64,000 bases of DNA, taken from contig NZ_CP009505.1 in the NCBI RefSeq assembly GCF_000970045.1, positions 3,496,808 to 3,560,807 of the forward strand, given 5' to 3'. The notes under the pieces are model-generated. The model searched no databases. It was given only the letters and a program-made list of their open reading frames with translations, and was not told the DNA's origin. The first letter of the stretch is position 1; the number at the start of each line of letters is the position of its first letter. A program made the translations under genes and the position numbers. Positions 1 to 64,000 of the stretch are shown here, piece after piece. The stretch comes from Methanosarcina sp. MTP4. Lineage in GTDB: Archaea; Halobacteriota; Methanosarcinia; Methanosarcinales; Methanosarcinaceae.

Positions 1-813
1 GTTTTGACCCAGAGGGAGAAACAGTATAAGTCCCTTTCTGCACTTGTTGCAACTGCAGATAAGATAAATAAAAAGTTTTATCAAAAAGGTATTAAGGCAA
101 AAATAATCACAATGTGTAGAACAGACCTTTTCAACAAGTTATCAGAACCAAATAAAAACAAAATTAAACAAAACTCTGGAATAGTACTTGATTGGCACCA
201 AGATAAAATAGATTTGAAATCCACAAACTTAAGCAAACTGGTAAATTTACGTGCTAAAATATCACTGGGTGAGGAAATAGATGTCTTTGAAATGTATTTA
301 CCTCCAGATATTTATCACGGGAATCAAAACAAAGAAATTGAACAAGTTCTTTTTGACTACACAAGGCATTTACCCCGAGATATAATTCAGCTATTCAACG
401 AAATCCAAAAACATTCAGGAAACAACGAAAAACCCTCAAAATCCAATGTTAAATATGCATTGACAACTTATTCAAAAGATTATTTCGTTGGAGAAATAAA
501 AGACCACTTGTGTGGATTTTTAAAAGACGAAGATATAGAAAAGACGATTCAACTCCTAGTAAAAGTAAAGAAAAATAAATTTGACATATCCCAATTAGAA
601 GAAATTATAGAATCCGATGATAAATTCAAATCACTTAATTTAAATGACATTTTGAACTTTCTGTTCGACTCCAATGCAATAGGTAACATTGACAAAGAAA
701 CTAACTTTGTGACATTCAAATATCGAAATCAATATGCGGAATTCAATCCAAACCAAAATATATTGGTACATTATGGTCTCAGAAAAGGATTGAATTTGAG
801 TAATGCAACTTAA
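1..813 (+). CDS. P-loop ATPase, C-terminal part (Sll1717/FunZ-like), 5' truncated
   Basis: The reading frame is open from the first base of the window, so the true start lies to the left. About 270 residues are visible and end at a TAA. The segment with RTDLFNKL, then NKNKIKQNSGIVLDW, then LVNLRAKI resembles the region after the Walker motifs in predicted P-loop ATPases of the Sll1717/FunZ type; the Walker A motif itself would lie outside the window. A later stretch with LPRDIIQLFNEIQ also fits the ATPase C-terminal region, and the last 100 residues look like a helical, winged-helix-like tail. The gene is AT-rich and lysine-rich compared with its neighbour lhr, which hints at horizontal transfer. 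It converges on lhr with a gap of about 110 bp. The family assignment is from memory of motifs and is tentative. Confidence 0.6.
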   Translation, partial: VLTQREKQYKSLSALVATADKINKKFYQKGIKAKIITMCRTDLFNKLSEPNKNKIKQNSGIVLDWHQDKIDLKSTNLSKLVNLRAKISLGEEIDVFEMYLPPDIYHGNQNKEIEQVLFDYTRHLPRDIIQLFNEIQKHSGNNEKPSKSNVKYALTTYSKDYFVGEIKDHLCGFLKDEDIEKTIQLLVKVKKNKFDISQLEEIIESDDKFKSLNLNDILNFLFDSNAIGNIDKETNFVTFKYRNQYAEFNPNQNILVHYGLRKGLNLSNAT

Positions 814-923
814 CAAAATTAAAAAATATATCAAAAACTTACTAAAATATAGAACATAAAATTTGTCAACGACAATTGTAAAAAACTTATATTAAGATCA
901 TAAATGTGATTTATTTCCTCCCC

Positions 924-3836
924 TCACCAGAACTTCTTCGTCTTCACATACTGCCTCTCAGCCTTCAGGATATCCCTGTAAAACGCCTCTTCATCCACCC
1001 TCAACTTCGCAATAACCCTTGAAGCCGTCTCAGGCCCGACTCCCCTGCTCGCAAGTGCAATTACTGCCTTATTCCCCTGGGACATCACAAGGCTTGCGTT
1101 CCTGTAGACCCGCTGGACCCTCTTTTTCTCCTCGTTTGAGATGGGGCTGCCTTTGCCCTGTTTTCTCACCAGTTTGATCTCCTCTTCTTCCCAGGGCTTG
1201 AGGGCTGCAATAGACCTGGAATCGCAGACCGGGCAGACGATTTCTTCGGGGACGTTCTTGACCTGGCGGCGGGAGGTCCATTTCTTGCAGGTCGTACAGA
1301 AGAGGATCACCCGGTCGTTCATGATCCGTTCCTTTAAGGCAAGGACGATTGAGCGGTCCGCCTTTTCGGGGGCTACCAGGTCCTTTTTCATGGCAAAGCC
1401 CGCAGAGCCGATCGGGGTAGGGCCCGAGACCTCGACTGCGATTTCCCCGGAAGCAATCCTTTCCAGCACCTCCTTTGCCCGTTCCACGTCCAGCATATCA
1501 TGGAAAATCTCCCGGACCACCTCGTCGTACATGGAAGAGCCCTCGTAGATGTCCAGCAGCTTCTTCATGCTGATCCGGTCGTACTCTATGTCCTTTGAAA
1601 GGGCGCCGAACTTCCGGGCTACGTGGACCATCTTCCACTTCATCAGGGTCGTGTTTTTAAGCGTCATCTCGATGATTGGCTCCACATGCTCCGGACGGAT
1701 CGCAAGCAGCATGTCCCGGATCTGCACAGCCCCAACCCGCCTTGGAAGCGTAAGCCTGATCCGGTACGGGTCCACCTCCTGAGCCACACTGCTCCCGAAG
1801 CGTGCCGAAAGAAGCGAGGTCAAAACCCGTGCCAGCGTCCCGTTGGTATTGTGCCCGAAACAGGCGTTCAGGGTCACAGCCTCCCCCTCGTCCTCGATCA
1901 CGATCGTGTCCGCGTCCGGAAGCGGAAAGCCCCCTTCCACGTGTTCCCGGACCAGCCTGACCAGCTCAAGCACGGAACGCACGTCCACCGGGTACTTTTC
2001 GCGGAGCTTTTCAGCAGCCTTTTCATCATCCAGCCCCTCAAGTTCATCAGGTTCTTCAGATCCAGCCGATCCACGGATCAGCTCCGCAATCTCAGCCCTG
2101 AGCCTCCCGACGTCCTGAGCCACCTCAAAAGGCACCGGGATTTCTTCGCCTGTCCAGCTCGGGACCTCCCCCATGCCCTCCACGGGTTCCACCTTTATCC
2201 GGTCCCTGCCAGGCTCCCGCTCCTTATCCGGCATCTCCACGACCCGCCACATGTCCCCTTTCGTAATGAAAACGGCGCCGGGGCTTGCAAAGTTCACTAC
2301 AAAGGCTTCGTCCAGAGTCCCGACGGACTTGCCGCTCACTATGTCGTAGATCTCGTACTTTTTCTCGTCCGGGATCATGGAAAGGTTATCGTAATAATAT
2401 TGCCAGCTCTTCTTCCGCTTCTTGACGGAAGGCGAACCCTCGTCCCGCCAGACCAGCCTGTAATCGGAGACCTGGTCCACCACCCGCTGCAGCTCTTCCG
2501 GGCTGAGGTCCTTGAAAATATACGCCCGCCGGAGAATCGAATAGATCTTTTCGACCTTCACTTCCCCGAAGTCCATCACCATCCCTGCGATCTGGTTTGC
2601 AACAACGTCCAGGGATTTGGCGTGCGGGAAAATCTTTTCCACCCTTCCTTCCAGGGCAGCCTTCGTAATCGCCATGCTCTCGGCAGTGTCGTCGGCTTCA
2701 ATAGAAAGAATCGTCCCCCTGGAAACCTCATGGATCCTGTGCCCGGCTCTCCCGACCCTCTGGAGCAGCCTCGATACCTGCCGCGGAGACCCGTACTGGA
2801 TCACCCGGTCCACCTTCCCGATATCGATCCCGAGTTCCATTGAAGACGTGCAGATAAGGCCCCGGAGCTCCCCTCCCTTGAACGACTCCTCAGCCTCAAT
2901 CCGCGCCTCGAAGGAAAGCGAGCCGTGGTGCACCCCGATAGAAGCCCCCATTTTCCTGAAACCCGATGCCAGTGCCTCCGCACTCTGTCGCGTATTCACA
3001 AAGATCAAAGTTGACTGGCTCTCCTCCACAATATCCCGGATACAGCGGAGCTGGGAGGCAAATTCCGGCTCACAGCCAACCTTCCTTACAATCTCCAGGA
3101 CCTCCCTTTCCATGCCCTCCCTATCTTCGGCTTCCCCCGAGACCTGCGGGCTGACTACATCAAATTCCAGCAGCTTGAGCAGGGGCACCATTACAACCGT
3201 AAAATCCCTTTCGGATCCTGCCAGGAACTTTCCAATCTCCCAGGGGTTTCCCACCGTCGCAGACAAGCCGATCCTCTGGAACTCTCCCGAAAGTTCCACC
3301 AGCCGCTCGAGTCCCACAGCAAGCTGGGCTCCCCGTTTAGAGCCTGCAAGCTCATGGATCTCGTCCACAACAACATGGGTCACGGATTCCAGGTTCTTCC
3401 GCAACCGGGAACCCGTAAACATCGCCTGCAGGGTCTCAGGCGTTGTAATCAGGAAGTCAGGGGGATTTTTCGACTGCCGCTGGCGCTCGCTCTGCGGGGT
3501 ATCCCCGTGCCTGACCTGCACTTTGATATCGAGCAGCTTTCCCAGTACCTCAATCCGGGAGAGCATATCCCGGTTGAGAGCCCGGAGAGGAGTGATGTAG
3601 AGGGCGGAAATCCCGCTCCGCTTTTTCTGCTTTTTCTTGAGAATCGCGTGGAAGACCGGCAGGACAGCCGATTCGGTTTTCCCGGAGCCAGTGGGTGCAA
3701 TCAGGAGAGTGTTCTTTCCGTCAAGGATGAAAGGAAAAGCCCGTTCCTGCGGTTCGGTGGGTTTGGTGAAACCCAGGGTCTTAAGGGCTTCCTGAATCCT
3801 GGGGTGGAAGGAGTCGAAGGTGTTGTTGAACGTCAT
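924..3836 (-). CDS. lhr: ATP-dependent helicase Lhr (large helicase-related protein)
   Basis: A 970-residue superfamily 2 helicase. Walker A APTGSGKT is at residues 47-54, the DEIH box at 158-161, the SAT motif at 192-194 and motif [10 protein letters not shown] at 359-366. The long C-terminal part matches the Lhr core layout (winged helix, beta-barrel and Lhr-specific domains). Near the C terminus four cysteines (C847, C850, C868, C871) form a likely zinc site, and the protein ends with a helical tail. Lhr enzymes translocate 3' to 5' on single-stranded DNA and unwind RNA:DNA hybrids; a role in DNA repair is inferred from the family. The start is ATG. A TATA-like element lies at about 3914-3928. 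The gene is on the same strand as the phosphoesterase at 8944, but a sensor kinase gene now lies between them. Confidence 0.93.
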
Positions 3837-4093
3837 TTTTCAGGGATCTGGTTTTTGGTTAGAATATTTAGGATAGAATATTCCTGTTGTTTCTGCTTGT
3901 TTTGTTCGTAAGCACAAATATAAATGCTTGTATTCAAAATGCTTGTATTCAGGAGTTGAAAGCAAAGGGTACAAATAAAGAAATGAAACAGTGAAAAAGA
4001 GTAGATATTAATAAAAATAGAATTGTTTTCGAAGAAAAATTGCTCCCGCAAGCCTTGCCGCAGAAGTAAGCTCTGCTTATTAATTCACAGGGT

Positions 4094-7000
4094 TTATGGG
4101 CTTTCCTCTACACTGAAAGTGATTCTGAATTCTGTCCCATGGTTTCGCTTAAGCTCGATATTTCCTTCCAGCTGGTCAATAAGGATATTTACTAACTGCA
4201 ACCCCAGGGATTCAACCCTCTCCATGCCTATACTTTCAGGAATTCCTTTTCCATTATCTGAAATTGTCAGGCTAAAAAGAGATTTGTCTCTTTCCTTATT
4301 CTTTTCTTCCCTGCAAAATCGGATTAGAATTTCCCCTTCTTTTTCAGTAAATGCATGTTTGAGAGAGTTTGAAACAAGTTCATTAACAATTATTCCTAAC
4401 GGGACAGCAACATCCATATCAAAGAATGTATTTTCCTCAAGGCCCATGTTTAAGCTGAGATCAGCATTTCCAAGGCTGTATGTCTGAAAAAGGTTCTCAA
4501 CGAGTTTCTCAATATACGATGAAAAGTTCAGTGTGTCGAACCCTCCACCCTTATACAGTTCCTCATGGATAAGAGCCATTGATATTACTCTGTCCTGACT
4601 TTCCCTGAAGGCTTCCAGAACTTCCGAATCCTTAATATCCTCTCTGTTATTGAACTTTTCAGCCTCAAGATCCAGCAGTGAGGAGATTACCTGCAGATTA
4701 TTCTTGATTCTATGATGAATTTCCTGTTTGCGGGCAATTTCGATATTTGACAGAGCTTCTTCAGCTTCTTTTCGCTTGGTGATGTCAGTTAGCATGCTTA
4801 TCGAGCCCATAAACCTGCCATCCATATCAAAAAGGGATTTAGCACTTATGAGCACCCATAAGGATGATCCACCCTTACATATTAATTTCAATTCGTAGAT
4901 CTCATTGATACCCTGCCTCCTCCTTTCCAGGTTCAGTTTGACAATAGCCTTGCAATCTTCACTGACGAAGTCCCATATCGCTATGCCAATAACTTCTTCC
5001 AGAGTGTATCCGAGCATATCCGTCATTTTCTCATTAGCGTAAGTGACTCTGGATTCAGCATCAATTATGAATATACCTTCGTTGGCGGTCTCTACAATGT
5101 TGCGGTACTTTTCCTCACTCTCCCGAAGTTTTTCTTCTACTCTTTTTCTTTCGGTTATATCCCTGGAAATGAACGAGATCGCAGTCAGCTTTCCATGACT
5201 ATCAAAAACCGGAGAAAGAGTTATTGAAACATCTATTATCTGCCCGTCCTTTCTTAACCGTGAAGTCTCATGGTGGTGGATCTTTTTCCCCTGTTTAATC
5301 AATTCACTTAATTTTTTTGTTTCTTTATCTAAATGGGGTGGAGCCACGATTGATGTGTGATTCCCAATAAGTTCTTCCGCGGAATAACCATAAACTTGCT
5401 CTACTTCTTCATTGCAACTTGTAATAATGTCGTCAAGGGATATAGTGCCAATAGCATCATTTGACGATTTCACAATATTAGCTAAGACCTGAATTTTCTC
5501 TTCTGATTTTTTACGCTCAGTAATATCCTGAACTATTCCCTTTATTCGAACAGGGATTTTTTTATTATTCAAAATAAATTCCGATTCCAGGTGAACTGTG
5601 CGTACTTCCCCGTTATCCCGGAAAATCCTGTAATCAATACCAAAGGGACTTCCGGTTACGGCTTTTTTAGTGGCATTACAATAGTAATCCCGATCATCGG
5701 GATGTATGTAAGACAAATATTCATTGTAAGAAGGTGCCAATTCTCGGGGGTCACGTCCGAAAATACGATACATTTCCTCGGACCAGTATGCTTCATCAGT
5801 TGCAATATCCCACTCCCAATTACCAATATGAGCCATTTTTTGAGCTTCAGCAAGCCCTTTTTCACTGTCTTTTAAAGAGTGATAAGCCTTCTCAAGCTCT
5901 GCTGTACGTACTTTAACTATTCCCTCAAGATTTTCATGTGCTCTTTTTAGAGCTTCTTCTGCTTTTTTGCGCTCAGTGATGTCCCTCGCCGCTCCTATCA
6001 ATCCTATGATGTTGCCCTTTCCATCGTAGTAAGGTGCTTTTACGGTCTGGAGGACGCGCAATCCATGTGATGTAAATATTCTCTCCTCCAAGGTTGTCCC
6101 TTTTCCAGTCTCCATGACTCGTTTGTCATCCTCCGCTAGCTTCCTGGCCATCTCAGGAGGGTGAAAATCGGCAACGGTCTTATTGAGGACCTCTTCAGGG
6201 GATTTGCCCATAAGCCTATAGTAAGCTGGGTTTGCCAGGATCATCCGGGCATCTCTATCCCTGACGAAGATGGCGTCTGAGACGTTTTCCATGATGTCTC
6301 GGAGGAATGCCTCGCTCTCCCGGACCTCATTCTCGATGCGACGCAGCTTCATAATCTTGTGAAGCTCATTAGCCACCAATTGGAGCTGCATGACATCGCG
6401 GTCGTCGTACTCATCCACCTTGTTGCCCACACCCAGGATGATCTTCACCTTGCCGTTCTCGGTGACCGGCACGCTCATGAATCGCTTCACTGTAACGTGT
6501 CCGGACGGCAGCCCTTTTTGGTTCGGTGAGGAAGGAAAGTCGTTGTAGACCACCGGGCGCTTGAGCCGGGCGCAATCGACCCAGTTACCTGCCTTTTCAA
6601 TAGGGTAGTGCCCTTCCTTCCCTGCCGTGCATGACCTCAATGCTTCCTGGTTCCAGGTGGTGAGGATGATCTCTTTTTCGTCCTCGGAGACGAGGTGGAA
6701 GAAGCCGATCGTGCTATCGGTTATCTTGATGGCTTGATTGAGTGCGAAATCGTAGAGTTCGCGGTCTGATAGGTTCGATGATCGGGTATAGAGTTCGTAT
6801 AAGCCGGTCGCTCGCGCCAGTTCGTTGCTGAGCTGGTGCTCCGCCCGCTTGCGCTCGGTGATGTCACGTGCTGCAGCAAATACACCAATAACTTTGCCAT
6901 TTTCGTCTTTATAAACTGAAGCATTATACAAAACAGGGGTTATATGCTCATCCCTATGCCGAATTTCAAGAGGATAGTCTCGAACTTCACCATTTATAAA

Positions 7001-8332
7001 TGCTTGCTGATATCCTGCACCAGCTTTCTCAGGCTCAGTGAAATAATCTGAAAAATCAGTCCCTATCAACTCATCTCTGGAACATCCGGTAATCTGTTCA
7101 GAAGCACTATTCACATCCTTAATCTTACCATCACGCCCAATGGTTACTAATGGATCCAGGTTTGCTTCAATAAGGTTGCGGTTATAAATATATGATAACC
7201 TGAGAGCTTCTTCCACTTTTTTGCGCTCCGTAATATCCCTGATAATGATGACTGCCCGAGGCTCTCCATTGCCATCCGTAAAAAAGGCGCTGCTGATCTC
7301 TCCGGGGAACGTAGTTCCGTCCTTGCGGGTGTAAGTGAGCTGGGCTTTTGTTGATCCGGTACGCATAAGTTCATCCAGTACGTCGGATACCGCCGGGTCT
7401 TCAAGGTTAAACATCACATCGCGCCCCCTTCCTATCAATTCTTCTTCCGCCCATCCAAGCATCCGGCAGGCAGCTGGATTGGCTGAGAGAATTTTCCCCC
7501 CATCCCTGGGGTCACTCAGGATAAGAGCGTCCATGCTATGGTCGAATAGCATTCGACACCTCTTTTCGCTCACTTGCAGCGCATCAACCAGGGCATCACG
7601 TTCCACCAGCGACCGGGCAAGCATGATATTGCTGTAGCTCAGCTGTGAAATCATGTGAGCAAGCTTCGTTAAGAAGGCCATGCTTGTGTCCACAGTCTCC
7701 CTGCTCAAGCGTGGAACTTTTTCAAAAGCTGCCATGTATTCCTCCTCATCGAAGCCATATTTCCTGGCCTGGGACCGGAAAAGCTCATAGTCCAGAGGCT
7801 CGTCTTCAAAAAAGAACTGCCCTAAAAAGAGATTGCCTACGTGCTGGTTGCCCACCATGATTGGGGTCGCGAGGTCCCACATATTGTTCTTGCACCTGTA
7901 CAGCTTAAACTCTCCCGGGGAAACACCCGCAGATAACTGTGTGTCACTTTCTATGCAGTGTTTACGGGCTTCAGGGTGAATCCTGTGGAATCTGGTACAT
8001 ATATCCCGCCATCCAACGCCCACCAGAACATTGCCTTTGAGATCGATCAGGGCCATGGAAATGTTTGAAAACTTATAGAAATCATCCATGAGGGACTGGA
8101 TAGCCGGGGCATCAATGATATCAGCAAGCTCCAGCCTGGTCACTTCCGGGGCAGGCGAGAGAACATTTCCCGGCTTAGCCCTGCCTTGATGCTCACTCCG
8201 GCACCACATCTCCTCAGCCAGCTTTCTCTCGAGAATCTCGGCACGTAAAGCCTGATTGGCTTTTTCAAGCTCAGCAGTCCGCTCCCGCACACGAACCTCC
8301 AGTTCGTCCTCACTCAGACTCTTAGAAGTCAT
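4094..8332 (-). CDS. PocR/PAS/GAF multi-sensor histidine kinase
   Basis: A cytoplasmic sensor kinase of 1412 residues with no clear membrane segment. A short coiled coil at the N terminus is followed by a PocR-type ligand-binding domain (about 65-240; CTRFHR, CIESD and YRCKNN carry the cysteines). Then come two PAS domains (about 250-500), a GAF domain (about 510-670), a PAS domain, a second coiled coil, and three more PAS units each ending in DITERK or DITKRK. The output is a HisKA_2-type dimerisation region with HH at 1206-1207 (EIHHRIKNNLQ) and a HATPase with N box NELVSNSLKH. The first open codon is a TTG 150 nt upstream. I chose the ATG at 8332 because GGAG sits 4 nt before it and because the extra 50 residues look unlike coding sequence. 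No receiver or response regulator gene is adjacent. Confidence 0.88.
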   Translation of the reverse strand: MTSKSLSEDELEVRVRERTAELEKANQALRAEILERKLAEEMWCRSEHQGRAKPGNVLSPAPEVTRLELADIIDAPAIQSLMDDFYKFSNISMALIDLKGNVLVGVGWRDICTRFHRIHPEARKHCIESDTQLSAGVSPGEFKLYRCKNNMWDLATPIMVGNQHVGNLFLGQFFFEDEPLDYELFRSQARKYGFDEEEYMAAFEKVPRLSRETVDTSMAFLTKLAHMISQLSYSNIMLARSLVERDALVDALQVSEKRCRMLFDHSMDALILSDPRDGGKILSANPAACRMLGWAEEELIGRGRDVMFNLEDPAVSDVLDELMRTGSTKAQLTYTRKDGTTFPGEISSAFFTDGNGEPRAVIIIRDITERKKVEEALRLSYIYNRNLIEANLDPLVTIGRDGKIKDVNSASEQITGCSRDELIGTDFSDYFTEPEKAGAGYQQAFINGEVRDYPLEIRHRDEHITPVLYNASVYKDENGKVIGVFAAARDITERKRAEHQLSNELARATGLYELYTRSSNLSDRELYDFALNQAIKITDSTIGFFHLVSEDEKEIILTTWNQEALRSCTAGKEGHYPIEKAGNWVDCARLKRPVVYNDFPSSPNQKGLPSGHVTVKRFMSVPVTENGKVKIILGVGNKVDEYDDRDVMQLQLVANELHKIMKLRRIENEVRESEAFLRDIMENVSDAIFVRDRDARMILANPAYYRLMGKSPEEVLNKTVADFHPPEMARKLAEDDKRVMETGKGTTLEERIFTSHGLRVLQTVKAPYYDGKGNIIGLIGAARDITERKKAEEALKRAHENLEGIVKVRTAELEKAYHSLKDSEKGLAEAQKMAHIGNWEWDIATDEAYWSEEMYRIFGRDPRELAPSYNEYLSYIHPDDRDYYCNATKKAVTGSPFGIDYRIFRDNGEVRTVHLESEFILNNKKIPVRIKGIVQDITERKKSEEKIQVLANIVKSSNDAIGTISLDDIITSCNEEVEQVYGYSAEELIGNHTSIVAPPHLDKETKKLSELIKQGKKIHHHETSRLRKDGQIIDVSITLSPVFDSHGKLTAISFISRDITERKRVEEKLRESEEKYRNIVETANEGIFIIDAESRVTYANEKMTDMLGYTLEEVIGIAIWDFVSEDCKAIVKLNLERRRQGINEIYELKLICKGGSSLWVLISAKSLFDMDGRFMGSISMLTDITKRKEAEEALSNIEIARKQEIHHRIKNNLQVISSLLDLEAEKFNNREDIKDSEVLEAFRESQDRVISMALIHEELYKGGGFDTLNFSSYIEKLVENLFQTYSLGNADLSLNMGLEENTFFDMDVAVPLGIIVNELVSNSLKHAFTEKEGEILIRFCREEKNKERDKSLFSLTISDNGKGIPESIGMERVESLGLQLVNILIDQLEGNIELKRNHGTEFRITFSVEESP

Positions 8333-8943
8333 AATTCTCCAGCCCTGCTCCAGAGAAAAGAAACAGTATGTCCTCCAGATCCTTTTTTCATTGGATAGGA
8401 CCGGCAAAAGTGCGCTCCATGGCACATCTCCAATGGACCGATAACAGGACTTTTCAGTTTTTCCCTCATTCCATCCCCTCAAGTCACCAAAAATAATTTA
8501 AAAGCTTGATTATTAAAAGCTCACTTATTCGAATCGTCTGCAAGTCATCATTGTGTGAGACCCGGAACTTTTTTGGACTCCTCCATTGCATTGACATTAA
8601 CCAGAGTAATCATTTGATCGCTTTTCAGGAAAAACAGATTCAATCTGTATGGAAGATGAATATTATGAGAGTATTAAAATAAATATATATTAACGTTTCT
8701 GAGACCCTTTGTTATTTTCTATTTTCAGATATTCTCCTGGAACCATTAAAAATTTTATACTAATGTAAATAATACACCTCCGACGTCATAAAAACATTTG
8801 GATCCGATACAAAAATTTTAACTACGGAGACTCCGAAAAGAAAAGTTAGAATAGAGAGTTGAAAACAATACTATTTGCCGACTGAAGCTTGAGGTTCTGA
8901 ATGAAGTTTCTCTTGCTTCACATCAGATCTTCATCTGATCGTC
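8333..8943. other. Intergenic region with no gene
   Basis: About 610 bp of AT-rich sequence between the sensor kinase start and the phosphoesterase stop. It holds a TATA-like stretch on the minus strand around 8495-8506, which could serve the kinase with a leader of about 140 nt, and another AT-rich block at 8679-8696. The hairpin at 8922-8939 is listed separately. I see no convincing short gene. Confidence 0.5.
8922..8939 (-). terminator. Perfect hairpin just after the phosphoesterase gene
   Basis: ATCAGAT and ATCTGAT form a perfect 7-bp stem with a CTTC loop, 4 nt after the stop of the phosphoesterase gene. There is no strong T run after it on the minus strand, so this may be an RNA 3'-end stabiliser rather than a terminator. 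Confidence 0.35.
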
Positions 8944-9801
8944 TCATTTCGGGCTTTCAGGATTTCTACGTCTTCTGCCCCCGGACCTGTTTCTAACTCT
9001 TGTGTGCTCCAGTTTCCGGAGGTTCCTTATCACCCCGAGCCTTGTCCCGTCCAGCAAATAGAGTTCGGCATCCTCAAGTTTGACCCCGCCGGAGGAAAAC
9101 ACGGGACCAAGCAGGTCTTCCCGGGTCGATTCGTTAAAAGGCACACCTCCGCAGAGTTCATTAAAAGCGGGCACAATGAAAACCTCGGGATCAGTCCAGA
9201 TCGTTTCGTCATCAAAATTCAGGTTTTTGAAATGTTCCCTGAGAACTTCGGGATTGAAGCGCGTCCTGATCCAGGCGGGGTCGCTTGTAGAATAGCCGAA
9301 GGAGTCCGTAAACCGGACCGTCGGGTGGTTGTGGGCTGTGACAACGGACCCTGCACCTAGAAGTTCCGGAGCAGGCCAGGTATGCCCATGGAAGTAGCCG
9401 ACCCCATCCAGGACCGCGCCTTTTGCCGAATGGACCCTTATCCTAGCATTTCTGTTGAAAAGGAGCTCAATACCTCCGTCATGGTTCCCGGGCAAAATAT
9501 CCACAGGAGCATGCGCTGCCAGGGCTTCCAGAAAGCGCGGGATTTCATCCCTCTCCTGCCAGGAGACCTGCGGGACGTTGTGTTTGATGTCGCCGAGGAG
9601 CACGATCCGGTCAGGAGCGGTTTCTTCGATATAGCCCTCAATTCTTATCAGCCGCTCTTTCATCCGGCTGGGAAGGGTTATCCCGCTCCTGTACAGGTCC
9701 CACTCGATCCCGAGGTGGATATCGGCTATGACCAGCGCGGTTTCGGTGTTTGTGACGGTGAGGGCGGGTTCGTTGAGGATTGGGGTGATTTCGAGAGCCA
9801 T
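8944..9801 (-). CDS. Metallophosphoesterase (COG1407-type, Lhr-associated)
   Basis: A 285-residue calcineurin-like phosphoesterase. The metal-binding motifs are in the usual order: DIHLG (D27, H29), GDIKHN (70-75), GNHDGG (105-110), GHTW and HNHP. Such enzymes hydrolyse phosphodiester or phosphomonoester bonds with two metal ions. In many archaea and some bacteria this family sits next to lhr, and in bacteria an Lhr-linked phosphoesterase acts on nucleic acids. Here lhr is about 5 kb away on the same strand. The basic, arginine-rich tail (about 268-285) could contact nucleic acid; this is inference. The gene lies 74 bp after the small membrane protein gene at 9876 and may be cotranscribed with it. 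Confidence 0.85.
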   Translation of the reverse strand: MALEITPILNEPALTVTNTETALVIADIHLGIEWDLYRSGITLPSRMKERLIRIEGYIEETAPDRIVLLGDIKHNVPQVSWQERDEIPRFLEALAAHAPVDILPGNHDGGIELLFNRNARIRVHSAKGAVLDGVGYFHGHTWPAPELLGAGSVVTAHNHPTVRFTDSFGYSTSDPAWIRTRFNPEVLREHFKNLNFDDETIWTDPEVFIVPAFNELCGGVPFNESTREDLLGPVFSSGGVKLEDAELYLLDGTRLGVIRNLRKLEHTRVRNRSGGRRRRNPESPK

Positions 9802-9875
9802 GGTTTCCGGGGAAGATTCGCTTCAGGATTTAGCAGTTTGCAATTTGTTGTCTGAGGGTTTATTGTCTGAGGGTT

Positions 9876-10274
9876 TTATTTTTCTTTCGACAGCTTCTCT
9901 ACCTTCTCCGACAGGTCTGCCATCATCATTCGCATCTCGGAAAGCTCCTCCTGTACTTCAAGTAGCTTGTTATAGGTCGGGCTCCGGGAATCCTTGACCG
10001 CCTGTTCCTGGGAAAAGCGCTGCTTGCTCGGCAGGATGTAAGTATAAATAAAAAACATCGCAGTCAGCCCGACAAAGCCCATGGCTCCCAGGAAAAAAAG
10101 GTAGTGCGGGAAGACAGCCCTGATGTAAGAGTCTCCCGAACTGTAGTACTGCAGGCGACTGATCATGAGGAAGTTCAGGATCGAAAAGAGGAACATGGTC
10201 TCACTTATGAGGATCAGGAAACCGCCGACCCTGGTGGACATTTTGCGCTGTTTGGGGATGATGCGGGAAAACAC
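9876..10274 (-). CDS. Small membrane protein with C-terminal coiled coil
   Basis: A 132-residue protein that I do not recognise by family. Two hydrophobic segments are visible, about residues 17-38 and 53-78, followed by a charged C-terminal helix (about 100-132) with heptad-like leucine and methionine spacing (LLEVQEELSEM onward). The topology suggests two membrane spans with a cytoplasmic coiled coil. The start is GTG, supported by AGGT 8 nt upstream. It is probably the first gene of a short unit with the phosphoesterase at 8944. Confidence 0.72.
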   Translation of the reverse strand: MFSRIIPKQRKMSTRVGGFLILISETMFLFSILNFLMISRLQYYSSGDSYIRAVFPHYLFFLGAMGFVGLTAMFFIYTYILPSKQRFSQEQAVKDSRSPTYNKLLEVQEELSEMRMMMADLSEKVEKLSKEK

Positions 10275-10689
10275 GATTGTAACCTTTCAGTATTTATTTT
10301 AGCCGTTTATCGGAAATGCCTCTTCTATGATATTAATTTTATGGCATTTTAATAATATTAAAATATGTAGGACAGAAAAGACAACTTTTACAAGAATATC
10401 TCTTTCCAGTTCTTCAGGCAAGCAGTCCGATTTCAGGAAAACAGTTTCAGGACCAAAAAGTAAAGCTGAAAAATTACATTTTTTCCTGCAAAAAAACCTC
10501 AAACGGATTTGTAAAAAGTAGACAGTGGCGGCCAATGCACAACAAAAAAACCAGGGTTTTTTTAGAGCATTTAAAAGGATTACAGCGCATTGAAAGGATA
10601 TAGTGCATTGAAAGGATATAGTGCGTTATGATGGTTTCCAGGTAGTTTAAAACCTCATTACCTTTTTTAATTATTTTAAGGGAGCTTGC
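10275..10689. other. Intergenic region with 18-bp direct repeats
   Basis: About 415 bp without a convincing gene. At 10587-10622 an 18-bp unit, GCATTGAAAGGATATAGT, occurs twice in tandem, preceded by a degenerate copy at 10567-10586. Open frames here have no plausible start or composition. Confidence 0.5.
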
Positions 10690-11064
10690 TTACTCCTCAC
10701 CCTTCCAGGTTAGTATTATTTTCATGTTGGTATCCTTTTCATTTTTAACTCTGGTCATTACTGCCCTTCCTTCGGCTGTAAGTTTAAGCCCGAAATTTAC
10801 CTGAACCTGGGAAGGTCTATGCTCAGCATCGAGTTCCTCCACCGTGTCTACAACTCTTCTGGAGACCTGATGAATAATACGCATTGCATCTTTAAGAGCT
10901 TCCCTGGATTTTTCTTCAACAGACTTTGGAGATACCAGCACTACCTTTACCGGACTGTCAGCATGGCTCAGATCTACCATAATTGGCATTTCGTCTTCAT
11001 CTTCGTCATCTTCGTCAATCACAGCAGGTTTTTCCTCTTTAGCCTTAAGTCCATACGTGAACAA
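10690..11064 (-). CDS. Trypsin-co-occurring domain 1 (Trypco1, CU044_2847-like) protein
   Basis: A 124-residue protein. After an acidic, likely disordered stretch (about 15-27, rich in D and E) comes a compact alpha/beta domain with VKVVLVSPKS, a long helix, FGLKLTAEGRAV and a C-terminal strand ending in ILTWK. This pattern matches the Trypco1 domain, known from comparative genomics of effector-associated modules in bacterial conflict and signalling systems, often near trypsin-like proteases. No protease, NTPase or effector gene is adjacent here, so it is a solitary copy. The start is TTG with GAGGGGG just upstream; the nearby ATG is out of frame. Function is unknown. Confidence 0.8.
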   Translation of the reverse strand: MFTYGLKAKEEKPAVIDEDDEDEDEMPIMVDLSHADSPVKVVLVSPKSVEEKSREALKDAMRIIHQVSRRVVDTVEELDAEHRPSQVQVNFGLKLTAEGRAVMTRVKNEKDTNMKIILTWKGEE

Positions 11065-11336
11065 AACCCCCTCAAAAGTGACCCAACAAACGTATCAAAC
11101 AAAAAAGATACGGCGTTAAAATATTCCCATGTGGAAATAAATAAAATTTATATGAATAAAATTGCATATAATTAAATAAATAATTATAAGAACCATTCAT
11201 CAGGATATATTCAATGAAGCCTGAAACACACTTTCGATTAACAACCCAATAACTCACCCAATTAATAACTCAACTAACAATCTGAAAATCACGTGAAAAT
11301 AATCTGAAAATCACGTGAAAAGATCTGAAATCAAAA

Positions 11337-12755
11337 TCACTCAACTTTCTTGAGATTCGGCCCTTCCTTTGTATCCTGGATGATATAGCCGGATGCCTTT
11401 ATATCATCCCTGAGGGCATCCGCAGTTGCCCAGTCTTTTCTCTTCCGGGCTTCTTCACGTTCTTCGATAAGTTTCAGGACAGCGTCAGGGACCTTTTCTT
11501 CCTCCCCGGCAGAGGCGAAAAGCCCCAGGACATCCGCAAACCTGCGGTAAAGGGCACGGGATTTTTCCAGGACCTCCCTGTTTTTCCCGCTTTCGAGGTA
11601 CCTGTTAGCGTTTCTGGAGAGTTCCCGGAAGACCGTTATGGCTTTTGGGGTGTTGATATCGTCTTCGAGGGCTTCCTTAAACTGCGTTTCCAGTTCGGGG
11701 AGAGTTTCAAGAATTTCCCTGTTCCCGGGATATTCGCCTCCATCGGCGCTTCGGAGGGCAAATTCCAGGTTATCCAGGGTTTCTTTTAGCCGGAGATAAT
11801 TGTTTTTCGCGTTTTCGGCAAACTGTTCCGAGTAGTCCAGCTTTTTGCGGTAGTGGACCGAGAGGAACATGAAGCGCACAACCTCCCCCCCGTACTTTTC
11901 GACAATTTCGGGAAGGGTGAAAACGTTTCCTTTCGACTTGCTCATCTTCTCCCCTTCCACTATCAGGTGTTCCCCATGCATCCAGTAGCGGACAAAGGGT
12001 TTTCCAGTAGCTCCCTCGGACTGGGCAATCTCGTTTTCGTGGTGCGGGAAGATAAGGTCCACACCTCCGGTGTGGATGTCCAGCGTGACCCCGAATTCTT
12101 TCATGGACATAACCGAGCATTCCGTGTGCCAGCCCGGACGGATCTTGCCCCAGGAGCTTTCGTAGAAAATCCCCCGCTCGATTTCCTCCGGCGTTGAGGC
12201 TTTCAGGAGGGCAAAGTCCCGGGGGTTGTCCTTATCATATTCGTCCACATCAACCGAAGCCCCGATTTTGATCTCATCGAAATCGATTTTCGAAAGCTTC
12301 CCATACTCCGGAAACGCCGAGATCCGGTAATAGACCGACCCACCCTTTTCGTAGGCCAGACCCTTTTCGATCAGTTTCCGGGCAAGCTCGATCATCCCGT
12401 CAACATTGTCCGTAGCCCTGGGATAAAACGAGGCTTTCCGGATGTTCAGCATGTCAAGCCCCCGGAAGAACTCCTGCGTGTACTTCTCCGTGAAATCCTT
12501 CAGGGAAACCCCCGCAACTCCCGAGTCCCGGATGGTCTTGTCATCGATGTCCGTGATGTTCATAACAAGTGTTACTTTATAGCCCAGGTATTCAAGAGTC
12601 CTCACGATGTTGTCGGTCATCAAAAAAGTTCGGTAATTCCCGATATGGGGAAAATTGTAAACCGTAGGCCCGCACGCATAAATCGAGACTTCCCCTGCTT
12701 TCAGGGGCTTGAAAGACTCTTTTTTTCTGGAAAGGGTATTGTACACTTGCAGCAT
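11337..12755 (-). CDS. cysS: Cysteine--tRNA ligase
   Basis: A class I aminoacyl-tRNA synthetase of 472 residues that charges tRNA-Cys with cysteine. HIGN is at residues 37-40 and KMSKS at 270-274. The zinc ligands are visible as C28 in ACGP, C213 in WHTECS, and H238-H239 with E240 in FPHHE. The helical anticodon-binding domain fills the C-terminal third. A GTG lies 12 nt further upstream, but starting at the ATG gives the usual archaeal N terminus MLQVYNTL. The window also encodes the indirect, tRNA-dependent enzyme SepCysS (39565), so two routes to Cys-tRNA may coexist. Confidence 0.95.
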
Positions 12756-12975
12756 TCCGAACACCACATGAAAATTTGAATAGAGTTGAGATTACGAATT
12801 GAATTGATTTTATGACTCTATAATTAAGATAAAACCCCTATGATATAAAGAAAACGAAGCAGGCCCCGAATAGACCATCTGGTTGCAAATAAAGGAAAAG
12901 AAGGTAATTGTAGGTAAATAGAGCGGTTCAACGTACACAGAGGATTAACGCTCCAAATGAAGTGATATGATGTGA

Positions 12976-13563
12976 TTATTCTTCCCCGAAAACTGACACT
13001 CCAAGCCTTTCCAGAATCTTCCCCAGCTTGAACAGGGGCAACCCTACCACATTGAAGAAATCCCCTTCGACCCTTTCCACAAGCACCGCCCCCTTGTCCT
13101 GGATTCCGAAGGCTCCCGCCTTATCAAGAGGTTCACCTGTCCCGATGTAAGCCTCGATTTCCTTTTCACTCATTTTCTTCATCCGGACATCCGTGACTTC
13201 GGATTCACTGATTTCCTCTCCCCGGTCAATATCCAGCACCGTGAGTCCAGTAATGACCTGCACAGTTTTCCCGCTTAACTTTTCCAACATCTCTTTAGCT
13301 CTTTCGGGGGTGTGGGGCTTACCCAGGACTTCCCCGTTGCAGATTACGGAAGTATCCGCCGCGATAATTATCCCTGATTCGAAATATTTCGCCACATCCC
13401 TGGCTTTTTCAAGGGAATGACGTATGAGAAGAGATTCGGGGGATATTTCAGGGATTGGGGTTTCCTCATAAGAACTGACATATACCTCAAAATTGTCCCC
13501 GATAAGCTGGTTTAACAACTCCTTTCTTCGGGGGGATTCAGAGGCGAGAATGATTCGGCGCAT
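12976..13563 (-). CDS. maf: Maf-like nucleoside triphosphate pyrophosphatase
   Basis: A 195-residue member of the Maf/HAM1 fold. It starts with the signature [12 protein letters not shown] (residues 6-17), followed by [15 protein letters not shown] with the catalytic aspartate, and later [20 protein letters not shown]. Maf proteins hydrolyse non-canonical or modified nucleoside triphosphates to monophosphates and pyrophosphate, a house-cleaning role. It sits about 220 bp from the cysS start on the same strand. The start is ATG. Confidence 0.93.
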
Positions 13564-13673
13564 GAGAAGATCTCAGGGAAAGGTAGATTTAACCTTAATG
13601 GAGGCGGGCACCAGGATAATAAAATTAAACGCGGTTCTTAACCGCAGTTCCAACCCTGATAGGGATGTGCCGG

Positions 13674-14171
13674 TCAGATATCAAAGTTAACCTTTAATAC
13701 CTCACACTGTGGCATATTTTTAATTTGTACGCCTTCCAGTGTTCCTGTTAGCTCCAGGCCATTAAATTCATTTGAACCGCATAGTACGTCCTGATTCGGG
13801 TGCGTACCAGGTGTGATATTGCAGCTTAAAACAGTCTTATTACCAGCTGACACTACAATCGGAAGCCTTGGTGATGCAGGATGGTTCTTCGGAAGAACTA
13901 TTAATGGGGACCTGATTTCCCTAATCATGAAGAGAACGCATTTAAGCCCTTTCTCGGTTCTTTCATCCACCGAAAATGCAGAAGCCACAATCAGGTCATG
14001 GGGTTCCAGTCCGAGTACAATCTCTTCGCTATCGGTTTCCAGAAAAAACTGTCCATTCGAACCTGCTTTTACAATAACCACTGTTCCTGCTCTACCGCGC
14101 AGGAGAAGCATTTCACTCTCCTTCAGTGAAATGTCTTTAGAAATGTCTTTAGAAGAGCTCGATTTATTCAT
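13674..14171 (-). CDS. Conserved hypothetical protein
   Basis: A 165-residue protein that I do not recognise. It starts with a serine/lysine-rich tail, then has two beta-rich halves: the first includes LLRGRAGTVVIVKAG and IVLGLEPHDLIVASAF, the second SPLIVLPKNHP and later strands ending in LKVNFDI. It has no signal peptide or membrane span. The zinc-ribbon gene at 14202 lies 30 nt upstream on the same strand, so the two are probably cotranscribed. Confidence 0.7.
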   Translation of the reverse strand: MNKSSSSKDISKDISLKESEMLLLRGRAGTVVIVKAGSNGQFFLETDSEEIVLGLEPHDLIVASAFSVDERTEKGLKCVLFMIREIRSPLIVLPKNHPASPRLPIVVSAGNKTVLSCNITPGTHPNQDVLCGSNEFNGLELTGTLEGVQIKNMPQCEVLKVNFDI

Positions 14172-14201
14172 CGTAAAAAAATATCTAAAAAATCCAGTTG
14201 A

Positions 14202-14357
14202 TTATTTGGATTCTTCTACATTTGCAGACTGGCAGGAAGGACACTTCACATTCTTGCCAATACCTTTGAATTTATTGTCACAGTCTTTGCACACATAATT
14301 TTTAGGCGCCAGCTTACCTTCCAACTCGATATCAAAAGAATCTCCAACACTACACAT
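14202..14357 (-). CDS. Mini zinc-ribbon protein (51 aa)
   Basis: A 51-residue protein with two CxxC knuckles, YVCKDC (residues 22-26) and VKCPSC (38-42), spaced as in a rubredoxin-like zinc ribbon. The ATG is preceded by GAGGT at 7 nt spacing, a good ribosome binding site. It overlaps no other gene and ends 30 nt before the hypothetical gene at 13674, so an operon is likely. Such mini zinc ribbons are common in methanogens; the partner is unknown. Confidence 0.75.
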   Translation of the reverse strand: MCSVGDSFDIELEGKLAPKNYVCKDCDNKFKGIGKNVKCPSCQSANVEESK

Positions 14358-14556
14358 AATTATTACCTCGGGATTTATCAGGACCTGCTGTAATCAAATA
14401 ACCCACATAATATAACTCATACTTCTCCAATTAATACCTTTGCATAGTTATCCAAGAGCAATTTCCGACTGAAGATTTTCACATACGGAGAACTCTTTTC
14501 CACAGAAGAATTGTGACGGCGGAGACTTTCTTCAATATCGCCTGCATATATAACCT

Positions 14557-15000
14557 TCAAGGACCGCTTACGACAGGATACCCTGCTGCTATCCATTCAT
14601 TGATGCCGCCCCCCATGTTATAAACATCAGTGTAGCCGGCATCTGCCAGCATCTAGCTCGCAACAGCACTTCTGCGTCCGGTCCTGCAGTAGACAAGTAT
14701 CTTTTCACCTTTGGGAACTTCGTTTATCCGGGCTTCTAAAAGCTGGTCAGGACCCAGATTTGACCCATAGCCATTTTCAAGCGGGATCAGAACTGCCCCT
14801 TCGATATGCGATTCGTTGAACTCGACAGGCGTGCGGACGTCAAGCAGGAAAAAGTCGTCTTTTTCAAGCATTTCCCTGGCTTCGTCCACATTCACAGTTT
14901 CAAATCCTGGCGGACTGGTTTCCGGCTTTGATACAAAAATCAATACTACACCCAAAATCACGAAAAAAAGGACGAGGTACGTCAAATTCTGTTTGTTCAA
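14557..15000 (-). CDS. Membrane-anchored rhodanese-like protein with in-frame TAG (possible pyrrolysine codon)
   Basis: A single N-terminal hydrophobic segment (about residues 7-23) is followed by a rhodanese domain with LLDVRTPVEF and the active loop CRTGRR (C105). After SAVAS, codon 116 is TAG (14653-14655). The frame continues with MLADAGYTDVYNMGGGINEW and PVVSGP to a TGA at 14557-14559. That tail is exactly what rhodanese domains have after the active loop, so the protein is 147 residues if the TAG is read and 115 if not. In Methanosarcina TAG can be decoded as pyrrolysine. The alternative is a recent nonsense mutation. The start is TTG with GGGGGG 6 nt upstream. Rhodaneses carry sulfane sulfur on the active cysteine. 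Confidence 0.75.
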
Positions 15001-15034
15001 ACTAGACCCCCCATTGCTACGTTTGAGACATGAA

Positions 15035-15086
15035 AAGCTATCTTTTTATCTGAAGCTATCTTTTTATCTGAAGCTATCTTTTTACC
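15035..15086. repeat. 18-bp tandem repeat, about 3 copies
   Basis: The unit AAGCTATCTTTTTATCTG is present twice exactly (15035-15052, 15053-15070) and once with a changed end (15071-15086). It lies just upstream of the rhodanese start. No function is evident. Confidence 0.8.
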
Positions 15087-15334
15087 GGTGTTTCTTTTAT
15101 CAAAAAGGGTTTCTATTAAAAAATGTTAATAAATCAAAAAATGTTTGTTAATCAAAACAGGTTTTGTTCCGGTTTTTCCGAAAAAGCGAGCAGTCACCCC
15201 CAACTTGTAAAAAGTCATTAATTCACTATTGGAGGGATAGGTACTGCTCGAAGATCCATAGTTCCTTGTGGTTTGGTTGCTAAAAAGAAGGAATTTAATT
15301 TCTCTTATTTTACCTTCTCTTATTCCTATTTACC

Positions 15335-15457
15335 TTATTCTTTCTTCTCTTCTTCTTCCGCAAGCTTTACTTTTTTACCGCAGAGGTCGCACTTCCCTTC
15401 TTCAGTGATACAGGGCTGTTTCGGAGCTTCTCCACCACAAATTCCGCACTTTACCAT
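15335..15457 (-). CDS. Mini zinc-ribbon protein (40 aa)
   Basis: A 40-residue protein with two cysteine pairs, KCGICGG (C4, C7) and KCDLCGKK (C23, C26), plus C16, and an acidic lysine-rich tail. A strong GGAGGT site lies 7 nt before the ATG. The pattern fits a very small zinc-binding protein. It is a single gene with no close partner on its strand, and the function is unknown. Confidence 0.72.
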   Translation of the reverse strand: MVKCGICGGEAPKQPCITEEGKCDLCGKKVKLAEEEEKKE

Positions 15458-15653
15458 TCATTTCACCTCCCTTTTACGTGCCTTAAGAGGCAGTAGATGC
15501 CTCATGTCATCTATTAGTCAGTTATTGATATATACTTAATCGGCACAAAAATATACTTAATACAGTCCCGTGCCCCTGAGAGATTTAAGTAAAGAAATGA
15601 CCTTGAAGGTTACAACAAAAACTATATCAAATAAAACAGGGAATTGTTATAAC

Positions 15654-16478
15654 ATGGGAAACAGCAGCAAGGTAAAGGCCCACTCCGAAGCTCCCGGAAC
15701 CTTAGAAGGTTCCGAAATAGCTGAAATGAAAGCTATCAGGACAAAACTTTCCGAGATGCACAACGACATAAAAAAAGTTATGGAACACTCTAACAGGGTT
15801 ACCCTCGAGTCAGCTCTGGAAAGTTCCAGGAACGAATACTCCAACGTCCTTCTCAGCCACCTTTTCGAAGATATTGATACGGGGCTTGACCGCGGCATGG
15901 TCAAAAAATGCCCTGAAAACGGGGACTGCAGATCCTCTTTCACAGCCCTCCTTCAGAACAACGCAGGGCTCATAAAACAGAAGAGTGTGGACGAAACCCT
16001 TGTTTCGAAAACAAGGAAGCAGATTGAGGAAATGAGGACCGGAGCTCCTTACAGCAAATGCGAACGCTGCTTTTCCGAAGTATCGGGTCTCTTTATAAAA
16101 CAGGTAAACCTGATGCGCTCCATGCGGATCTATGAGGATAACCAGGAACAGAAACAGGATATTTCAACCCTGGAAACGGACACAGTCATCAACCAGATCG
16201 TCGAACCCGTCGCCAACAACCAGCGCCTTGAAATCCTGAAAGCCGTGGCCTTCGGAACAAAGAGCTTTTCAGCCTTCTCCGAACTTACCGGCCTGCGGGG
16301 CGGAAACCTCCTCTTCCACCTCCAGAAGCTGACGGAAAGCGGACTTATCCTGCAGCAGCACGAAAGGGGAGATTACATGATTACCGAGAAAGGGTACAAA
16401 ATCCTGAAAGGCTTGAACGACATTTCTTCTGCCCTGCTGGTAACGGCTGAAAAACTCACTCCAGCAGAAAAAGAGTGA
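15654..16478 (+). CDS. ArsR-like winged-helix transcriptional regulator
   Basis: About 274 residues from the chosen ATG. The N-terminal half is helical and contains two cysteine clusters (KKCPENGDC and KCERCF) that could bind metal or sense redox state. The C-terminal part (about 180-265) is a winged helix: NQRLEILKAVAFG, SAFSELTGLRGGNLLFHLQKL and the wing LILQQHERGDYMITEKG. This layout resembles the Methanosarcina family of long ArsR-type regulators, some of which control methanogenesis genes; I cannot assign a member. In-frame starts also exist at 15570 (GTG) and 15597. I chose 15654 because TATA-like elements at about 15535 and 15550 would place transcription start near or after 15570. Confidence 0.82.
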   Translation: MGNSSKVKAHSEAPGTLEGSEIAEMKAIRTKLSEMHNDIKKVMEHSNRVTLESALESSRNEYSNVLLSHLFEDIDTGLDRGMVKKCPENGDCRSSFTALLQNNAGLIKQKSVDETLVSKTRKQIEEMRTGAPYSKCERCFSEVSGLFIKQVNLMRSMRIYEDNQEQKQDISTLETDTVINQIVEPVANNQRLEILKAVAFGTKSFSAFSELTGLRGGNLLFHLQKLTESGLILQQHERGDYMITEKGYKILKGLNDISSALLVTAEKLTPAEKE

Positions 16479-16528
16479 AAGAATTGTTTTGCACACATAG
16501 CAGAGAAATAAAAAGCTTTCACAAAAAC

Positions 16529-16726
16529 TTATTCCTTTTTTCCCGAAATCACGTTATAAGCGCTTAACAGGACAGCTAGCAAAGTAAAAATAATGCCCAG
16601 AGTCCCCATGCTGAAGCCTGTTGGGTCCTGGCCGAAAAAATAATACTTCGTGGCGGAAAAGTACAGCGTAAAAGCAATTCCCATCAAAGAAATCGTTATT
16701 GCCAGGGTGTTTATGTTTTCAGTCAC
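16529..16726 (-). CDS. Small membrane protein (65 aa)
   Basis: Two hydrophobic segments (about residues 7-25 and 40-60) with a short loop, giving a hairpin topology, and a charged GKKE end. The start is GTG. A TATA-like TTTATAAC on the minus strand lies about 25 nt upstream of it, so the message may be leaderless. The family is unknown to me. Confidence 0.55.
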   Translation of the reverse strand: MTENINTLAITISLMGIAFTLYFSATKYYFFGQDPTGFSMGTLGIIFTLLAVLLSAYNVISGKKE

Positions 16727-16806
16727 AGACTTTTTTATGAAGTTGATACGTTATAAACGTGACCTGCAACTGACCGAGAATCAAGCTCCGAATTACCGGG
16801 TACTGG

Positions 16807-17538
16807 TTACCATATTTTAGGTATGAGCCTGTACGTTCTTTTTAAGTAATCCTCGTAACCTTTTACTTCCCGACTCAAAACCTCCTCTTCAAGTTTAAGC
16901 CGGTATAAGAACAGGAAAATAAGGACAGCAGAGATTGAAAGGGAGAAGTAAGCGTTCAGGATAAGGGGTATCCCCGCAGCCTGCAAAATGTTGCCTGCAT
17001 AAGCGGGATGCCTTATGAACCTGTAAGGTCCTGTTTCGACCAGTTCGTGACCGTCACGGATCTCGATGTGGGCTGAGAAATACGTTCCCAGGGACCATAA
17101 GCCCCAGGCTCTCAGGCCCGTCCCAAATAGGGTCAGTGCCAGACCGAGGGTAACAATGGAAAAATTGTAACCCGGATAGAAACCGTATTCCGGAACCAGA
17201 CTGTATTCCAGAACCGGCAGAATTAACAGCGGCCACCAGAAAAGTAAAAGCAGGTATCTGGTCCATTTCTTCGTCTGTTTTCCCGTATTGTCTGGCCCAT
17301 TACCCAATCCCCGGTATGAGATTCTTTCTGCCAGCAGGTAGACGGCAAGAACTCCAAAGTAAATGTAGAGAGGCAGCTGGTTAAGGGAATTCCAGCTTTC
17401 GTCCAGGATTCTCCAGGTTTTAAAGAACAGTAAAAGTATCAGGAGACCTATGCTCCGGTAAACCCAGCCTTCGTTATCTCTGGCGGATTTTCTTCCGGAT
17501 TCTTTTTCTGGTTCCTGCCCCGGGACTGTCATTTCCAT
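16807..17538 (-). CDS. Isoprenylcysteine carboxyl methyltransferase-like membrane protein
   Basis: A 243-residue protein with about six membrane segments. The C-terminal signature of the ICMT/phospholipid methyltransferase group is clear: HELVETGPYRFIRHPAYAG (about 165-183), followed by two further spans and EEEVLSREVKGYEDYLKR (about 219-236). Proteins with this domain methylate lipophilic substrates using S-adenosylmethionine; the substrate here is unknown. The basic N terminus before the first span is probably cytoplasmic. The start is ATG. Confidence 0.85.
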   Translation of the reverse strand: MEMTVPGQEPEKESGRKSARDNEGWVYRSIGLLILLLFFKTWRILDESWNSLNQLPLYIYFGVLAVYLLAERISYRGLGNGPDNTGKQTKKWTRYLLLLFWWPLLILPVLEYSLVPEYGFYPGYNFSIVTLGLALTLFGTGLRAWGLWSLGTYFSAHIEIRDGHELVETGPYRFIRHPAYAGNILQAAGIPLILNAYFSLSISAVLIFLFLYRLKLEEEVLSREVKGYEDYLKRTYRLIPKIW

Positions 17539-17809
17539 CCCTATATTTTACATAGGGGCTTTATTAACTTTTTTGAAAAATATTCGGCACACTTTTAACA
17601 ATACCAGCAAGTCATACTGAATATAAAAAGTATTAATGTACGGATGACACCAGGGTTAAGAGACTTAATAGAAATAAATATATTGTAATAAATGAAAGAA
17701 GAATAGTGTTCTAAAAAAAGAAGAATGTTGGATTCGTTTTTTATCATTAATTCCCTAAGTGAAAATTCCCCCACCGTAAGAAATCAAAATACCAGGATGT
17801 CGAAGCACA

Positions 17810-18628
17810 ATGGACATTTCAAAACCTATCTGCTCTCGAAATATGCGTTCAATTGAGACGGCTTTAGTTATGGCCGATTTAGAGGGGGCACTCGACGACT
17901 ACCAGTCGACAGGCTGGCAATCAGTCCACGTACTGGTCCCGGCTTACCTCAGGTCAGTACCCGTATGCCCCTCAAAAGGCCGGTATTTCCTTATAGAAGA
18001 CGGAAGCGGAGGCTTTGCACCGGTCTGTTCCTATCATCATCCCGATAAAGCCGTGATTTATTCACTGGTAATGGAGGCATACATAAACCGCCTGCTCATG
18101 TATGACGGCACGGACTTCGTAATGGGCGCTCAGGGCAAGCGCACCGGGATCGATGACATGCTTCATATCATCTACAACGACGGCTTCGAAAAAGGCTGGA
18201 ATGTCTGGATGAAAGGAAACGCTATAGACTGTTCCGCCCTTTCGATTGAGGCTATACGGGACGCCCTGGAAATCATCTATCACGATAACACCCTGATTCC
18301 GGATACAAACGCCCTTAACCTTGGAAAATACACGGGAAAATACCCGTACACCGAAAGGGTCAAAACATCGGTCAGACCCTCCGATATGACAGACCCCTGC
18401 CTCGAACTGAAGACGGGGGATATGTGCATAATAAAAAATCTGCCTCACACCACTATTTTTCTTGGCCGCTACAGGAAAAAAACGGGGGACAATACGCCGT
18501 ACTGGATCTGGGCTTCTTCTTCCAAACACAAAGTAACGGTCTTTACACATGATGAATTTCGTAAAGCTTACAAAGGCTTTAAGGACCAGGCAGTTTCCCG
18601 GTGGAATCTGGAAAAGTACGTACCGTAA
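17810..18628 (+). CDS. NlpC/P60-like papain-fold protein
   Basis: A 272-residue protein without a signal peptide. The segment AIDCSALSIEA (C141) followed by LKTGDMCIIKNLPHTTIFLG (H213) matches the Cys and His parts of the NlpC/P60 fold (DCSxL, then xGDxx..H..IyLG). In bacteria such enzymes cut cell-wall peptides, but Methanosarcina has no murein or pseudomurein, so another amide substrate is likely. The N-terminal 100 residues have no assignment. No strong ribosome site precedes the ATG; a second ATG lies at 17843. A short gene with a very strong ribosome site follows at 18740. Confidence 0.68.
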   Translation: MDISKPICSRNMRSIETALVMADLEGALDDYQSTGWQSVHVLVPAYLRSVPVCPSKGRYFLIEDGSGGFAPVCSYHHPDKAVIYSLVMEAYINRLLMYDGTDFVMGAQGKRTGIDDMLHIIYNDGFEKGWNVWMKGNAIDCSALSIEAIRDALEIIYHDNTLIPDTNALNLGKYTGKYPYTERVKTSVRPSDMTDPCLELKTGDMCIIKNLPHTTIFLGRYRKKTGDNTPYWIWASSSKHKVTVFTHDEFRKAYKGFKDQAVSRWNLEKYVP

Positions 18629-18662
18629 GAAAATCTACAACGATAAACAAAAGAAATCCGCA

Positions 18663-18710
18663 ACGATGGCTGCAACGATAGCCGAAACGATAGCCGAAAC
18701 GATACCCACA
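18663..18710. repeat. 12-bp tandem repeat, 4 copies
   Basis: Units of the form ACGATAGCCGAA run in tandem (18663, 18675, 18687, 18699), the two middle ones identical and the outer two degenerate. The repeat lies between the NlpC/P60-like gene and the 53-residue gene. Confidence 0.75.
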
Positions 18711-18739
18711 ACAATACCGAGAAATAAAGGAGGAATAAA

Positions 18740-18901
18740 ATGACCGGAAATAAAGAGAAGGAAATGGACAAAAAGCGCAAGCAAATCGCTGACAAGATAA
18801 TTGACGACATGACCGTGAACGGAGCATCGCAAGGAGATATAAATAGGCAAAAAAAGACCAACAAAGAGCATCTGGGACACGAAGGCGAAGTAGATATGTA
18901 A
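18740..18901 (+). CDS. Small charged protein (53 aa)
   Basis: A 53-residue, highly charged, lysine-rich protein beginning MTGNKEKEMDKKRK with a predicted helical first half. It has no cysteines or membrane span. AAAGGAGG lies 6 nt before the ATG and is one of the best ribosome sites in the window, which is the main reason to call it. It lies 111 bp after the NlpC/P60-like gene on the same strand and could be cotranscribed. Function unknown. Confidence 0.6.
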   Translation: MTGNKEKEMDKKRKQIADKIIDDMTVNGASQGDINRQKKTNKEHLGHEGEVDM

Positions 18902-19024
18902 AAAATAGGGATCCTGTCCGGAAATAAGCAAATCAAAAGGGAAAAAAAGGAAAATCAGGAAAGGAAAGGAAATAAAAAACTGAGAGTAAAGGGAGTAAAA
19001 AATCCTGAATCCCAGCCTGCCCAC

Positions 19025-19213
19025 TTATCTGTGAAAGACCAGAGCCAGGAAGATCAGGATACCTATAATCAAAAGTTTTAAAGTAACGAGAGCCAGCCTC
19101 TTCTTCAGCCTTATTTCTTCTTCGGGCAAGTTCCGGTTAAAATACAGAAAAACCCCAATTCCGATGACAATCAGAAGGGCTGCAATTATTGAAACGACTA
19201 TTAGAAAATCCAT
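19025..19213 (-). CDS. Small membrane protein (62 aa)
   Basis: Two strongly hydrophobic helices (about residues 2-25 and 40-60) separated by a charged loop NRNLPEEEIRLKKR. The positive-inside rule places the loop in the cytoplasm. The start is ATG. It is divergent from the small gene at 19251 with a 37-bp gap. The family is not recognised. Confidence 0.6.
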   Translation of the reverse strand: MDFLIVVSIIAALLIVIGIGVFLYFNRNLPEEEIRLKKRLALVTLKLLIIGILIFLALVFHR

Positions 19214-19250
19214 TATATGAAATTGATCTGTTCAAAATATAAGAGTTTGC

Positions 19251-19496
19251 ATGAAATCAGAACAGTCTGCCCCCGAAAATAAATATCCTTTCAACGTTTT
19301 GAAAAATCGGAGAAACAGGCTGTTTTCAGGACTGCCCATGGGAATTCGGGATTATATACACCTTCCAGAGTCCGAATTTTGCTGCAAGGAGCATAATGGA
19401 AAAAAGAACTGTGCACTCTGGCTGACCCCCTGCGCATATCATTTGTTTGCCGCAAGCAAAAAAACCCTTATACTCTTGAATACGGTATACAGGTGA
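19251..19496 (+). CDS. Possible small cysteine-containing protein
   Basis: An 81-residue frame starting at ATG. A basic N-terminal half is followed by a stretch with four cysteines (EFCCKEHNGKKNC, then TPC), which could bind metal. A TATA-like TTATATG about 32 nt before the ATG would fit a leaderless transcript. No ribosome site and no family match, so this is a weak call. Confidence 0.35.
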   Translation: MKSEQSAPENKYPFNVLKNRRNRLFSGLPMGIRDYIHLPESEFCCKEHNGKKNCALWLTPCAYHLFAASKKTLILLNTVYR

Positions 19497-19653
19497 ACTT
19501 AAGACAATTATTATATACAGAATATGATATTAATAGGTTGAGACCATCTAATAAACGTACATGATATTCTTTGAATAACAGACACAAAGAATGAAAGTAC
19601 ACATCTACTTTCATGCCAAATGAGTTTTTGGGGATAAATTTGGGGGAGAGGAA

Positions 19654-20277
19654 ATTTCAGATAAAAAAGCTTCAGACAAACAGTATTACATAAGCTATAT
19701 CGTAATTGCTTCCATTGTTGCTTTAATTTTATACGCTCTGTTTCAAAAGCCTGAAGACCCTACAAAAATAATAGACCGGGCTGCAGGCACATTGGGTTAC
19801 CTATTCATATTTCTGGCAAGCCTGTCATCTGAGTACATTGTCCGGGCGAATAAGCTGCTCGGAGTGGGGTTCATAAAAGCTCACCATTCCCTGGCCAGGC
19901 TGGGGGTCCTTTTGATAATCATTCATCCGCTGGCATTTGCAGTCGAGGAACAGAGTATCCTGGTTTTCCTGCCTGTTTTTTACCCTTTGAGTGATTTCCT
20001 GGAACTGGCAGGAAGGCCGGCATTTTACCTTTTCCTCCTCGCAGCAGGCGTTGCGGTTTACAGGAAAAAATACAGGAACTGGCGAAAGGTCCACTACCTC
20101 AATTATCTGGCTTTTTTATTGGTTTCCGTGCATGCCGTGATGATAGGCACCGATTTCGAATCAAATCTCAGCAGAATCTTAGCACTTACAATGACAGTAA
20201 TTGTTATGGGGATATTTGTCCACAAAAGGTTCCGGCTGAAAATTAAAAAATACTTAAACCAGACCGATAAAAGGTAA
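19654..20277 (+). CDS. Ferric-reductase-like membrane protein, apparent ATT start
   Basis: A membrane protein with about five spans and histidines placed as in ferric-reductase-like (YedZ/FRD) heme-b proteins: FIKAHHSLARLG and IIIHPLAF, then KVHYLNYLAFLLVSVHA. Starting at the first normal start codon (TTG at 19792) would delete the first span YIVIASIVALILYALF. The frame is open upstream to a TGA at 19621 with no ATG, GTG or TTG in between. ATT at 19654 is directly preceded by GGGGGAGAGGAA, a strong ribosome site, giving 207 residues. No flavin or NADPH domain is attached, so electrons must come from a partner. The next gene, 31 nt downstream, shows the same start anomaly. Confidence 0.72.
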   Translation: MSDKKASDKQYYISYIVIASIVALILYALFQKPEDPTKIIDRAAGTLGYLFIFLASLSSEYIVRANKLLGVGFIKAHHSLARLGVLLIIIHPLAFAVEEQSILVFLPVFYPLSDFLELAGRPAFYLFLLAAGVAVYRKKYRNWRKVHYLNYLAFLLVSVHAVMIGTDFESNLSRILALTMTVIVMGIFVHKRFRLKIKKYLNQTDKR

Positions 20278-20308
20278 AAACTGGATTCCTGATTTATGGG
20301 GGGGTTGT

Positions 20309-21253
20309 ATTTCTCAGGAGTACGTTAGAAAGCTGAAACCGGGAAATTCCTTCAGGGATTGGCTGGTCAGTGTACAGGGGCACAGGATACGGAATAAAAA
20401 CTGTAACATCCGCGAGTTCAGGATCAGGCCTGCGTCCCACAGGGTCTGCAGATATGAGTTTGAGGGAGAAGGGGTCAGTGTTATTGCGAAATTCCTTGCA
20501 AAACCAACGGGGAAAATAAAAAACTATGACACCAAAAAAGCCATGCTGAACGAGTATTACAAACTCAAGAAGCTTGAAAAAATAATAGAGATTCCACACC
20601 CGATTGCAACAAACGCCCATTTCGACTGCGTGCTCGTAACCGAGTACATCCCGGGAAAACCCTTTTCCTGGTACCTGAAAAGGGAAAAAAACCTGGATAA
20701 AAAACTGAAGGATATAGCCCGTCTCCTGCGAAAACTCCACAGGAATACACAGAACCATTACGAAAAAGAAAAAGAATTTGCAAAAATCCGGAACATCCTG
20801 AACCGGATGCCTCTTCGCAGTTCTACCAGGAAACGGTATGATCAAAGGCTCGAAAAATGGCAGACAAACCCCCTCCTGGATACAAGGCACGGCTGTCTTA
20901 TCCACCACGATGCAACCCCTGCAAACTACCTTTTCCACAGGGGCAAACCCTATGCTATAGACCTCGAACTGGCTAGCAAACACGGACATTGTGTCCATGA
21001 CCTGGGAATCCTCTGCGCCGAAGTATTCCACCATTTCGCCCGGAAAGGCTCGGCCCATGCGTCCATCCCTCACATCAAACGCTTCCTCCGCAATTACAGC
21101 CGGGATGAAAAGGAATACCGACGGATAAAGCAGGTGCTCCCCCTCTACATGAGCTACGGCCTTTTGAGAGTCGCCTGGAGAATTAAGGACCCGAAACACC
21201 GGGAATACCTGATATACAAAGCTGTGGAAATGGTTGGGAGATCAGGCCTTTGA
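20309..21253 (+). CDS. Protein-kinase-fold phosphotransferase, apparent ATT start
   Basis: A kinase-like protein of about 314 residues. YEFEGEGVSVIAKFLAKP (49-66) holds the likely ATP-binding lysine K61, KKAMLNEY the helix-C region, LIHHDATPANYLF the catalytic loop (D201, N206), and AIDLE the metal-binding aspartate (D218). It resembles small-molecule or lipopolysaccharide/APH-type kinases; the substrate is unknown. The first normal start codon is the ATG at 20543, which would remove the ATP-binding lysine. Upstream the frame is open but has only ATT at 20309, preceded by GGGGGGG and TTGT. Alternatively the ATG at 20296 would enter this frame if the G run were one base shorter. It probably shares a transcript with the gene at 19654. 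Confidence 0.75.
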   Translation: MSQEYVRKLKPGNSFRDWLVSVQGHRIRNKNCNIREFRIRPASHRVCRYEFEGEGVSVIAKFLAKPTGKIKNYDTKKAMLNEYYKLKKLEKIIEIPHPIATNAHFDCVLVTEYIPGKPFSWYLKREKNLDKKLKDIARLLRKLHRNTQNHYEKEKEFAKIRNILNRMPLRSSTRKRYDQRLEKWQTNPLLDTRHGCLIHHDATPANYLFHRGKPYAIDLELASKHGHCVHDLGILCAEVFHHFARKGSAHASIPHIKRFLRNYSRDEKEYRRIKQVLPLYMSYGLLRVAWRIKDPKHREYLIYKAVEMVGRSGL

Positions 21254-21284
21254 CCTGCCGGTTGCCCCCCGGGAAGTAAAATAT

Positions 21285-21302
21285 TCGCCTTCTTGAAGGC
21301 GA
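21285..21302. other. Perfect 18-bp palindrome after the kinase gene
   Basis: TCGCCTTC, TT, GAAGGCGA can form a tight hairpin 31 nt after the kinase stop and 55 nt before the next start. There is no T run, so a terminator role is uncertain. Confidence 0.4.
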
Positions 21303-21356
21303 CTGAAGAATTCCGGCAGATACCTTTATGTAGAAGTTTCTAACAAAAATCACATT

Positions 21357-22061
21357 GTGGATAAACGGACTGTAGACAGAATTTCGAAGTCTGACAGGAC
21401 CTTCCTGGCCCTCGTCTCATTAATGCTGCTTGGAAAAGCTGTCTGGACATACCTGGGAGTCGACCATTTTATTGTAGAAAACTGGGCCGGAACCTGGGAA
21501 GCAATAATCCCGGCAGCAGTTTTCGGTTTTATTGCGATGAAACTGGCTGGGAAAACCGGTTTTCCGGACATCCGGGACGAAAAGATCTCAAACAAAGAGC
21601 GGTTTTTGTATCCTGTCCTCCTGGGAATCGCTTTTGCCATAATAGAGATCCTGGTTGGCCTGGCAATGAACCTGCCCAATATCCATGTGCCCTTTCCCTT
21701 TTCCATCCCCGTTTATCTAAGCGGAGGGATCTTCCTTGAGATTATCTATCACCTTATCCCAATCGTTTTTCTGGTCTGGTTTATCTCAAATGTCCTCCTG
21801 AAAGGAAAACTTCAGGACGAGGTTTTTGTAGTGGTCGCCGTCCTGGCAAGTTTATGGGAACCGGTAACGCAAATAATGGGAATGTACAGGATGGGAATTC
21901 TTACAAGCACGGTTTTTGGAGCAGGGCTCTTCATCTTCATATTTGCCGGAAACCTGATCCCAATTACCCTTTTCCGGAAATACGGATTCCTGGCCCCGGT
22001 GGTCTGGAGACTTACCGATTATAGCCTGTGGCATGTGATCTGGCCTATGATCTATTATTGA
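21357..22061 (+). CDS. Multi-pass membrane protein
   Basis: A 234-residue protein with about seven hydrophobic segments. Glutamate and histidine occur inside or at the ends of spans (AIIEILVG, FLEIIYHLIP, LWHVIWP), which is reminiscent of CPBP/CAAX-type intramembrane proteases, but the canonical EExxxR motif is not visible, so I do not assign that function. The start is GTG, and no ribosome site is obvious, so the message may be leaderless. It follows the kinase gene on the same strand after 103 bp. Confidence 0.72.
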   Translation: MDKRTVDRISKSDRTFLALVSLMLLGKAVWTYLGVDHFIVENWAGTWEAIIPAAVFGFIAMKLAGKTGFPDIRDEKISNKERFLYPVLLGIAFAIIEILVGLAMNLPNIHVPFPFSIPVYLSGGIFLEIIYHLIPIVFLVWFISNVLLKGKLQDEVFVVVAVLASLWEPVTQIMGMYRMGILTSTVFGAGLFIFIFAGNLIPITLFRKYGFLAPVVWRLTDYSLWHVIWPMIYY

Positions 22062-22216
22062 CCGCTTCTATTTTTGGGAGAAACAGTGGACAAAAATGTT
22101 AAGAAAAGGCAATTCAGGTTGTTTCTGAATATTCTGAATAATATGAACTGATTGAAAGTGGAAAGCTCAATTCATTATCTCTTATTTTTCAGTTGCTTTC
22201 CAGCCAGCAATCCGGT

Positions 22217-23662
22217 TCAGTTGTCCTCCAGCCAGCAATTAATCTCTGACCACAACTCGGGAGAATTGTAGTCAAGCGCTATACTGCCGTGCCCCTGGTC
22301 ATTCCAGATTATGGATGAAACCTTCTTATTTGTTTTTCCGACCTCGTTTTCGTACCACCAGGAACCGTAATTCCCAAAACCGCCCCCGAGTCCGACATAA
22401 AGCAGCGGGGAGTCAACTCCGGAAGAATCAATTTCGTATCCGTCCACATTGCCCATTAAACCGGCCATATAAAGGTCCAGATTTATTGGAGCATACGGAA
22501 CCGCTCCTCCAGCCAGAGCTGCGCTGAGCACGCGGTTTTCGTCAACGTAATAGAGCCCGTCAAGGTCCCCGCTCCAGTAGTGGTAATCCGGGGTATAGGG
22601 GTATGCAGTGAACATGTATGTCTGGCTGGCCATAAGCCTGAAGACCTGCCTGTTCGTAAGCCCTGGCTGAACGGGAGATTCGGCATCGGGATCTGAGGAA
22701 GCCAGATAGGCCAGCTGCATCATGCCACCCATATTGTCACTGTTATACGTTCCATTTTCCATCTTTTCGGAAATCTCCTCAAATTGCAGTGCCTGCGCCT
22801 GTATCAGTTCCGGAAATGCGGGATCGTATTTGATGATAATCTCAACAGGCACCACCTTATCAACACCACCCAGGAACAAATCGTCGTATTCACTTGCCTC
22901 GTAAGCGGTAAGAATCAACGCCCCGTGACTATGCCCTATTGCCGTGACCTCTACCATTTCTGCAGGTGTATTATAGATGAGATTATTGTTATAATTATAA
23001 TTATCAATAGAATTATCAATAGAATTATCAATAGAATTATCAATAGAATTATCAATAGAATTATCAATAGAATTGCGATTATTGCCGTTATTATTGTTAT
23101 TATTCAGAAGAGCTGTGTGGATTCTTGATACTGCGACACCGTAATATGTGTCATTCAGGTATTCATCGACAGTCCAGTTTGCCATGTAACTGAAATCAGT
23201 CTCTGTTACCGGGACATTTGTTTCTCGCCTATCCAGGACGTATACACTGTATCCCTCCCGGGCATAGTATATAGCCATGTCAGAATAGAAGCTTTCAGTT
23301 AATGACTGCCCGGGCAGGATTATTAAATTCTGATTTGCCCTGCTTTTCCAGGGGCCTGTCTCCCTCACATAGTTGGTAAGAATTATGCTGTCATATTCCC
23401 CGGGTCCAACATTTATCTTAACTCTATATTTTGCCACATCGTCACAAACAATGCCTATTCTCTTATCTTCAGTTACAGTTTGATAGAACTCTAAAACCGC
23501 AAATACAGATGGTATGTAGGAAATTCCCAACCCGATAAACGGGTTAAACCCTGCAAACTGGTTATTTATACAATCTCGGTCCTCAGGCTTTACAGCCGAG
23601 ACTGGTGCAGAAACTACTAACATAACCAGCAAAACCACTGTGAGTACTGTTCTAATTTTCAT
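22217..23662 (-). CDS. Exported alpha/beta-hydrolase-like protein with IDNS repeats
   Basis: About 481 residues with a clear signal peptide (MKIRTVLTVVLLVMLVVSAP, cleavage after VSA). The motif IGHSHGALILTA fits the nucleophile elbow GxSxG of an alpha/beta hydrolase (nucleophile serine in GHSHG). A late aspartate and NDQGHGS could supply the rest of the triad. Before the elbow there is an asparagine run and six IDNS repeats from a 12-bp microsatellite, which looks like a flexible insertion. The protein is probably secreted or at the cell surface; the substrate is unknown. I chose the ATG at 23662, preceded by AGGTG 5 nt away, instead of an upstream start. Confidence 0.78.
   Translation of the reverse strand: MKIRTVLTVVLLVMLVVSAPVSAVKPEDRDCINNQFAGFNPFIGLGISYIPSVFAVLEFYQTVTEDKRIGIVCDDVAKYRVKINVGPGEYDSIILTNYVRETGPWKSRANQNLIILPGQSLTESFYSDMAIYYAREGYSVYVLDRRETNVPVTETDFSYMANWTVDEYLNDTYYGVAVSRIHTALLNNNNNNGNNRNSIDNSIDNSIDNSIDNSIDNSIDNYNYNNNLIYNTPAEMVEVTAIGHSHGALILTAYEASEYDDLFLGGVDKVVPVEIIIKYDPAFPELIQAQALQFEEISEKMENGTYNSDNMGGMMQLAYLASSDPDAESPVQPGLTNRQVFRLMASQTYMFTAYPYTPDYHYWSGDLDGLYYVDENRVLSAALAGGAVPYAPINLDLYMAGLMGNVDGYEIDSSGVDSPLLYVGLGGGFGNYGSWWYENEVGKTNKKVSSIIWNDQGHGSIALDYNSPELWSEINCWLEDN
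23001..23072. repeat. 12-bp microsatellite, 6 exact copies, inside the hydrolase gene
   Basis: TTATCAATAGAA occurs six times in tandem and encodes the IDNS repeats on the minus strand. The unit is a multiple of three, so copy-number change would keep the frame. Confidence 0.95.
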
Positions 23663-24085
23663 TTTTACACCTTTTTGAGAAAATCCCAATCAGGATTAGA
23701 GCTCAAAAATCCACATTTTTTCGAGCCAAACATCCCATTTACCAGCTTTTGAATTTTTTAATCAGAGCAAAAAAAATCGAGCTTAACAATTTCTGCGCAT
23801 GTTGTTCATTAAATACCAAAGTATATAGAAAAACAATCTTAATAAAGATTTTCATTTCTAACTTAATATTATATATTAGGGAGAGGTCATTTAAAAAGAA
23901 AAATAGGTCATTTTCCGGAAGAAACAAAAGGAAATAAAAGCACCAATTATGTTTTATGCTCCGAGAATGCCTCTGAACCTCTCAAACTGTTCCGAAACTG
24001 TCCTGCGACTGTTCCGTAACTAATTAAAATAATTGGTTACGAATTTTTTAAGTAATATGTAATTAATAATCGTTATATAGGGGAG
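23663..24085. other. Intergenic region with no gene
   Basis: About 420 bp. Short direct repeats of ACTGTTCCG occur around 23988 and 24010. TATA-like sequences are present near 24050-24078 on the plus strand. No gene is seen. Confidence 0.4.
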
Positions 24086-24559
24086 ATGACGATGGTATTT
24101 CACAAATTACAGGTTTTTTTACTAATGCTATCGACAGGTACATTTCTATTTTTTGCAGGATTGTTGCGTAAGGACCTGTTTGAGGCATTGAAGCTCGGGC
24201 TTTACCCTGCTACATTCAATTTTTTATCCGGGAAAATTGGAGCTTACTTTGACCTGCAGGCTTCCGGAAACAGTGCCCTCTTTTCGGCGTCTGCCCCGAT
24301 CAAAGTACTATTCGTTGCAACTCTCACCGAAACGGCTTACAGTCTACTGTGTCACAGCCATTCAAAACCCGAAATACCACCAACTTCCCCTCAAGCCGAC
24401 TTAGTTCCGGTGCATGTGGCAATGAATAAGCCCCGGCTTTTTCATCCCGGTTTTTCGAAAAGTATGGCTGGTGGAGTCCGTACCGGTCAAACGTCAACTG
24501 TTGTTCATATTTCTAACATCCGGAGGAAATATGAGACGAACAAGTCTGTTACTAAATGA
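24086..24559 (+). CDS. Possible small membrane-anchored protein
   Basis: A 157-residue frame with one strong hydrophobic segment at the N terminus (about 8-26) and a second weaker one near 80. The second half is proline- and serine-rich and does not look conserved. GGGGAG lies just before the ATG, which supports translation. A TATA-like box only about 10-15 nt upstream of the ATG argues against this start. It could be a real short gene or a decayed one. Its 3' end overlaps the small gene at 24531. Confidence 0.38.
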   Translation: MTMVFHKLQVFLLMLSTGTFLFFAGLLRKDLFEALKLGLYPATFNFLSGKIGAYFDLQASGNSALFSASAPIKVLFVATLTETAYSLLCHSHSKPEIPPTSPQADLVPVHVAMNKPRLFHPGFSKSMAGGVRTGQTSTVVHISNIRRKYETNKSVTK

Positions 24560-24704
24560 CCTGAAGAACTTTCAAAACATAAACGGAAACAGGGGAGAAA
24601 TTATGCAAGCGACAGGATTCAGGGACCCGCTCACACAAAAAGTACTTGTGGTGCTCGCGATTCTGGTCATAATTTTTTTGACTTTGTTTGCTAGCACCAT
24701 GTAA
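24531..24704 (+). CDS. Small single-span membrane protein (57 aa, or 33 aa from an inner start)
   Basis: A 57-residue frame whose ATG is preceded by GGAGG. A second in-frame ATG at 24603 has GGGGAG upstream and would give a 33-residue protein, MQATGFRDPLTQKV followed by one hydrophobic helix and STM. Both starts look usable. The start overlaps the end of the frame at 24086 by 29 nt. The family is unknown. Confidence 0.5.
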   Translation: MRRTSLLLNDLKNFQNINGNRGEIMQATGFRDPLTQKVLVVLAILVIIFLTLFASTM

Positions 24705-25455
24705 TTGAGACAACATGAAAAAAATCACTGGAAAAATCACTGGAAAAATCACTGGAAAAATATCGTCAGCTGACTGCCTGGAAGATCCGGAAGGCGGGAA
24801 TATCAGCTGGCAGCCTGGACCATAAGTTAGATTTCACCCGTGAATTCAACTGGAGGATTCAAAAACGAGAAGCCTCCAGGGATATCTTTTTTAATTTATT
24901 TTGGCTTGCCGAGCCATGGAGAACCCGGCACATATTTTGGAAAAAGCCAGATATACTTGAGGTGTGGCAGGTATTATGAAAACTGTACGACATGTAAAAT
25001 TTAACCAGCAGCGGATTTTTAATGTTGAGATAGAGAAATGTGAGGAAATATTGCTTAGTAGAACTCACTGTGTCTCCACTGCACCTTTAAATTTCATACA
25101 ATTTAATAGTTAATAGTTATGAAAATTTTTTCACGATAAAATGTCCTTCTCCTTTTGCCAATATAGATGTCCTTGAAAGAATTCCGGGAGAAAATGAACT
25201 CCAATAGAACGCAAAAGTGGTACCATTTTTACATTTTTACCTGCCGAGAAATATCATTTATAGTCATCTAAATTTGAAATTTATTTCGGGCACACAATAT
25301 AAAAATAATAATATAATAATGTTTAAATACATTCGAGGATAATATAAACAGGCTGATGAGGGGGAGAACGGTTTGTTAAGCTAGACAATAGCCGGATTCA
25401 TACCCTGATCTGATTTTGACGAAAAACCAAAAAAAGTACATAAGGGGATAACGAT
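24705..25455. other. Intergenic region with 12-bp repeats
   Basis: About 750 bp. ATCACTGGAAAA is repeated three times at 24724-24759. Further on it is AT-rich, with TATA-like sequences around 25300-25345 that probably serve the surface protein gene at 25456. A 45-codon frame at 24976-25113 was considered and rejected. Confidence 0.5.
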
Positions 25456-26886
25456 TTGAAAAAAAGTTACATAACAGCTTTAGCGGTAGCTCTGGCTTTA
25501 TTGCCTATTATGGCGATGGCACATACCGAGTCAGATCCGTACACGATTGACTTGATAGCAGGACAGAATATGGATGCCGGTGATGTGAAGGTATGGAACG
25601 ACGGGAACTACCTCTACGTTACGTATGACACCGATGAGGACTGGTGCCTGACCGAAACACACCTGCATGTAGCAACTCCGGGGGAAGAGATACCAACGAC
25701 AAGTAAAGGAAATCCCATTCCCGGCCAGTTTGAGTATTCCATGGAACACGACTGTGTTGATAGCTACACCTACAAAGTGGACCTATCCGAAGAAGGAGCA
25801 AATATCGGGGACGACCTGGAAATAGCTACACATGCGGTTGTAATAAAAACCGAAGTTATTACAGAAGCACCCTATTACGCATCCACGGTTATTGATTATA
25901 ACCAGGGACTTAAAAAGGACGGAACCGCAGTCTTAGCCGCACGTTCTGTTCCTGAACAGGGCCTGGTATATGAAACCGGACAGGAAGAAAGCAATTTCTT
26001 CAGCCTCGGGCTTGGTGGCAATATCACCGTTGAATTCGCATGTCCAATCAGGAACGGTGAAGGCAATGACCTGAAGATCATCGAAGACACCTGGGGGACC
26101 TACCCGGTTGAAAAAGTTGCAGTCTATGCAAGTCCGGATGGTGGAGCCTGGACATACCTTGGCGAAGCCGACAACACCCAGAGAGACCCGGACTTTAACA
26201 TCCACACTATTGCCGAATTCGACCTGGGAGACCTGGAAGAAGCAAGGTACATCAAAATCGTTGACACCACCGATCCCGGCCTGCATAACAACGCCGCCGA
26301 CGGGTACGACCTGAACGCCGTACAGTCCCTGCAGGACTGTGTTGAAGTTACGGAAGAGACCGCCTGGGGTGCAGGCACCAGATTCGTAGATAAAGGAAAC
26401 TGGGGTATGTACTTCCCCTACACGGTGCAGAGCGGCGGCACTGCAGGGGATGGAGAAATTCCTCTGGACGGAGCAGGAGAAGGTGATAACTACAACGTCG
26501 ATAGGGATGGAGAAGAGATCACTTATGATGTGGTCAGGGATACCCCCGGCTGCACCATCAAGTTCGAAGGAGCAACCAACAGCACCGGAGGAGAAGATAA
26601 CCTTGGAGAAGACGGAGCCGTTGAAACCGACACATTCAAGATCCGTACCGACAAAGACGTGAGTTCGGTCAACGTGACAACAAAGGCAGGGACAGGGGAA
26701 GTTACTACCACTCTTCCTGTAGGAGGATCAGCCACAGACGCCAATGGTTTCACCATAGATTTCGTCAGCAAGACGGATAACGGAGACGGAACCTACACCT
26801 ACGCATTCACCGTGACCAGTGACAACAACAGCGGTACAGCAGCGTTGAGTAACATCAAGTTTGACTTCTGTATCACACCACCCTGA
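25456..26886 (+). CDS. Secreted surface protein
   Basis: A 476-residue exported protein with signal peptide MKKSYITALAVALALLPIMAMA. The N-terminal domain (about 25-150) has DAGDVKVWNDGNYLYVTYDT, a pattern seen in many methanogen surface proteins. The middle (about 180-300) resembles a discoidin-like beta-sandwich (VEFACPIRNG, PVEKVAVYASPDGGAW, ARYIKIVDTTD). The C-terminal part (about 340-476) is another beta-rich unit ending in CITPP. No membrane anchor or sorting signal is seen, so it may be released or bound non-covalently. The start is TTG with AAGGGGATAA upstream. A terminator-like hairpin follows directly. Confidence 0.85.
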   Translation: MKKSYITALAVALALLPIMAMAHTESDPYTIDLIAGQNMDAGDVKVWNDGNYLYVTYDTDEDWCLTETHLHVATPGEEIPTTSKGNPIPGQFEYSMEHDCVDSYTYKVDLSEEGANIGDDLEIATHAVVIKTEVITEAPYYASTVIDYNQGLKKDGTAVLAARSVPEQGLVYETGQEESNFFSLGLGGNITVEFACPIRNGEGNDLKIIEDTWGTYPVEKVAVYASPDGGAWTYLGEADNTQRDPDFNIHTIAEFDLGDLEEARYIKIVDTTDPGLHNNAADGYDLNAVQSLQDCVEVTEETAWGAGTRFVDKGNWGMYFPYTVQSGGTAGDGEIPLDGAGEGDNYNVDRDGEEITYDVVRDTPGCTIKFEGATNSTGGEDNLGEDGAVETDTFKIRTDKDVSSVNVTTKAGTGEVTTTLPVGGSATDANGFTIDFVSKTDNGDGTYTYAFTVTSDNNSGTAALSNIKFDFCITPP

Positions 26887-26888
26887 CC

Positions 26889-26922
26889 AGAGAGGGCTTT
26901 AAGACCCTTTCTCTCTTTTTTA
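26889..26922 (+). terminator. Terminator-like hairpin after the surface protein gene
   Basis: AGAGAGGG and CCCTTTCTCTCT can pair with a TTT bulge, followed by a run of six T. It begins 2 nt after the stop codon. Confidence 0.5.
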
Positions 26923-27118
26923 TTAGCTGTGTTTTGACTTCAGCACAGGAAATACTTTTCAGAACAAAAAATACTTTTACCTAATTTTCCGTAACTCCCG
27001 GGAAATCTCCAACATTTCCGCGATCCCAACGATCTCAAAATACAATTAGTCAGGCATAACTTTAACAGAGAACATTTAAAATAAAGCATAACTTTACTAA
27101 AACTTCAGGAGCTACCCC

Positions 27119-27523
27119 ATGGAAAATCTAAAACAATTTTTTAAAAAAGATAATTTTGCCGCACATTCGGGAATAGAACTGCTGGAAGTTTCCCCCGGAT
27201 ATGCAAAAACCAGGATGGAAATCGAGGAAAAGCACCTTAATGCTTTAAGAGCCGTACAGGGAGGGGCAATATTCACCCTTGCCGACCTTGCTTTTGCCGC
27301 AGCCTCAAACGCATACGGGAATGCTGCAGTCGGAATCAATGCAAATATCTCCTATGTAAAAGCCGGAACAAAGGGAACTCTCACAGCCGAGGCGAAGGAG
27401 ACATCGATAAACCCCAAACTCGCCACCTGCACCGTAAACGTCACCGATGATGAAGGGGACCTTGTGGCTATATTCCAGGGAATGGTTTACAGGAAAAAAG
27501 TTCCGCTTGAGCTTTCGGATTAA
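27119..27523 (+). CDS. PaaI-type hotdog thioesterase
   Basis: A 134-residue single hotdog domain. The motif NALRAVQGGAIFTLADLAFA (about 41-60) corresponds to the active helix of PaaI/YbgC-like acyl-CoA thioesterases, and GINANISYVKAG to the central strand pair. These enzymes cleave acyl- or aryl-CoA thioesters. The start is ATG. It is a monocistronic unit between a surface protein gene and tRNA-Gly. Confidence 0.9.
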   Translation: MENLKQFFKKDNFAAHSGIELLEVSPGYAKTRMEIEEKHLNALRAVQGGAIFTLADLAFAAASNAYGNAAVGINANISYVKAGTKGTLTAEAKETSINPKLATCTVNVTDDEGDLVAIFQGMVYRKKVPLELSD

Positions 27524-27593
27524 AGATAAAAAGATTCTGTTCTCATTTTAGGAAAGAAGTTCATAGGAAAGAAGTTTAGAAAAAAACTAATGA

Positions 27594-27666
27594 TGCGACC
27601 GCCGGGATTCGAACCCGGGTTCTAAGCTTGGGAAGCTCAGGTCATAGCCACTAAACCACGGTCGCT
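27594..27666 (-). tRNA. tRNA-Gly (anticodon CCC)
   Basis: On the minus strand, GCGACC and GGTCGC form the acceptor end with discriminator A. The T arm holds CCCGGGTTCGAATCCCGG. The anticodon stem TGAGC/GCTTA carries the loop TTCCCAA, giving anticodon CCC. Length 73 nt, no intron, and CCA is not encoded. Confidence 0.95.
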
Positions 27667-27908
27667 CAATATGTCGGTATTTGCTTTACATGTCGTTTTT
27701 TGTTCAAATAGTTTTTGGTAAAGGTAAATAGTGGTACATTGAAACTTCATGAATATATAGTGGAGTTTATCCCCGAAAATCGGGGAAAAGGTAATAAGGG
27801 AACAAAAATTCAAATGGGTACAGGTCCAATAAGCAGGAAAATTCGATAATAAGTAAAAGTCCAGCAGACAGAAAAGTCTGTCAGGACAGAAAAATTCGAC
27901 AAAAGGTT

Positions 27909-29177
27909 ATGATAATGGTTTCAAAGGCCCTGCCGTTCACTAAAGAAGAGATGCAAAAAATTATTGAAAAATACCCGACCCCTTTCCACATTTACGATGA
28001 AAAGGCCATTCGGGAAAACGCCCGGAAGATGAAGAAAGCTTTCAGGGACGTCCCCGGCTTCAAGGAATTCTTTGCCGTAAAGGCCCTTCCAAATCCCTAT
28101 ATCCTGAAAATCCTCAAGGAAGAAGGCTTCGGGGCGGACTGCAGTTCCCTACCCGAGCTGATTTTGGCGGAAAAGGCGGGAATGACAGGGGACGACATCA
28201 TGTTCAGTTCCAACGACACCCCTGCCGAGGAGTTCGTAAAGGCAAAAGAAATGGGCGGCTACATTAACCTGGACGACATCAGCCACATCCCCTACCTGGA
28301 AGCACACGCCGGGCTCCCGGAAATCGTCTGCTTCAGGTACAACCCCGGCCCCCTGAAGGAAGGAAACGCCATCATCGGAAAACCCGAAGAAGCCAAGTAC
28401 GGTTTTACCCGGGAACAGCTCTTCGAAGGGTACAGGACCCTCAGGGACAAGGGCGTAAAACGCTTCGGGATGCACACAATGGTCGCCTCGAACGAGCTTG
28501 ACCCCAAATACTTCGTGGAAACCGCCAGGATCCTCTTCGAGCTCATCGTGGAAATCTCAAAGGAACTCGGAATCCAGTTCGAGTTCGTAAACCTCGGCGG
28601 CGGGATCGGCATCCCCTACAGGCCCGACCAGGAACCGGTCTCCTTCGATGTCATTGCAAAAGGCGCAAAAGAAGCCTACGACGCCACAATCACCGCAAAC
28701 GGGCTCGCTCCTCTCAAGATCTATATCGAATGCGGGAGGGTCATAACAGGACCCTACGGCTACCTCATCTCCCAGGTCAGGCACCTCAAAAGCACCTACA
28801 AGGACTACGTAGGGATGGACTCCTGCATGGCAAACCTCATGCGCCCGGGACTCTACGGAGCATACCACCATATAAGCGTGCTCGGGAAAGAAAACGAACC
28901 CCCTGTCCACAAATATGACGTAACCGGTTCCCTTTGCGAAAACAACGACAAGTTTGCAATCGACCGGATACTCCCGGAAATCGAAATAGGCGACATCCTG
29001 GCAATCCACGACGCCGGCGCCCACGGGCATGCCATGGGTTTCAACTACAACGGAAAACTCCGCTCAGCCGAACTCCTCCTCAGGGAAGATGGAAGCGTCG
29101 TGCAGATCCGGAGAGCCGAGACCATCGAGGACTACTTTGCAACCCTGGATTTTGAAGGATTGAAGGATTTCAGGTGA
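27909..29177 (+). CDS. lysA: Diaminopimelate decarboxylase-like PLP enzyme
   Basis: A 422-residue fold-type III (alanine racemase-like) PLP decarboxylase. FFAVKALPNP (about 54-63) contains the PLP-binding lysine, GMHTMV and FVNLGGGIGIPY are the phosphate-binding regions, ECGRVITGPYGYL and SLCENNDKFA hold substrate-site residues, and DAGAHGHAMGFNYNG is the C-terminal signature. It is most like diaminopimelate decarboxylase, which makes lysine; the HTMVASN variant and the long form leave room for a related decarboxylase. Two ATGs are close together (27909 and 27915). No other lysine genes are adjacent. Confidence 0.85.
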   Translation: MIMVSKALPFTKEEMQKIIEKYPTPFHIYDEKAIRENARKMKKAFRDVPGFKEFFAVKALPNPYILKILKEEGFGADCSSLPELILAEKAGMTGDDIMFSSNDTPAEEFVKAKEMGGYINLDDISHIPYLEAHAGLPEIVCFRYNPGPLKEGNAIIGKPEEAKYGFTREQLFEGYRTLRDKGVKRFGMHTMVASNELDPKYFVETARILFELIVEISKELGIQFEFVNLGGGIGIPYRPDQEPVSFDVIAKGAKEAYDATITANGLAPLKIYIECGRVITGPYGYLISQVRHLKSTYKDYVGMDSCMANLMRPGLYGAYHHISVLGKENEPPVHKYDVTGSLCENNDKFAIDRILPEIEIGDILAIHDAGAHGHAMGFNYNGKLRSAELLLREDGSVVQIRRAETIEDYFATLDFEGLKDFR

Positions 29178-30371
29178 AAGTTTAAAAGCTTAAAAACAGA
29201 CCAGAAGCCTGAACCTTTCTATTTTCTTCTTTTCTACTTTTTCATTTTACCTTCTCTTTTTACTTTCGCTTTTCAAGATCCTTCTGTTGATTCGGAAAAA
29301 CTTTGCCATATCAAAACCTAAACTTCCCAAAGTTCAAGGTACTTGATCATCCATTGAAACTTGTGAATTGTTTTTTAATTTAATTAGTTATCTGGTATCT
29401 TTCTGAAGTCCAAAAACTACATGCTACCCCAAGAATGAAGTTAATCCACAAGAACTTTAGAAATACAGGTCGATTGTGTTCCAGTTTTTAAATGTATCTA
29501 CATGGATGTATATAAACGAGAGAATTTTAAACTCGTGACCCTTCAAATTTTTCCTTTTTTCTTCAATTTCGGTCTAATTGGGATCTTTATAAAAATAAAA
29601 ATGACATCATGAAGGGTCGTGAATTTTTCAACGGTTCACACTGTTAAGTTGAAATTCATTGAATAATTTTGGGGTTGAATATTCCTTAAAAAAGGAATCA
29701 TTAGACGTCATATCAGAATATAAAATACTGAAGATAAATTCCAAAATTATATTATTATATGGAATGAAAATGGGTAGCGTCACAGACCAATTATCATAGG
29801 GGGAAAAATTCGGGGGTGGTTAAAACAAAAATACACGAAATGCAGCAATTTATTCTGGGTCTTTAGTGGCTTTAAGGGATAAGTCAAAGATAACATCAAG
29901 TATTTTTGTTTACGATCCCTTAACCACGGAACACACGAAAGGACACGGAAGCCGGCCTGACGGCCGATGAGTACTCCGGGACTTTAAATAATCGATTCAA
30001 AACTCATTGTGAACAAAACGCCATATCAACCTTAATTGCCGTCTTCCACCCGTTCTTTTTCCGTGATTTTCCGTGTCTTTCCGTGGTTTGAATGCACACA
30101 CCAAACGTCTCCACCAACAAAAACACAACCTGTATGAGTATAGAGCAATTCCCGATATGAAAATCTGAAGTTATATTTTCACCATTCCTAAGCCATATTT
30201 GCAAGACAAAACTTTGAAAAAAATATTGCATTTTCCAAACACAGGAAAACCGCGATTATTACTGATTCTAGATGGATATCAGTCTTTTTCCATACAGAAA
30301 ATTTCAACAGCAAATCAGAGACATCAATAAGAAATTTCAATTTCCAAAAACTAAAAGGAGATATCAATAAC
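29178..30371. other. Long intergenic region
   Basis: About 1.2 kb of mainly AT-rich sequence without a convincing gene. It contains a 9-bp inverted repeat (GACCCTTCA at 29537, TGAAGGGTC at 29610), a larger inverted-repeat element (29921-30090, listed separately), and the leader of the surface protein gene at 30372. Confidence 0.5.
29921..30090. repeat. Inverted-repeat element with CACGGAA-type arms
   Basis: Arms of about 29 bp, AACCACGGAACACACGAAAG onward at 29921-29950 and its approximate reverse complement at 30059-30090, flank about 110 bp. The interior has a GC-rich mini-hairpin (CGGCC and GGCCG near 29953-29967) and no coding frame. It looks like a short palindromic mobile remnant. Confidence 0.6.
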
Positions 30372-31539
30372 ATGATTACATCCAGAAAAATAATCTTTTT
30401 CTTAGCCATGGTAGCCCTTCTAGCTATGATGCCCGGGGCTGCTTCGGCACAGGAGCCATTCACCTGCGACGGCAAGGCATTCGTCGTCCAGGACCAACTA
30501 GCAAATCTCTACAATGTCACCCTGACGGACGGGTCGGCTACACTAACCCAGATCCTTCCCACCGCCACAATCGAATACAACAACCTTGGGTATCGGTCGA
30601 CAGACGGACTGCTCTACGCCGCCCAGCTCCAGGGAACCGGGTATGGTGACGGGATTGTCCAGATTATTCGGATAGATGCCAACGGCAACATCGAAGGTCT
30701 CGGACTTCCACCGGGCCTGCCGACGGGAGTACAAACACGGTTCGACGCAGGGGACATCTCAGCCGACGGCAACACCATGTACATCACATTCGGCGCGAGA
30801 AGTGATGATCCACAGACTACACTCGGATACAACCTGAACCTCTACAAGCTCGATCTGGGAAGCTGGGCAGGGCCACCAAACCCGCTGCCCCCCGTGACCA
30901 TTGTCTCCATCACCGGGGACAATGCCTGGGTCAACGACTGGGCCTACAACCCGAATGACGGGCTGCTCTACGGCGGCGACCAGTGGGGGACAAGTCTCAA
31001 TTCCAACAGCCAGCTCTCGGTACTAAACCCTGCAACTGGCGTTCGAACCGACTATGATGTCGGTTTTGGCCCTACCACTGCATTTGGTGCAGCCTGGTAT
31101 GACTCCGTACGGGGGACCATCTTCCTGTATCAGAATACAGGCACAATCTACGAAATCGACGTGAGTGATCTGGGAGGTGCGGGTCCATCGATTCTCAACT
31201 CCTGGTCAGCACCCGTTTCCACCCGTAATGACGGTACTTTCTGTGCAGGATTACCAGCAGCACCGGAAATTGATATCGAAAAGTCAACAAACGGGGAAGA
31301 TGCAGATGCACCACCGGGACCGACAATTACGGCTGGAGAAACAGTCACATGGGAATATGTGGTGAACAACACAGGAAACGTGCCACTGATAAACGTTACA
31401 GTGACTGATGACCAGGGAGTAACTCCGGTTTACCAGTCAGGGGACGACGGAGACAATATACTACAGCCAGGCGAGATATGGATATACAACGCAACAGGAA
31501 CCGCAATATCGGGACCGTACGCAAACAACGGGACTGTAA
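30372..31539 (+). pseudogene. Repeat-built surface protein, 5' part, split by an IS element
   Basis: Signal peptide (residues about 1-26, ending AASA) followed by a beta-propeller-like region of about 270 residues (LYAAQLQG, DGLLYGGDQWG, IYEIDVSDLGG) and the start of the first 116-residue repeat (EIDIEKSTNGEDADAPPGP). At 31540 an IS1634-type element begins inside that repeat. The frame runs on into the IS and stops at 31625. Joining base 31539 to 33471 (one copy of the 5-bp target duplication removed) restores a continuous frame of 997 codons to the stop at 35293. A truncated exported protein may still be made. Confidence 0.85.
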
Positions 31540-33465
31540 CTCAGCTTTCAAAGAAACGCGATTTTCCCCTTGATTTTCCACAAAAATCAATAGCAAGAGA
31601 ACGTGTTCAAAAAATGCGTTTGTAGAGCCTAAGTATCTAATTCACTTTAAAAAGTCTATTGATATTGTTTTTTTCAAAAAGTATTTATATATGTAATGCC
31701 TAAATAAACTATATGGTTTTTTTAAAACAGAAATTAATCAACGGTAAATCATACTGGTATATTGTTAAAACTGGTAGAGTTAATGGAAAAGTGAAAACTA
31801 TTTTTCAGGTCTATCTGGGCAACGCAGAAAAGATACTTGAGATGAAAAACCTGTGTGAATCATTGCCCTATATTAAACTTAGATCCTTTGAATACGGCAA
31901 AGTTGCCGCACTTCTTCATGTGAATGAAGAATTTGGATTTGTTGATATCGTAAACAGTCACACTGAAAAAAAGTCAATAGATGGTTTGAGTGTAGGGGAA
32001 TATCTTTTACTTGATATTATAGGAAAAAGTCATGGAGTTCTAAGTGAAAACGGTATCGAAGAATGGTTCAATAAATCCACCTTAGCTTTTATGTGGAACT
32101 TTCCACACAGATTAAGTTGTCAGAATTTCTTGAATCAAATGAGCTACATCGATTCTGACACAATGAAAAAAATCGAGGACGATCTGTGCCAAGTTCTTGT
32201 AAAAAAGGGGTTGACTCCCTCTGTACTATTTGTGGATGAATCAAACTGGTTTACCTATGCTACCAATCATGATGAAAAAAGTGAACTTCTTCATAAAGGG
32301 TATAACAAAAAGCATCGTAAAGACAAAAATCAGGTGTCTGTAGCACTGGCTGCAAATGATTATAACATCCCTTTTATTCACGAAACATATCCTGGAAATG
32401 TTCATGATTCAGAGGAATTTTCAGGCCTAATAGACAAAATAATAACTCGTCTGTCTGAGTTGAATATTTGTTCGGAAGACCTTGTTCTTGTTTTTGATAA
32501 AGGAAACAACTCTAAGGACAACATTGAGAAGGTAACTTCAAAGATGAATTTTGTAGGGGCTGTAAAAGCAAATCAGGCCGAAGAGCTGCTTGATATTCCC
32601 CTCTCCAAATTTAAACATTTATATGAGACTTCAAAAGACAATAAAATTTATGGATTTCGGACAACGCACCAGTTTTACGGGACCGAGTTTACAACCGTGA
32701 TAACCTACAACGAAGGAACTTACAAACTTCAAAAAAGAACTTATGAATCAAATAAATCAAAAATAATTGAGAATTTGGAGGATCTACAGAAGAGACTGGA
32801 AAGCAACAGAGGAAAAGCAAGAAACAGAAGCAGCGTGGAAAAAGAGGTTGCTGACATAATTATCAAAAAGTACAGGACTGAAGTGAAATATGAAATAACT
32901 GATGTTCCGGAAGGTAAGAAAAAGCCCCAGTTAAAGTTCTGGATTGATGAGGAAAATGAAAACAAGTGTGAAAAATCATTTGGAAAAAATCTACTGTTTA
33001 CAGATAAACATCAGTGGCATACCAAAAAAATTGTGCAGACATACAACAACAAAGGCGCTATAGAGGATGATTTTAAGCTATTGAACGATCACTTGCTTGT
33101 CCCTGTAGGACCTGTTTATCACCATAAAGACGAAAATATTAGAGTTCATGTGTTTCTGTCCATAATTGGCTTACTTTTCTACAGATATTTAGCCTGGGAA
33201 ACCAAAAGATATGGATTATCTATGAGGAAACTCATTGAAAATTTGTCGGAAATAAGGCTGGCGGTTGTCCAGGAAAAAAAATCAAATGAAAGTAAAATAA
33301 TTATGGAGGAGATGAGCACAAAGCAAGCATCATTATTCTCTTTCTTGAACCTGGGAAAATACCTGCCATCTCAATAAAAACGCTATCATTAGGATCATTC
33401 ATTTCTTAGGCCTACACAAATATAGTCGCTTGATGACGGAAAATCATGCATCTTTGAAAGTCAAG
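31540..33465 (+). mobile_element. Complete IS1634-type insertion sequence
   Basis: The element is 1926 bp. It is bounded by imperfect 28-bp terminal inverted repeats (left begins CTCAGCTTTCAAAGA, right reads CTTGACTTTCAAAGA on the other strand; 21 of 28 positions match). A 5-bp target duplication TGTAA flanks it (31535-31539 and 33466-33470). It carries one transposase gene. The intact ends and open transposase indicate a recent insertion. Confidence 0.93.
31713..33377 (+). CDS. IS1634 family transposase
   Basis: A 554-residue DDE transposase of the IS4 superfamily. The catalytic aspartates are probably in VLFVDESNW (about 175) and VLVFDKGNN (about 265), and the glutamate in YNNKGAIEDDFKLL (about 453), which matches the Y-(2)-R/K-(3)-E-(6)-K arrangement of the family. 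The frame is intact, so the element may be active. It is the only gene in the element and is far more AT-rich than the gene it interrupts. Confidence 0.93.
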   Translation: MVFLKQKLINGKSYWYIVKTGRVNGKVKTIFQVYLGNAEKILEMKNLCESLPYIKLRSFEYGKVAALLHVNEEFGFVDIVNSHTEKKSIDGLSVGEYLLLDIIGKSHGVLSENGIEEWFNKSTLAFMWNFPHRLSCQNFLNQMSYIDSDTMKKIEDDLCQVLVKKGLTPSVLFVDESNWFTYATNHDEKSELLHKGYNKKHRKDKNQVSVALAANDYNIPFIHETYPGNVHDSEEFSGLIDKIITRLSELNICSEDLVLVFDKGNNSKDNIEKVTSKMNFVGAVKANQAEELLDIPLSKFKHLYETSKDNKIYGFRTTHQFYGTEFTTVITYNEGTYKLQKRTYESNKSKIIENLEDLQKRLESNRGKARNRSSVEKEVADIIIKKYRTEVKYEITDVPEGKKKPQLKFWIDEENENKCEKSFGKNLLFTDKHQWHTKKIVQTYNNKGAIEDDFKLLNDHLLVPVGPVYHHKDENIRVHVFLSIIGLLFYRYLAWETKRYGLSMRKLIENLSEIRLAVVQEKKSNESKIIMEEMSTKQASLFSFLNLGKYLPSQ

Positions 33466-33470
33466 TGTAA

Positions 33471-35293
33471 ACGCAGATTACGACGGAATCACGGTAACAG
33501 ACACAGACCCGAGCAATTACCTGGGCGAAGAAGCAGCAGCTCCAGAAATTGATATCGAAAAGTCAACAAACGGCGAAGATGCAGATGCACCACCGGGACC
33601 AACGATTACGGCTGGAGACACCGTCACCTGGGAATATGTGGTGAACAACACAGGAAACGTGCCACTGATAAACGTTATAGTGACTGATGACCAGGGAGTA
33701 ACTCCGGTTTACCAGTCAGGGGACGACGGAGACAATATACTACAGCCGGGCGAGATATGGATATACAACGTAACAGGAACCGCAATATCGGAGCCGTACG
33801 CAAACAACGGGACTGTAAACGCAGATTACGATGGAATGACTGTAACAGACACAGACCCGAGTAATTACCTGGGCGAAGAAGCAGCAGCACCGGAAATTGA
33901 TATCGAAAAGTCAACAAACGGCGAAGATGCAGATGCACCACCGGGACCAACGATTACGGCTGGAGACACAGTGACATGGGAATATGTGGTAAACAACACA
34001 GGAAACGTGCCACTGATAAACGTTACAGTGACTGATGACCAGGGAGTAACTCCGGTTTACCAGTCAGGGGACGACGGAGACAACATACTACAGCCAGGCG
34101 AGATATGGATATACAACGCAACAGGAACCGCAATATCGGGACCGTACGCAAACAACGGGACTGTAAACGCAGATTACGACGGAATCACGGTAACAGACAC
34201 AGACCCGAGCAATTACCTGGGCGAAGAAGCAGCAGCTCCAGAAATTGATATCGAAAAGTCAACAAACGGCGAAGATGCAGATGCACCACCGGGACCAACG
34301 ATTACGGCTGGAGACACAGTGACATGGGAATATGTGGTAAACAACACAGGAAACGTGCCACTGATAAACGTTACAGTGACTGATGACCAGGGAGTAACTC
34401 CGGTTTACCAGTCAGGGGACGACGGAGACAACATACTACAGCCAGGCGAGATATGGATATACAACGCAACAGGAACCGCAATATCGGGACCGTACGCAAA
34501 CAACGGGACTGTAAACGCAGATTACGACGGAATCACGGTAACAGACACAGACCCGAGCAATTACCTGGGCGAAGAAGCAGCAGCACCGGAAATTGATATC
34601 GAAAAGTCAACAAACGGCGAAGATGCAGATGCACCACCGGGCTTGTCATATGTGGTTGGTGCACCCATTGAATGGACCTATGTGGTCACGAACACAGGGG
34701 ACGTGACACTGACGAATATCGTGGTCACTGATGACCAAGGAGTTACGGTAAGCTGCCCGACTGACACACTTGACCCAGGCGAATCGATTACATGCACAGC
34801 CACGGGTACTGCAATGGTAGGGCAGTACGCAAACAACGGAACTGCAACAGGCTACTATGACGGCATGACAGCCACTGACACTGATCCGAGCCACTACTTT
34901 GGCATCGATGCACCGGGAGTCGGAACTCCGGGATACTGGAAGAACCACCCGGAGGCGTGGCCTGTGGATGAAATCGAGATAGGAGGAATAATTTACCCGA
35001 GAGATGATGCAATAGATTACATGATGGATCCGGTGAAGAAGGACAAGACCTTCACCATGTTCCCTGCTCTTGTGGCTGCCAAGCTGAATGTGCTGATAGG
35101 CAACGAATACGATAAATGTGCAGAGGAAGCAGGCATTGATTTCATTGCCGAGGCCGATGCATGGATGGAAGAAAATCCAATAGGCAGTAAGGTAAAAGGA
35201 AACAGTAAAGAATGGAAGGAAGGTGAACCGCTCTACGAGTGGCTGGACTGGTACAACAACGGGTATTGCTTCTGGGCACCGGAAAGGTACTGA
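33471..35293 (+). pseudogene. Repeat-built surface protein, 3' part
   Basis: This is the rest of the gene that starts at 30372. It completes repeat 1 and holds three near-identical 348-bp (116-residue) repeats starting at 33545, 33893 and 34241, and a fifth diverged repeat from 34589. The repeats are beta-sandwich units of the DUF11/DUF7507 kind (TWEYVVNNTGNVPLINVTVT, EIWIYNATGTAISGPYANNG). The C-terminal domain starts with GTPGYWKNHPEAWP and ends at CFWAPERY. Without its signal peptide this half is probably not exported or expressed, although an internal GTG at 33638 exists. Confidence 0.85.
33545..34588. repeat. Three tandem 348-bp near-identical coding repeats
   Basis: Units begin at 33545, 33893 and 34241 with GAAATTGATATCGAAAAGTC and differ at only a few positions. 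A fourth near-identical unit starts at 31266 and is interrupted by the IS, and a diverged fifth starts at 34589. Confidence 0.95.
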
Positions 35294-36196
35294 AGCAGGA
35301 TAAGAAATTCAGGGTTCAGGCATTGCCTGTGCCCTTTCTTTTTTGTGAAAAGCAGATATTGTCCCTCTTTAAACTGCTTTTTAGTTCATCTATTTCTTTA
35401 ATAATTGATCCATTTCATCTAAGGAAAAGGTTAATAATCCAGGGTTTTCTTCCGGAAAACAAATATTTCGAGGAACCGAAGGATTTCAGGTAATGACAGT
35501 AAGTAATACCTGTCAGAAAACGCTGACAAGGTCCTGAAACTTTCAACTTTCTTTTGTACCTTAAATTTATACCTTCAACTTCCACCATCAATTTTCTTCT
35601 TTTTACCTTCAATTTTTAAATTTACCTTTTTTGTGGCTCATCCGCCGATACAGCGTTTTTATGTAGAGGAACCTGCCTTCGCCCCAACGTACCAGGGTCA
35701 GGGCCAAATTCCCGGATATAATGTTCATTCGGTGGGAAACAAAAAATTCCTTTTTTATATATTTGGGATAGAGAATCCACCATGGGATTCAAAAAATCGC
35801 ATGCAACAGAGGCATTGTACATCCGGAATCAGGAAACATAAAACTAACATTGAAATTGTGCTTAATACACATTGATTTTTTGTGCATAAAAAAGGAAAAA
35901 ATATGGAACTCCCGAGCTTGATAACTATTCTATTTTATCCTCATGCCAGGCCTTTTTATTATCTTCAAGAAGACCGGAAACGATGCCGAAGTCATATTTC
36001 ACTTTTTTGATAGCTCCGGCTACAAGATAGAAATATTCAGGAAAAGTAGGGAGTTGAGATTACATCAAAAAAGAGATCAAGAGGCACATTTACAGAACAA
36101 TTATTCCTGAACATGATTTCAAAAATTATATAATTAGAAAGAATTATTCAAACCCCAAATAACAGAAAAACGCCAGGTGGAAAAACACAGGGGAAA
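35294..36196. other. Intergenic region with a possible gene remnant
   Basis: About 900 bp. Besides the terminator it has a small hairpin near 35509-35526 (TGTCAG, CTGACA). On the minus strand 36063-35925 encodes PEYFYLVAGAIKK and then KYDFGIVSGLLEDNKKAW to a TAG, which looks like the C-terminal end of a lost gene. Other open frames look random. Confidence 0.4.
35312..35344 (+). terminator. Terminator hairpin after the surface protein gene
   Basis: GGG, TT, CAGGCA, T, TGCCTG, TG, CCC forms a stem and is followed by TTTCTTTTTT. It starts 19 nt after the stop codon at 35293. Confidence 0.65.
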
Positions 36197-36661
36197 ATGA
36201 AAATGGGAACTAAAAGAAATATAACAATTTGCTTCGGAGTTTTACTTGTCTTAACAAGTATGCTTTTGCCTGCTGCAAGTGCAACAAAGTATTGGGTAGT
36301 AGGTAACGAATTTAAGAATGTATTGGTTATCGTAGACATGGATGATATTGGTGGATACATAATTGATCCGCTGGATAGCAAGGAAATTGATCTGGATGTC
36401 TATGTCGACGATGGGCTTGAGAAAAGAGAATTAGAGTATTCCGATATACTGGTATCAGATAAAGAAATAATATTGGTTTACGATAAATCAGCATTTGAGG
36501 GAATTAACCTGGAACCAGGGGATGAATTAAAATTCACTTTCGACCTTGGCAAAGGGGGATTGAGCGATGACCTGGACGTAAAGATACTGGGATTAGATTC
36601 AGAAAGCTCGAAAAAAGATAAAGGATCTGAAAATGCTCCGGGGCAAATTAAAAAAGAGTGA
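36197..36661 (+). CDS. Small exported protein
   Basis: 154 residues with a signal peptide (ending at about residue 30, PAASA). The mature part is a beta-rich domain of about 100 residues (YWVVGNEFKNVLVIVDMDD, LDVYVDDG, GDELKFTFDLG) and a charged, probably flexible C terminus (SSKKDKGSENAPGQIKKE). It has no anchor. AGGGG lies upstream of the ATG. The family is not recognised. Confidence 0.72.
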   Translation: MKMGTKRNITICFGVLLVLTSMLLPAASATKYWVVGNEFKNVLVIVDMDDIGGYIIDPLDSKEIDLDVYVDDGLEKRELEYSDILVSDKEIILVYDKSAFEGINLEPGDELKFTFDLGKGGLSDDLDVKILGLDSESSKKDKGSENAPGQIKKE

Positions 36662-36740
36662 GTAAAAAAAATTAAAAGAAAAAACGTTTTAACTTCCATT
36701 CATTATTTTTAACCTTTTTTAATCCTATTCAGTACTGAAT

Positions 36741-37289
36741 TTATCTTGTGGAAGGCCTGTCAAAGAAAATGTTCTTTCCTTTCACACTCAGCGGAAGCCC
36801 CATTGCAACATCCGCATCTATCATTTTAAAATAGCAGGCTGCAGCCCCGGCAGAATACAGCACACGGTTATCGATGCAGAGGTCCTTTGCCTTCGCTGCG
36901 GCCGAGCCCACGGCAATCCCGAGGTCCAGGTACTTGATCATGCACTGGGGCCCGAGAAATTCCTTCTGAACCTTTTCATGCGCGAGCATCTCTTTGCAGG
37001 TCGCAAAGCCGCAGGCTCCGCAGTCCAGGCTGCTCACTCCCGAAGCCTTCAGGCCGATCAGGACAATGGCATCTGCACCCCTTACGTTCCGGGCGTCCCG
37101 GAGCAGGAATTTGAGGCTTTTGATTTTGCTCAGCTCTTCCATCTTGCCTGCGAGTTCGGCTTTTTCTTCAGGGTCAAGGAGGCAGGTCACGATGTCGTCT
37201 ATGCCCTTGCCTTTCGGGGCGGTGCGGGCGGCGGTGAGGATGATTTTTGCAAGGGTATCCAGGGATTCAAGTTCGGGATTTAGCTTCAT
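36741..37289 (-). CDS. DUF2148 ferredoxin-domain protein
   Basis: A 182-residue protein matching the DUF2148 family. The central DCGACGFATCKEM (about 89-101) with a further cysteine in GPQCMIKYLDLG gives a four-cysteine set suited to an iron-sulfur cluster, and the N-terminal TAARTAPKGKGIDDI resembles a flavin-type nitroreductase segment. A redox role is likely, with partner unknown. The start is ATG. It is a single gene convergent with the small exported protein gene. Confidence 0.88.
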   Translation of the reverse strand: MKLNPELESLDTLAKIILTAARTAPKGKGIDDIVTCLLDPEEKAELAGKMEELSKIKSLKFLLRDARNVRGADAIVLIGLKASGVSSLDCGACGFATCKEMLAHEKVQKEFLGPQCMIKYLDLGIAVGSAAAKAKDLCIDNRVLYSAGAAACYFKMIDADVAMGLPLSVKGKNIFFDRPSTR

Positions 37290-37444
37290 GGAAAGTAAAA
37301 AACCTTCAGGCTATTTATAAATTAAGCCAGATTGAACCCGGGGAATTAGGGAAAAAAATAAGGAAAAATCCGGAAACTCCATTGAACGGTTCGAATAATT
37401 AAAAATGTATATAATTGATCCTGCAAATGTATTACTGATCAGAT

Positions 37445-37783
37445 ATGGACACGGAAGAAAACGCCAGGAAAAAAGAAGAATGGATCGAAAGGATGAAGCG
37501 GGAAGGAAAGTTAACGCGAAACCCCACTGAAGACCACAAATTCGGGTTAAAGACTCTCCAGAATAACACCCGTAGAAACATCCTGATCACCCTTGGGAGC
37601 GGCAAGAAGTCTTATGAAGAAATAAAAGAGGAATTCAACCTGAACAGTTCCATGGCCAATTTCCACCTCAGCATGCTCGAAGATGCCCTTTACATCGAAA
37701 AGGAAGAAAAGGAAGGGACGGCATACTATTCCCCGACACCGAGGGGAGAAGGGTTCCTGGAAAACGTTGAGATGAAGAAGTAA
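37445..37783 (+). CDS. ArsR-type winged-helix regulator
   Basis: 112 residues. A charged N-terminal helix precedes a winged helix-turn-helix: NNTRRNILITLGSGKKSYEE, FNLNSSMANFHLSMLEDALY and a wing ending in TAYYSPTPRGEGFL. No metal-binding cysteines are present, so it is not a classical metal sensor. A TATA-like stretch ATGTATATAAT lies about 40 nt before the ATG. The target genes are unknown. Confidence 0.85.
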   Translation: MDTEENARKKEEWIERMKREGKLTRNPTEDHKFGLKTLQNNTRRNILITLGSGKKSYEEIKEEFNLNSSMANFHLSMLEDALYIEKEEKEGTAYYSPTPRGEGFLENVEMKK

Positions 37784-37917
37784 GAATCAAGCTGGAAAGG
37801 CCAGCTTTAAAAAATAAAAGCTCAACTTTTAATCTTTTGAATTTTTCCATGTGACCGGAAAACGATGGTTACACGCAAGCAAAACTCTTTTAGCTTTGCT
37901 TATCTAAGGTTCATGGT

Positions 37918-39195
37918 TTAAAATAATTCCAGAAGCCATTTCCAGATTGGTTTCACCACAATAGTTTTGCCCCGGGAAACCTCTTCAAATTCATCACTTT
38001 CAGTCAGGATCAGACCGGAATCCAGGTCATAAGCTTCCAGAGCTTCAAGGAGTCCACCGTATTCCCGTTCCCTGTTATCATCCAGAGAAACGCTTACCTG
38101 GATGGCTTCCACAGGCTGCTTATTTTCGGTAACAATGAAATCACATTCCTGCTTACCCTTATGAAAATAGACCTCCCGGTATCTCCTTTTGAGTTCCAGA
38201 AATACCAGGTTTTCCAGCAATTTTCCCCTGTCCCGGGAAAACTTGAAGGATACTAGGTTTATAAAAGCCGAATCGATTACGTATACTTTTTTGGGAGAAT
38301 ATATCTGCTTTTTCAGGGAATAATCATACCTGGGTATCGTGAAGACCATGTAGGAGTTTTCCAGATAGCCAACGTAGTTTTTGACCGTGTTCGCACTGCC
38401 AAGGCCCAGAAGTTTTTGGAGTTTACTGTAGTTGATCTCGGAAGTATAGTTGGAGAAAAGGTAAAGAGCAAGTTCCCTGAAAGCCTTTTCTTCACCGAGC
38501 CCGTAGCGGACCAGAATGTCCCTGTACAGGATGTTGTCATAAAGGGTCTTCAGGAGTTCGGAATTTTCAAAACGAAGGTACTCAGGGATGCCTCCTTTTT
38601 CCAGGTATTCATTGAAAGCACCCCTTATCAAACCCCTCTCTTCGGTTAATGGCTTTTCAGGCACAGGAATATTTCTGAATTTCAGGAATTCCCCGAATGA
38701 AAAGGGAAAAAGTTCCACTCCGACGTAACGCCCGGTCAATTTGCTCCCGAGCTCCCGGCTTAACAGGGAGGAATTGGAACCCGTAATAACAAACTTGAAG
38801 CCCCTGTCATACATCCTTCTGACAAAGTGTTCCCAGCCCTCAATATTCTGGATTTCATCAAAGAAAAAGATCCGGTGTTTCCCGAAAAGTTCGATAAATG
38901 TCTCATAAAGAAGATTAAAGTCCCCTGCGCTGAAACCTATAAGGCGCTCATCCTCAAAATTAAGGTAGTAGACCTGTTCATCCCTAAAAAAATTATTACG
39001 GATCTCCTTTAGAAGAGTACTCTTTCCGGAACGCCTCATACCAGAGATAACCAGAACATGAGGGAGTTTTAAAAGTCCCGAAACCTTTTCAAGGACGTCC
39101 CTTTCTACAAGCCTTTCCACAAGTCCTTCAGGTCCCGGGGATTCAAAATCCACCTTTTGCTCACGTATAAGTTCTCTCAATATCCTTGCGTCCAT
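37918..39195 (-). CDS. AAA-family ATPase with DUF4143 domain
   Basis: About 425 residues. Walker A SGMRRSGKST (about 51-60) and Walker B IFFFDEIQNIEGW (about 107-119) belong to the AAA_14 group, followed by sensor region VITGSNSSLLSRELG. The C-terminal part (about 190-400) is a DUF4143 domain, with CDFIVTENKQPVEAIQVS fitting its nuclease-like core (D, E/Q, xVS). These proteins occur in many scattered copies in archaea and are of unclear role, possibly in toxin-like or mobile units. I chose the ATG at 39195 because GAGGGTGA precedes it; an upstream GTG overlaps that site. An array of phased palindromes lies upstream (39254-39431). Confidence 0.88.
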   Translation of the reverse strand: MDARILRELIREQKVDFESPGPEGLVERLVERDVLEKVSGLLKLPHVLVISGMRRSGKSTLLKEIRNNFFRDEQVYYLNFEDERLIGFSAGDFNLLYETFIELFGKHRIFFFDEIQNIEGWEHFVRRMYDRGFKFVITGSNSSLLSRELGSKLTGRYVGVELFPFSFGEFLKFRNIPVPEKPLTEERGLIRGAFNEYLEKGGIPEYLRFENSELLKTLYDNILYRDILVRYGLGEEKAFRELALYLFSNYTSEINYSKLQKLLGLGSANTVKNYVGYLENSYMVFTIPRYDYSLKKQIYSPKKVYVIDSAFINLVSFKFSRDRGKLLENLVFLELKRRYREVYFHKGKQECDFIVTENKQPVEAIQVSVSLDDNREREYGGLLEALEAYDLDSGLILTESDEFEEVSRGKTIVVKPIWKWLLELF

Positions 39196-39253
39196 AGAAT
39201 TCACCCTCTGCCGGCGTTAGTACTTAATTCCGAAAATATTTTCAAAATATTTC

Positions 39254-39431
39254 TCATCAGGAATGATGGCAAGATTGACAATAGTCTCATTCTGAATGAA
39301 GGTACAGGTGATAGAGTTCCCATTGTAAATGAATGAATAGATAATAAAGTTATCATTATAAATGATGATATAGATAATAAAGTTATCATTATAAATGACG
39401 ATATGGATAATAAAAATATCATTCAAAATGA
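39254..39431. repeat. Six palindromes at exact 33-bp spacing upstream of the ATPase gene
   Basis: The 13-bp palindrome TCATT-nnn-AATGA starts at 39254, 39287, 39320, 39353, 39386 and 39419, always 33 bp apart. The central two are identical (TCATTATAAATGA); the others keep the arms almost unchanged (TCATC or CCATT once each). The array lies 59 bp upstream of the ATPase start. It could be an operator or iteron array. Because 33 is a multiple of three, several frames stay open across it. Confidence 0.85.
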
Positions 39432-39564
39432 CAAAATGGAGAAAAAAAACCACAAACCACAAAAATAAGAAAAGAAAGAGACAAAAAATTCACGTTACCC
39501 GGGATTCGGCACGTTCGTATGGAACTGCTCCCGGGCTTCAAAAATGAATCGACCTAAAACAGGA

Positions 39565-41088
<1,524 letters not shown>

Positions 41089-41367
41089 TCAAGCGTTTAC
41101 GGCCTTGCTGAAGACTTCGGTAAACTCTTCACACTCCGAGACCAGGGTTGAGGCTGCATCCCTTAAAACCTGGATCGGATCCGTACCGTCGGTCTTAATG
41201 AAGAGAATGGGGTCGCTGATGCTCACGTGCTTCATGTCGTAATAGACGATCTCAACCCTTTCATCCGCAACAAGGTTTGCTCTAAGCATATTGAGGAGGG
41301 TGTGAGTCTCACCTTTGAATTCGACTTCCAGCTCTTTATCTGTTTTGGAAAGAATGTTCAGTTCCAT
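41089..41367 (-). CDS. rpoL: DNA-directed RNA polymerase subunit L
   Basis: 92 residues, the archaeal homologue of eukaryotic Rpb11 and the partner of subunit D in the polymerase assembly platform. The sequence from LEVEFKGETHTLLNMLR (about 13-29) to the helix VLRDAASTLVSECEEF matches the family at full length. The gene is downstream of csl4 on the same strand with a 73-bp gap, the usual archaeal neighbourhood. The start is ATG. Confidence 0.95.
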   Translation of the reverse strand: MELNILSKTDKELEVEFKGETHTLLNMLRANLVADERVEIVYYDMKHVSISDPILFIKTDGTDPIQVLRDAASTLVSECEEFTEVFSKAVNA

Positions 41368-41440
41368 AGGTGATCACCTGTAAATGGTGAATAAATCATA
41401 CGAATTTTCCCTAAATACGGTTCGGAAGAGAAAAGAAAAC

Positions 41441-42244
41441 TTATTTAATTCCCTTCCCGTAGTCAACCGCAAGTTTACGGGTTTCAGTTCTATCGCAGAC
41501 GGGGCATTTAAGCTTTTTCCTGTCTTTGTCTAGTACGAGTTCCCCTTTGCAGTTTGAGCAGTAGGCTTTCATGACACCCAGGGAGTTCTCGGCTGTTGTG
41601 AGGCGAAGTCTATCGAGGTCAATAACCCTGGCCCGAACGATATCCAGGGGCCTGAACTCGTTAGCAAGCCTCTTGACATAGGAGTCACGCACGTTAGAAA
41701 CATGGATATCTCCAAGTCTTGTCGCATTAACAATTTTCCTGTCGGCTTTGCCTTCAATCCCTGCAAACTCAACCATTGCCCCGGATTCCCGGACATCCGT
41801 AATCTTCCCGAAAATGATGTCCCCTACCTTCATTATGTTAGGGGTGTTTGTGGAAGGCCGGACAGTGACAATCCGGGATTTTCTGTCAATGTATACGTAC
41901 CCGGTAGCGCTGGAATAGATGTCACCCGTAATTACGGTTGTACCTTCTCCTGCCCTGAATTCCTCGGTAGTCCCGACAAGTTCCCCGGGTAAGACAAAAG
42001 CCCCCTTTTCAAGATCCTCTTCCCTTACTTTGGGTTCTTCCGGAAACCTTGGAGAAGGCCTCACATCCCTCTTTCCTCTCATATCCTTCTGTCCTCTCGA
42101 ATCTTTTGAGTAGGGGAACCTTCTTTTTTTGCCCTGCTCCTTATTTTCTGTGGCTTTTGGCCCCGCTTTCTCGGCAACTGGCTTTCCGGTTTGAGGACCG
42201 GTTAATTTTTTTCTTGTAGTTTTATTTTTTCGGATTCTAATCAT
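41441..42244 (-). CDS. csl4: Exosome complex RNA-binding protein Csl4
   Basis: A 267-residue cap protein of the archaeal RNA exosome. After a lysine- and arginine-rich, probably disordered extension (about 1-75) comes the N-terminal domain (FVLPGELVG, about 83-91), an S1 domain (GDIIFGKITDVRESGAMVEF, about 147-166) and a C-terminal zinc ribbon (CSNC and CPVC, about 229-252). The extension is longer than in many archaea. It is next to rpoL and in the same gene run as dph2 and hpt. A TATA-like TTATATACG on the minus strand near 42400-42408 suggests a leader of about 130-140 nt. Confidence 0.93.
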   Translation of the reverse strand: MIRIRKNKTTRKKLTGPQTGKPVAEKAGPKATENKEQGKKRRFPYSKDSRGQKDMRGKRDVRPSPRFPEEPKVREEDLEKGAFVLPGELVGTTEEFRAGEGTTVITGDIYSSATGYVYIDRKSRIVTVRPSTNTPNIMKVGDIIFGKITDVRESGAMVEFAGIEGKADRKIVNATRLGDIHVSNVRDSYVKRLANEFRPLDIVRARVIDLDRLRLTTAENSLGVMKAYCSNCKGELVLDKDRKKLKCPVCDRTETRKLAVDYGKGIK

Positions 42245-42729
42245 AATCCCTCATTCGAATGATAGTAAATAGTGACTTTCCCGGTATGATATTTCTCTCC
42301 TGAATGAGAGTTTAAAGGGAAATTCAGCGATGCCTGAAATATCTCTTCTCTGCAGGTACGGCGTCCGGGTAGGTATCCGGCAGGCATCGGGTTAGGCGCA
42401 CGTATATAAGTCTCGGAACACCCTGGCACACATTGATATGCATTCACGACAGAATGCACGTTTCAGATATTATATATTTCAGAGATGGGCATCCCAGAGA
42501 TATGCATTCCACATAACGCATCTGATGCCTCCACATTACACATCTGATGCCATATGATTTTGTGGATTTGATGTAATGTATCTGACTTTATGCATCCTAT
42601 AGCACAAATTAAATACTCTACGTATGCATTCTATGTATACATTCTACGTATGCATTCTATATTATGAATTCATGCTGTATATTTTCGACCCGCATTCCCG
42701 TAAAACGGCTAAGAGAAGGGATTTTCGCA
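42245..42729. other. Csl4 leader and AT-rich spacer with 13-bp repeats
   Basis: The csl4-proximal part contains GC-rich segments that could fold (CGCCGTACC, GGATACCTACC). Further away are many GCAT motifs, and at 42618-42656 a 13-bp unit CTACGTATGCATT runs three times, the middle one varied. The unit contains TACGTA and ATGCAT. I see no gene. Confidence 0.5.
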
Positions 42730-43320
42730 TTATGGAACAGCAATCCTGTAAATCTCCACTTCGATAATTTCTCGCTCTTTTTTGTGGAAATCAAAAGTCC
42801 GTTTGATGGGAAACTTTGCAACGTAAGAATGTGTAATGACCGCAGGCTTAATGAACTTTTGGATAAAAGCAAAACTTCCGCGGTTGTGGATTGAGTATAT
42901 AACCTCGCTAGTTCTTAACGCTGCCGAAAGAAAGGGCCTGTCCTTGCCTTTGACCCTGGCCCCGAAAGGAGGGTTCATAAGCGTTGTTTTGACATGTTCG
43001 GTCACTTCCGAAACGTCCGAACAGACAAATTCGACCTCTACTTTTAACTTTTCAGCATTATTTTTTGCAAGCTCAATAGCTTTTGGGTCCAGATCATATC
43101 CCACGGTCTTTTCCGTTCCCAGGAGCTTTGCCCCTATTGCCAGGATTCCGGTCCCGCAGCCCAGGTCCTGAACCGAAGTTGCAAGGTCCCCCTGCATATA
43201 AGCAAAATGCAGGATTTCCGCAGCCAGGAGAGCAGGAGTCGGATACTGCTCAAGCTCGAGTTCGGGCTTTGCAAAGCCCTCGATTTCCTCCAGCAGCATT
43301 TCAAGTTTTCTCTGTTTCAT
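42730..43320 (-). CDS. METTL5-like methyltransferase
   Basis: A 196-residue class I SAM-dependent methyltransferase. The SAM-binding loop is VQDLGCGTGILAIGA (about 49-63), the acidic residue follows in GYDLDPKA, and the target-adenine motif NPPF is in TLMNPPFGARVKGKDR (about 113-128). This pattern matches archaeal and eukaryotic METTL5 proteins, which make N6-methyladenosine in small-subunit rRNA. The gene is just after dph2, about 105 bp away, in a run of translation-related genes. The start is ATG. Confidence 0.88.
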   Translation of the reverse strand: MKQRKLEMLLEEIEGFAKPELELEQYPTPALLAAEILHFAYMQGDLATSVQDLGCGTGILAIGAKLLGTEKTVGYDLDPKAIELAKNNAEKLKVEVEFVCSDVSEVTEHVKTTLMNPPFGARVKGKDRPFLSAALRTSEVIYSIHNRGSFAFIQKFIKPAVITHSYVAKFPIKRTFDFHKKEREIIEVEIYRIAVP

Positions 43321-43425
43321 TTTGCGTCATCATACATTATAAATATATACCTATCCACCTGAAAATTAAGGATAAAATCCAGGTTCTGTTCCAGCTTCGA
43401 TGGCTCTGTTTCAGCTTCAATGTTT

Positions 43426-44442
43426 CTATTTTAGCTGCAACGGCTCTTCCGTTATTTCATCCAGTACGAGATCTTCCCATTCCCGGACTCCCAGTACAAT
43501 CTCAAACTCCTGGGGAGTTAGCATCGGGGCGGGAAAGCGTCCGACCTCATCGACAGCCAGCCTGGGACAGGCGGTATTTATGAAAGCGCCTACCTTGAAC
43601 TGGAGCATCTGGTCGGGCGTCACCAGGTCGATCAGGATAAGATGAGCCTCTTTTCCATGCTTTTTTGCAAGCTTTTTAAGGGAAGTTGCAAGGTCCATTC
43701 TTGCCTGTCCGTTTTTGCTTGAAACGATTATCCCGAAAACTTTCGCGTCAAGGGATTTGGCGATAACCGCACTCCTCTGCCTGAGCACCCTGGAAGGGTC
43801 GACTTCCCGGACTTCCCCGGAGAAAGGGTCTGCAGCAAGAACGCGCTTTTTTGTGGAAAGGGCTACGCCAAGGGGGTGGAAATCCCCACTTCCTATATAT
43901 AAGTACTCATCACAGGCTTCTGCCCTTGCAGTCGAAAAATTGCAGCCCAGCACCTGTCCGGGGTAGGCAAGCCTGGAATCCCCGCGCTCGAGCACGCAGG
44001 TCTTCCCCCGGGCTTCGAGCACTTTGCAGACCTCGGGAAGCTTATGGACATGCTGGACAGTGCTTATCAGCCCGATCCTCTGACCCCGCAACTCTAAAAG
44101 AGCTTTTTCAACCACAGGCAGGACGTCCACCGCAGAGCGGGCCTCGATGAAGTAGACCTTCTCGGAGAGTTTCGTGTCCTCAAGTTCGGCATGCCCGAAA
44201 TGGAAGAGGAGGTCCACGTACCCAAGCAGGATCAGGTCCAGGTCGCAAGCCCCGAAACAGGGGTCTCCTGAAATGAGAATTTCCGCACCTGTGGCCTCTT
44301 CGACCAGCCTTGCAAGTTCCGGACCTTTGCGCTTGAGCCCTTCGGGGAACTGGAAGCCAACGACTTTTGCGCCCGTGTCCCGGATCACATCGATGAGATA
44401 ATCAAGCCTGAAATCAAAAGCTTCACTTATCGCAACAGACAT
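43426..44442 (-). CDS. dph2: Diphthamide biosynthesis protein Dph2
   Basis: About 338 residues. An archaeal Dph2 is a noncanonical radical SAM enzyme that moves the 3-amino-3-carboxypropyl group from SAM to a histidine of elongation factor 2. The three cluster-binding cysteines are visible in the usual order: [11 protein letters not shown] (N-terminal), [10 protein letters not shown] (middle) and [12 protein letters not shown] (C-terminal). The ATG at 44442, with GGAG upstream, starts 20 nt inside the end of hpt, so the two are probably cotranslated. A longer frame upstream does not look coding. Confidence 0.93.
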
Positions 44443-44992
44443 CCTTGATCTCCACACCTTTCTCGCTAACATCAATGGTGACGAGAATCTTGGGCTCAAC
44501 ACCCAGTTCCTTTAACTTCAGGAAACCTTCCCCACGCCCGATAACCGAGACAACGTCCAGGACTTCGACGCCCATCTTCTTGAGGGCATTAACCAGGGCA
44601 AGGAGAGTGCCCCCGGTACTGATAACATCGTCCACTATCAGGACCCGATCCCCTTTCTTTAATCCGTTGATGTAGAGTGCCCCTTTCGAGTATCCGGTAC
44701 TCTGGGAAAGTTCGACCTCTCCTTCAAGGAAATAGGGACGCTTACGGACAATAGTTAGAGGCAGTCCCGTTTTCAGGGACAGGGCATTTGCCACCGGGAT
44801 GCCCATGGCTTCAACCGTGAGGACGGTGTCCACGTCCGTGTTGGCAATTTCCAGGATATAATCGGAAATTTCTTCCACCAGAAGGGGGTCAATTGACGGT
44901 ACGCCGTCCGAAATGGGATGGATGAAGTAATTGTATTCTCCTCGTTTGATTACAGGAGCATTCAAAAGTGAACTTGTCAGTCTTTCAAGCAT
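44423..44992 (-). CDS. hpt: Hypoxanthine/adenine phosphoribosyltransferase
   Basis: A 189-residue purine salvage enzyme of the archaeal HGPRTase-like group. The PRPP-binding signature is [17 protein letters not shown] (about 117-133), preceded by [18 protein letters not shown]. It transfers phosphoribose from PRPP to a purine base. The gene overlaps dph2 by 20 nt and is the first gene of the hpt-dph2-methyltransferase run. The start is ATG. A 17-bp repeat array lies upstream. Confidence 0.93.
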
Positions 44993-45629
44993 GGTCTTAG
45001 CTCTTTTTGGCTGTCGGAATATTCCGGGAAGTAAAAAGTCCTGAAATTAGATCCTGCCCCCGAGATGATACTGCATCTCGATGCGGATACGGCTGAATAA
45101 ACCCGCTTTCGGGAAGGATAAATCGAATTCAGAAAGCATTGAAGTACTTGATATAGCTTTGGTTTTCCGAATGTTATTTCCATTTACACCGGGATGCAGG
45201 AGAATTTGTAATAAATAATTAAGTCAGTGTTAATAAATATAAGGATAATAAAGGTAAGGGATAATTAAAGGTAAGGGATAATTAAAGGTAAGGGATAATT
45301 AAAGGTAAGGGATAATTAAAGGTAAGGGATAATTAAAGGTAAGGGATAATTAAAGGTAAGGGATAATTAAAGGTAAGGGATAATTAAAGGTAAGGGATAA
45401 TTAAAGGTAAGGGATAATTAAAGGTAAGGGATAATTAAAGGTAAGGGATAATTAAAGGTAAGGGGTAATTAAAGGTAAGGGGATATTTAAAACCCACGAA
45501 AGATAAAAGAGAAATCAGGGTAAAAAAGAAATGGGTGAAAAAAACTTCAAAAGCTTTAAATCATCAGTTCCTGGCATATTACCCTGTTTTAGACGTATTA
45601 ATCCAGCTCCCTATTTCAGAAACTCCATT
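44993..45629. other. Intergenic region dominated by a 17-bp repeat array
   Basis: About 640 bp between hpt and the double-FmdE gene. Its central 238 bp are the array listed separately. Outside the array it is AT-rich with no gene seen. Confidence 0.5.
45251..45488. repeat. 17-bp tandem repeat, 14 copies
   Basis: The unit AAGGTAAGGGATAATTA is repeated from 45251 at 17-bp steps. Twelve copies are exact; the last two (45455 and 45472) carry changes. It cannot encode a constant frame because 17 is not a multiple of three. Confidence 0.97.
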
Positions 45630-47684
45630 TCAGGTGCTGGTGTTCCCTGTCGAGTTGAGCAGTCCAAGAACTTCATAGGGATTTGTATCTGCAAGTTCCA
45701 TATCGGTAAGAGTATCCCCATCAATATCAATGACTGCGATTTCCGTAACAAGACCTTCCCAGTTATCCGGATCCATAAGCCAGACGTCTTTTAGATACTT
45801 CGAGACCCATATGGGATCACCATCTTTTGCCCTGCACTGCGCATTCGCAATATCAGAGTTATATCCAAGCACCACTGCCTTAAGAGTTCCGGCATTTCGA
45901 TCCCTAACAACGAAAATTCCAGCAAGGGAGTCGTTAATTGCCTCAATTTCTTCATCACTCAATTCAGAGACCCAGATACCACTTTTTCCGGGAGTGGCAT
46001 CCCAGCGCTTTAAGAAAACATCATCCTTACACCACTGAGGAGAGGAGAAAACAGTATAACTTACCCCTTCTTCAAGCGGGTAATTCTCTTCCATCCAGTT
46101 TGCAAGTACATAGCCGCTTGAAACTCCCGGACAGAAGTGATTGTGCAGTTCCAAGCACTGCATGAGTTCATAATCAAGATCTCCAGTGGCCCAAGCATTA
46201 CAGATTGTAAGAATGGCAAATTCGCGCCCATCAAAAACTTTTGAGCTTACTTTTTCACTCCAGGCATCTATGGTCCTCTGGTTTTTGGAAAGGCCCTCAA
46301 AGTCTATATTTTCGATCACCTGATAGCTGATCTCATTCTCATCTCCGTATGAAACCTCGATATAAGCGCAGTTCCCGCTGGATTTGTCAAAGAAAGCAAA
46401 CCAGAGAGGGGCGTTCCTTGCATTCTGGACTACAAGCAGGTTCTCCGTATACAGTAACTCCCTATCATAAAACTCCGAATAGAAGTAGTCCAGAAAAACA
46501 TCAGAATCTGCAGGGGAACCAAGGTCCGTGATTATAAGAGTGTTTTCAGGCCCGAGAACTCCCAGCTTTGCTTCGGCAACGTCAAAGACCTGAGTCATCA
46601 GCTCCAAGTTACCAACTGAGGAATTGCCATTTCCTGTTGAGTTGAGCAGCCCGAGGACTACATAGGGATTGACACCCGCCATTTTCATTTCGTTCAGGGC
46701 CTCCTTATCAATGTCAATGACTGCAATTTCCGTAACAAGGCCTTCCTCATCCCAGTTTTCCCTGTCCATAAGCCAGAGGTCCATCAGATATTTTGAAATC
46801 CATGAAGGATCACCGTCTTTTGCCCCACACTGCGCACTCACAATATCGAAGTCAAATCCGAGTGCCACTGCCTTCAGAGTTCCGGCATTCTTATCCTTAA
46901 CAACGAAAATTCCAGCAGGGGAGTTTCCAATTGCCTCTACTTCTTCATCTGTCAATTCAGAAACCCATATACCTCCCTTTCCAGGGGTGGCATCCCAGCG
47001 CTTTACAAAAACATCATCTTTACACCACTGAGGGCAGGAGAAAACAGTATAACTTACCCCTTCTTCAAGCGGATAGTTTTCTTCCATCCAGTTTGCAAGC
47101 ACGTAACCGCTGGAAACTCCGGGACAGAAGTGATTGTGCAGTTCCAGGCACTGCATAAGTTCGTAATCAAGATTCCCTGTCGCCCAGGCGTTGGTGATGG
47201 TCACTATGGCAAATTCACGGCCCTTGAATACCTTTTCAGAGATCTTTCCATTCCACGCAGCTATGGAATCCTCATCAGCGGAAAGTTCCTCAAAGTTGAT
47301 ATTTTCGGTTACCTGATAGTTAATTTCTTCTGAATCTCCATAGGAAACTTCAATAAAAACACAGTTTCCACTACTCTTATCGAAGAAAGCAAACCAGAAA
47401 GGGCTGTTTCTGGAGTTCTGGACTACCAGAAGATTCTTCGTGTAAAGGAGCCCGTTTCCATAAAACTCTGAATAGAAATCATTCAGATAAGCATAAGATT
47501 CAGCAGGGGAACCAATGTCCGTTACAACAAGAATATTTTCTGCATCAAGCTCTCCGAGTTCTTCTTCGGCAGCATCAAAAACCTGAGCCATCAACCCGTC
47601 ATCTCCTGCCGATGCAGGCAGGGCAAACAACAAGAAAACAAGTGCAGCAAGGCACATAAAATGCAGCATTTTCGTTTGTTTCAT
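45630..47684 (-). CDS. Exported protein with two tandem FmdE-like domains
   Basis: About 684 residues with a signal peptide (MLHFMCLAALVFLLFALPASA). The rest is two homologous halves of about 330 residues each. Both halves have an N-terminal region (LVVTDIGSPAES, LIITDLGSPADS) and an FmdE-like core with CLELHNHFCPGVSSGYVLANW, the cysteine and histidine set seen in FmdE proteins, followed by CKDDVF. The halves are alike at DNA level, so the duplication is fairly recent. FmdE genes are linked to molybdenum formylmethanofuran dehydrogenase in some methanogens, but the function of the exported form is unknown. The ATG at 47684 has GGAG upstream. Confidence 0.87.
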   Translation of the reverse strand: MKQTKMLHFMCLAALVFLLFALPASAGDDGLMAQVFDAAEEELGELDAENILVVTDIGSPAESYAYLNDFYSEFYGNGLLYTKNLLVVQNSRNSPFWFAFFDKSSGNCVFIEVSYGDSEEINYQVTENINFEELSADEDSIAAWNGKISEKVFKGREFAIVTITNAWATGNLDYELMQCLELHNHFCPGVSSGYVLANWMEENYPLEEGVSYTVFSCPQWCKDDVFVKRWDATPGKGGIWVSELTDEEVEAIGNSPAGIFVVKDKNAGTLKAVALGFDFDIVSAQCGAKDGDPSWISKYLMDLWLMDRENWDEEGLVTEIAVIDIDKEALNEMKMAGVNPYVVLGLLNSTGNGNSSVGNLELMTQVFDVAEAKLGVLGPENTLIITDLGSPADSDVFLDYFYSEFYDRELLYTENLLVVQNARNAPLWFAFFDKSSGNCAYIEVSYGDENEISYQVIENIDFEGLSKNQRTIDAWSEKVSSKVFDGREFAILTICNAWATGDLDYELMQCLELHNHFCPGVSSGYVLANWMEENYPLEEGVSYTVFSSPQWCKDDVFLKRWDATPGKSGIWVSELSDEEIEAINDSLAGIFVVRDRNAGTLKAVVLGYNSDIANAQCRAKDGDPIWVSKYLKDVWLMDPDNWEGLVTEIAVIDIDGDTLTDMELADTNPYEVLGLLNSTGNTST

Positions 47685-48097
47685 AATTACTCTCCAAATT
47701 TTCAAACGTCAAATCCACAGCATTAACTCTCACGATCCTGGAACCATAAAATGATATGAAACCAGGGACCACATATGAAATTAGAGCAAATTCGCAAATA
47801 TGCACATTAAGAAATAACATAATATGCATATTTGTTACAAATGATTAGTAAAGTAATACATAAACATTACGAATTTATCCAGAAATATGTCACAGCGAAA
47901 AAATAAAAAATAGAAAATAGAGAAATGTGAATAAAAAGTACTAGAGCAAAACCCAGAGAAAAAAGGAGAAGGAAAAAGGAAAGGAGAGAAAAGAAAGGAG
48001 AGAAAAGAAAGGAGAGAAAAGAAAGGGAAAGGGAGAGGGAAAAAGGAAAAGGAAAAGGAAAAAGTGAAAAATAAGATATAAAGAACCTTTTCAGGCT
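47685..48097. other. Intergenic region with a polypurine tract
   Basis: About 410 bp. The cofD-proximal end holds the 110-nt polypurine run listed separately; the rest is AT-rich and includes the promoter of the FmdE gene. No gene is seen. Confidence 0.5.
47955..48064. repeat. Uninterrupted 110-nt polypurine tract with 14-bp repeats
   Basis: Every base is A or G. A 14-bp unit close to AAGGAGAGAAAAGA is repeated about three times from 47981. It lies about 33 bp beyond the stop of cofD. Confidence 0.9.
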
Positions 48098-49021
48098 TCA
48101 GCCCATTTCATCGAAGATTTCCAGCACAATCTCTGCAAGTTCCATGCTCTTTTCCCGCGAAGTCATAAGAGTATCCGCCCTGGAAGCCCGGCACCCGATC
48201 TTTTCGAAGGCATACTCGTCTGCGCTGTCCCTTTCATCGAAGATGAAGGCATCAAGGAAGTCCTGGTAGTATTCCGCAACTCCGACAGAGGAGATCTCAA
48301 GCCCGCAGGCTTGCATGAGTTTGCCTGCAGGTCCGCTTACCGGAGCGTTCCCAATTATAGGGCTGAGAGCAAGGACTTTTTTCTTTTTCAGGAGGTCTTT
48401 CATCCCGGGCAGAGAGATTATCGGGCCGATGCTCGTAATGGGATTGCTCGGGCCTATCAGGACCTTTTCATCGTTTTCAAAGGCTTCGAGCACTTTTTTC
48501 GGGATTGAGGCTTCGGAAACTCCCCGGATATCCACCCCAAGAACCTCGGGTTCCCCGTGCTTTCCTACCCAGAATTCCTGGAAATGCATTGTTCCTTCCG
48601 GGGTCTCGATGTAAGTGGAAACATGGTCATCCGACATTGGGAGGATTTTTGCCCCGATATTGAAAAGGGAGGTGAGCTTTTCGGTTGCCTCACTTAAGGT
48701 GGCCCCGTCCCTGAGCAGGTTTGAGCGGATAATATGGGTTGAACGGTCCCGGTCGCCGAGCTTCATCCCCTCATCTATCCCGAGTTCCTGCATGCGTTCG
48801 TGGGTCCGGAAAGTGTCGCTTTCGATTCCCCACCACTTTTTCCGGTCGATCTGGTCTGAGAAGAGGTAGAGCACTGTATCCAGATCAGGGGAAATGAGGT
48901 TTCCCGAGACCCAGAGGTCTTCGGCAGTGTTCACAACAACGGTCAGTTCATCGGGAGGGAGAAATTCCCTGAGCCCGTCAAGGAGTTTAGGAGTTCCGGT
49001 GCCGCCTGAAAATATAATCAT
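48098..49021 (-). CDS. cofD: 2-phospho-L-lactate transferase (coenzyme F420 biosynthesis)
   Basis: A 307-residue CofD. It joins the phospholactyl (or related) group to FO, making F420-0, the carrier core of the methanogenic redox cofactor. FSGGTGTPKLLDGL (about 4-17) is the N-terminal nucleotide-binding loop, and NTAEDLWVSGNLISPDLDT and IGPSNPITSIGPI are family signatures. I chose the ATG at 49021, which gives the usual MIIFSGGTGTPK start, with a GGGA ribosome site. The gene is divergent from the HD-domain gene at 49225. Confidence 0.95.
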   Translation of the reverse strand: MIIFSGGTGTPKLLDGLREFLPPDELTVVVNTAEDLWVSGNLISPDLDTVLYLFSDQIDRKKWWGIESDTFRTHERMQELGIDEGMKLGDRDRSTHIIRSNLLRDGATLSEATEKLTSLFNIGAKILPMSDDHVSTYIETPEGTMHFQEFWVGKHGEPEVLGVDIRGVSEASIPKKVLEAFENDEKVLIGPSNPITSIGPIISLPGMKDLLKKKKVLALSPIIGNAPVSGPAGKLMQACGLEISSVGVAEYYQDFLDAFIFDERDSADEYAFEKIGCRASRADTLMTSREKSMELAEIVLEIFDEMG

Positions 49022-49197
49022 GATAATTCCCTTATTCCTGTTACCATTTCTGGATTGGTTCAACTTTGGATTCAAAGCTTGATAAATCATGGAGTGAACT
49101 TTTGGATTTAATGATCTGCTTTCCGGGTTTCGCCTTCATTTTCGCCCGGGGCAAGAATCGATTGCAAAACCGATTGTACTAGAAATAATAGAAACGG

Positions 49198-49209
49198 CAA
49201 TATATAATG
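49198..49209 (+). promoter_or_regulatory. TATA box of the HD-domain gene
   Basis: CAATATATAATG lies about 22 nt before the ATG at 49225, so transcription is expected to start at or next to the start codon, giving a leaderless message. Confidence 0.55.
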
Positions 49210-49224
49210 ACATCTGTCTAAAGA

Positions 49225-50424
49225 ATGATGACGGTCGTCCTTGATCCCGTGCACGGTTATATCGAACTGGACGAGATTGTCCAGGAAATTCTGGCTACCC
49301 CCCAGATGCAGCGCCTCAGGAGAGTCAGACAGCTTGGCTATTCCAACCTCGTCTACCCCGGAGCAAACCACACCCGCTTCGAACACTCTCTCGGGGTTAT
49401 GCACCTTGCCTCCATGCTCATGAAAAACGTCAACACCGTAGACGAGGAGAAGAAGAACGAACTGAGAGCAGCGTCCCTTCTGCACGATGTCGGGCACGGC
49501 CCCTTTTCCCATGTGACCGAGAACATCATCGACAAATACACCCGGCGCAGGCACGACGATGTGAGGGAAATCCTCGGGAAAGGAGAAATCAAAGATGTGC
49601 TGGACAAATACGGCCTCTCCTCCGGGAACCTCGCAAAACACATCAAAGGAGAGACCTCAATCGGGCAGATCCTGAGCAGCGAGATTGACGTGGACAGGAT
49701 GGACTACCTGGTCCGGGACGCCCACTATACCGGGGTTGCCTTCGGGGTCGTGGACTACAACCGCCTGATCAACCAGATGCAGTTTTACGAAAACAGGCTT
49801 GTCGTGGCCCAGGGAGGGCTGAAAGCCGCAGAGTCCCTGCTGGTCTCCCGCTTCTGGATGAACACTTCCGTTTATTACCATCACGTGACCAGGATCTCGG
49901 AAGCCATGTGTTCTACAGCAGTTGAAGATATGATAGAAAACGGGGAACTGGATCCTGCCGGGCTCAGGCAGATGGACGACATTGACCTTGTAGCTGCCAT
50001 GCGGAAATCCAGGGGACACGGGGGAGAACTTGCAAGAAGGCTGGATTCCCGCCAGCTCTACAAACGCGCACTCTACGCAGGCCTGGACGCGGTTGGAAAA
50101 AGCGTGCTCAAACACCGCGGCAAGACCTCCAGGGTGGAAAACGAGATTGCAGAACTAGCAGGCGTGGACCCGAAAGATATCCTGGTTGACATCCCTAAAA
50201 TGCCGGAGATGCTGGAAATGCGGGCGCTGATAAAGACCGACAGCCGGATGGTCCCCCTGAACGAAGCATCTCATTTCATATCCATCCTGCAGCAAGCCCA
50301 CATGGACAATTGGAGAATGGGAGTCTACACCCCGAAAGAGCACTGTGAAGCTGTTGGCAAAGCTGCAAGAGAAGTTTTTGACGTCAAAAAGACTATAAAA
50401 CAGTTCAAACTGAGCGACCTCTAA
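49225..50424 (+). CDS. HD-domain phosphohydrolase (dGTPase/SAMHD1-like)
   Basis: A 399-residue HD protein. Metal-binding residues are in TRFEHSLGVMH (about 49-59), SLLHDVGHGPFSH (about 85-97) and SSEIDVDRMDYLVRDAHYTG (about 151-170). The layout fits the dNTP triphosphohydrolase group that includes SAMHD1, so it may control nucleotide pools; the substrate is inferred. It starts with two adjacent ATGs. A TATA box about 22 nt upstream suggests a leaderless message. Confidence 0.92.
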   Translation: MMTVVLDPVHGYIELDEIVQEILATPQMQRLRRVRQLGYSNLVYPGANHTRFEHSLGVMHLASMLMKNVNTVDEEKKNELRAASLLHDVGHGPFSHVTENIIDKYTRRRHDDVREILGKGEIKDVLDKYGLSSGNLAKHIKGETSIGQILSSEIDVDRMDYLVRDAHYTGVAFGVVDYNRLINQMQFYENRLVVAQGGLKAAESLLVSRFWMNTSVYYHHVTRISEAMCSTAVEDMIENGELDPAGLRQMDDIDLVAAMRKSRGHGGELARRLDSRQLYKRALYAGLDAVGKSVLKHRGKTSRVENEIAELAGVDPKDILVDIPKMPEMLEMRALIKTDSRMVPLNEASHFISILQQAHMDNWRMGVYTPKEHCEAVGKAAREVFDVKKTIKQFKLSDL

Positions 50425-50727
50425 GAAAGTCCTGAATATAAAACCGAACATGAAGCCGGAGATAAAACCATCCAGGATAAAAACAGGATAGGTCAGACTT
50501 TTTTGAAAGATTTATGCAACCAGGTTCTGGAAAGTCGGGTTCTCAGAGCCCTGAAAGTTCAAAACTCAGAAAGAGAAATAGAATAGAAATCTGAAAGCGA
50601 AAATCTGAAAGTTCAAAAATCTGAAAGTTAAGGACTCTTGAAAGCCGGGCCCTCAAAGACCCTGATAAACTTAATAACCTTTTGTGGTTAAGATTCCCTT
50701 AAAGAAAAAGATTGGAGGGGCAGATTT
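50425..50727. other. Intergenic region with short CTGAAAG repeats
   Basis: About 300 bp. The sequence ATCTGAAAG recurs around 50590-50625 and GGGNTCTCAGAGCCCTGAAAG-like patches occur nearby. The ribosome site GGAGGGG of the next gene is at the end. No gene is seen. Confidence 0.4.
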
Positions 50728-51108
50728 TTGATCCAGATTACAAGGAAAGTAGGCCGAGCCGAACTCATACTTGATGCGAAAAAACTGGGAAACGACTACC
50801 TGCTGACCCTGATGGGCGGAAAAGAGCATGCTGGGGCAGTTGCCGTAGGAGTTTTTGACGAAAAGAGCCAGAGAGCAAGCTCGTCCGTGATCAGCCTCCC
50901 CGGACACCGGGAAGAACAGATCGCCCTGCAGGGCGCCAGGCATGTGAGTAAGGCGACCCGGCAAACAACGGTGTTCATTGTCGGGATCCATCTGGACGAC
51001 ATTACCCCGGAAGAAATCAGGGATACGATATCGGTTTCGGACGAAATGGTAAAAAGCTTCATCACCTTCTACGAAAGATCAAACAACACAGTGGGGGAGA
51101 AGAAATAA
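50728..51108 (+). CDS. Prenylated-flavin chaperone LpdD-like protein
   Basis: 126 residues, full length for the LpdD-like family, which acts together with prenyl-FMN-dependent decarboxylases. The core runs from GNDYLLTLMGGKEHAGAVAV to RQTTVFIVGIHLDDITPEEI. The start is TTG with GGAGGGG 8 nt upstream. The stop TAA shares its last A with the ATG of ubiX, so the two genes are translationally coupled. Pairing with ubiX supports a role in making or loading prenyl-FMN, which archaea need for the mevalonate pathway enzyme that decarboxylates anhydromevalonate phosphate. Confidence 0.8.
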   Translation: MIQITRKVGRAELILDAKKLGNDYLLTLMGGKEHAGAVAVGVFDEKSQRASSSVISLPGHREEQIALQGARHVSKATRQTTVFIVGIHLDDITPEEIRDTISVSDEMVKSFITFYERSNNTVGEKK

Positions 51109-51659
51109 TGGAAATCACGGTAGGGATAAGCGGGGCTTCGGGAGTCCAGTACGGAATACGCCTGCTTGAAGTGCTGGCGGAAAAGGAAATAAAAACCCAT
51201 CTGGTGCTGACAGAAGCCGCAAAGCAGATCATAGAAATCGAAACGGACTACTCTCCCGGAGAGGTAGAAAAACTGGCAAGCTGGAGCTATGCCCAGAAAG
51301 ACTTTTCATCCCCGATTGCCAGCGGGTCTCACGTAACGGGGGGAATGGTCATCGCTCCCTGCAGTATGAAGACCCTGGGGGCAGTCGCAAACGGGATTTC
51401 GGACACTCTCCTGACCAGGGCTGCGGACGTCTGCCTGAAAGAGGAACGAAAACTCATCCTTATGACCAGGGAAACCCCGCTGAACCTAATCCATCTCGAA
51501 AACATGCTCAGAGCCAAAAGGGCAGGGGCAAGCATTCTCCCGGCCTGCCCTGGCTTTTATTCCAGGCCGAAAACCATCGAAGACCTTGTGGACATAATGA
51601 CCGGAAGAGTCCTTGACCTGCTAGGAATAGAAAACGAAATCTACCGCCGCTGGGAATGA
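51108..51659 (+). CDS. ubiX: Flavin prenyltransferase UbiX
   Basis: A 183-residue flavoprotein of the UbiX/Pad1 group, which attaches a dimethylallyl group to FMN to form prenyl-FMN for UbiD-type decarboxylases. GISGASGVQYGIRLLE (about 6-21) is the FMN-binding start, GSHVTGGMVIAPCSMKTLGA (about 66-85) and MTRETPLNLIHLENM (about 123-137) are active-site regions. The gene overlaps the chaperone gene by 1 nt. No UbiD homologue is in the window. A purine-rich tract follows. Confidence 0.94.
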   Translation: MEITVGISGASGVQYGIRLLEVLAEKEIKTHLVLTEAAKQIIEIETDYSPGEVEKLASWSYAQKDFSSPIASGSHVTGGMVIAPCSMKTLGAVANGISDTLLTRAADVCLKEERKLILMTRETPLNLIHLENMLRAKRAGASILPACPGFYSRPKTIEDLVDIMTGRVLDLLGIENEIYRRWE

Positions 51660-51850
51660 TAGAAAACAGGAAAAAAGATGGTAAAAGAAGACAGGAAAGA
51701 GAGAAGGGAAAGGTAAACGGGAAAGGTAGAAGGGAAAGGTAAACGAGAAAGAAAAAAGAGAAGAAAATGGGAAAGATAGGGGAAGTAAAGGTACACATAT
51801 GTCCTGAAGAGAACAAAAAAACGCAGGGAACAAACCCGTTTTCTAACGAA

Positions 51851-51861
51851 AGATATATAAA
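51851..51861 (+). promoter_or_regulatory. TATA box of tRNA-Pro
   Basis: AGATATATAAA lies about 32-42 nt before the mature tRNA start, the distance expected of an archaeal promoter. Confidence 0.6.
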
Positions 51862-51892
51862 GGATAATATCCTTTGAGAGCAAGTACTCTGC

Positions 51893-51967
51893 GGGATAGT
51901 AGGGTAGCTTGGTCCATCCTCGAGCGTTTGGGACGCTTGGACTGCGGTTCAAATCCGCGCTATCCCA
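51893..51967 (+). tRNA. tRNA-Pro (anticodon TGG)
   Basis: 75 nt. The acceptor is GGGATAG paired with CTATCCC, with discriminator A. The anticodon stem GAGCG/CGCTT holds the loop TTTGGGA, giving anticodon TGG. The T arm is GCGGTTCAAATCCGC. No intron and no encoded CCA. Confidence 0.95.
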
Positions 51968-52188
51968 TCAGATTTCTTATACTTTTTTAATAAAGCTGGA
52001 GCTCCAAAGGACGACATTATATATGAGCTGCATAATAAAAATAATTATATTTAACTGTTATCTTTATAAATGATGGATAATTTTAATACAGAAAACTTAC
52101 TATCTTATTTTAGAGGAGTGGATTACACTCTTTCTCATTCATTGAGACCTTGTGCCATTTGGGCCTTTTTAACTAGGGGTAGAATACC

Positions 52189-52617
52189 ATGGAAGAACAG
52201 ATGAAAGCTTTAAAAGAAAAATTAGCCGACGACACCCTGAAATCTGCTGAACTCTTTGCCTTCATTGACAGGCTGAAAGCCAGCATGAGGGAAGGCACCC
52301 CGATTGTCAGGAATATCTCACACATAAACATCGAACTCCTCGAGACCTATTCTTTTGCCCTGCAGAAATATGAGATGACCACGGAGGACAAGGACAGCGA
52401 ACTCAGGGCTGCGGACTGGAGAGAGAGAATCGATGACTTCAGCAAGCTCAAAGAGTTCGTGGACGAACTGCAGAAGAGTGAACTTATCATAAATGTCGCC
52501 TGGAATGTCGGAGGCATGGCGATTTACGACATCCCGAAGCCGAAGGCTTACAAAGATTTCGTCTACTGGAATATAAAGAACGTCCTGGATAACATAGACC
52601 TTTTCGACCAGGTTTGA
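52189..52617 (+). CDS. Conserved hypothetical protein
   Basis: 142 residues, mostly helical and acidic, without signal peptide, membrane span or cysteines. The N-terminal helix LKEKLADDTLKSAELFAFI is followed by RNISHINIELLETYSFAL and a final NVAWNVGGMAIYDIPKPKAY. I do not recognise a family. The start is ATG without a clear ribosome site. It is a monocistronic gene after tRNA-Pro. Confidence 0.72.
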   Translation: MEEQMKALKEKLADDTLKSAELFAFIDRLKASMREGTPIVRNISHINIELLETYSFALQKYEMTTEDKDSELRAADWRERIDDFSKLKEFVDELQKSELIINVAWNVGGMAIYDIPKPKAYKDFVYWNIKNVLDNIDLFDQV

Positions 52618-52864
52618 AACAGATAAAAAGAAAGAGAAACTGAAAAGTCAAAAATAAATAGCTGCGTCGAAAAAAACGTTGAGAAAAGGACGCGAAAAAG
52701 GAAGACAAAGCACATGCCTGTTTTCATTCAGGCAATGTGCAAAACCTTCTACCAAAATTATATACCAAAGTTGATTTATCCGAAACTGCTTCATCCAAAA
52801 CTGCTTTTTTACTGGTTCTTCGTCCTGCGGACAGTTTTTTCAGAATTTAACTGGTGTTTCACAA

Positions 52865-54895
52865 TCACTGGTGTTTCACAACGCATTTTGAGAGTCCGAT
52901 AATTTCCACGATATCGCTGTTGTCAGGGCTGTGCACCACCATCTGACCCTTCTTGAGGTAGGGGATCCTCCTCTCGTATTCTTTGGGGACTTTCAGGGAG
53001 CTGATGGCTGCATCATTGTTGAGGTTCAGGATCAGTTTCGTGTTGACCTGCTTGAAGACCGTGTCGTCGATGTCCTGGGGGTCCTGGGTGATCAGGAAAA
53101 GCCCGAGCCCTTCTTTTCTCCCCTGCCTGGCTGCGTCTGCGAAGCGGGAGATGATCAGCCGGGAATGTTCGCCTCCGGCGCGGGAGAGGTAACGGTGGGC
53201 TTCGTCCAGACAAAGGATGATGGGCGTGTTCTTGATGGCATCAGTCCCGGTTGTACCGAGCTTGTTGTCCACGATCAGGCTCATGATGGTGAGCACGATA
53301 AGGTCCCGGATCCGGGGGGTGCTGATGTATTCGGTCGGGAAGACGGAAATCTGTCCGGGCTTGAAGATCCGGTCAAGTATCTCGGTGATCGGGGTTGCTG
53401 CCTGGTCAAAAACTTTCGAGAAGAAGCGGCTCTTGACCCTCCGCACGATCCCATCATAAGAGGCCTCATGGAGTTTTCCGCTGTCTACATAATAGGACCT
53501 TGTACCTTCGTTGTCTATGTGGGAGATGAAGTTCAGGTAGGTGTGCGGCACACTTGATTTGAAGAAGTCACCCAGGAGCAGTTCCAGCCCGATGTACTGG
53601 AGTTCGGACATCCCGGTGGCGGCAATCAGCCAGGAGTTGTGCTCCACAAGGGAGAAAGGAATGGTAAACTCGTGCTGTTCGGCCCTGGACTTGTCTCCCG
53701 GATAGGTCTGCCCTTCCACCTTTGCAACGAAAGCTTTCGTGGAGGGGACCCGGCCATAAGCCACCTTTTCGGACTCAAACCTGAACCTGTCATCCTCGGT
53801 CAGGGTCGCGTTGTCCTCAAAAATCTGGGAGTATTCGTCCTGGGGGTCCATGATTACAAGGCAGGGGTTTTTCCTTGCCCTGTCGTCGGGAGAGTTCCGG
53901 AGCCTGTATCGGTTGCTTTCGGTCATGAACTGGCGCAGGATGTTTTTGGTGAGGAAGGTCTTTCCTGTCCCCGTGCTCCCACAGACGAGCATGTGCCGGA
54001 AGACCAGGGGATCGCCCATGGAGTAGTCGTTTCGCAGGTAGTAAGCAACGGTTTCGGGTTCGGAGTGGGTCTTTACAAGCTCTCCCCCGACGCTCAGGTG
54101 CCCGAGGAAGATGCCCTCTTCAGGAATATTGAGCCCGGTCTGAACTTCAAGCCGGTCCCTGACAGGCAGGATCGGGGTGTTCGGGCGGGGGATCCTGTCT
54201 GCCATCCTGCGGGAGAGAGGGGTGTCTTGCCCTTTCCGGTAAAGGATGCAGAGGGGGTCAAGGTAAGCCAGAAACTTGTAGTCATCCTCATTTACCGGGC
54301 TTGCCCTGCCTCCAAGCATGCGCCGGGAATGGAGTTCTGTTGCGTCGTCCACTGCAAACTCCTGCCGGTACTGAAGCTTTCCTACCCTGGCAAAGAGCTT
54401 TTCTCCACCCTCATACGGAACGACTACGTAAGCCCCAAGCCGGATTTCGTTTCTCCGTAAAGAGGAGATGTAGCCGGTAATCGTTGCCCCGGCGGGGGTA
54501 ATTTCCAGAGGATCGATCCCGGCGGTCACGATCCCGAAAGCTTCGTCCGCAGAAGCGGCAGGAGTTGCAATGCCTTCATCGTAGCCCCCAAAGTCCTCGA
54601 AGGGCAGATCTGCTGGTTCGGGATCGGAACCGGGACCTGAGACCGGATCGGAACCTGAGCCGGAACTTGAGCCGGAACCAGAGCCCGTACCACCAGCCCC
54701 ACCGTAGACGGAAGCCAGAGGGTCTTCGGGAAAAGTGTCCGGGCCTTTTCGATATGAACCGGTCGGGGAATTTTCGCTCCCGGTTTTGGGTTCCATTCCA
54801 GTGCTTTTCTCGGCCCCTTCGTCCTTATCGGGAGCCGGAGTTTTTTTCGTCTTGCCAGAGGCAAAAGCCAGGATGTCAGCGTCTTCAAACTTCAC
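52865..54895 (-). CDS. herA: HerA-type DNA-translocating ATPase
   Basis: About 676 residues. A low-complexity Gly/Ser/Pro segment (about 66-98) separates an N-terminal tail from a HAS-barrel-like domain (about 120-215) and the RecA-like ATPase core with Walker A GSTGTGKT at 306-313 and Walker B ILCLDEAHRYL (about 562-572), followed by an arginine and glutamine sensor region (RFADAARQGRKEGLGLFLITQDP). HerA and NurA form the bipolar helicase-nuclease that resects DNA ends. The GTG start overlaps the end of nurA by 11 nt, so the pair is coupled. Rad50 and Mre11 genes are not in the window. Confidence 0.92.
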   Translation of the reverse strand: MKFEDADILAFASGKTKKTPAPDKDEGAEKSTGMEPKTGSENSPTGSYRKGPDTFPEDPLASVYGGAGGTGSGSGSSSGSGSDPVSGPGSDPEPADLPFEDFGGYDEGIATPAASADEAFGIVTAGIDPLEITPAGATITGYISSLRRNEIRLGAYVVVPYEGGEKLFARVGKLQYRQEFAVDDATELHSRRMLGGRASPVNEDDYKFLAYLDPLCILYRKGQDTPLSRRMADRIPRPNTPILPVRDRLEVQTGLNIPEEGIFLGHLSVGGELVKTHSEPETVAYYLRNDYSMGDPLVFRHMLVCGSTGTGKTFLTKNILRQFMTESNRYRLRNSPDDRARKNPCLVIMDPQDEYSQIFEDNATLTEDDRFRFESEKVAYGRVPSTKAFVAKVEGQTYPGDKSRAEQHEFTIPFSLVEHNSWLIAATGMSELQYIGLELLLGDFFKSSVPHTYLNFISHIDNEGTRSYYVDSGKLHEASYDGIVRRVKSRFFSKVFDQAATPITEILDRIFKPGQISVFPTEYISTPRIRDLIVLTIMSLIVDNKLGTTGTDAIKNTPIILCLDEAHRYLSRAGGEHSRLIISRFADAARQGRKEGLGLFLITQDPQDIDDTVFKQVNTKLILNLNNDAAISSLKVPKEYERRIPYLKKGQMVVHSPDNSDIVEIIGLSKCVVKHQ

Positions 54896-56222
54896 TTATA
54901 TTACCCCATCGCAGGTCATTGTAATCGGTATCTGGATTCATGTTTTCAAAGAATTTATCGATCTCATTCCGCTCCACCTTCCGGATTTTTGCCACGTGGT
55001 CTGCTTTCGTGAGGGTCAGGGGAAAGCCGTGCAAAGAGAGGTCGAAGAGCACTTTTTTGGTAATCTGCATCCGCAGGAAATCGTCTTTTACAAGCCCGTA
55101 AGGGGCTTCCACTTTGAAGACCACGTCCTTTGAAGGGACGTAGAGCATGAAAAAGCATAAAGCGTAATCTTCCGGCGGGAATTTGTGCCGGAGCCCGTCC
55201 CGGAGCTTGTCGCCTGCCGCCAGGGGAGAAGTCCCGTTCAGCAGCTTCTCATAGAACCTGTTGGGCTGCTGGAACCAGTTTGTATAAGCGATGTAAGCAT
55301 TTCCGGAACCGTTATTTGCATGTCCTGTTTTACCATTCCTGCAATTTTCGGTTCCCTGCCCGAACCCTCCATTAGCACCTTTTTCCAGGGAGAGGACGTT
55401 CCTGAAGAACTGGGTATCGAGCATCCAGGGCAGGTCAAAGCCCGCCCCTTTTTTCCGGACCGTGTCCATAATCTGCATGTCGAGGGGATTTTTCACGAAC
55501 CCGATTACAGGGACCCTTTTTTCCAGGAAATGGTCCATGATATCAATGTAATTCTGGAGAGCCTTCCGGGCATCATCATTCCGGCGGAGCTGGACTTCCT
55601 CGTCCCCCAGCACCACCCAGTACATGAGCTGCTTCGGATAAATCGGCCCGTCCATGATGAAAAAGCCCGCAGGGTCCAGCCGGTCCTTCATATGAAGGAT
55701 GTGCTCGGACTCCGCAAGGTACATGGCCAGGCTGTGCACCATATCCGAAGCTTTCTTCTTCAGCTCATCCGGTGCAATCCTGACCAGCTTTGCCCGCCCC
55801 ATCCCTTCATCAAATTCTTCCCAGCCCTCGGTCGACTGCATTGCCACCTTCTGGGAAGAAGAATAAGCCGCACACACGATAGTCCTGTACCGCTGAACGT
55901 CCAGGTCCGTAGGCGTCGCCGCCAGCGCACAGTGACAAAAATCAACAAAAAGCCCGCTGTCATATGTCTTGGGGTTCGTACTCCCGCTGTCGCACGCATA
56001 AGTCACCGGATACGGGTCCTCGCACTGCGCCATCAGCGCCGTCCTGACCATCCCCCGGAAAAGCCGGTCAACCGCCCTCAGGATAACCTTCCCGTCTATC
56101 TTCAACTCCTCAAGCAGCTTATAAATATCATCCGCCGTCTTCGGCTCCTCATACTCAAACGACCGGTCAATCCGTTTTGCCAGCTCCGAGATCTTCCGCA
56201 TATGCACGGGCTCAAGGGTCAT
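54885..56222 (-). CDS. nurA: NurA nuclease
   Basis: A 445-residue NurA-domain nuclease. The first catalytic aspartate is in TYACDSGSTNPKTYDSG (about 74-90), the second in FFIMDGPIYPKQ (about 187-198), and the C-terminal LHGFPLTLTKADHVAKI holds the last family motif. It is a 5'-end resection nuclease that works with HerA. An insert with GANGGFGQGTENCRNGKTGH (about 281-300) lies in the middle of the domain and is unusual. The start is ATG. Confidence 0.9.
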   Translation of the reverse strand: MTLEPVHMRKISELAKRIDRSFEYEEPKTADDIYKLLEELKIDGKVILRAVDRLFRGMVRTALMAQCEDPYPVTYACDSGSTNPKTYDSGLFVDFCHCALAATPTDLDVQRYRTIVCAAYSSSQKVAMQSTEGWEEFDEGMGRAKLVRIAPDELKKKASDMVHSLAMYLAESEHILHMKDRLDPAGFFIMDGPIYPKQLMYWVVLGDEEVQLRRNDDARKALQNYIDIMDHFLEKRVPVIGFVKNPLDMQIMDTVRKKGAGFDLPWMLDTQFFRNVLSLEKGANGGFGQGTENCRNGKTGHANNGSGNAYIAYTNWFQQPNRFYEKLLNGTSPLAAGDKLRDGLRHKFPPEDYALCFFMLYVPSKDVVFKVEAPYGLVKDDFLRMQITKKVLFDLSLHGFPLTLTKADHVAKIRKVERNEIDKFFENMNPDTDYNDLRWGNISEV

Positions 56223-56477
56223 GGATATAAGGTACTTTCAGGAGTGATATATATTTATTGAGTGGTGCCGGGAAAAGATTAATCTGATTCCGGAAAAAAA
56301 TATCCAGAATTTTGGGAGTTTAGAAGATCAAAACCCTGAAACCTTAGAAGAACCTGCAACCGTAGAAGAAATAATGAAATAAAAGAAGCCTCAGCCAGCT
56401 TGCCTGGCGATCCTTTTCAAAAAAGAAAAGAAGGAATGAAAATAGAAATACAGAAAACAAAGTTCTGATCTGAAAAA

Positions 56478-57044
56478 TTACTTCAAAACCCCGTTTTTCC
56501 AGAAAAATTTCTTCTCCGGATCGCGCTCAAACTTCTCAAACACACTGGGATAAAGCCCCGGATATTTCGCTTCCTCAAGCGGGATACAGAACATTGTTTC
56601 AGGCCTTTCAGCAGACCCTCCCAATCCAACAACAACAAAGAAAGGAAGTCCGGTTTCTCTGGAAAATGCCTGATAACGTTTTAACTGCTGGGGGTTGGAC
56701 CACTGGAGTTTACCTTGGTATAAATCAGACCTGAATTTGCATTCGATACAAAAGGATTCGTCTTTCAGCATGTAACGCATTGTAAGGTCCGGCCGGGTAT
56801 CTGACTCGACATAACGGTCATGTTTTCTTCCCATATCCGTTGTCCATTCCACAATAGAATAATATTTGTCATCAAAAAGGTCTACAACATACTTCTCGAA
56901 ATGATTTCCTTTTTCTACGGCAACATCTTCTGGAATTTTCTCAATATAATCGTCTTTTGGACTAATCTCTTCAGAATCATCTTCCAGAATAACATCTACA
57001 ATTTTTCCAAGTTTATTTAGCAATCCCACAAAAAAATCTCCCAA
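56478..57044 (-). CDS. PD-(D/E)XK-type nuclease
   Basis: A 188-residue protein with a restriction-endonuclease-like core. TRPDLTMRYMLKD (D in about position 85) and then SFCIECKFRSDLY (E and K about 16 residues later) give the D-(x)n-ExK triad. An N-terminal hydrophobic start (MGDFFVGLLNKLGKIVDVI) may be amphipathic. The family is often linked to repair or defence, but nothing adjacent supports that. It lies about 255 bp upstream of nurA on the same strand. Start is ATG. Confidence 0.8.
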   Translation of the reverse strand: MGDFFVGLLNKLGKIVDVILEDDSEEISPKDDYIEKIPEDVAVEKGNHFEKYVVDLFDDKYYSIVEWTTDMGRKHDRYVESDTRPDLTMRYMLKDESFCIECKFRSDLYQGKLQWSNPQQLKRYQAFSRETGLPFFVVVGLGGSAERPETMFCIPLEEAKYPGLYPSVFEKFERDPEKKFFWKNGVLK

Positions 57045-57266
57045 TGTTTAAGAAGTATAAATTCAGACGTACTTTTAATATTTAACGACCTTTAGAGCTA
57101 ACTTATAACTCAAAATTCAAACTCTGAATATTTCCCTACACTCAATAAAATACTTACCCCTGAAAAGAAGCCTATATATTAAGGTAGAAATGAAAATGTA
57201 ATTAAATAATTCCAAAAAATCGGGATTCTATGCCTAGGGGGTAAGGCAAGGAATTACAGAGACAAG

Positions 57267-58247
57267 ATGATTTCACCTGAGCGGGCAGCGGAGCTCAGGG
57301 CTGAGGGCTGGAAATGGGCGGACCTGCACGTGCACACGACCTGTTCCTTTGACGTGCTGCCGGCAGAGGACCTGAAGCCTGAGAACCTCTACCGAAAAGC
57401 CCTGGATATGGGGCTGGACTTCATCACTTTTACCGACCACGACACTGTGGGGGCGTACGATGCCCTGGGCTGGGAGCGGGAGAGGCTGGTCACGGGGGCT
57501 GAGATGACGGTGTACGACCCCGAAAAGGTAGGGCATACGGTACACGTGAACGTCTTTGACTTTGACAGGGAAGAGTTTATCGAACTCAGGGAGATTGCGG
57601 AAAGGGAACAGAATATGGAGAGCTTCCTGGGCTACCTGAGAAAGCACAAGCTGCCTTTCCTGTACAACCACCCTTTCTGGGCGGATTTCCACCAGGACCC
57701 GGATCCTGAAACGGTCATGGAGCTTGCAAAGCTCTTTCCCGTGCTTGAGTACAACATGCACGAGCTGAAGCCGAAAAACGAGCTTACGATAGCCCTTGCG
57801 GAAAAGTTCGGGAAAGGGGTTGCAGCTACCACGGACACCCATACCGGAAAGCTCGGGCAGGTGTACACCCTGGCAGAAGGAGAGAGTTTCAGGGAATTTT
57901 TCGGGAATATCGAAAAAGGAAGAAATTACATAGTCCCTGAAGACCTGACCAGGGAGGCTTTGATAGAAGAGATGAACGAATGGATAGACCTGATCTTCGA
58001 AAAAAGCCCTAGACAGGAAAGAAAATCCTTCCTTACCGGGATAAAATCCATAGACACCCTGGTAAAAGTCTCCACAAGCGGGATTTTAAACCACTCCCCC
58101 AAACTCAACCGGACAACCGTAAACCTCCTATACTTTATATCAAAAAGCGGGCTCCCGGCATTCTTATATTTGCACTCGGAAGAGTCCCTGGCAAAGAAGA
58201 TGCAGGAAAGCATGAAGCAGGGTATTAAGCTGGGGAAACAGAGATAA
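57267..58247 (+). CDS. PHP-domain phosphoesterase
   Basis: A 326-residue PHP protein. Metal-binding motifs are DLHVHTTCSFD (about 19-29), FTDHDTVGAYDAL (about 55-67), TGAEMTVYD, NHPFWADFHQ (about 134-143) and TTDTHTGKLG (about 191-200). Such proteins hydrolyse phosphate esters with two or three metal ions. The C-terminal 90 residues are an extra alpha/beta tail not assigned. A GGGGG ribosome-like patch lies about 25 nt before the ATG. It is monocistronic and followed by a terminator. Confidence 0.9.
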   Translation: MISPERAAELRAEGWKWADLHVHTTCSFDVLPAEDLKPENLYRKALDMGLDFITFTDHDTVGAYDALGWERERLVTGAEMTVYDPEKVGHTVHVNVFDFDREEFIELREIAEREQNMESFLGYLRKHKLPFLYNHPFWADFHQDPDPETVMELAKLFPVLEYNMHELKPKNELTIALAEKFGKGVAATTDTHTGKLGQVYTLAEGESFREFFGNIEKGRNYIVPEDLTREALIEEMNEWIDLIFEKSPRQERKSFLTGIKSIDTLVKVSTSGILNHSPKLNRTTVNLLYFISKSGLPAFLYLHSEESLAKKMQESMKQGIKLGKQR

Positions 58248-58575
58248 GGAAGAACTTATTTGAAATCTTTTATTACGAATTCATTTGGAATAATTTTTGA
58301 GACTGGGTCTGGAAGTCTCATTTTGAAATCTTTTTTTGCATCCCTGAATGTAAAAATTAATTTTCATTCGATGTGACAATTTCCCTTATTTTCTCCCGGA
58401 TTATTTACACCTTAAAAGTGCAAATGTCAACCATGAATCTGCTTTTGGACATATTTAACAAAAAAATCAAAAGGTTTATATCACGAAATTGTTAAAACTC
58501 AGACACATAAAAAGATGAACTTTTGTATTATTTTTGACTATTTGTTGTACATATAGTATTAACGGGTGTAATAAA
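58248..58575. other. Intergenic region with a terminator
   Basis: About 330 bp of AT-rich sequence. It contains the terminator at 58299-58337 and TATA-like sequences near 58470-58485 that may serve the surface protein gene. Confidence 0.4.
58299..58337 (+). terminator. Terminator after the PHP gene
   Basis: GAGACT and AGTCTC form a 6-bp stem with a 9-nt loop, followed by ATTTTG and then a run of seven T. Confidence 0.6.
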
Positions 58576-59130
58576 ATGGAGAAAAAAAGAATTTTAAGAT
58601 CGGTAATAATTTTTTCATTTATAATTTCACTTACTGTACTTCTCACATTTCCTGCGCTTGCAGAGGAAAGCGGTATAACAAGAAGTTTTTCAACGGAAAA
58701 TCCGGCGCCGAATGAGGAATTTGACGTTACCCTCACAATTTCCGGGCTCAGGGCTGCAGGAATCGTGGAAAGTATCCCCGAGGGTTTCACCTACGTTGAG
58801 ACAGAGTATCCCGGAGACGGAAGGGTCGATGTGTCCGGGCAGGACCTCGTTTTTTCCGTGCTTGACGACGGGAAAATTGTCTACAGGGTAAAAGCCCCGG
58901 CCTCAGGAAGCGGGACTTTCGAAGGCAGGTGGAATGACATCCTGAATCAGGAAGAAGGTATGATCCGGGCTGCGGAAGTTTCCGTAGATCCCGATTCGAA
59001 AGTTGCGGAAGATCAGAAAGCAGAAGCCGAAAAAAGCCCTGCGGGAATTCTTCCGGTGATCGCCGGAGTTCTGGCTGCTGTTTTTGTTGTTGCGAGGAAT
59101 GGGAGACGCGGAAAAAAGAGGGGGCAGTGA
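58576..59130 (+). CDS. Membrane-anchored surface protein with beta-sandwich domain
   Basis: About 184 residues with a signal peptide (KRILRSVIIFSFIISLTVLL, cleavage near ALAEE), a DUF11-like beta-sandwich (about 30-125; EEFDVTLTISG, GIVESIPEGFTYVET) and a C-terminal hydrophobic helix (GILPVIAGVLAAVFVVA) with a basic end. The tail resembles archaeal sorting signals (PGF-CTERM type) but with a variant motif, so this is tentative. I chose the ATG at 58576, with GGTG before it, instead of an upstream in-frame start. The SBP gene starts 1 nt after its stop. Confidence 0.8.
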   Translation: MEKKRILRSVIIFSFIISLTVLLTFPALAEESGITRSFSTENPAPNEEFDVTLTISGLRAAGIVESIPEGFTYVETEYPGDGRVDVSGQDLVFSVLDDGKIVYRVKAPASGSGTFEGRWNDILNQEEGMIRAAEVSVDPDSKVAEDQKAEAEKSPAGILPVIAGVLAAVFVVARNGRRGKKRGQ

Positions 59131-59131
59131 G

Positions 59132-60961
59132 ATGAAAGACGAGATCAAACAACCTGTAAGACAGAGATTAAAAAAAGGATTGAAGCAGGGGTTGAGGCAA
59201 GAACCAAAACGGGGATTGAAACAGGGAATGATCTTCACCGTACTCATCCTCATGCTCGTTGCAAACGTGCTTCCCGCGGGAGCAGCAGGAACCGGGGATG
59301 CGGGAGAAAGCCTCTCGATATCAAAAGCTGAGCTTTCGGATGCCATCATCCTGTACATGAAAGTCCTGTACCTGGGAGAAGAAGAAGGAGAAGGAGAACT
59401 GCCTGAAGCGGAGTTTCTTGCCGGAGCAGCAGCCTCATACCTGGAGCAGGCTGCGGAATCCGATGGCTCGGTCCTGAAAATAGCGACCCCAAGCGTGATA
59501 AAATCCGCATCCTTCATAGGGGATTCCAGCCTTGGGGTTTTCGCCCACCTCTCAAACCCGCCCCTCATGAAAATGGATGCTGACGGGCACCTTGTAGGGC
59601 AGCTTGCAGAAAGCTATGAGGTTTCGGAAAATAACACAAAGTGGACCTTTTACATCCGGGACGACCTTTACTGGAGCGATGGGGAAAAGGTAACCCCTGA
59701 AGACGTGGAGTTTTCCATCCGCTATTACGGGAAAGAGACCCCCTGGGCAAGGTGGATCAACGATACTTTGGAAAGCTCTACGGTTTCGGATGCCGACAAC
59801 TCCGTGACCCTCAAATTCAACAAGCCTTACACCCGAATCAACCTGGAATTTGCGACCTATAATATCCTGCCCGCCCATGTATGGGAATCAATAGAGAACC
59901 CCATGGAATACGTAAACGAAGGTCCCTATGTGGGCTGCGGGCCCTACTATCTCAAACTGATAGACCTCAATGCCGGAAAACTTGTTTTCGAGAAAAACCC
60001 GTACTGGAAAGGAAAAGCTCCGGCATTCGGAAACGTGGAGGTCCATTATTACTCGAATGTGGATGTCGCCACCCTGGCCCTTGAAAAAGGGGATGCAGAT
60101 ACATATTACAAGTACGCAGGGTCCTACCCCTACCCGAACATCGAACAGCTTGAAAAGACCGGGAATTTCGACTTCCTTGAAAAAACAAACATCGGACTTG
60201 TCTTCCTAGCCCCGAACCTGAAGAAAGCCCCCCTCTCGGACCTTGAATTCAGGGACGCGCTTTCCTACGCCATAAATTACGAGGAGCTCGTCAGGCTTGA
60301 GATCCTCGGGTACGGAGACGTCCCTAACCGCGGCTTTGTGCCCCCGTCCATGGAAGCTTTCAAGGAAACCGAAAAGCTTGAGTACAGCCCTGAAAAGGCG
60401 AGAGCGGCTCTGGAAAAAGCAGGATATGCAGACAGCAACGAAAACGGCATCCTTGAAGGCAAAGACGGGAAAGACATCGAACTTGAAATCCTGATAAGAA
60501 CTGACTATACCCGCACAGGAGAACTGCTCAAGGAATACCTGGAAGAAGTGGGTCTTGCCGCTGAGCTGAGGACAGTCGATAAGGACACCTGGTTTGCCCT
60601 CAAGGACAGCTATGCCTATGACCTGACAGTCACCCGTTCAACCCCCTGGGGCATGCTGATGCACGCAAGCTGGGGAAGCGGCTACTTCGATTCCAGAAGG
60701 ACAGGGCAGGGAGTCATGCACAACGTGGACGACCCCGAGTTCCTGGAACTCTGCGACGAGATCCTGGCAACAACGGACCCTGCCGAGCTTGAAACCTGTG
60801 CCCACGAGCTTCAGGACTACTATGCAGAAGAGCTGCCCGCAATTCCCCTCTACTGGAACAACGTGGTAACGCCGTTCAACCGGGAATTTGATGGCTGGTA
60901 TGCCGACCCCCTCTATGGGACCTATAACCTGGAAAACTTCGTGAATGTACATGAGGTCTGA
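59132..60961 (+). CDS. ABC transporter substrate-binding protein (peptide/nickel family 5)
   Basis: About 609 residues. A basic N-terminal stretch with repeated KQGLRQ and KRGLKQG precedes the signal segment (MIFTVLILMLVANVLPAGA). An extra region of about 60 acidic residues comes before the family 5 fold, where TKWTFYIRDDLYWSDGEKVTPEDVEFSIRYY and later FRDALSYAINYEELVRLEILGYG are the standard signatures. It is the extracellular receptor of a peptide- or nickel-type importer; the ligand is unknown. It starts 1 nt after the stop of the anchored surface protein gene, so the two are coupled. The permeases follow from 61144. Confidence 0.92.
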   Translation: MKDEIKQPVRQRLKKGLKQGLRQEPKRGLKQGMIFTVLILMLVANVLPAGAAGTGDAGESLSISKAELSDAIILYMKVLYLGEEEGEGELPEAEFLAGAAASYLEQAAESDGSVLKIATPSVIKSASFIGDSSLGVFAHLSNPPLMKMDADGHLVGQLAESYEVSENNTKWTFYIRDDLYWSDGEKVTPEDVEFSIRYYGKETPWARWINDTLESSTVSDADNSVTLKFNKPYTRINLEFATYNILPAHVWESIENPMEYVNEGPYVGCGPYYLKLIDLNAGKLVFEKNPYWKGKAPAFGNVEVHYYSNVDVATLALEKGDADTYYKYAGSYPYPNIEQLEKTGNFDFLEKTNIGLVFLAPNLKKAPLSDLEFRDALSYAINYEELVRLEILGYGDVPNRGFVPPSMEAFKETEKLEYSPEKARAALEKAGYADSNENGILEGKDGKDIELEILIRTDYTRTGELLKEYLEEVGLAAELRTVDKDTWFALKDSYAYDLTVTRSTPWGMLMHASWGSGYFDSRRTGQGVMHNVDDPEFLELCDEILATTDPAELETCAHELQDYYAEELPAIPLYWNNVVTPFNREFDGWYADPLYGTYNLENFVNVHEV

Positions 60962-61143
60962 GGCAGAGCCTGACCCCATGTTTTTTATTTTGTCATATAG
61001 CTGCATCTTCTTTGACGCGTATAGGTATGAAGTCAGGTCTGAGGTCAAGTATGAAGAAGGTGCAACTTCCAGATGACAGTACCTTGAAAACGACAAAACA
61101 ATTTGAAAAAGGCAAGGAGATTTGAAAACGGCAAGGTGATAAA

Positions 61144-62091
61144 ATGCGTGAAGTGGCAAAAAAAGTGCTCAGATATGCGATCTCCTTTCTCCTCATAGTC
61201 ACCCTCAACTTTGCGCTCCCCAGGCTCATGCCGGGGGACCCCGTAAAGAACCTTATAGGAGAGGACGTCTACGTTTCGGAGGCTGTAATGGAGGAACTGA
61301 GAGCCGAGATGGGGCTGGACAGGCCGCTTTACGAGCAGTTTACAGCTTACATCGGAGACCTCCTCCACTTTGACCTGGGTTATTCCTACCACCTTCACAG
61401 CCCCGTTGCCGAGATATTGAGGGATAGGATTGGCTGGACCCTCCTTTTTGTGGGGGTATCCGTGCTCCTGGGAGCAGCCCTGGGAACCCTGCTAGGGGCA
61501 TACGCGGGCTGGAAACCCGAAACGAAGGCAAACCGCCTCTTATGCTGCGGATTTATTGCACTTTCCTGCACGCCACCCTACTTCCTTGCCCTGCTTTGCC
61601 TGGAGATCTTTGCCTTCAAACTCGGGCTTTTTCCTTTCAAGGGTTTTTATGACGTCCCGACCCTGGAAAGTGTTATGCACCACATGTTCTTGCCGGTAAC
61701 CGTGATGACCCTCTTTTCCGCCTCCAGGAACTTCCTGATAATGCGGGGAAGCGTCATACAGGAAAAAGGGCAGCTTTATGCCCTCTACGCCCGGGCAAAG
61801 GGCCTCTATGACATATCCATTCTTTTCAGGCACGTCATAAAGAATGCTTCCCTTCCGATCATTACCTTGATTGCCCTTGATTTCGGGTTTCTCTTCAGCG
61901 GAGCCCTTTTTACCGAGATCGTTTTCTCCTTAAACGGCATGGGGACCCTTATCTATGATGCAATAATCGGAAAGGATTACCCGGTCCTCCAGGGATCGTT
62001 TCTGGTAATAGCTCTTGCAGTCCTGCTGGCAAACATGCTTGCGGACCTGCTGTATGCAGTTGCCGACCCTAGAGTCAGGAGGCCGGCATGA
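61144..62091 (+). CDS. ABC transporter permease (DppB/NikB type)
   Basis: A 315-residue inner permease with six membrane spans. The family marks are FALPRLMPGDPV near the N terminus and the loop RNFLIMRGSVIQEKGQLYALYARAKGL (EAA-type, contacts the ATPase). The C-terminal half has GMGTLIYDAIIGKDYPVLQG. It forms the channel with the permease at 62088, whose ATG overlaps its stop. The 182-bp gap to the SBP gene contains no clear promoter. Start is ATG. Confidence 0.94.
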   Translation: MREVAKKVLRYAISFLLIVTLNFALPRLMPGDPVKNLIGEDVYVSEAVMEELRAEMGLDRPLYEQFTAYIGDLLHFDLGYSYHLHSPVAEILRDRIGWTLLFVGVSVLLGAALGTLLGAYAGWKPETKANRLLCCGFIALSCTPPYFLALLCLEIFAFKLGLFPFKGFYDVPTLESVMHHMFLPVTVMTLFSASRNFLIMRGSVIQEKGQLYALYARAKGLYDISILFRHVIKNASLPIITLIALDFGFLFSGALFTEIVFSLNGMGTLIYDAIIGKDYPVLQGSFLVIALAVLLANMLADLLYAVADPRVRRPA

Positions 62092-63080
62092 TGCAGGACG
62101 AAGCGTACATAGGGGAAAGCCCCATTCAGGAAAGCAAAATCCAGGAAAACAAAATACGGGAAAGTGCCATCAAGAAAAATATCATCCTGGAAAGTGCCCG
62201 GCAATGGAAAGATTTTCTATCCCTTAATTTAAACCTTGATCTCCGGAAATATGAAAGAAACCTGAAAAGATTCAATAGAGGAGGACTTTTTCTCTTTACT
62301 TTTTTCCTCATCCTTGCCCTTTTTCCCGCCCTTTTTGCCCCTTACCCCCCGACCGAACGCTTCATTCCCTATGAAGCACCATCAACTGCCCACCTTCTGG
62401 GGACAAACGATATCGGAAATGACATACTCTCGGAACTGGTTCACGGGGCCAGAATCTCGATGATGGTGGGCTTTGCCTCGGCCTGCATCTCAACCTTAAT
62501 AGGGCTCATGATAGGGCTTTTTTCAGGATATTTCAGGGGGACGCCGGACGAGCTGCTTATGGGCTTTACCGACGTTGTCCTGATAATCCCGAAAATCCCC
62601 CTGATAATAATCCTGGGAGCCTTCCTGCACCCGAGCATCTGGATCCTGATCCTCGTCCTGGGGCTGCTTTCCTGGGAGTCAATTGCCAGGGTTGTCCGCT
62701 CAAAAACCCTGCAGATAAGAGAATCAGGCTATGTCAAAAGTGCCCGATGCATGGGCTTTTCCTCATTTCACATCATGACCTCGGACATCTTCCCGAACCT
62801 CTTCCACGTCCTGCTCCCCAAGTTCATGCTGGCGACGGCTTCGGCAATGATTTCCGAAGCCTCACTCTCCTTCCTGGGACTCGGGGACATAAGCATGAAA
62901 AGCTGGGGAATCATGCTTTCCTTTGCCTTTTCCAGAGGTGGCTTTATCAGGGAAATGTGGTGGTGGTACCTGCCTCCGGGGATCTGCATAACACTCTGTG
63001 TAATGTCCATCGCACTGATAGGGTTCGGGTTCGAAGGAAGAGAGAAAGAAAAAGAAAAAAGAGGAGTGGATGCGGAATGA
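62088..63080 (+). CDS. ABC transporter permease (DppC/NikC type)
   Basis: A 330-residue partner permease. A charged N-terminal stretch of about 65 residues (repeats of IQESKIQENKI) is longer than usual; the membrane part starts at LFLFTFFLILALFPALFAPY. Then LLGTNDIGNDILSELVHGARISMMVG and the EAA-like ARVVRSKTLQIRESGYVKSARCMG mark the family. It overlaps the previous stop by 4 nt (ATGA) and the next gene by 4 nt. Confidence 0.94.
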   Translation: MMQDEAYIGESPIQESKIQENKIRESAIKKNIILESARQWKDFLSLNLNLDLRKYERNLKRFNRGGLFLFTFFLILALFPALFAPYPPTERFIPYEAPSTAHLLGTNDIGNDILSELVHGARISMMVGFASACISTLIGLMIGLFSGYFRGTPDELLMGFTDVVLIIPKIPLIIILGAFLHPSIWILILVLGLLSWESIARVVRSKTLQIRESGYVKSARCMGFSSFHIMTSDIFPNLFHVLLPKFMLATASAMISEASLSFLGLGDISMKSWGIMLSFAFSRGGFIREMWWWYLPPGICITLCVMSIALIGFGFEGREKEKEKRGVDAE

Positions 63081-64000
63081 ACACCCTGCTTGAAGTAAAA
63101 GACCTCAATGTTTCTTTCCAGGGAAATGAAACCAAGAACAAAAACGAGAATAAATCAGAGAATAAAAAAGAAAATAAAAACGGGAATAAAGAAGAAAATG
63201 AAAACGAAACCGTGACCGCAGTTTCCTGCCTTTCAATTTCTATCAGGGAAAAAGAAACCCTGGCCCTCGTAGGGGAGACTGGCTGTGGGAAATCTGTTGT
63301 CGCACATGCGATTATGCGTCTGCTACCCCCGGAATCCAGAGTTAAGGGGAGAATAGAATTCGGAAGCAAAAACCTCCTCGAACTGAGCGAAAAAGAGATG
63401 GCAAAGCTTAGGGGGAAAGAAATCTCCATTATTTTCCAGAACCCTTCTCTTGCTTTAAATCCCGTATATTCCATAGGGCACCAGCTTGCAGAACCCCTCC
63501 GAATTCATAAGCAGGAAATGGGATGGAAGGAAAAGGAAGAGAAAAAAGAAAAGGGGAAGAAGAGAGAAAAACGAGAGAAAAAACAGGATAATGCCAATCT
63601 CTCAAAAGTCGCAAGAGCCCTTAAACGAGTGGGTTTTTCAAATCCCCGTGAATACATGGGATACTACCCCTCCTGGTGTTCAGGCGGAATGAACCAGCGC
63701 TTTTTGATTGCGGCTTCAACCATGCTTGACCCGGTCCTCCTTATAGCAGACGAACCCAGCAAAGGGCTAGACAGGGGCTGCGTAGCCGAACTGGAAAACG
63801 AGCTGAAGGGACTGAAAGAAAAAAGTGAAACAGCCCTGCTTCTGATAAGCCACGACCTCGGTTTTGTGCGGCGGCTTGCAGACAGGGTCGCCGTAATGTA
63901 TGCAGGAGAAATCGTCGAGATTGCTGACCCTTCAAGCCTTTTTGAAAGCCCGCTCCACCCCTATACCCGGGGGCTCCTGAACAGCCTGCCTGAAAGGGGA
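63077..64000 (+). CDS. ABC transporter ATP-binding protein (DppD/OppD type), 3' end cut off
   Basis: The first 308 codons are visible and the frame is open at the window end. Walker A GETGCGKS, Q loop IIFQNPSLALNP, signature CSGGMNQR, Walker B LLIADEPSKGLD and the H loop SHD are all present, and HPYTRGLLNSLP marks the usual peptide/nickel C-terminal domain. Two lysine/glutamate-rich insertions, one after FQGNET (about residues 16-46) and one before NLSKVARALKR (about 155-180), are unusual. It is the ATPase that powers the importer encoded just upstream; a second ATPase gene would be expected beyond the right edge. Confidence 0.93.
   Translation, partial: MNTLLEVKDLNVSFQGNETKNKNENKSENKKENKNGNKEENENETVTAVSCLSISIREKETLALVGETGCGKSVVAHAIMRLLPPESRVKGRIEFGSKNLLELSEKEMAKLRGKEISIIFQNPSLALNPVYSIGHQLAEPLRIHKQEMGWKEKEEKKEKGKKREKREKKQDNANLSKVARALKRVGFSNPREYMGYYPSWCSGGMNQRFLIAASTMLDPVLLIADEPSKGLDRGCVAELENELKGLKEKSETALLLISHDLGFVRRLADRVAVMYAGEIVEIADPSSLFESPLHPYTRGLLNSLPERG

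What the first reader, a model, noticed from the sequence alone, without database searches (positions are those of the whole stretch)
14557..15000. Rhodanese gene with an in-frame TAG that may be read as pyrrolysine
The sequence shows a normal rhodanese domain up to the active loop CRTGRR, one TAG codon, and then exactly the residues expected to finish the domain, ending at TGA. Methanosarcina is known to decode UAG as pyrrolysine in methylamine methyltransferases and to use TAG rarely as a stop. So this could be a Pyl-containing rhodanese, a TAG read by near-cognate suppression, or a fresh nonsense mutation. The TAG lies about 11 residues after the active cysteine.
Basis: partly seen in the sequence, partly recalled or inferred. 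Interest (0 to 1): 0.75.

Follow-up and report, generated by a model that had tools for sequence, protein, structure and literature searches.

The report
Rhodanese gene with one-off amber codon
A sulfur-transfer (rhodanese) gene in a pyrrolysine-using methane-making archaeon carries one in-frame TAG where its relatives carry a glutamine codon; it is most likely a recent mutation that the cell can partly read through as pyrrolysine, not an evolved pyrrolysine enzyme.

Summary
A membrane-anchored single-domain rhodanese on the minus strand (15000..14557) is intact except for one in-frame TAG at codon 116 (14655..14653). The 31 codons after it complete the Pfam domain and end at the same TGA as in relatives. 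The genome has a complete pylTSBCD cluster, including a tRNA-Pyl with a CTA anticodon, and two mtmB genes with in-frame TAG, so UAG can be decoded as pyrrolysine.

The TAG is private to this genome. The three other held species of the genus, strain KYL-1 and Methanosarcina sp. 2.H.T.1A.6 all have CAG (Gln), and 20 further orthologues have Gln, Lys, Thr, Asn, Arg or Ile codons. Best reading: a near-neutral nonsense mutation at a variable, probably exposed site, partly suppressed with Pyl, like Thg1 of M. acetivorans. Plain loss of function and a sequence error remain open: private TAA and TGA stops also occur in this genome (PAN, AlkD).

The control survey turned up stronger candidates elsewhere in the genome. 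A cation-efflux transporter has TAG at the same codon in all four species (dN/dS about 0.2). A NosD-like envelope protein has three in-frame TAGs.

The parts
14557..15000 (-). Membrane-anchored single-domain rhodanese gene, 147 codons with one in-frame TAG; TTG start (14998-15000), TGA stop (14557-14559)
   Evidence: Pfam PF00581 83.7 bits on the read-through product; open frame of similar extent and same TGA in relatives
14653..14655 (-). In-frame TAG, codon 116; CAG (Gln) in all close relatives
14653..15000 (-). ORF of the truncated 115-residue product: membrane anchor, catalytic Cys105 and first half of the helix after it
   Evidence: profile 2-75 of 102 only; predicted structure
14560..14652 (-). 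Read-through portion, 31 codons: rest of the helix, last strand and last helix of the rhodanese fold
   Evidence: No gaps against relatives; coding-like codon use, +9.8 bits over 31 codons; E126-129 and H132-138 in the model
14671..14688 (-). Active-site loop CRTGRR (Cys105 to Arg110)
   Evidence: Alignment A1: C105, G108, R110 invariant
15007..15012 (-). GGGGGG, a possible weak ribosome-binding site 6 bases before the TTG start
   Evidence: Read from the sequence; inference only

Best explanation
A recent C-to-T change in this lineage turned Gln116 (CAG) of an otherwise intact rhodanese gene into TAG. Because the organism has a CUA-anticodon tRNA-Pyl and the genes to make and charge pyrrolysine, the UAG is expected to be contested between the archaeal release factor and Pyl-tRNA. 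This would give mostly a truncated 115-residue protein and some full-length 147-residue protein with pyrrolysine at 116. Position 116 lies on the face of the post-loop helix opposite its conserved residues and holds Gln, Lys, Thr, Asn, Arg or Ile in orthologues, so the full-length form should fold and work, and the mutation is tolerated as near-neutral. Shown: private mutation, intact remainder, complete Pyl machinery, variable position. Inferred: actual read-through, its efficiency, and activity of the product.
For: CAG in G001, G002, G003, KYL-1 (G096) and Methanosarcina sp. 2.H.T.1A.6. No TAG in any of 25 other orthologues; residues Q, K, T, N, I, R. pylT (CTA), pylS, B, C, D in one cluster and two mtmB with in-frame TAG. 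TAG is a rare stop, 40 of 921 long ORFs. Only CAG to TAG, two silent changes and two membrane-anchor replacements are private to this lineage at sites where the four relatives agree; no indel or second stop. Whole-gene dN/dS against G003 0.20, excess of silent change P = 5e-6. Residue 116 is in helix 109-120, opposite the conserved S111/A114/L118 face. Published: an amber codon placed in a foreign reporter in M. acetivorans gave full-length product at an apparent 20-30% (PMC2933860); Pyl insertion is thought to be competition with the release factor without a required mRNA signal (PMC9499178). Clade-conserved in-frame TAGs in a CDF transporter and a NosD-like gene suggest that UAG is also read as sense outside the methyltransferases in this genus.
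Against: No direct evidence of read-through. This genome also has private nonsense changes to TAA (PAN) and TGA (AlkD), so private lesions are not clearly biased to TAG in the sample. dN/dS for the 31 codons after TAG is not significant alone (P = 0.11). The mutation may be too young to have been tested by selection. No PYLIS match in Rfam and only a weak fold (z = -1.8).
Confidence: 0.55

Rival explanations
1. Plain loss of function: the TAG acts as a stop, the 115-residue fragment is degraded, and the gene is a very young pseudogene. Any UAG suppression is too weak to matter.
For: The TAG is private to this genome. Private nonsense changes to TAA and TGA exist in other conserved genes of the same genome (PAN GAA to TAA, AlkD TGG to TGA). 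Published suppression at a non-native UAG is only partial (PMC2933860). Truncation removes the last strand and helix of the fold.
Against: No second lesion and an intact frame over the last 31 codons. Pyl machinery is complete, so some read-through is expected. The site accepts Lys and other residues.
Confidence: 0.3
2. The TAG is a sequencing or assembly error, or a mutation of the cultured line, and the natural gene has CAG.
For: Private stops turned up in four otherwise intact genes in 36% of the genome (rhodanese TAG, EEP nuclease TAG, PAN TAA, AlkD TGA), including PAN at 97% identity to intact relatives.
Against: The genome is a single contig with 99.9% completeness. CAG to TAG is a common type of mutation (transition). 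No raw reads can be examined here.
Confidence: 0.12
3. An evolved pyrrolysine rhodanese, in which Pyl116 near the active-site loop contributes to sulfur transfer or substrate binding.
For: The TAG is 11 residues after the catalytic Cys, in the helix that follows the active loop; the Pyl machinery is present.
Against: Not conserved in any relative, including three PylS-bearing species of the same genus. The residue varies freely and points away from the conserved face.
Confidence: 0.03

Closest known systems
Thg1 (tRNA-His guanylyltransferase) of Methanosarcina acetivorans, with Pyl by neutral evolution (Heinemann et al. 2009, as described in PMC2933860)
   Same: An ordinary gene with an in-frame amber in one species only, sense codon in relatives, in a Pyl-decoding methanogen; the amber is not needed for function.
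   Different: For Thg1, translation of the amber as Pyl and activity were tested experimentally; for this rhodanese nothing is shown beyond sequence.
Methylamine methyltransferases MtmB, MtbB, MttB
   Same: In-frame TAG in a Pyl-decoding archaeon; mtmB with TAG is present twice in this genome.
   Different: There the TAG is conserved across species and Pyl is thought to be catalytic; here the TAG is private and the residue variable.
Single-domain rhodaneses (GlpE, PspE, PF00581; PDB 1gmx, 3gk5, 3tp9 C-terminal domain)
   Same: Fold and active-site loop (Pfam 83.7 bits, Foldseek E down to 3e-10).
   Different: N-terminal membrane anchor; in-frame TAG in the helix after the active loop.

Membership tests
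Rhodanese domain (PF00581) | Whole-domain profile match above the curated cut-off | tested here: met
   83.7 bits against a cut-off of 22.2, profile 2-101 of 102 on the read-through product
Rhodanese domain (PF00581) | Active-site Cys in a CxxGxR loop | tested here: met
   C105-RTGR; C105, G108, R110 invariant in the alignment
Rhodanese domain (PF00581) | Sulfurtransferase activity | not testable with these tools
   Needs an enzyme assay
Pyrrolysine-decoding organism | pylT with CUA anticodon and pylS, B, C, D | tested here: met
   tRNA-Pyl at L051 3146-3217; PylS, B, C, D ORFs follow it; PylS N-terminal domain 142.5 bits
Pyrrolysine-decoding organism | Methylamine methyltransferase genes with in-frame TAG | tested here: met
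   Two mtmB, each with 1 TAG
Conserved pyrrolysine protein (criteria of Fujita et al. 2007, PMC1914089) | Same in-frame stop at the same position in two or more species | tested here: not met
   CAG in all close relatives, no TAG in 25 other orthologues
Conserved pyrrolysine protein (criteria of Fujita et al. 2007, PMC1914089) | Purifying selection on both sides of the stop | tested here: inconclusive
   Whole gene dN/dS 0.20, P = 5e-6; the 31 codons after TAG alone P = 0.11. Most of this signal may predate the mutation
Thg1-like neutral pyrrolysine acquisition | Sense codon in relatives, amber in one species, variable position | tested here: met
Thg1-like neutral pyrrolysine acquisition | Read-through product with Pyl detected, activity independent of Pyl | not testable with these tools
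   Needs mass spectrometry and enzyme assay
PYLIS-assisted pyrrolysine insertion | Structured element just after the UAG | tested here: not met
   No Rfam PYLIS match; fold z-score -1.8, 8 of 200 shuffles as stable. The element is not required for Pyl insertion (PMC2933860)

The most novel reading that the evidence does not exclude
The rhodanese is made partly as a full-length, active, pyrrolysine-containing membrane protein and is a natural snapshot of a protein newly exposed to the 22nd amino acid, in a genus where UAG is read as sense in several non-methyltransferase genes: a CDF transporter with TAG conserved in four species, and a NosD-like envelope protein with three TAGs.
Probability: 0.4. 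Interest if true: 0.6.

Novelty: new member of a known kind. Interest (0 to 1): 0.4.

Why it matters
Whether pyrrolysine spreads into ordinary proteins in amber-suppressing methanogens is an open question with one well-described case (Thg1). A private CAG-to-TAG change in an otherwise intact gene, beside intact sister species, is a clean natural test of whether in-frame UAG is tolerated when tRNA-Pyl is present. The control survey also found what such a gene looks like when the TAG is kept: a CDF transporter with TAG at the same codon in four species under purifying selection. That gene is a better candidate for a new pyrrolysine protein than the rhodanese.

Tried and rejected
Plus-strand reading of the same coordinates: stops and no domain. 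Chance similarity after the TAG: rejected, 31 ungapped homologous codons and the same TGA. Two adjacent genes rather than one: rejected, one Pfam domain spans the TAG and close relatives have a single frame. An ATG directly follows the TAG, but restart there would give only a 31-residue end fragment with no ribosome-binding site visible. Selenocysteine: not applicable, the codon is TAG. PYLIS element: no Rfam match, weak fold. TAG-specific tolerance of private lesions: not shown, since private TAA and TGA lesions exist too. A test for unusually near back-up stops after TAG-ended ORFs gave no signal (median 22 codons against 12).

Full report
Observation. The gene is on the minus strand, 15000..14557. 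Read with TAG as a residue it is a 147-residue protein: a predicted N-terminal membrane helix (residues 3-23), a linker, and one rhodanese domain with the active-site loop CRTGRR (Cys105). It has one in-frame TAG at codon 116 and ends at TGA. Pfam PF00581 matches 83.7 bits over profile positions 2-101 of 102 when read through, and 57.0 bits over 2-75 only when stopped at the TAG. The predicted structure (mean pLDDT 87) matches solved rhodaneses with Foldseek E-values down to 3e-10. Stopping at 115 cuts the helix 109-120 after the active loop in the middle and removes the last strand (126-129) and helix (132-138).

Is UAG decodable here? Yes, by gene content. The genome (4.21 Mb, one contig) has a tRNA-Pyl gene with a CTA anticodon followed by PylS, PylB, PylC and PylD ORFs (L051), and two mtmB genes each with one in-frame TAG. 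PylS is also present in the three other genomes of the genus. TAG is a rare stop: 40 of 921 ORFs of at least 150 codons in 1.53 Mb (4.3%), against 42% TAA and 54% TGA. Some genes do end at TAG, among them pylB itself, as published for M. mazei, M. acetivorans and M. burtonii (PMC2933860). So UAG is ambiguous in this organism.

Is the TAG conserved? No. At codon 116 the three congeneric species (G001, G002, G003), Methanosarcina sp. KYL-1 (G096) and Methanosarcina sp. 2.H.T.1A.6 all have CAG. Across 25 other orthologues in the family the residue is Gln, Lys, Thr, Asn, Arg or Ile, and never TAG. The change is one C-to-T transition. At sites where all four close relatives agree, the only private changes in this lineage are that transition, two silent changes and two replacements (I17G and A23V) in the membrane helix; there is no indel and no second stop. 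Whole-gene dN/dS against G003 is 0.20 (P = 5e-6); for the 31 codons after the TAG alone the signal is not significant (P = 0.11). That constraint may largely predate the mutation, so it does not prove that the downstream part is still translated. The local neighbours (Maf, a Zn-ribbon protein, an HTH regulator and an ICMT-like protein, named from their sequences) are syntenic in the congeners, as far as their contigs reach.

Would pyrrolysine fit? Probably. In helix 109-120 the conserved residues S111, A114 and L118 lie on one face; residue 116 is on the opposite face (inferred from helix geometry). The site accepts Lys, which pyrrolysine resembles.

Control survey. To ask whether in-frame stops in this genome are special to TAG, about 36% of it was scanned for stops inside coding-like frames, by codon bias and by tblastn with ORFs of relatives; the hits were then checked in the congeneric genomes. 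Two classes appeared. Private lesions, with a sense codon in relatives: rhodanese (CAG to TAG), an exonuclease/endonuclease/phosphatase (AAG to TAG), a PAN-type ATPase (GAA to TAA) and a DNA alkylation repair enzyme (TGG to TGA). They are not clearly biased to TAG, so ordinary nonsense mutation or base error is a live explanation for the rhodanese.

Kept lesions, the same stop in more than one species, were all TAG among those found. Besides mtmB there is a CDF cation transporter (G000:C1:311564-312556) with TAG at codon 57 in all four species, 83-92% protein identity, and downstream dN/dS 0.20-0.24 with P down to 4e-12. The TAG stands where a paralogue has Ser, one residue before the Asp of the TM2 metal-site motif (motif from general knowledge of YiiP-type CDFs). 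In other genera 10 of 14 orthologues have no stop, while G084 and G097 have one TAG, G096 a TAA and G085 a TGA; the positions of those stops could not be read. There is also a NosD-like envelope protein (about G000:C1:2148649-2154565) with a signal-peptide-like start and three in-frame TAGs, each just before a G[AV]D[FY]TSIQAAV module. G003 has four TAGs, including the two at the second and third modules. The two searches that paired pyrrolysine with cation transporters found no paper, and the one with NosD found only a general review of sediment archaea; the library holds open-licence papers only.

Mechanism. The best-supported model is competition at a single ambiguous UAG between the archaeal release factor and Pyl-tRNA, without a dedicated signal (PMC9499178). 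No PYLIS element was recognised. In M. acetivorans a foreign reporter with an introduced amber codon gave full-length product at an apparent 20-30% (PMC2933860). By analogy this gene should give mostly a 115-residue fragment and a minority of full-length Pyl116 protein. This step is inferred, not shown.

Comparison and verdict. It works like the Thg1 case of M. acetivorans (a private amber in an ordinary gene, tolerated). It is not a member of the class of conserved pyrrolysine proteins, whose defining test, the same amber in two or more species (PMC1914089), it fails. The rhodanese is thus a modest finding: real, but a one-off. The more interesting lead is that this genus keeps in-frame TAGs in a CDF transporter and a NosD-like protein.

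Noticed in passing
G000:C1:311564-312556 (-), L080 11565-12557; relatives L195-L197: CDF cation-efflux gene with in-frame TAG at codon 57, at the same codon in all four species of the genus, dN/dS about 0.2 downstream; of 14 orthologues elsewhere 10 are uninterrupted and four have one TAG, TAG, TAA or TGA (positions not seen). Strong candidate for a conserved pyrrolysine protein.
   Followed up: partly
G000:C1 about 2148649-2154565 (+), L211 and L113; G003 L212 and L214: NosD-like beta-helix envelope protein of about 1970 codons with three in-frame TAGs, each just before a G[AV]D[FY]TSIQAAV module; G003 has four. All internal stops are TAG.
   Followed up: partly
L060 12459 (G000:C1:411619-413172, -): PAN-type proteasome-activating ATPase interrupted by a private GAA-to-TAA change, relatives intact at 97% identity; fresh nonsense mutation or base error.
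   Followed up: partly
L095 12725 (G000:C1:1092581-1093291, -): DNA alkylation repair enzyme interrupted by a private TGG-to-TGA change; three congeneric species intact.
   Followed up: partly
L122 12430 (G000:C1:2712286-2713083, -): Exonuclease/endonuclease/phosphatase family gene with a private AAG-to-TAG change; G003 has the sense codon and a longer frame.
   Followed up: partly
L051 4922-6025: pylB itself ends at TAG with 23 further sense codons before the next stop, as published for some other Methanosarcinaceae.
   Followed up: no
window 14650-14652: An ATG directly follows the TAG, so restart could in principle yield a 31-residue end fragment of the rhodanese.
   Followed up: no
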